Below, piece by piece: positions 1-29,410 of a stretch of DNA of 29,410 bases (position 1 is the first letter of the stretch; each line of letters begins with the position of its first letter). This DNA comes from Plasmodium relictum (lineage: Eukaryota; Apicomplexa; Aconoidasida; Haemosporida; Plasmodiidae): contig NW_021628728.1 in NCBI RefSeq assembly GCF_900005765.1, positions 1 to 29,410 on the forward strand, written 5' to 3'. The translations under genes and the position numbers were made by a program. The notes below the pieces were generated by a model that did not search any database, was not told the origin of the DNA, and saw nothing but the letters and a program-made list of their open reading frames with translations.

Positions 1-1117
1 CTCCACTATTTAGGGGAAGTAATGATATTACTATATTTTGCTCTCTTTGATTTATTAATTGCCCGTTTAATGACTTTGCTAGAGTATTAAACAAACAAAT
101 TAATAAAGAGCATGTATAACTAAGTATACGTTTATATATATATATTCGTTTTTATTATATATATATATACTGTTTTTCTTATGATGCATAATATTTAATT
201 GAAGTTAAATTTTACTGCATCTTTTAATAAACCTATTAACAGTTATAAATGAGTTTTTATTTACAAAGAATTAATATCTTCTTTTAATTAAAAACATACA
301 AATAATTTATAACAATTTATTAAGTCAAAATTTATGATATTCAATGTTATTTCAAAAATATACATTGAATAATACATAAACATTTCTCTTATCTCTTAAG
401 TTTTTAATAAGTTAACATTTCTTTCTTTTTATTTTTATTTACACTAAAAATTAAAACATATTATAACATAACATAACATTCAAAAACTCTTCCAAAAAAA
501 AAAAAAATATTAATTTTTTTTTTTTTTTTTAATTACATAGATGTATATATATATAAATAAACAAACAAAAAAAAATAACTTTATTTTTTTTTTTTTTATA
601 TAGGACTAGCGTCAGTGCATGGCTAACTTGTACGTATACAACTAGCAACTAGCTTAGCATGCTACAAAAGGTTAATAATACCTTTTATTAACCACTCTTT
701 GACTTGTTTTATAATTTCTAACCCTTTTTGTATTTCTTTATCAATTTTTCTATCCTTATTATTCAAATCTTCTAATTGTGAGAAGTTGTTTTTATCACAA
801 ATATCAAAATAATCTTTTGGTTTTAATATATTTGTAATATCTAATTTTTTCTTACGATGATCAGTTACTTGTATTAAATTTCTCATCTGTTTTTCATATA
901 TTTCATTAGTTTTATTGTTTAATAGTTTTATCTTTGACAAAGGAATCTGTATTTCTTTGCCTCTATAATAAATGAGTATGGTTTTTAGATTCCCATTTTT
1001 GACATTTATTACTCTATGCGAGAATGACCAACGTGGTTTATATTGCCCATTTCCACTATAATGTTTCATTTGATTTCTCTTATATTCAGATAATTCATAA
1101 GATATAATATCTCCCAC
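1..1117 (-). pseudogene. pol C-terminal region of element 1 (integrase C-terminal domain), split by a solo LTR
   Basis: This region encodes the tail of pol after the integrase core. A segment at about 940-1060, with YYRGKEIQIPLSKIKLLN, resembles the SH3-like C-terminal domain of retroelement integrases (a basic 'xGKEI...SKIKL' strand pattern). No chromodomain is recognisable. The same segment recurs on the plus strand at 8324-8710 with about 85-90% identity. The open frame runs from 1117 into the LTR at 694, so its last residues are LTR-derived. The original tail resumes at 1-47 and stops at 31-33 (TAG on the minus strand), just before the polypurine-like stretch. It is out of frame with the integrase core at 1263-1781. 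Non-functional. Confidence 0.75.
48..694 (-). repeat. Solo LTR A in the pol tail, TSD CTCTT
   Basis: On the plus strand it starts TGATTTATTAATTG and ends TTATTAACCA, so its sense direction is minus. It is 647 bp long and flanked by a perfect 5-bp direct repeat, CTCTT, at 43-47 and 695-699. Pol-tail sequence continues on both sides, as shown by alignment to 8680-8745, so this is an insertion and not the element's own 3' LTR. It contains (TA)n and long A/T runs, and one copy of the GTCAGTGCATGG tail motif. Confidence 0.9.
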
Positions 1118-1262
1118 TTTAATCTCTTTATTCTTAATTAAAGGTTTTTCCTTTATTTTAATTAAATCTTCATTCGCACTTTTCCATCGATCATTTAACT
1201 AAATAATCATCATCTCTCTAGTTGTTTCTGTATTATTTTTGAAAAACCTAGACATATACAAT

Positions 1263-2114
1263 CTATTCCATATATCGAAAAATAAGGTGTTTCTCCAATA
1301 ACACCATGAGGGTGTTATTATATATTAAAACGGCGTTTCTAACTATTTGTTCAAAAGGAAACTCTTTTTCATATAACGTTTTAAGTATATAGTCGAGACT
1401 TTTATGAAAACTTTCATTTATACCGTTTCCTTGTGGATAATACACATTAGTATGATACAATTTTATCTGTAATTCATTAATAATATAATCTTTAAATTCT
1501 TGATTCATATATATTGAACCTCGATCTGTTAAAATACTTCTGGGGCATCCAAATATAGGGGCCCATGTATTTCTTATAATATTTATTGCATCCTTAGATG
1601 TAGGAGCTTTATTTGTCACATTTGTTAACATAAAATGCGAATAATGGTCAATTGCTACTTGTATATAATATTCTTTATCTTTCCAAGTTCTAGGACCTAC
1701 AATATCTAATGATATCATATCAAATATATTAGGTTTTGATAATGCTTGATTTACATTTGGTTTAAGTCTTTTATTATACATTATTTGACATATTAGACAA
1801 TTTGAAACATATTCTTCAATTTCTCTATTGATATTAGGCCATCAAAAGTGTTTCTAAATTATCTCTAATGTTTTATTTACTTCACAATTCCCTGTAAACT
1901 TACTCCTATGAAACCAATACATTAAATGATTTCTATATTTTTCTGGTATATATAGTTTTCCTGTTCTATAGTGAACTGGAAATTCATTCTTCCATACTAC
2001 ATCTCTTGGTATATCATTCTGATTTTCCCATACTTCATCAGTAATTTCTTGACAAGATGGGATATCATAAATATCTTTATATTCTTCTGAAGGTTTATTG
2101 GAACACAATGCCAC
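1263..2114 (-). pseudogene. Integrase of element 1 (zinc-binding and DDE core domains)
   Basis: The core at 1263-1781 shows the DDE triad. The first D is in SLDIVGP, the second in LTDRGS, and E is in NGINESF, with 36 residues between the second D and the E. The upstream part (1782-2114) carries the HHCC zinc-binding domain: an FHRSKF segment, a KHF-WP segment, and C-x2-C in NCLICQ just before the core. Two in-frame stops (TAG, then TGA in place of the expected Trp codon) lie near 1844-1858, in the zinc-binding domain. The core ends early by frameshift near 1290. Element 2 (15598-16060) has the same two stops. Integrase would insert the cDNA and make the 5-bp target duplications seen here. Confidence 0.88.
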
Positions 2115-2119
2115 ATAAT

Positions 2120-3390
2120 TTGGAAAGTATCATTTTCTATTGATCGAGTGATCAAATCAACTAAACTATTTTGTACTTCTTCAATATATTAAATTTCTAA
2201 ATTAAGTTCAGAAAATCTCAATTTCCACCAATACAGTTTTTCAGTATTGATTGAATCCATTCCAATTAAACTTTTACAATCAATTTTCATTAATGCTTTA
2301 GATCCTTTAATATAATAATCGAATGTTACACAAGCTACTACTATAGCAAATAATTCTTTTTAAACTGTACTCCATTTTCTGTGAACATCATTTAATTTCT
2401 TAGATGTATAATGGTTTTTTATTAATTGGCCGTTTAATGACTTTGTTAGAGTATTAAACAAACAAATTAATAAAGAGCATTTATGACTGAGCAAAATTTT
2501 ATTACGATTTTTAATAGCCTTATTAATTGTTATAAATGAGTTTTTAATTACAAAGAATTACTTATTCTTTTAATTAAAAGCGTATATACAAACTATAACA
2601 ATTAATAAAGTCAAATCTTTATATTATTCAATGTTATTTTTAAAATATAACATTGATTATACAAAAATTATTAATCTTATCTTTTTAATTTTTAAAAAGA
2701 TATTTAAAATAATAATTAACAAAAATTTTCTTAAACAAAACAACCAAAAAAAAAAAAAAAAAATTATTTTTTTTTTTTTAAAATATTTCAAAACAAAAAT
2801 AAAACAAAAACAAAAAAATATTTATATATATATATTTTTTTTTTTTATTAGTGTTAGTACACAATTAGTTTGTACATACACATACACAAACTAGCTTAGT
2901 GTACTACAAAAATTATAATATTCTCTATTACTCAGTCAGTGCATGGGTACTTGTAGATACACGTACAGTAACCTAGCATTTTTTACTGAAAAAGGTTAAT
3001 AATAACCTTTATTAACCAAATGGATAAACTTAGTGTCACCGGCATCATTATTTATCTATGTCAACACAGATCCTATAGAATAATATAAAGCATCCATATA
3101 AATAGTATACGATTTTCCTAACTAGGGAAATGACAGATAAATTAGTTCAGCCATTTTATTCTTAATTTGTCCAAATATTTGTGAATGTTCTTCATTCCAT
3201 TCAAACTTTTTCTTTTTAGTCAACAAAGGAACTAATTTAGAAGTCCAATTTGAAAAGTCTCTTATATAATTCCTATAATAATTAGCAGCTCCTAGAAAAG
3301 ATTTTAATTGTTTCTTTGATTTAGGTCTTTCTGCTTTAATAATTGTTTCTACTTTATCTAATGAAGGTCTTATTCCTTATCTATCTATTA
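2120..3390 (-). pseudogene. RNase H / connection region of element 1, split by LTR B
   Basis: Translations of 2120-2409 and 3024-3390 match the continuous RNase H-encoding stretch of element 2 (about 16260-16900). The LTR at 2415-3018 separates the parts. The distal half includes a 'CKSLIGMDSI' segment and WWKLRFSEL, a recognisable Ty3/gypsy RNase H pattern. The proximal half is the RT connection, with a 'KSFLGAANYYRNYI' type motif. There are several stops. RNase H removes the RNA template during reverse transcription; this copy cannot encode it. Confidence 0.75.
2415..3018 (-). repeat. Solo LTR B inside RNase H, TSD AATGG
   Basis: It is 604 bp in minus-sense orientation. Element 2 has uninterrupted sequence at the matching site (near 16576-16582), which pins the insertion. 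AATGG flanks it at 2410-2414 and 3019-3023. The left terminus has drifted from TGA to TTT, while the right end TTATTAACCA is intact. It belongs to the two-unit tail subfamily, with the 'cagt(g/a)ca' tail block duplicated at about 2848-2930 and 2931-3018. Confidence 0.88.
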
Positions 3391-3394
3391 TTTG

Positions 3395-4180
3395 TCATAA
3401 ATAAATAATAGAGGCTTTATATAATTCGCATTTTTCAATATTTATTCCAAGATTGTTGTCCATCAACAATTTATAAACTCTTTTTAAAACAGTATGATGC
3501 TCATCTGTAGTTTTTGTCAAAATGATGATGTCATCAATATACACAACTATACAATTCTCTTGAATTAATTCCATAAAAATGTTTTCCATAATTCTTTGAA
3601 ATTAGGTAGGACTTGTTTTCAATCCAAATGGTAACAAATTAAACACAAATGTACCACGTTTGGGAACTATGAAACTTGTATATTGCTTGCTATTCTCTTC
3701 TAATGCAATATTCCGAAAACGATTTTTGAGATCTATTTTTGAAAACCATGTAGTACCATGAAATGTTTGAAATATATGTTCCATATGAGGAATAACATAT
3801 AAATTATCTAATATAAATTTATTTAAATAACGATAATCTATAGTGGTTCTCCACTGTCCATCTTTCTTCCTTACCATTACAATAGGTGAAGTCCATTCAG
3901 CATTAACAACTTTACTTATAACATTCAATTGTAACATTTCATCTACTTTTTGATGTAATATTGTTAACATTTCTTCACTTAATGGTCTAGGGTTACAACG
4001 ACGAGCTTTTCCTTGTACCTTAATAGAAACTTTGTATTTATCATTGGGATTCATATTTTTATTTTCCCAAATTTTAGCACTCTTTTCTAATAAAATTTTC
4101 ATTTTATCTTTATCTTTCTGATCATTTAAATCAGATTTGTCTATGAAATTTTGTATTACTTCTTGTTTTGGTTTTTCCAC
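3395..4180 (-). pseudogene. Reverse transcriptase of element 1
   Basis: The piece at 3602-4180 has the finger/palm signature: SPIVMVRKKDGQWR, then DYRYLN, then motif A WFSKIDLKNRF with its catalytic Asp. After one TAA stop (CAA in element 2's equivalent), 3395-3589 carries the catalytic box VVYIDDIIILT (YxDD). All three metal-binding aspartates are therefore still present, but the gene is split by the stop and sits one base out of frame with the upstream protease, overlapping it at 4156-4180. RT copies the element RNA into cDNA, primed next to the 5' LTR. This copy is inactive, but it is better preserved than element 2 at the catalytic box. Confidence 0.92.
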
Positions 4181-4848
4181 TCTTCTGTATTTTCAGTTTT
4201 AACTTCCATAACATATGTATCTTTCTCATATTCTTCTTGAATAATAAGTCTTAATTGTCTCATTATCGTTATGCTAAGTAAAATTAAAGGTTTATTTTCA
4301 TTTATGATTACAAATCTTATTCTAATTGTTCTGCCATTATATAGCATTTTTATCACAATCTTTTTAGATTTGCTTGCATCATTATGAACAAATAATCCTC
4401 TAATTGAAAAAGATGGAATTTTAAAATCAGTCTTTATATTTAATTCCTTTGCAGTATAAGTTGATATGGTACTTACGTCTGCTCCTGAATCTAGTAAGAT
4501 ATTTACTATTTTTTCATTAACTTCTATTAATCGTCTTCTATACTTCTTACAATCTTGATTGTCTTCACAGTATCCAATTTTATTAACACAAGATATGTCT
4601 CCTTCTGGTTTATCTAAATAATCATTATCTTCAGACTCTTTTACTGATTCATCTTGTTCATTAATCTTATGAACTCTACTTCGTTTTCTAATAAAGTATT
4701 CATCACTTTCCTTAGCTTGTTTTTCTTTATACCTTTCTTTTTCCCTCTCTTTTTGTTTTGCGATATATTCCATCTGTTTATTAAAATATTTTTTCATTTG
4801 ACGAATTTTCTGTAGATTAATTTCATTCTTGAACATTTTAACATGCAC
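4156..4848 (-). pseudogene. gag-pol protease region of element 1 (retropepsin-like)
   Basis: Residues about 1-110 are lysine/glutamate-rich and probably a linker. Around residue 117 comes ILLDSGADVSTIS, the catalytic D-[ST]-G-A box of retroviral-type aspartic proteases. A later LLSITIMRQL segment fits the hydrophobic C-terminal strand seen in these enzymes. The frame equals that of gag, which supports a gag-pro fusion. It is separated from gag by stops at about 4880-4945 and shifts by one base into RT. The matching box in element 2 is DTGADVSTIS. The protease would process the polyprotein. Confidence 0.85.
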
Positions 4849-4944
4849 ATCACATATTTTGTTAGTTATTATTCCTTTAATTTAGTTCCCATCATCTCAT
4901 AATACTTTATCTTTGCATTCTTTTGCTAAATATCCTATAATATT

Positions 4945-6434
4945 TCAATTTTCGCACCTTCTTTTATGGCGTATGCAATCTTTCTTTAAATGACCCATTT
5001 CTCCATAACAATAGCATTTATTATAATTTTGCTTTCTATCCTTATTGATACCATTATCATTATAAATTTTATTTGTGGCTACTACACATGCATCCGTATT
5101 TTTACTTATCTTCAATCTTTTATTTTCTATTTTTAACAAATACTTTTTTATTTCTTTAAAATGTTTATCTATTTTCTGATTCATTATTTGTTCTTTTAAA
5201 AATGTTTCTGGAATGTATCTTTTAAAATATCTCCAAATATCCTGTCTACTTATGCTATTATTTTCATTAAAGCATAAACAACTAAGAACATATAAATTAC
5301 AATATGTAATAAATGAGCTAATGGCTTCCCTTACATATGACATTCTTTGAGCATTGCATAATTTTCTCATTAAAATAAAATTTTCATCTACATCTTCAAA
5401 TAATATTTTAGCTAATTTAATTTGAAATTGTAATATATTAACAATTTCATTATCTATTGATAAATTAGATAAATCATGTGCATCAATATTTGATGTCAAA
5501 GATTCTAATATCATACATGTCTCTACTTGGTTAATAAAAGCTATTATTAACCTTTTTCAGTACACTATGCTAGGTTACTGTACGTGTATATACAAGTTAC
5601 CCATGCACTGACTGGTTAACAAAAGATATTATAATTTTTTGTAGTACACTAAGCTAGTTTACTGTACGTACATGTACAAACTAGTATGTACTGACGCTAA
5701 TAAAAAAAAATATAAAAAAATTAAAAAAAAAAAAAATATATATATATTTTTTTTTTTTTTGGGGAAATTTTTAAGAAAGAATAATAATAATTTTAACTCA
5801 TAAAAATTTAAGATATAAAGCTTATAATGTTTCTGTTATAATCAATGTATATTTCAAAATAACATTAAATAAATTAAATTTTTGACTTTATTAATTGTTA
5901 TAATTTATTTGTATGTTTTTAATTAAAAGAAGATACTAATTTTTTGTAAATAAAAATTCATTTATAACAATTAATAGGTTTATTAAAAGATGCATAAAAT
6001 TTAACTCAAATTAAATATTATGCATCATAAAAAAACTATATATATATAATAAAAACTAATATATATATATATATAAACGTATATTTAGTTATACATGCTC
6101 TTTATTAATTTGTTTGTTTAATACTCTAGCAAAGTCATTAAACGCCCAATTAATAAACCACTACTCTAGATATTCCTTGCATCTTTGCTTTTATTTCAAA
6201 TATTCTAAACCAATTAAAGTAATGTTTTAAAGATCTATCGCTGAATTTTGAAAGCCCTTGTGGTATCTTGGTCCTAATCTTATCTTTATTATTCCTAATT
6301 TCAAAAACATATGGTTGATTAAGCTTTATTATATCAGCAAACATTTCCAATCCTAGGTTTGACAATTCCTTGTTCACTTCAGACTTGTTAATCCAATGGA
6401 TTTCTGTTTGCGCCAGTTTCGAATTTCCTACCAT
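4945..6434 (-). pseudogene. gag of element 1, split by LTR C, with zinc knuckles
   Basis: The N-terminal part lies at 6166-6434 and the rest at 4945-5522, with an LTR between them. The helical middle segment (ILESLTSNIDAHDL onward) fits a Ty3-type capsid domain, but this is inferred from position and not from a motif. The C-terminus carries a zinc-knuckle remnant, CYCYGEMGHLKKDC, in which the second Cys of C-x2-C-x4-H-x4-C is Tyr. A second knuckle follows (CEN-stop-NIIGYLAKEC), with a TGA in place of its second Cys. Gag would bind RNA and form the particle. The start ATG at 6432-6434 is uncertain: it lies in a different frame from the element 2 start, and the aligned ATG here reads AGG. Confidence 0.75.
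5528..6160 (+). repeat. Solo LTR C inside gag, TSD CTACT
   Basis: It is 633 bp and plus-sense, opposite to element 1. It starts TGGTTAATAA and ends AATTAATAAACCA. A perfect CTACT flanks it at 5523-5527 and 6161-6165. It shows both terminal hairpins clearly: the 5' hairpin has arms 5529-5537 and 5544-5552; the 3' structure has outer arms 6101-6110 / 6148-6157 and inner arms 6116-6122 / 6137-6143. It has the two-unit tail. Confidence 0.93.
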
Positions 6435-6443
6435 TGTGCCAAT
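6435..6443 (-). promoter_or_regulatory. Candidate primer-binding site / leader of element 1
   Basis: Immediately inside the 5' LTR end (minus strand) the sequence reads ATTGGCACA, followed at once by the ATG used by the gag fragment. A tRNA-primed element needs TGG (complement of tRNA CCA) here, and TGG is present two bases in. Element 2 has ATTGGAGGCAATAGT at the same place. The specific tRNA cannot be named, and self-priming cannot be excluded. Confidence 0.4.
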
Positions 6444-8002
6444 TGATTTATTAATTTCCTGCTTAATGACTTTACTAGAGTATTAAACAAACAAATTAAT
6501 AAAGAACTGTATAAATAAATATATGTTTTTAAATATATATATAATTGTTTTATTATATATATATAGTTTTCTTATGATGCTGATTTATTAATTGGGCGTT
6601 TAATGACTTTGCTGGAGTATTAAACAAACAAATTAATAAAGAGCATGTATAACTAAGTATATGTTTATATATATATATATGTATTAGTTTTTATATATAT
6701 ATATAGTTTTCTTATGATACATAACATTTAATCTGAGTTAGAACTTACTGCATCTTTTAATAAGCCTATTAATTGTTATAAATGAATTTTTATTTACAAA
6801 GAATTAGTATCTTCTTTTAATTAAAAACATACAAACAATTTATAACAATTAATAAGGTCAAAACTTTAATTTATTCAATGTTATTTTGAAATATATATTG
6901 ATTTTAACAAAAACATTATAAGTTTTATCTTCAATTTTTATAAGTTAAAATTATCTTTATTATTTCTTAAAAATTTCCCCAAAAAAAAAAATTAAATTTT
7001 ATTTTTTTTATTTTTTTTTTTTTTATTAGTGTCAGTACATATTAGTTTGTACATACACATACAATAACCTAGCATAGTGTACTGAAAAAGATTAATAATA
7101 GCTTTTATTAATCAGATATTCAAAGACTCGGATAAAAGTAATGAATATCCAAGTTAATAAAGAGCAAATTTTAGGACTCCTTTATAATTTTTTATTATAG
7201 ATTTTATTTATAATACAATATTAATTAAATCACTAAAAATTTGAAAATCTATGAAAGTTCAAAAAAAAAATAAAAGCAATCCACTTGCTAATCTTTTCCA
7301 TTTAAAATTCTTCTTCTTTTCCCAAAAAAAAAATAAAAAAAAGACAATATAATTATAACGAGATGCGTCTTAAAAAAAAATATAATGAGACACACTAAGT
7401 TAGTTAAGGTTTTAATAGCTTATTTTTTTTTTTTTTAGCATGCAATATTTTCCTAAAGAAGACATAATTATTTAAATTTTAAATAATTAAAATGCATATT
7501 AAGGGAAATGGATTTATTCATTGATCAGATGCATAATATTTAATCTGAGTTAAATTTTACTGCATCTCTTAATAGACCTATTAATTGTTATAAATGAGTT
7601 TTTAATTACAAAGAATTAGTTATTCTTTTAATTAAAAACATACAGACAAATTATAACAATTAATAAAGTTAAAACTTTAAATTATTCAATGTTATTTCAA
7701 AAATATACATTGAATATAAAATAAACATTATTCTATTTATATCTTAAGTTTTAATAAGTAAAAATTAATTTATTTAATTCGAAAAACAAAAAAAAAAGTC
7801 TACAAAAAAAAAGTAAAAATTAATTTTAATTTTATTTTTTTTTAATTACAAAGATGTATATAAATAAAAATAAACAAACAAACAAAAATAACCTTATTTT
7901 ATTTTTTTTTTTTAACTAGATTCAATGCACGGCTAACTTGTCCTTACATGACTAGTAAACTAGCTTATTGTACTACAAAAGGTTAATATCACATTTTATT
8001 AA
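6444..8002 (-). repeat. 5' LTR of element 1 (LTR D), interrupted by 6581-7527
   Basis: The two parts, 6444-6580 and 7533-8002, together make one LTR of about 607 bp. It begins TGATTTATTAATTTCC on the plus strand, just upstream of gag. The right end reads TTATTAACTA instead of TTATTAACCA. It then abuts plus-strand integrase sequence at 8003, which is the outer boundary of element 1. Confidence 0.82.
6581..7527 (-). repeat. Composite LTR insertion in LTR D, TSD GATGC
   Basis: The 947-bp insert is flanked by GATGC at 6576-6580 and 7528-7532. It consists of an LTR of the common family (6581-7114, ending TTATTAATCA) fused to a divergent LTR of about 425 bp (about 7103-7527, ending TTGATCA). The TTTATTAATCA at the junction is at once the end of the first and the start of the second. 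The divergent LTR keeps the family's terminal stem-loop in base-changed form (see findings). Confidence 0.75.
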
Positions 8003-8710
8003 CTATATACTTAAAACGTTATATGAAAAAGAAGATTTCCCTTTTGTACATATTATTATAAATGCCGTTTTAATATATAATAACACTCCTCATGGTGCTA
8101 TTGGAGAAACACCTTACTTTTCGATATAAGGAATAGATTGTATATGTCCAGGTTTTTCAAAAATAACACCAGAAACTAGGGAAATGAGGATTATCTATTT
8201 AAACGATTGATGAAAAAAAGTGAATGAATATTTGATTAAAATAAAGGAAAAACCTTTAAGAATAAAGAGATTAAATTTAGAGACATTACATCTTATGAAT
8301 TATCCGAATGTGAGAGAAATCAAATGAAACATCATAGTGTAAATGGACAATATAAGCCATATAGGTCATTCCCGCATAGAGTGACAGATAACAAAAATGG
8401 GAATCTAAAAGCCATACCCATTTATTATAGAGGCAAAGAAATACAGATTCCTTTGTCAAAGATAAAACTATTAAACAATAAAACTAATGAAATATATGAA
8501 AAACAAATGAGAAATTTAATACAAGTAACTGATCATCGTAAGAAAAAATTAGATATTACAAATATATTAAAACCAAAGGATTATTTCGATATTTGTGATA
8601 TAAATAACCTTTCACAATTAGAGAATTTGGGTAATAAGGATAGAAAAATTGATAAAGAAGTACAAAAGGTATTAGAAGTTATAAAACAAGCCAAAGAGAG
8701 AAAAATATAA
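8003..8710 (+). pseudogene. pol 3' end of element 3 (integrase C-terminus and pol tail), 5'-truncated
   Basis: It begins abruptly within integrase (YILKTLYEKE...), where element 1's 5' LTR ends. It continues through the core's end (NNTPHGAIGETPYFS, the typical last helix) and, after stops, through the pol tail at 8324-8710. That tail includes YYRGKEIQIPLSKIKLLN and the end KERKI-stop. It retains the 'PHG' codons lost by frameshift in element 1 near 1310. The strand is opposite to element 1. The likely history is that element 1 inserted into this older element, whose 5' part would lie beyond the left edge of the window. Confidence 0.82.
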
Positions 8711-8729
8711 GTAATATCATTACTTCCCT

Positions 8730-8743
8730 GAAGTGGTGGAATA
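8730..8743 (+). promoter_or_regulatory. Polypurine-like tract of element 3
   Basis: GAAGTGGTGGAATA immediately precedes the 3' LTR's TGG. It is purine-rich and sits where plus-strand DNA synthesis is primed in LTR elements. The counterpart in element 1 lies at about 1-14 (complement) and has drifted. Confidence 0.55.
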
Positions 8744-9360
8744 TGGTTAATAAAAAAATTGTTATTAACCTTTTGTAAAATAAAATGAGCTACCAGTTAG
8801 GAAAATATAAGTCATCCATGCACTGACTCTAATTAAAAAAAAAATATATAAGTTTTTTTTTTTTGTTTTGTTTATTTTATTGTGTATACATCTTTGTAAT
8901 TAAAAAAAAAAAAAAAATATTACTTTTTTTTTTTTTGTCGGTTGACGTTTGTTCAAATTAAAAAGAGAATTAATTTTTGTTACATTAAAAAATTAATTAA
9001 TGAAAAAGTATAATGTTTATGTTGTATTTTATGTGTATATATTGAAATAACATTGAATAAATAAGAACTTTAACTTTTGCTATTTATTATAAATTGTGTG
9101 CGTGTTTTTAATTAAAAGAATATACTTATTTTTTGTAAATAAAAACTCAATTATAAAAGTAAACATATATCTGTTAAGCAATACAGAATAATTTAATGGA
9201 TAATATAGATATTATACCTTATGAAATGCTAATATATGTATAATAAAAATGAGTATATATATATATATATATATAAACGTATATTTATTTATACATACCC
9301 TTTATTAATATGTTTGTTCAATACCCTATCAAAGTTTATGAGAAGACAATTAATAAATCA
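8744..9360 (+). repeat. 3' LTR of element 3 (LTR E)
   Basis: It is 617 bp, starts TGGTTAATAAAAAAATTG and ends CAATTAATAAATCA. It directly follows the pol tail and the polypurine-like tract in the same orientation, which fixes the sense direction for the whole LTR family. It ends about 40 bp from the stop codon of the exported-protein gene at 9404. Confidence 0.9.
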
Positions 9361-9403
9361 AATATGTATTTTTTTACGGTACTATTTATATTAAAACAGA
9401 TAT

Positions 9404-10142
9404 TTATGCATTATTTCTACGTGATATAAAATCATAGACACCGGAGATCATTAATGATAGAAACACAACCATCATAGAAATGAATAATAATTGTAATGAA
9501 ATTAAATCATTATGTGATACACCAGTAAATACATCTGATTTTTGAAGAACAAATAATATAATGAAAAGTAATGGATATATAGCTAATGAAAACGTTCCCG
9601 TATTGCAAAAAGAAAGGCTACATAAATTTAATTTACTTTTATCAGTTTTTTTTTTTTTATTATTTTCTTCAGGAATATGTATCTTAAACTCTTCGCATTT
9701 TTCTACACATTTTTCTAATGGATTTCTCTTTTCATTTTCATTTTCATTTTCTTCTCCATCCAATCCATTTACTCTATTATCATCTGTGTCATCTAACAGA
9801 CGAACTTTTGATCCATTCGTATTTTCTCCAAAGAGTTTCCTATGTTCTGATAAGATTCTTTTAACTTCTAAATATTGTGATCTTTCTAAATTACATTTAT
9901 TATTTAAAAATATACTATAATTACTCTAAAAAAAAATAATTCATAATATTAAAAAAAGTGCCTTCTTTTATTAATAAAAATTTTATTGAAAATAAATAAT
10001 ATGAAATAATTAAAAAATACATATATTTTAAGATGTTTTATCTTATTACATTAATTGAACATTGTAATATCCAGATTAAAAAGGTGAATACAAAAAATTT
10101 AAAAAAAGAGAATATATTAATTTTCTGTGTTCTATAGAACAT
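9404..10142 (-). CDS. Exported protein, two exons, PEXEL motif and two membrane segments
   Basis: Exon 1 is 10050-10142 (31 codons) and encodes a hydrophobic signal-like segment (FKFFVFTFLIWILQC). The intron is 9926-10049 (124 bp, GT...AG, phase 0). Exon 2 is 9404-9925, giving 204 aa in total. RILSE at residues 54-58 fits the RxLxE PEXEL export motif cleaved in the ER, at the usual distance from the signal. The middle is charged (EEN/EK-rich, a KKKK run, four Cys). Two membrane segments follow, at about 142-159 and 172-196, joined by a short loop TGVSHNDLI. This plan resembles the subtelomeric two-exon exported families with two C-terminal TMs (such as fam-l/fam-m in P. malariae), but I cannot assign the family. 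Function unknown. The reading frame is intact. Confidence 0.82.
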
Positions 10143-11243
10143 TTTTAAAAGTACTATATTTATAACAATTAAGAATTTATCTGTGTGAACTATCTCAAAA
10201 ATATCCAACAATATTCGAAATAATATTACTATTCCTTTTCGCTATTTATATTTTTAAAATTGAGAGATTCTCTTTAATTAAAAAATTGCTATTTGCTTTT
10301 TGTTTTTCTTCTCTATTTTTAACTCTATAAATTTATCTATTATTATATGCAACTACTATTACAAAATTTTAAATAAAATCAAACATATGAATTTTATAAT
10401 AAACAAAAAGTTAAAATGAAAATATTTATTCTTAAAAACATTTTATTTCATCTTTAATTTTAAAGTATTTATAAAAAACATATTCGGGACCAAATATTAT
10501 TATCAAGCATTTAAACATTTCATAAAATCTAATAGAACACAATCAAAAAATTAATTTTATATGCATAATATTTCAATAAACATATGAACCATAGATAAAT
10601 CCACTAAGTAATGGATTTATTAAAGGCATCTTTATCAAAAAAAATACTCACATTAAAAAAAAGTGATTTTATTATCTTTTTACTAAGAAGGATATAATTA
10701 TTTTATTTTTTTTTTTTTTTTACATTTTGATGATTTTTTTTTTTCTAGTGTATATATGAAATAAAGATAATGGACCTTCTTATTTTATTGAAAGTTAACT
10801 GTAGGATTATTAGTAGTAATAAGAGGTAAAATATTTCTGTTTACAGTAGTTAAGTTTTTGATAAAAAATATTATATAAATTACATCATTAAATGCATGTA
10901 TATATTGATTATTTTAACTTTAATAAAAATTCCTACTAATTTTTATTAAACTATATAAATAGTATATTAATTAGGTATTAAAAATTATAAAGTGTTTAGT
11001 TTATTATTATTATTGGGATTTTAAATAGTCACATGTAATAAGCTATTTATTTTATGTTATGTGATATTATTGTATAAGAATAATATATCATCTATAATAA
11101 ATAACTTTACATCTATTAATATTAGCAGAAGACACTCTCCATCTTCTTTATTAAATAGTTTTTTTAACACTTTATAAAAGTTTTTAAAGTAACAATAAAT
11201 TTATTAAAACTTAACAATAAGCAAAATTTTTTCTTTTTATAAC
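10143..11243. other. AT-rich 5' flank of the exported-protein gene
   Basis: No coding sequence is seen. About 600 bp next to the start codon (10143-10740) is alignable to 13816-14440, upstream of the paralogue. Shared blocks include the stretch reading CTATTATATGCAA and the 'TCCACTAA...CTCACATTAAAAAA' region. It probably holds the promoter. The rest (10741-11243) is AT-rich with nothing recognisable. Confidence 0.6.
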
Positions 11244-11808
11244 TGATTTATTAAATGAGTGTTCCAAAACTTTGCTAAAGCATTGAACACACAAATTAAT
11301 AAAGAGCACATATAAATAAGTATACTGATTTTTGCTATATAAATAAGTAAATTTATATAAATAATATTCAATTTAGTTATACATCTTTTTATTGCTTCAG
11401 AAGCATTAATTTACTTTAACAAATGTAAACGTTATTTTTTATTAAAAATTTAAATCCTCTTTTAAATTATTATGAAAAATTATTTAATTACAACAAGTAA
11501 CAAACTTAATTTAGAATTATTTAACTAATTTTAAGACCAAAACCAAATGTAACAAAATAATATACTTTTTTTTTATTTTAAATAAAGTTTTTTGTCTTTT
11601 CTTCAAAAAAAAAAAAAAAACAAAAAAAATAATTCTATATTTTTTTTTAAAACTGAAAAATACAATAAAAAGAATAAAATAAAAAAAAAATAGTAATATA
11701 TTTTTTTTTTTTTGTTTTAAATCTATAGTTAGCACACTGTTAATTTGTATCTTCCTGACTTTAAAGCCAAATTCTTTATTATAAAAAGTTAATATCTTTT
11801 ATTAACCA
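11244..11808 (-). repeat. Divergent LTR (F)
   Basis: It begins TGATTTATTAAATGAG and ends TTATTAACCA (565 bp). The terminal stem-loop is preserved with changed bases (GTGTTC 11259-11264 pairing GAACAC 11285-11290). No target duplication is found: the right end runs straight into another LTR fragment. Confidence 0.78.
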
Positions 11809-12388
11809 GGCATTGAACAAATTAATAAAGAGCATGTAAAGATATCTCTACTAATTTTAATTATTGAAATAATTTTATTTATGCTAATAATATGTAAATT
11901 TTATACACGTAATATTAACATTTGATCAAATATCCTTTTAGAGGTATAAACTTTAATAAAAAAATACCATTATTTTTAATTATATATTTAATCCTCACCA
12001 AAATTATTTACAATATAAAACAATTTAATAAAATAAACAAGTAAATATAATTATAGTTAGTTATTTCTTGAATAAGTAAAAATTAAATATTGATAAAAAC
12101 GAAATCATTTTTGTTTCTTTTTTTAAATTTCTAACTTAATTTTATTATTGTTTAAAAATTAACTTTATTTGGCAATAAAAATTTTAAAAAAATGTTAAGT
12201 CATACATTATATATTTATCATTAAAAAAGTTAAATTCTTTTTTTTTTAATTAATAAAGATAAATTTAACAAAATTAATACATAAAAAAAAAAATAGGTCA
12301 CATTTTTAACTACTGAGCATATGACTAATTTCCATGCATACAACTAATAATTATATTACAAAAGATTAATAATATCTTTTATAAGCCA
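11809..12388 (-). repeat. 5'-truncated divergent LTR (G)
   Basis: It starts inside the LTR (GGCATTGAACAAATTAATAAAGAGC) and ends AAAAGATTAATAATATC followed by TTTTATAAGCCA, a decayed form of the usual terminus. Its first ~40 bp are missing at the fusion to LTR F. Confidence 0.6.
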
Positions 12389-13030
12389 AGTAGAGCAAAA
12401 ATATTACTAAAGACTATACAAAGAGATTTTTACATATTTTATTTATTATTATATTAATTATTATAAAAATTTTTTAACCATTTATAAATTTATTTATAAA
12501 TTATATTAAATAATATAAAACAAAATTTATCATATTTTAAAAATATGTTTCTTTTATATATTTATTTAATTTATTGTTAACTTATCACTATATACTACAT
12601 AGTCATTATCATTCGCAAAATCATAGCCTTTACATCCTTTCAAGAAAAAAAAATTAATAAATTATATGTTTTCTTAATAAAATACAATAAATAAAATAGG
12701 AAAAAAAATCATTCATTTACATATATACCTATATTTTTTTCTTGTATACATACTAATAATGTAATATAAATTCTTTCGTAAACACCTTACAGACAAAATT
12801 AAACATTCAAGTACTTTCATTTACTTCTTAATAATAATATAAATAAGTTAGTAATGCCATTTAATGATTAAATACTAAACAAAAAAACTTGAGCATTTTT
12901 TTTTAAATTTTGACATTAAAATATACCTTTATTATAAGGATTATTTTTGAATCCACAAAAATATTAAATAAATAAAACCAAATTTATAATGTACATTTTT
13001 CTATAACACAATTTATATTAAAACAGATAT
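12389..13030. other. AT-rich spacer and 3' flank of exported gene 2
   Basis: It starts with a faint LTR-like piece (GTAGAGC... then GAGATTTTTACATATTTTA, similar to 22190-22210). No gene is seen. The last ~20 bp (TATATTAAAACAGATATTTA) match the 3' flank of the first exported gene at about 9388-9407. Confidence 0.5.
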
Positions 13031-13815
13031 TTACTTAATTCTAGGATGTAAAGCATCAAATACAGATGAGAGTAAGTACATAACAACTGTAAGCATGATA
13101 GAAATCATCATTAAAATTATCGTAATTAAATCATTATCGGTTATGCCAGTAATTATTTTCAGTCTATGAAGAACATATAATGAAGGTAATAAAACAGAAG
13201 TTAAAAGAGTGAAAGCCAATCCCAAAATACAAAAAGTAGGGTTACACATGCGACGTATTGTATTTCTATTATCTATTTGTACAGGTACTGCCAGAAAGCA
13301 TTCTGTATTTCTTTCCCTATTTGTATCAATAAAATTATTTATCTGTTCATTCTGTTCATCTACATGTACGCGTACTTCACATACTGGATTGTGCTCTCTT
13401 GCTTGTTCTTGTCGCTCCTGTTGTTGATCTTCTACATCTGCTGTTTCTGTATCATCTGTGTCATCAAGCAGATGCACTTTTGATCCACTATTACTTCCTC
13501 CAAATAGTTTCCTATGTTCTGATAAGATTCTTTTGACTTCTAAATATTTTGATCTTTCTAAATTGCATATATCATTTAAAAATCTACTAGAATTACTCTA
13601 AAAAAAAAATAATTCATAATATTAAAAAAAGTGCCTTCTTTTATCAATAAAAATTTTATTGAAAATAAATAATATGAAATAATTAAAAAATACATATATT
13701 TTAATATATTTAATTTTTTTACATTAATTGAACATTGTAATATCCAAATTAAAAGGGTGAATACAAAAAATTTAAAAAAAGAGAATATAATTATTTTCTG
13801 TGTTCTATAGAACAT
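13031..13815 (-). CDS. Exported protein, paralogue of the 9404-10142 gene
   Basis: Exon 1 is 13723-13815 (31 codons, hydrophobic FKFFVFTLLIWILQC). The intron is 13598-13722 (125 bp, GT...AG, phase 0). Exon 2 is 13031-13597, giving 219 aa. PEXEL RILSE lies at residues 54-58. The middle is Gln/Glu/Asp-rich (a QQQERQEQ stretch), unlike the Asn/Lys-rich middle of the first gene. Membrane segments lie at about 153-174 and 188-211, with loop TGITDNDLI between them. Exon 1, the intron, the PEXEL neighbourhood (LERSxYLEVKRILSEHRKLFG) and the flanks are close to the other copy, while the middle is not alignable. Probably exported to the host erythrocyte; role unknown. Confidence 0.83.
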
Positions 13816-14446
13816 TTTTAAAAATACTACATTTACAACAATTAAAAATTTATCTATATATTAATTGTCTCTAGAATATCCAGTAATATTCAAAATAATA
13901 TTGTTATTTCTTTTCGTTATTAATATTTTTAAAATTAAGAGAATTTCTTTCAATAAAAAATTGTTTTTATTATTTTTTTGCTTTTTTTTTTTTTATATTT
14001 CTAATGTATAAATTTATCTATTATTATATGCAATTATGATTCCCAAATTTTAAATAAAATAAAACATAAAATTTTGTAATAAATAAAAGGTTGAAAGAAA
14101 TTTTCTTTAAAATTTTATCTCATCTATAATTTTAAAGTACACATAAAAATAGTATTGGATAATAAAAAAATACTATAGATTCGTTAAGCACGTAATATGA
14201 TGAAACAATATATATCTAAAAGATTAGTTTTTCATGCAAAAATTAGATAAAAAATACACATTATAGTTATGTCCACTAAAAAGATATCGATATCATTACT
14301 AAATAAAAGGATATCCTTTACTAAAGATACCTCCACTAAAAAAATATTCACATTAAAAAAAAAAAATTTTTATTATTTTTTTATTACGAATGATATAATT
14401 TTTTTCCTGTAATTATACCATTTTCTCTAATATATATATAACATAG
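13816..14446. other. 5' flank of exported gene 2
   Basis: AT-rich, no gene. It aligns with 10143-10740 upstream of the paralogue, so it is part of one duplicated unit and the likely promoter region. It contains short direct repeats around TCCACTAAAAA (14270-14345). Confidence 0.6.
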
Positions 14447-14918
14447 TGATTTATTAATTGTTTAATGACTTTTTTAGAGTATTGAACAAATATATTAATA
14501 GAGCAAATAGAGATGCCTCTTCTAATTTTATTTATTGTAAATATATATTTATGCGACGAATATTCCAATATTATGCATATGGTTTACATTGCTCTATAAT
14601 TAATTTTTCGGATATATTTATTTACTTCAATAAAAATATATTTTTTTTAAAAAAAATTAAAATACTTATTCATAATGTAAAAATATTTTAACTAAAACAT
14701 GAAAATAAATTTAAATTATATATAATAGCAATATTTCGAAGATAAGTATATATAGATATCAATAAAAATAAAATCTTTATTGTTTTTCTAACTTAGAATT
14801 AAAAATTTTCATTACTCAAAAAATATTTCTATTTGGCAACAAAAATTTTATAACAATTCCATTTAAAATCTTTTTATGCACTAAAAGAAAAAAGAAATAA
14901 ATTTTTTTTTTTAATTAA
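14447..14918 (-). repeat. LTR H, divergent, 3'-truncated
   Basis: It begins TGATTTATTAATTGTTTAATGAC and runs through LTR-like interior to the T-run at about 14900. The TTATTAACCA end is missing, and the next LTR start follows directly. Confidence 0.6.
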
Positions 14919-15007
14919 TGATTTATTAATTAGATGTTCAATGACTTTTCAAGAGTATTAAAAAAATAAAGAGCATGCATAACTAAATATACTAATTTTT
15001 AGAGTAC
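14919..15007 (-). repeat. LTR fragment I (first ~89 bp)
   Basis: TGATTTATTAATTAGATG begins a minus-sense LTR that is cut at TTTTTAGAGTAC, where a plus-sense LTR starts. Only the U5-side end remains. Confidence 0.65.
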
Positions 15008-15597
15008 TGTTTAGTAAAAGATGTTATTAGCCTTTTATAATGCATGAAGTTTACTAGTTAGTACAAGTAAACCATACAATGACTCTAATTAGATAAATAT
15101 ATATATAAATATATATTTTTTTTGTTTATTTTATTCTTTATATATTTTTATAATTATTAAAAAAAAAAATATTTAATAAATTTTTTTTTTGGGAGTTAAT
15201 TTTTAATTGAAAAATAAAAATTAATGAATAAAAAGTAACTATAAGAAAACTTATTTCTTTTAATAAACAAAAAGTATAATGTTGGTGCTATACTCGATAT
15301 GTGTATTTCGAAACGGCGAATAACTTAAAATTTAATCTTTTGTTATAATTATATTTACGTTTTTAAACTAAAAGAATATACTCCTTTATAAATAAGTATA
15401 AACTTGTCAAAGTTAATATATATCTGTTAAACAATATAGAATTACTTAATTCTAATAAAATGTTATATATTATAAATATTTCTATATATAATAAAAACAA
15501 GTATATACACTAAAAATCTATTTAGTTATGCATGCTCTTTATTAGTTTGTTTGTTTAATACTCTAGCAAAATTATTACATAGGTAATTAATAAATCA
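15008..15597 (+). repeat. LTR J abutting the integrase of element 2
   Basis: It starts TGTTTAGTAAAAGATG (drifted from TGGTTAATAA) and ends GTAATTAATAAATCA at 15597. The integrase of element 2 is cut right there. The left and right flanks do not share a 5-bp duplication, so the junction probably arose by recombination or deletion. Confidence 0.75.
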
Positions 15598-16060
15598 CTT
15601 GTGGGTAATATGTACTGGTATGATATACTTTTATCTGTAATTCATTAATAATATAATCTTTAAATTCTTGATTCATATATATTGAACCTCGATCTGTTAA
15701 AATACTTCTGGGGCATCCAAATATAGGGGCCCATGTATTTCTTATAATATTTATTGCATCCTTAGATGTAGGAGCTTTATCTGTCACATTTGTTAACATA
15801 AAATGCGAATAATGGTCAATTGCTACTTGTATATAATATTCTTTATCTTTCCAAGTTCTAGGACCTATAATATCTAATGATATCATATCAAATATATTAG
15901 GTTTTGATAATGCTTGATTTACATTTGGTTTAAATCTTTTATTATACATTATTTGACATATTAAACAATTTGAAATATATTCTTCAATTTCTCTATTGAT
16001 ATTAGGCCATCAAAAGTGTTTCTAAATTATCTCTAATGTTTTATTTACTTCACAATTCCC
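15598..16060 (-). pseudogene. Integrase of element 2, truncated before the catalytic Glu
   Basis: It keeps SLDIIGP and LTDRGS (the first two acidic residues) but ends at TYYPQ where LTR J begins, so the Glu of the DDE triad is absent. The zinc-binding domain carries the same TAG and TGA stops as element 1 (about 16008-16025). Over about 400 bp it is nearly identical to 1440-1860, much closer than gag or RT. Confidence 0.88.
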
Positions 16061-16119
16061 TGTAAACTTACTACTATGAAATCAATGCATTAAATGATTT
16101 CTATATTTTTCTGGTATAT

Positions 16120-16900
16120 ATAGTTTTCCTGTTCTATAGTGGACTGGAAATTCATTCTTCCATACTACATCTCTTGGTATGTTGTTCTTATTTTTCCTAA
16201 CTTTATCATCGATTTCTTGACAAGGTGGGATATCATAAACATCTTCATATTCTTCTTAAGGTTTATTATAACACAATACCATATAATTTGGAAGATCATT
16301 ATCATCTTCTATGGATCTAGTAATCCAATCAACTAAACTATTTTGTACCTCTTCAATATGTTCAATTTCTAAATTAAGTTCAGAAAATCTCAATTTCCAC
16401 CAATACAGTTTTTCAGTATTGATTGAATCCATTCCAATTAAACTTTTACAATCAGTTTTGATTAATGCCTTTGATCCTTTAATGTAACAATTAAATTCAA
16501 GCTACCACTATAGCAAATAAATCTTATTCAACTGTACTCCATTTCCATTGAATATCATTTAATTTCTTATATGTATAATGGATAAAATTAGTTTCACCAG
16601 TATCATTATTTATCTGAGTCATTACAGCTCCTATAGCATAATATGAAGCATCAATATAAATAGTATACGGTTTTCCTAACTCGGAAAATGAAATATAAGT
16701 TATTTCAGCCATTTTATTCTTAATTTACTGAAATGCTAGTGAATTTTCTTCATTCTATTCACACTTTTTCTTTTTAGTTAATAAAAGAACTAATTTAGAA
16801 GTCCAATTTGAAAAGTCTCTTATATAATTCCTATAATAATTAGCAGCTCCTAGAAAAGATTTTAATTGTTTCTTTGATTTAGGTCTTTCTGCTTTAATAA
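16120..16900 (-). pseudogene. RNase H / connection region of element 2
   Basis: 16524-16712 encodes KPYTIYIDASYYAIGAVMTQ, in which the D of YIDAS is the first catalytic Asp of gypsy-type RNase H, and then HYTYKKLND. The downstream piece has CKSLIGMDSINTEKLYWWKLRFSEL. 16755-16900 includes KKQLKSFLGAANYYRNYI, the RT connection motif. Stops and frameshifts separate the pieces. Confidence 0.82.
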
Positions 16901-17704
16901 TTGTTTCTATTTTATCTAATGAAGGCCTTATCTCTTCTCTATCTATTACTTGCACTAGATATATAATAATTGTTTTATACAACTCACACTTTTCTATGTT
17001 TATTCCAAGATTATTGTCTATTAGAGATTTATAAATTCTTTTTAAAAGCTTGCATTCATTTATAGTTTTTGTTAAAATAATGATATCAATATACACAAAT
17101 ACATAATTTTCTTGAATTAATTAGATGAAAATATTTTCCATTATTTTTTGAAATTGTGTAGAACTTGTTCTCAATCCAAATAGTAACAAGTTAAACTCAA
17201 ATGTCCCAATTTTGGGATCCATGAAACTTGTAAAATGCTTACTATTCCCTTCTAATACAATATTCCAAAAGGAATTTTTTAAATATATTCTTGAAAACTA
17301 TTTATACCATGAAATGTTTGAAATATGTGTCTCATATGAGGAATAATATATGAATCATCTAATATAAATTTATTTAGATAATAATAGCATATAGTGGTTC
17401 TCCATTGTCCATCATTCTTCCGTACAATTACAATAGGTGAAGTTCATTATGAATTAATAACTTTACTTAAAACATTCAATTGTAACATTTCATCTACTTT
17501 ATGATGTAATATTGTCAACATTTCCCCACTTAATGGTCTAGTAATATAACGAAGGACTTTTTCTCTTATCTCAATAGAAACATTACATTTATAGTTAGGT
17601 TTCATATTTATATTCTCTAAAAGTTTAACCTTTTCTAACAAAGTTTTCATTTTATTTTTATCCTTCTGATCATTTAAATCAGATTTATTGATAAAAATTT
17701 TCAT
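16901..17704 (-). pseudogene. Reverse transcriptase of element 2, catalytic box damaged
   Basis: The N-terminal piece at 17447-17704 matches the RT N-terminus of element 1 (KSDLNDQKDKxKMKTLLEK). The catalytic box near 17085-17096 reads YIDIIILTK where element 1 has YIDDIIILTK: a three-base deletion has removed one of the two metal-binding aspartates. Stops and frameshifts occur around 17100-17440. Not functional. Confidence 0.85.
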
Positions 17705-17716
17705 GGCTTCTTGATT

Positions 17717-18060
17717 TTACTTCACTTTTTTTTCTGTATTTTCGACTTTAACTTCCATGACATATGCATGCCTCTCATCTTCATCATTAATAGAATTCAC
17801 TAATTGTTTTCGTATCGTAACACTAAGTAAAATAATTGGTTTATCTTTTTCAATTATTACAAACCTTATAATTGTTCTGTCATTAGAGAGCATTTTTACC
17901 ACAAACTTTTTATATTTTCTTGCATGATTACGAAAAAATAATCCTCCACTTGCAAATGTTGGAATTGATAAATCAGGTTTTATATTTCATTTTTTTGAGG
18001 TGTAAGTTGATATCGTACTTACATCTGCTCCTGTGTCCAGTAAAATATATATTTCTTTTC
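17717..18060 (-). pseudogene. Protease region of element 2
   Basis: Near 18030 the translation gives ILLDTGADVSTISTYT, the D-T-G-A aspartic protease box. 17717-17902 covers the C-terminal part (RFVIIEKDKPIILLSVTIRKQL). A stop follows the box within the domain. The lysine-rich linker upstream, 18060-18368, also has stops. Confidence 0.78.
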
Positions 18061-18368
18061 CACTAACTTCAACTAATCGTTTTCTACACATCTCACAATT
18101 TTCATTATCTTCATAAAACTCAATTCTCTTAACAGTAGATATATGTCCTTTTGATTTTTCTGAATAATCATTTTTTTTATACTCTTTTTATAATTCATCT
18201 TTTTCACTTATCTTATGAATTATGTTCCTTTTTCTAGTGAAATCTTCATCATTTTCCTAAATTTGTTTTTCTTTGTACCCTTCCTTTTACTCTATCCTTT
18301 TGTTTTGTAATATATTCCATATGTTTATCAAGATACTTTTGCATTTGACAAATCCTCTGTGCATTAAT

Positions 18369-19318
18369 TTAATTTTTTAATATTTTAACACGTATATCAT
18401 ATTTTTTATTTGTTATTATTCCTTTAATTTCACCTTCATCACCTCTCAATACTTTATTTTTGCATATCTTCGCTAAGCGTCTTATTATGTTACAAATTTC
18501 ACATTTTTCCTTAAGGTGTATGTAATCTTTCTTTAAGTGGCCCTGTTCTACACAACAGTAACATTTAATATATGCTTTATTCTCAATTCTATTGGATCCT
18601 CCAATATTCCTACGTTTTAAAGAGTATACTTCAACTGCTGGATTTAAAGTTTTAGTAACCACCTTATTTTCTTATTTTAATGCATAGAGCATAGATTCCA
18701 TTAATGATATGTCTTTTGGAAAATTACTAGGTAATGCAGTTAAATACTCCGTGGAATGAAGCCTAAATGTTTTCCATATATCCTTCAAGGAGAAACATCT
18801 CTCTTTTCCAAAGCATAAATAATTAACTAACAACATACAATTCGTGTTAAATGATTTTATGGCCTCAGACATGTTCAACTCCCTTTTTGCAATAATTATA
18901 TTTTGTAATTTCACCTTTCATTACTATCAATAAACAATAATCCAGCTATTTTTACCTTTAATTGTAACATATTTATTATTTTATAATTTTTTGTTATATT
19001 GGTTATTTTTTTGGAATAAATTCTTCATAACAGCAATTTCATTATCACATATGTTTCCATTTTTGTTAACATTTTCATATCTACTAAATCCTCAAAAAGT
19101 TCAAATTATCTAAAATAATTTATCATTGACTTATAATTTTGGTGGTCTATGTAATACCTTGACTTTATTAAGTTCTTCCTTTTTTATGTTAAACACATAG
19201 GACTCACTGATATTTACCATCTCTTCAAATATATCTAATCAAAATTTATAATGTTTTCTTTCATATTGGATTTTTGATAATCCAAAGGGGTTTTGTTTGC
19301 GTCGGTTTCAAATTTCAT
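18369..19318 (-). pseudogene. gag of element 2, with zinc knuckles
   Basis: A start ATG at 19316-19318 (MKFETDANKTP...) lies 15 bases inside the LTR end. Fragments follow at 18672-18914 (capsid-like, including SEAIKSFNTNC and SLKDIW, aligned to element 1) and 18369-18662. The last holds CYCCVEQGHLKKDY, a zinc knuckle whose final Cys is Tyr. A second knuckle-like CEICNIIRRLAKIC lacks the His. Several stops lie at 18915-19260. Confidence 0.72.
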
Positions 19319-19333
19319 ACTATTGCCTCCAAT
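19319..19333 (-). promoter_or_regulatory. Candidate primer-binding site / leader of element 2
   Basis: ATTGGAGGCAATAGT on the minus strand lies between the LTR end and the gag ATG. It aligns with ATTGGCACA plus the following bases in element 1. TGG sits two bases in. The leader is very short, so primer binding and the gag start nearly overlap. Confidence 0.4.
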
Positions 19334-19990
19334 TATTTTATTAATTGGATGCTTTAAAATTTTACTAGCATATTAAACAAACAAATTAATAAAGAGTATG
19401 TATAACTGTATATACTAATTTTTAGAGTATATAATTATTTTTAAATTATACAAATATTTATCACAAATAGCATTTAATTAGAGTAAGCAATTTTATATTG
19501 CTTAAAAAACTTATATCTACTTTGACAAATGTATACTTTTTTAAAAAGAATAGGCATACTCTTTTAATTTGAAAATGTATAAAAATAATTTATAACAAAT
19601 AACAAAGTTAAAATTTAAGTTATTCGCTGCTATTTAAAAATATACAAATTGAGCATAACACAAGCATTATACATTTTATTTATTAAAAAAAATTAAAAAG
19701 TTTTCTTATAGTAATTATTCATGTATTAATTTTTTAAATTTAAACTAAAAATTCAGTTCTTTTTTCCATTTTAAAAAAAAAAAAAAACTCCAAAGAAAGA
19801 AAAATCATTTTTTTTTTTTTTTTTTATATTTATAAGCATATATCAGAATAAAATAAACAAAAATTAAAAATATATCTATTTATTTTTTTTTTATTTTTTT
19901 TAACTAGTATCAGTGCATGGGTAAGCTTGTAGTTTCCTTAGTATACTGACTTTATATATTATAAAAGGTTAAAAACATCTTTTATTAACT
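19334..19990 (-). repeat. 5' LTR of element 2 (LTR K)
   Basis: It starts TATTTTATTAATTGGATG (TG drifted to TA) next to gag and ends TTTTATTAACT (about 657 bp). It contains one copy of the GTGCATGG tail block at 19912-19922. Confidence 0.8.
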
Positions 19991-20370
19991 ACATATATAA
20001 CATTTAATTTGAATTAAGAAACTCTAGCTTAACAAACATGCATTTACTTCGACAAATGTATATTTATTTACAAAAAATAAGTATATTCTTTTAATTTAGA
20101 AACGCACACATATAAATTATAACAAAAAATTAAATTTTAAGTTATTCATTGTTATTTAGAAATATTACAAATTGAATATGATACAAGAATTATATTCTTT
20201 ATTCATTAAAAGAAAGTTCTTTTATAATTCCTTCTCATACGTTTTTATATTTTAAATAAAAGTTAATTCTTTCTTTTTTGTTTAAATAACAAAAAATTAA
20301 AATTTTTTTTTTAATAATTACAAAGATATATAAAGAATAAAATAAACATAAAAAAAATATAGCTAAATAT
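19991..20370 (-). repeat. LTR interior, left arm of a large palindrome
   Basis: It corresponds to the LTR interior from the ATAACATTTAATTTGAATTAAG block onward, minus-sense, lacking both LTR ends. Its reverse complement matches 20385-20760. Confidence 0.7.
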
Positions 20371-20879
20371 ATATTCTTTTTATTTATTTTATTCTTTATA
20401 TATATATATAAAAAAATATATTTTTTAATTTTTTTTTTTTTGTTTAAATAAAAAAAAGGAATTAATTTTTATTTAAAATATAAAAATTAACGCATGAGAA
20501 GGAACTACAAAAAAACTTTCTTTTAATGAATAAAAAATATAATGCTTGTGTCCTATTCAATTTGTATATTTTTAAATAACAGCGAATAACTAAAAATTAG
20601 ACTTTGTTATTTATTACAATTTAATTTTTGTACGTTTCTAAATTAAAAGAATATGCTTTTCGTTATAAATAAGTATACATTTGTCAAAGTAAGCATAAGT
20701 CTGCTCAGCAATATACAATTGTTTACTCTAATTAAATGTTATTTATGATAAATATTTTTATATATAATATAAAAATAATTATATACTCTAAAAATCAGTA
20801 TATACAGTTATATATACTCTTTATTAATTTGTTTGTTTAATACGCTAGCAAAGTCATTGGACAGACAATTAATAAATCA
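20371..20879 (+). repeat. LTR, right arm of the palindrome
   Basis: A plus-sense LTR lacking its U3 start but ending properly in GACAATTAATAAATCA at 20879. The stem-loop near the end keeps pairing through G-U wobble (GTTTAAT with ATTGGAC). Confidence 0.75.
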
Positions 20880-20979
20880 ATAAGCTTTAGTAATATCAAT
20901 TACCATATTATATGGCTGATATTTATAAAATGAATACATAAATAAATTTATCAGATTAATATTATAATTATGCTATAAA

Positions 20980-22154
20980 TGGTTAATAAAAAATATAATC
21001 ATCCTTTTATATAATAAGATTCTCACACCTAAAAAAGCTAATGAATTAGTCATTCAACCACTAATTTAAAAAAATATATATATAACCATTTTATTTTTTT
21101 GTTCATGTGCCTTTTTTGTTGAATTTCTTTTTTTTTTTTTTTTAAAAGATGTACAATGAAAGTTTTTCAAAGAAAAAATCATTTTGGCAAAATTTTTTTT
21201 GTGAAATGAAATTTCTAGAGAATAAATTTTAAATTGAAAAGTAAAGAAAAATATAATGGATATTTTTTTTATTAATATTTAATTTTTATGTATTTTTAAA
21301 ATACTATTAATAACTATAAATTTATTTGTTTTTTTTAATTAATTATATTATATAATTGGTTAATAAAAGTTATTGTTAACCTTTTTATTTATTAAATGTG
21401 GATATAATTATACTAAGCCATTAATTGAGCATCTAATGCTATGTAGGTGTATAGAAAGGAATTATATCTATACATAGGACATGCTAAAGATAATTTCATT
21501 ATATATATATTTTTTTTTTATGATAATTAGGAGATAATTTTATTTTAAGATATTTAAATAATAGATTTTAGAGAACATATTCAATATATAATAAAAGTGA
21601 GGGTGAATTTTTTTTTGTTTTTAATGTGGCTGTTATAAGGGTATTGGATTACTTCTTACATGTAATGTAATTATATGAGAGTACAAAGAATTATTAAAAA
21701 AAAAAAAAAATACAATTTTTTTTGTGAAAAAGATTATTATAGTGATATTTTTGTGAATTGAGTAACTTTTAATTTACTAAATCCTAATTAAATATTAAAA
21801 TTATCACTTACATAGGTAAAATTGTTAAAGCTCAGAGAAATTTAAGTATTTTTACCTACTATTTATTATATGTTTATTCAATATTTGAGTAAAAGAAAAG
21901 CAAATTAATAAATTAGAAAACAATCTTAATAAGGATTCAAATTTTTAATACAAAGGTATATTTTTTTTAAAATAAATGAGTTCCTCTAAAACAATAATTG
22001 CTTAATTATGTAATTTGTATGTATAAAATTTACGTAATAGTAGAATAAACTTATTTTTCCATTTATAAAAAGTAGACAAATTTATGCATATCATTTATTA
22101 ATTTGTTTTTTACATACTCTAGAAAGGTCATTCAGTATTCAATTAGTAAATAAA
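20980..22154 (+). repeat. LTR M, interrupted by LTR N (21357-21915)
   Basis: The two outer pieces, 20980-21356 (start TGGTTAATAAAAAAT) and 21916-22154 (ending near CAATTAGTAAATAAA), add up to about 616 bp, the usual LTR length. Both are plus-sense and degenerate. Confidence 0.6.
21357..21915 (+). repeat. LTR N nested in LTR M
   Basis: It starts TGGTTAATAAAAGTTATTG with the 5' hairpin intact (GGTTAATAA ... TTGTTAACC) and ends CAAATTAATAAATTA. It is 559 bp and diverged in the interior. A clear target duplication is not visible (ATAAT versus GAAAA). Confidence 0.6.
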
Positions 22155-22560
22155 ATATTTAACAAACAAATTAAGAACATATAAATAGATTTCCACATAT
22201 TTTATTATTTGAAATATTGTATATTACGAGGATATTCTAAAGATTTATAGATAACATTCAGTAACATCATTATTACTTATTTATCTCCTTAGATGCTATA
22301 CATATATCAAAGTTATTATCATACAAACTCTTTTAATTAATTAAAAAAAAAAAATTCTTTTTTCTTTTCTATTAAAAAAAAATAACATTTTTTTTTTAGT
22401 AAAAATACTAAAATAAAATTATTGATACGTTCTAAAGAATGTAGTGAAATATTTTCATGAAGACATTCAATATAGTAGAAATATTAAGAGATATAATATG
22501 ACGCGGAAAAAATATTTTTTTCCTTTTTTTAATATATTATATTGTGCAGATTATTTATTT
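22155..22560 (-). repeat. Degenerate minus-sense LTR remnant
   Basis: TTTAACAAACAAATTAAGAAC at the left matches the start region of minus-sense LTRs. The remainder is AT-rich and only weakly LTR-like. No gene is convincing here. Confidence 0.4.
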
Positions 22561-23059
22561 CCCCTTTATCAGCTCTCCAGTCAGGAAAATGGAGCTATTT
22601 GTGTACTAATACTACTAAAAAAAAAAATCATTTTTTTTTTTGCTTTTTGGCTATGAAAATTTGTGAATTTCGTTAGATATGGGGTTTAATTATATTTTGA
22701 GATAAAAGTATTATTAAACTTTTTACTTTAAAATAAATAAGAAGTATATTTTTTTTTCTTCTTTGTTATATTTAATTTTTTTAAAAAAAAAAGTTTAATA
22801 GTTTTTAATTAAATTACCTTACATAATTGTAATTTTAAAAAGTATGCATATTTATTTAACAAAAATATAATATACCTTAAATAAGTGCCTTTGAAGCAAT
22901 AAAAGCTGCTTAATAAAATTTATATTACGAATACATATTTTACCTATATTTAAAGTGAAAATAAATATAAAATAAAAGTATAATTATTTATACATGCTCT
23001 TTATTAATTTGTTTGTTCAATACTCTAGAAAGGTCATAAAGAGGACAATTAATAAATCA
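22561..23059 (+). repeat. Degenerate plus-sense LTR (P)
   Basis: The right end is typical (ATGCTCTTTATTAATTTG ... GGACAATTAATAAATCA at 23059). Near the left, CCAGTCAGGAAAATGGAGC resembles the LTR block at 28122-28140. The U3 start is lost. Confidence 0.6.
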
Positions 23060-23655
23060 GTTTACACATGACAAACAACCAATTTAACAAAAAAATTTAA
23101 AAAAGTATAATTATTATTTAAATTAAGAATATTTTATAAGTTCTTTTAAAAATATATTCTTGTCATTTGTTATAAAGAAATGTAGAAAAAAAAAAACTAT
23201 AATATAATTCATAAAATATACTAAATTATACGTTGTATTACTACGGAATATTAAAAAAATAAACATGCATATTTGTTAATAAAAAAAATTGTATATCATT
23301 TGTTATCCTAAAAATATACAGTATTAATAATACAATATATAAGCATTTCTTTTCAGTTATAAAAGACTAATTTATAATGTAAAAGGACATATAATACAAA
23401 AAAAATTAAATAAAAATAGGAAATCAAATATTTATAATAAAGAAAAAAAAAGTTAATAATTATTTTATAAATATATTACAATATATTAGGAATAAAAAAT
23501 TAAAATAAAAACAAATTTCGTAATTGCAATAGGAGAAAAAAAACAAAAATGAAATAAAAAAATATTTTATAAATAAATTAAAATGTATATAAAATAAAAA
23601 AAAAAATAAAAAAAAAATTGTATAATTGTAATAAGTCAAAAAAAATAAAAATATT
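23060..23655. other. AT-rich 3' flank of the RBP-like pseudogene
   Basis: A-rich on the plus strand (T-rich in the gene's sense), with no ORF or LTR motif recognisable. Probably the former 3' UTR and spacer. Confidence 0.5.
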
Positions 23656-26600
23656 TCATAAAAAGAATACCATACATAAATTAAAAATACTCTTAAAACC
23701 TATACAAAGTACAAAAGGAGAAAATGGATCATAATTTTTTTTCTGAAGATATTCATTTTCCATAAAAGTTACTTCAATATCTTCACAAAGTTCGCAATAA
23801 TTAAATAAATAGCTATCATTATCATATTCTTCACATAAATTTTCTTCATCGATATTATTTTCTATACTCTTACTTTTATATAAAGTAGTGACAATTACAC
23901 AACAACTTATTAATAAACCACCTAACATTCCTCCAGCTAATTCAACTTTTCCACTATCGACCTTATTTTCTTTACCACTATTATTTTCTTCATTCGATTC
24001 TTCACTTCTATTGGCACTATTTTTATTTAATTCTTTATTTACTTCATCATTTTGAGAAGTTTGATCTAGATTATTACTTTTTTTATTTGTTTGCTCTTGT
24101 TCAATTGCTTCTTTTCGATAATTTTTTTTTATTTCATTTTTACTCTTCATAACAATATGAATTAAAAGAATGGTATCATTATTTTTAATAAAAGTACCCT
24201 TATTTTTCTTTACATTAATTTTTATATTCTCTAAAATTATTTTTGATTTATTTCCTTCTTTCCTAATCCTTTCTATATAATTTTTTACTTCATCTAATAT
24301 CTTTTTATTCATTTCTTCTGATAAAGTGTAATCGTTGTCATGTTTATATATTTCTGCATCTCTCAACAAAAACTTTATTCTTTCTATTAAATAAGATATC
24401 TTTTCTTTATGCATTATCATTTTACTGTTCTCACTATTATTATAATTTTCTAATTCGTTTATGTTGTCAATTTTATGCATAATTTCTCCATAAATTTTAT
24501 CTACCTTTTTATATATTCTAAATTTTCGTGTTCAATATCACTCAAATTTTCTTCTTTCTTCCTTAAAAAATCTTCAATTTCCTTTAACTTATTCTTACTT
24601 CTTAGAATTTTTTCTTTTTGATCTCTTACAATAGTTCTATGATATTCTGATATCTCAATAAATTTCTCATCAATTTTCTCCATTTCTTTTAATTTACTTT
24701 TATTTATATCTCTAAAAATTTCATCTATTTATATATTTTCTTTTTGGAATTTTTCATAAATATTTTTTAATTCCTGTAAATATCCATCTACTTTATATGC
24801 ATCTTTATTTTTATTCATTTTTTAAAAATTATTTCTGTATAATACTCAGTGTTGCTACTACTTCTTCTCCTTTTCAATTAAATCCATGTAAAAGTTTACT
24901 TGTGTTCTCAACATTATTTGATTCATAAACACTTATGATATTACTTTTATAGCTTTCATTTAATGTATTAATATCATTAGCCATATAATCACAAGCATTT
25001 TTAATATATTGCACACATACTGCAGCATATTTTTGTTTTTTCTCCATTATTAACACATCTTTTGATATTTCCACCTTGACAGCTGTGATAATCATGGATT
25101 GCAAAAATAATTTGTAATTTATTCCTAATTCCATTAACTCATCAAAAGATTTATCATCAATTTATAAAACATTACCATATCTATCATTTACTTTATTTGC
25201 AAATGTATCAATTCTGTCTTTTGCTTCCTCTAACATTTGACTAACAGATTCGTCTTTGTCTATTTTTGATGCTTTAACATGTTATTCTAAATCATTTAAA
25301 GCATACCTATTATCATCAAGTTCATTTTTTATTATATTTAATCTTGATTCTCTATCCATTTCATTCGATGTCCTCATGTAAGCATTTGACATATTTTTTA
25401 ATTTTTCATACTCTTTACCTACTTCAAAAATTGAATCATACTTTTCATCATCAAAACTTATCTCTCAATTTTTCATGCTTATCAAGTGAAACCTTTATTA
25501 TAGAGATAATATTATCAATTTTGTTTAACGTTTCCTTTATTTTTTTTTTATTTCCTCCCTTAATTTTATTTCTTTATAAATACTCTCAGATTTTATTAGG
25601 GTATTTTTGATCTCTATTATCTTTTTATCAATATCATCACAATTTCCTTGTATCGTTAAAACAATATCTTCTATATTCTTTATGCTTTCATAATCCTTCG
25701 ATTTTGATATTTCTTCTATATTCATAATTATAAATTTTACTGCTTTATCTAGATTACTGTAAGTTACATCTACTTCATCCTTATAAGGAGAATGTCTTAC
25801 TTTATATTCGCTTATTTTACTATCCTTTTTTTTTTTTGTTGAACTTATCCAATATGTTGCTTTCAGTATCCGAATTTTTTATATTTTCAACATTTTTCTT
25901 GATATCTTCTATATTCATTTTCACTCCTAAATATTCTTCTTCAGCTTTTCCACTCACTTTATCTAACTTCTTCTTCATTAATAATATTAATCTTAAAGTC
26001 TCATTTTTTTTAATATCACTAATAATATTTGACAATTTTTCCATTTCTTCTTTTTGTTTCTTAATATTTTCTTTTTCTATTTTGTATTTTTCCTTTTTAT
26101 CCTTTACATCATCACGTGTTGTAGTAGATTCCAAAGTGTTTAATGTAAATTGTTATATATTTTTATATGATTTATTAAATATTTCAGATATTCCATTAAA
26201 TTTAATTCTAGTATCTTCGAATTTTTGTATAATATTATTTTCCTCTAATTTGAATTTATCAATAAAGGAAATCGTTTCTTTCGTTGTTAAGTGCATTGAT
26301 CTTATTAAAATTTTAATTCTTTCCTTTTCTTTATCAGCTTATTTTTTTATCTCCTCTAAAATTCCTTCATAAGACTTTTTATATGTCTCCATTTCACTCT
26401 CCATTCTATCAACATTATTTTTATTTATTTTAGTTTATTTAATTCAGTACTTAAAAAAATTAGATTACTTTCCATTTTTTTAAAAACTTCTAAATCCTTT
26501 TTTAAAATATCTTGTTCCATTTTTAATATACTGGAAAAATATTTTTCATCTGTTCCATTCTCTATTGAAATATATCTAAATGCACTTTCAGAACAATTCA

Positions 26601-27410
26601 AAATATAATGTGCTCTTTTCTTTAATGTCTCTATTTCTGCTATAACGCTATCCGAACAATTTTCTAGAATCCCAATTAGCCTCAATTAATCTAAAAACTT
26701 CTTATTAATTGCTTCTTCTTTGTCCTATTTTTTATACCCATATCTTGTTTTGTTCGTTTAGTTAGTTTTCCTATTAATTTTTTTAATAGACTTTTAATAT
26801 CATAATAATAATCTTGAATATTTATCAATATACTCATTACATCGTTCTTTTTTATTTGATTTTTAATTTTTTCTCCTAAAAGTAAAGATTTGTTTAAATG
26901 ATCATTCATCTTCTCTTTATATTCATAAGAAAATTCGTAATATTTTTTAATTCCTATTTCAGATTTATCTGCCTCATTAGAGTCATTTTCAGATTCTCTC
27001 ACGTATCTATTTATCTTTTCTATTACGTTATCTGTTATTTTTCTTTTTTTTATTATTATCATGCCTTTTTAAATATTATATCTTATGTTTTCCCCTTTCT
27101 ATTTATAATAATGTAGTTTGCATGCTTTTTGTGTTGCTTATATATAGTTAATTAATCATTTATATTTGCTATATTGGCCAAAATGAGATAATTTATTTTT
27201 TTAATTTATTTTATATATGATCAATGGAATTTTCATTTAGCTCTTCTATATGTCTGTCTCTTATTTTCTCTTCACTCTGAAATTCAACAAATATTTCTTT
27301 CTTTATATTTTATTATTCCGTAAATTTTTTTTACAATATCATCCTCTTCTTTAGTTTTTTGGGGGTATTTTTTCATATTATCCATAATACTATTAAATTT
27401 TTTCAACATT
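23656..27410 (-). pseudogene. Reticulocyte-binding-protein-like invasion ligand, C-terminal part, pseudogene
   Basis: Successive minus-strand fragments (27062-26691, 26685-26425, 26134-25820, 25725-25537, 25134-24874, 24683-24501, 24480-23656) lie in changing frames. All are rich in Lys, Glu, Asn and Ile with coiled-coil character, as expected for the long helical stalk of Plasmodium RBP/RH proteins. The last one (274 aa) has a hydrophilic Asn/Glu stretch, a single membrane segment at residues about 180-200 (ELAGGMLGGLLISCCVIVTT) and an acidic tail with CELCEDIEVTFMENEYL, the layout of RBP C-termini. Members normally bind host erythrocyte receptors and sit in rhoptries. Here at least five frameshifts and extra stops make it a pseudogene. 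The hydrophobic final residues may be read-through past a lost stop. Family assignment is by architecture only. Confidence 0.8.
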
Positions 27411-28026
27411 TGGTTAATAAAAGCTATTATTAACCTTTTTCAGTACACTACGCTAGGTTACTATACGTGTATATACAAGTTACCCATGCACTGACTGGTT
27501 AACAAAAGATATTATAATTTTTGTAGTACACTAAGCTAGTTTACTGTACGTGTATATACAAACTAATATGTACTGACACTAATAAAAAATAAAAAAATAA
27601 AATTTAAATTATTTTTTTTTTTTTGTGGGGAAATTTTTAAGAAATAATAAAAATAATTTTTTAACTCATAAAAATTGAAGAAAAACTTATAATGTTTTTG
27701 TTATAATCAATGTATATTTTGAAATAACATTGAATGAATTAAAGCTTAATTTTTGTTATTTGTTATAAATTTTGTGTGTGTTTTTAATTAAAATAATATA
27801 CTCATTCTTTATAAATAAAAACTCTTTTATAATAATTTAACATATTTATTAAAAGATGCGGTAAAAATTAACTCATATTAAATATTATGCATCATAAAAA
27901 AACTATATATATATATATATAAAAACTAATATATATATATAAACGTATACTTAGTTATACATGTTCTTTATTAATTTACTTGTTTAATACTCTAGCAAAG
28001 TCATTAAACAGCCAATTAATAAATCA
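27411..28026 (+). repeat. Solo LTR Q inside the RBP-like pseudogene, TSD ACATT
   Basis: It is 616 bp, TGGTTAATAA to AATTAATAAATCA, flanked by perfect ACATT at 27406-27410 and 28027-28031. It is antisense to the RBP-like gene and has the two-unit tail. It is closely related, in inverse orientation, to the last ~330 bp of LTR S. Confidence 0.93.
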
Positions 28027-28078
28027 ACATTATAAATTTTTCCATACTTTGAATTTAATTTGAAGCATTATCTATGAT
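28027..28078 (-). pseudogene. Short RBP-like pseudogene remnant between LTRs
   Basis: 52 bp of host sequence lie between LTR Q and LTR R. It begins with the ACATT duplication, so it is contiguous with 27410 in the pre-insertion gene. Too short to show a domain. Confidence 0.6.
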
Positions 28079-28550
28079 TGGTTAATAAAAAAAATTTTAT
28101 TAACCTTTTGTAAAAATAAAATGAGTTACCAGTCAGGAAGATAGAAATCAGTCATGCATTGACGCTAGTTAAAAAAAAATATATATATATAAAGTTATTT
28201 TTTTTTTTTTGTTTATTTTATTGTATATACATCTTCGTAATTAAAAAAAATAAAATAAAATTATTTTTTTTTTTTTGTGGGTTGATGTTTCTAAAAAAGA
28301 GAATTAGTTTTTAGTTACATCAAAAACTTAATGAATGAAAAATATAATGTTTATGTTATATTTAGTGTATATTTATTTGAAATAACATTGAATAAATTAG
28401 AGTTTTGACTTTTATTAATTGTTATAAATTATGTATGTTTTTAATTAAAAGAGTATACCGATTCTTTGTAAATAAAAACTCATTTATAACAGTTTAACAT
28501 GTCTATTAAAAGATGAAATATAACTTAATTCAAATTAAATATTATGCATC
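28079..28550 (+). repeat. LTR R, truncated at GCATC
   Basis: A plus-sense LTR starting TGGTTAATAAAAAAAATT. It stops after ATTATGCATC, losing the (TA)n part and the U5 end, where LTR S begins. Confidence 0.8.
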
Positions 28551-29165
28551 TGATTTATTAATTGCCCGTTTAATGACTTTGCTAGAGTATTAAACAAACA
28601 AATTAATAAAGAGCATGTATAACTAAGTATACGTTTATATATATATATTCGTTTTTATTATATATATATATACTGTTTTCTTATGATGCATAATATTTAA
28701 TTGAAGTTAAATTTTACTGCATCTTTTAATAAACTTATTAACAGTTATAAATGAGTTTTTATTTACAAAGAATTAATATCTTCTTTTAATTAAAAACATA
28801 CAAATAATTTATAACAATTTATTAAGTCAAAATTTTATGATATTCAATGTTATTTTGAAATATATATTGATTTTAACAAAAACATTATAAGTTTTATCTT
28901 CAATTTTTATAAGTTAAAATTATCTTTATTATTTCTTAAAAATTTCCCCACAAAAAAAAAAAATAATTTAAATTTTATTTTTTTATTTTTTATTAGTGTC
29001 AGTACATATTAGTTTGTACATACAGGCACAGTAAACTAGCTTAGTGTATCACAAAAAATTATAATATCTTTTGTTAACCAGTCAGTGCATGGGTAACTTG
29101 TATATACACGTATAGTAACCTAGCGTGGTGTACTGAAAAAGGTTAATAATAGCTTTTATTAACCA
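28551..29165 (-). repeat. LTR S, mosaic
   Basis: A complete minus-sense LTR (615 bp), TGATTTATTAATTGCCCG to TTATTAACCA. Its first ~310 bp match LTR A (48-360) almost base for base. The remainder matches LTR 6581-7114 and the inverse of LTR Q. The two flanks do not share a duplication. Confidence 0.88.
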
Positions 29166-29410
29166 TTCATATAATTTTTTCTACTATTTGAATTTTCCAT
29201 ATTATTCTTTATATTATTAGCTTCTTCAAATTTTCTTTGAGACTTGCTTAGTATTTCTGTAATTTTATTTTTACGTGTCCCACTATATCTACTAATCTTC
29301 TAAGATCTTATAATATCGTTTATAGGGTTTCCTTATTATTCGGTTTTTGAACTTTTTCTATATCAATTTCAAAATTACAACTTTCTAAATTACATTATGT
29401 TTTTTCTATT
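29166..29410 (-). pseudogene. RBP-like pseudogene, continuing past the right edge
   Basis: The minus-strand translation gives a Lys/Asn/Glu-rich helical fragment (KNKITEILSKSQRKFEEAN) with stops on either side, in keeping with the stalk of the same pseudogene. The N-terminal part should lie beyond 29410. Confidence 0.55.

Follow-up and report, generated by a model that had tools for sequence, protein, structure and literature searches.

Long terminal repeats (LTRs) of a Ty3/gypsy-type element in Plasmodium relictum carry at their U5 end a two-tier inverted repeat, and we consider it probable that this is an RNA stem-loop of the genomic RNA, ending 5 nt upstream of a tRNA-Ser(GCT) primer site. 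Selection on its pairing is supported at the level of source lineages by the pattern of substitutions. The leader that follows, between LTR and gag, complements up to 59 nt of the primer tRNA in one contiguous block.

The window, by which we mean the whole 29,410-nt contig that was analysed (about 79 percent A+T, from a very AT-rich genome of 22.6 Mb in 514 contigs), contains gypsy-type pol fragments on the minus strand in the order protease - reverse transcriptase - integrase (Table 1), though the protease match lies below the Pfam cut-offs. LTRs start with TGGTTAATAAAAG and finish with AATTAATAAATCA. TG...CA ends with a short target repeat were found both at LTR C, which is a solo LTR because it is flanked by the 5-bp repeat CTACT, and at the LTR at 48-694, which has AAGAG at both flanks; a tRNA primer site immediately follows the 5' LTR. 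The candidate polypurine tract upstream of the 3' LTR is a stretch like CTAAGTGGTGGAGTA, purine only in part, which precedes the LTR start at 7 of 12 scanned loci. On its pol order, LTR ends and primer site, the element carrying the hairpin is a Ty3/gypsy-type LTR retrotransposon. Its sense orientation was assigned from the LTR start lying about 500-700 bases behind integrase and from the preceding CTAAGTGGTGGAGTA-like stretch, in nested regions that hold LTRs in both orientations. The end that the initial annotation had called the sense 3' end of the LTR is therefore U5. A reading of the whole tract 6160-6440 as coding was rejected, its left part (6380-6441) being leader and primer site.

Table 1. 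Retrotransposon features of the window, by position and strand.
Feature	Position	Strand	Remarks
U5 hairpin, family A	48..108	-	same as commonest form, -16.1 kcal/mol
Integrase core fragment, gypsy-type	1263..1781	-	PF00665, E 3.1e-10
U5 hairpin, family A	2415..2475	-	
Reverse transcriptase fragment	3602..4180	-	PF00078, E 1.2e-14
Weak aspartyl protease match	4156..4848	-	best E 1.2e-4, below Pfam cut-offs
Target-site duplication CTACT, left copy	5523..5527	.	flank of LTR C
LTR C, solo LTR, family A, 633 bp	5528..6160	+	TG...CCA; ends TGGTTAATAAAAG / AATTAATAAACCA; CTACT on either side
Outer stem, 5' arm, LTR C	6101..6110	+	TTTATTAATT, read in sequence
Inner stem, 5' arm, LTR C	6116..6122	+	GTTTAAT, read in sequence
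Apical mini-stem ACT/AGT with 7-nt loop CTAGCAA, LTR C	6123..6135	+	TAGCA complements part of the primer-tRNA anticodon loop
Inner stem, 3' arm, LTR C	6137..6143	+	ATTAAAC, read in sequence
Outer stem, 3' arm, LTR C	6148..6157	+	AATTAATAAA, the LTR terminus; read in sequence
Target-site duplication CTACT, right copy	6161..6165	.	flank of LTR C
Primer binding site and decayed tRNA-Ser-complementary leader	6380..6441	-	
U5 hairpin of 5' LTR	6444..6504	-	retains primer site and leader
U5 hairpin, family A	6581..6641	-	
U5 hairpin, family B LTR	7104..7162	-	arms 7115-7122 / 7142-7149; LTR end replaced by the next LTR's start
U5 hairpin, older A copy	9300..9360	+	
U5 hairpin of LTR F	11244..11304	-	G-C pair in place of family A's T-G
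U5 hairpin, decayed	15537..15597	+	
Primer binding site and decayed tRNA-Ser-complementary leader	19270..19331	-	
U5 hairpin of second 5' LTR, decayed	19334..19394	-	
U5 hairpin, family A	20819..20879	+	wobble pairs
U5 hairpin, decayed	22999..23059	+	
U5 hairpin, family A	27966..28026	+	

The arms and coordinates described earlier for LTR C, a divergent LTR and LTR F proved exact. The 14-nt loop reported for LTR C has the right span but is not open, since it contains a 3-bp apical stem, ACT/AGT, closing a 7-nt loop. Predicted folds connect the inner and outer tiers via G-U pairs in the commonest form (ending GGGC) and leave the middle mostly unpaired in LTR C (GCCC ending, -10.3 kcal/mol). The divergent LTR turned out to belong to a separate family, B, and the distal TTAATAAA that had been assigned to it is part of the start of the next LTR (TGATTAATAAAAGC). 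That family B LTR is broken at GAATATC and fused to a family A LTR start, and the identical junction occurs twice (window 7100-7165; L033 near 2400). In family B U5 ends, the main stem has to compete with another, CTTGGAT/ATCCAAG, which is partly retained via G-U pairs.

Across the genome there are 962 matches to the U5-end pattern CTTTATTAAT-N{20,48}-AATTAATAAATCA and 131 to its AAC variant, while both patterns read backwards gave no occurrence in the whole genome. Copies were analysed as a sample of roughly the first hundred listed matches per pattern, and because the search patterns fix the outer arms, the inner stem alone is under test. A tree of 117 copies, built from 330 nt upstream of the hairpin, set family B (arms GGATATTCA / TGAATATCC) apart from family A and left a few other copies on long branches; a later tree drew on 216 copies and 310 nt of upstream sequence. 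We assessed stability by keeping the outer arms and shuffling the inner region 500 times. Each of the six natural forms tested, from A, F and B, was more stable than at least 98 percent of shuffles, with z of -2.7 for the commonest A form, -3.1 for L045, -2.9 for LTR F, -3.1 for L051, and -7.5 and -7.2 for two B forms. Among nine other old or odd copies, the inner stem was no better than shuffles in eight and weakly better in L050 (p 0.03).

Do diverged copies change both arms together, as the initial annotation had claimed? Among 115 distinct family A ends in the listed matches, linked change was found at pair 20-41 only (10 ends with C-G; 11 both-side changes against 2.0 expected), and the other six core pairs had 0 to 2 both-side changes each. 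The 67 distinct family B ends yielded, over 11 pairs, one double change that stays paired and two that do not. Single copies for the most part lack paired change; within families the copies behave as neutral decay, which goes against the claim at the level of copies. G-U wobble had also been offered as a sign of retained pairing. Wobble pairs do occur in the LTR ending at 20879, but such pairs are weak evidence because A to G and C to T decay yields G-U for free, and we dropped the reading of G-U pairs of single copies as compensation, as they mostly look like ordinary decay.

Since copies should decay freely once inserted, selection is expected on internal branches. We therefore compared internal with terminal changes on a tree built without the hairpin columns (294 columns of AT-rich sequence, the analysis assuming copies without recombination). 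At the seven core pairs, changes ended paired in 22 of 25 cases on internal branches against 68 of 139 on terminal ones (p=0.00018), the 25 internal changes leaving 18 Watson-Crick pairs, 4 G-U pairs and 3 broken pairs. Over 11 pairs the counts were 36 of 49 and 128 of 268 (p=0.0007). When the 3' partners were moved 1-3 columns either way, p in the six slid registers was 0.18-0.88 for the core and 0.14-0.66 for the 11 pairs. On bootstrap trees p was below 0.05 for the core in 20 of 20 (0.0001-0.021) and for the 11 pairs in 18 of 20, and a smaller tree built earlier, on 91 A tips, pointed in the same direction (22/30 vs 76/173 single-site events). Family B alone, with few internal changes, gave 2 of 3 internal vs 20 of 45 terminal (p=0.44). 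Along the 61-nt A form, the 3' arm (columns 38-48) changes far more than the 5' arm (columns 13-23), with 212 vs 83 terminal changes over 11 columns each, an asymmetry that pairing by itself does not explain.

Covariation was scored with a custom R-scape-like null on 206 tips, using two tree-based nulls and APC. Pair 20-42 in joint numbering, which is 20-41 in A numbering, ranked first for covariation among the 1653 column pairs, yet is not significant with all of these counted (E about 0.18-0.2 or 1.4 under the two nulls); counting only the 14 proposed pairs divides E by about 118. Under these nulls none of the other 13 inner and apical pairs covaried when APC was applied, and 15-47 was the sole further pair with a raw-G p below 0.05. 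The initial annotation had named a lack of excess covariation over the phylogenetic background as evidence against its reading: most single pairs do lack it, and the exceptions are pair 20-41, when proposed pairs only are counted, and the contrast between internal and terminal branches.

The split between the families is a further source of paired change, all of it sitting on one deep branch point. Between A and B, pairs 14-47, 15-46 and 17-44 are altered on both sides with pairing retained (for 17-44, two of five old A copies start unpaired and a third lacks the double change), and pair 22-39 is lost in B. From natural L045, an old A copy, to a natural B form there are 13 inner substitutions, in which three pairs changed on both sides and all three remained paired. 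Random placement of the same 13 substitutions gave -4.1 (sd 2.0) kcal/mol vs -18.7 for B, with 0 of 400 placements as low, and kept a mean of 5.7 pairs vs the observed 9, with 7 of 400 as high. With four other old A copies as start, 0 of 400 placements were as low in energy, and 1 to 6 of 400 kept as many pairs. Chimeric A/B arms were weaker (-11.8 and -7.5 vs -17.6 and -18.7, the A form being a composite). A with the F 3' arm was also weaker, at -9.9, and F with the A 3' arm was the strongest of all, at -19.2. The earlier idea that paired change marks a selected structure is supported for source lineages, on internal branches and across the A/B split, and not for single decayed copies.

Could the inverted repeats arise without selection on an RNA fold? 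They might be DNA-level binding sites, for instance for integrase or a host DNA-binding protein, with RNA pairing incidental. The outer arms are much alike in A and B and their 3' arm is the LTR terminus, a likeness partly built in by the search patterns, and the other LTR end opens with TGGTTAATAA-6 nt-TTATTAACC, so that TTAATAA-type motifs stand at both ends. Yet the inner arms differ between A and B and remain complementary, and on internal branches the majority of core changes depart from T-G or G-T, states that pair in the sense strand only. We regard a DNA-level site as unlikely.

Paired change could also be mutational, if hairpin-templated correction or template switching during reverse transcription copied one arm onto the other. 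Reverse transcriptase crosses the hairpin in each cycle and aberrant products such as the L185 palindrome (below) are present, but paired outcomes would then be expected on all branches, whereas about half of terminal core changes (68 of 139) end paired, and wobbles and mismatches persist in many copies; this origin seems to us improbable. Chance palindromes in AT-rich sequence, with ancestry mimicking paired change, would suit the base composition of the window and the many pairs that lack covariation beyond ancestry. They account poorly for the z of -7.5 in family B, for the 0 of 400 random placements and for an internal/terminal contrast that is register-specific, and we give this explanation very little credence.

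What, then, might the stem-loop do? Its position, orientation, adjoining primer site, predicted stability, lineage-level pairing and A/B paired changes are observed; we infer that it folds in RNA and helps in setting up minus-strand priming. The primer site begins 2 nt past the LTR end at 25 listed places, 23 of which read TGGCGACAACGGCAGGAA, exactly complementary to the 3' end, CCA included, of a tRNA-Ser(GCT) gene. Of the roles proposed earlier, priming fits best with this perfect complement and with the 5 nt that separate the stem end from the TGG of the site; integrase recognition may account for the invariant terminal arm but leaves the lineage-specific inner arms unexplained. In the priming model, the hairpin would hold the LTR terminus within its stem and leave the primer site open, the apical loop (UAGCA in family A) would offer the primer an extra contact with the tRNA anticodon loop, and the leader past the primer site would offer further contacts, over up to 59 nt of tRNA-Ser(GCT). 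The loop CTAGCAA of family A has five bases complementary to the anticodon loop, LTR F six and family B three; at least five complementary bases arise in 3 percent of shuffles of the 14-nt loop. TAGCA is retained in 92 of 141 of the 61-nt copies, and loop bases G30 and C31 decay fast. Pairing of the apical loop with the anticodon loop is suggestive on these counts. A check for Tf1-type self-priming found a primer site perfectly complementary to tRNA-Ser, which argues against such priming, and predicted folds of two leaders that keep the U5 hairpin.

We aligned 18 distinct leaders to the tRNA complement; the window leader at 6380-6441 stands outside these 18 and is of the old, decayed kind. Thirteen of the 18 share differences from the tRNA (1-3 inserted bases near position 17, A/G at 26, AAA at 31-33 and often T at 45), and the younger of these match the tRNA at positions 1 to 16-18. 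The other five, L154, L175, L180, L181 and L185, are without the AAA block and match about 41-59 nt with at most 2 mismatches before divergence, L180 at 59 of 59; L183 and L184 are of the same kind. In the genome, about 40 of 49 candidate leaders were scored, one of the 40 being the tRNA gene itself. Downstream sequence pairs perfect with old-form copies: L180 with L176 (A-run before ATG), L175 with L177 (AAACC) and L184 with L002 (AATCAC). Because perfect copies fall in different lineages that also have the old form, we read the complement as re-copied from the tRNA; the best reading is that it was apparently renewed at least three times, and alternatively it may have spread by recombination between copies. 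The old complement ends at TCCAA, tRNA position 27 in the class II numbering assigned here, next to G26, which we take to be the classic dimethylguanosine site, and the 18-nt unit stops just before A58. A read-through in L180 stopping exactly at G26 was rejected, as older copies of its lineage already end there and a new boundary cannot be fixed.

A wider reading, which we put forward tentatively as possible, is that of a composite tRNA-capture leader, in which an anticodon-pairing U5 hairpin is joined to a primer site of up to 59 nt (to position 27, before G26). Plus-strand DNAs reading past A58 would still transfer because the RNA holds the longer complement, so that primers lacking m1A58 would be tolerated, and the genomic copies would record reverse-transcription stops on the tRNA. 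In HIV-1, m1A58 sets the 18-nt plus-strand strong stop, and products running to the anticodon loop or beyond are reported not to be active templates (PMC13191261). The younger ordinary copies here are similar in matching the tRNA over the first 16-18 nt only, a length set in HIV-1 by m1A58 (PMC13191261); unlike in HIV-1, longer tRNA copies are found integrated. Can extended complementarity spare a retroelement the m1A58 stop used by HIV-1? If the composite reading is true, a U5 fold with lineage-level pairing would be linked to a primer site roughly threefold longer than usual, and dozens of genomic leaders would document tRNA modification and strand transfer in a parasite on which direct study is difficult.

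Retroviruses of the Rous sarcoma virus type have a stem-loop, the U5-IR, next to the primer binding site. The hairpin described here resembles it as an inverted repeat within U5 that lies immediately before a tRNA primer site; unlike the U5-IR, its stem takes in the LTR terminus itself, and it is known from sequence and predicted folds. We read it as a probable RNA element of this known kind beside the primer site. More unusual than the hairpin is the leader, whose tRNA complement is contiguous and was apparently renewed in several lineages. Ty1 and Ty3 have bipartite primer sites and use two segments, and copia and Ty5 use half-tRNA priming, the Ty5 primer end being made by cleavage in the anticodon loop (PMC5371799). 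The element shares with all four primer contacts beyond or away from one short acceptor-end match (PMC5371799). It differs from Ty1 and Ty3 in that its complement runs unbroken from the CCA end across the T arm, the variable arm and the anticodon arm. The LTR-proximal part of its site has no anticodon match of the kind expected for half-tRNA priming and starts with TGG, the complement of CCA. Among the titles and abstract openings found in searches of open-access literature, none describes extended tRNA complementarity in primer sites, and the literature found contained no description of a U5 hairpin in the avian malaria element.

Within Plasmodium, such elements are reported from two bird parasites only in the literature found. 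Boehme et al. 2018 (PMC5880244) place Ty3/gypsy fragments mostly in subtelomeric positions in P. gallinaceum and P. relictum. The element is of the same kind as theirs, and the primer site of their P. gallinaceum copy complements tRNA-Ser(GCT); they give a 15-nt site, against a complement of up to 59 nt here. The word 'hairpin' occurs 0 times in the main text of that paper, where we found neither a U5 hairpin nor a 59-nt tRNA-complementary leader. A P. relictum transcriptome in birds includes a transcript that matches the P. gallinaceum Ty3/gypsy element and is differentially expressed, and by the same account almost nothing is known of the expressed P. relictum element (PMC8093664).

Several minor observations concern the LTRs and their products. 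The inverted repeat at the U3 start has a variable loop (e.g. window 5528-5552). Covariation in this hairpin was considered and rejected: its C-G/G-C double changes came mostly from an unrelated internal motif admitted by a loose search. At its pair 3-24, A-T replaces G-C in 3 of 53 distinct TG-starting sequences, one of the three being a clear LTR start. L185 (G000:C48:21815-21886) is a palindrome of an LTR end, about 41 nt of tRNA-Ser complement and an inverted LTR end, and from this arrangement it looks like an aberrant reverse-transcription product. LTRs are often closely spaced, as nested, head-to-tail or opposed pairs (window 27414-29162; contigs C51, C110, C186, C256, C289 and C13).
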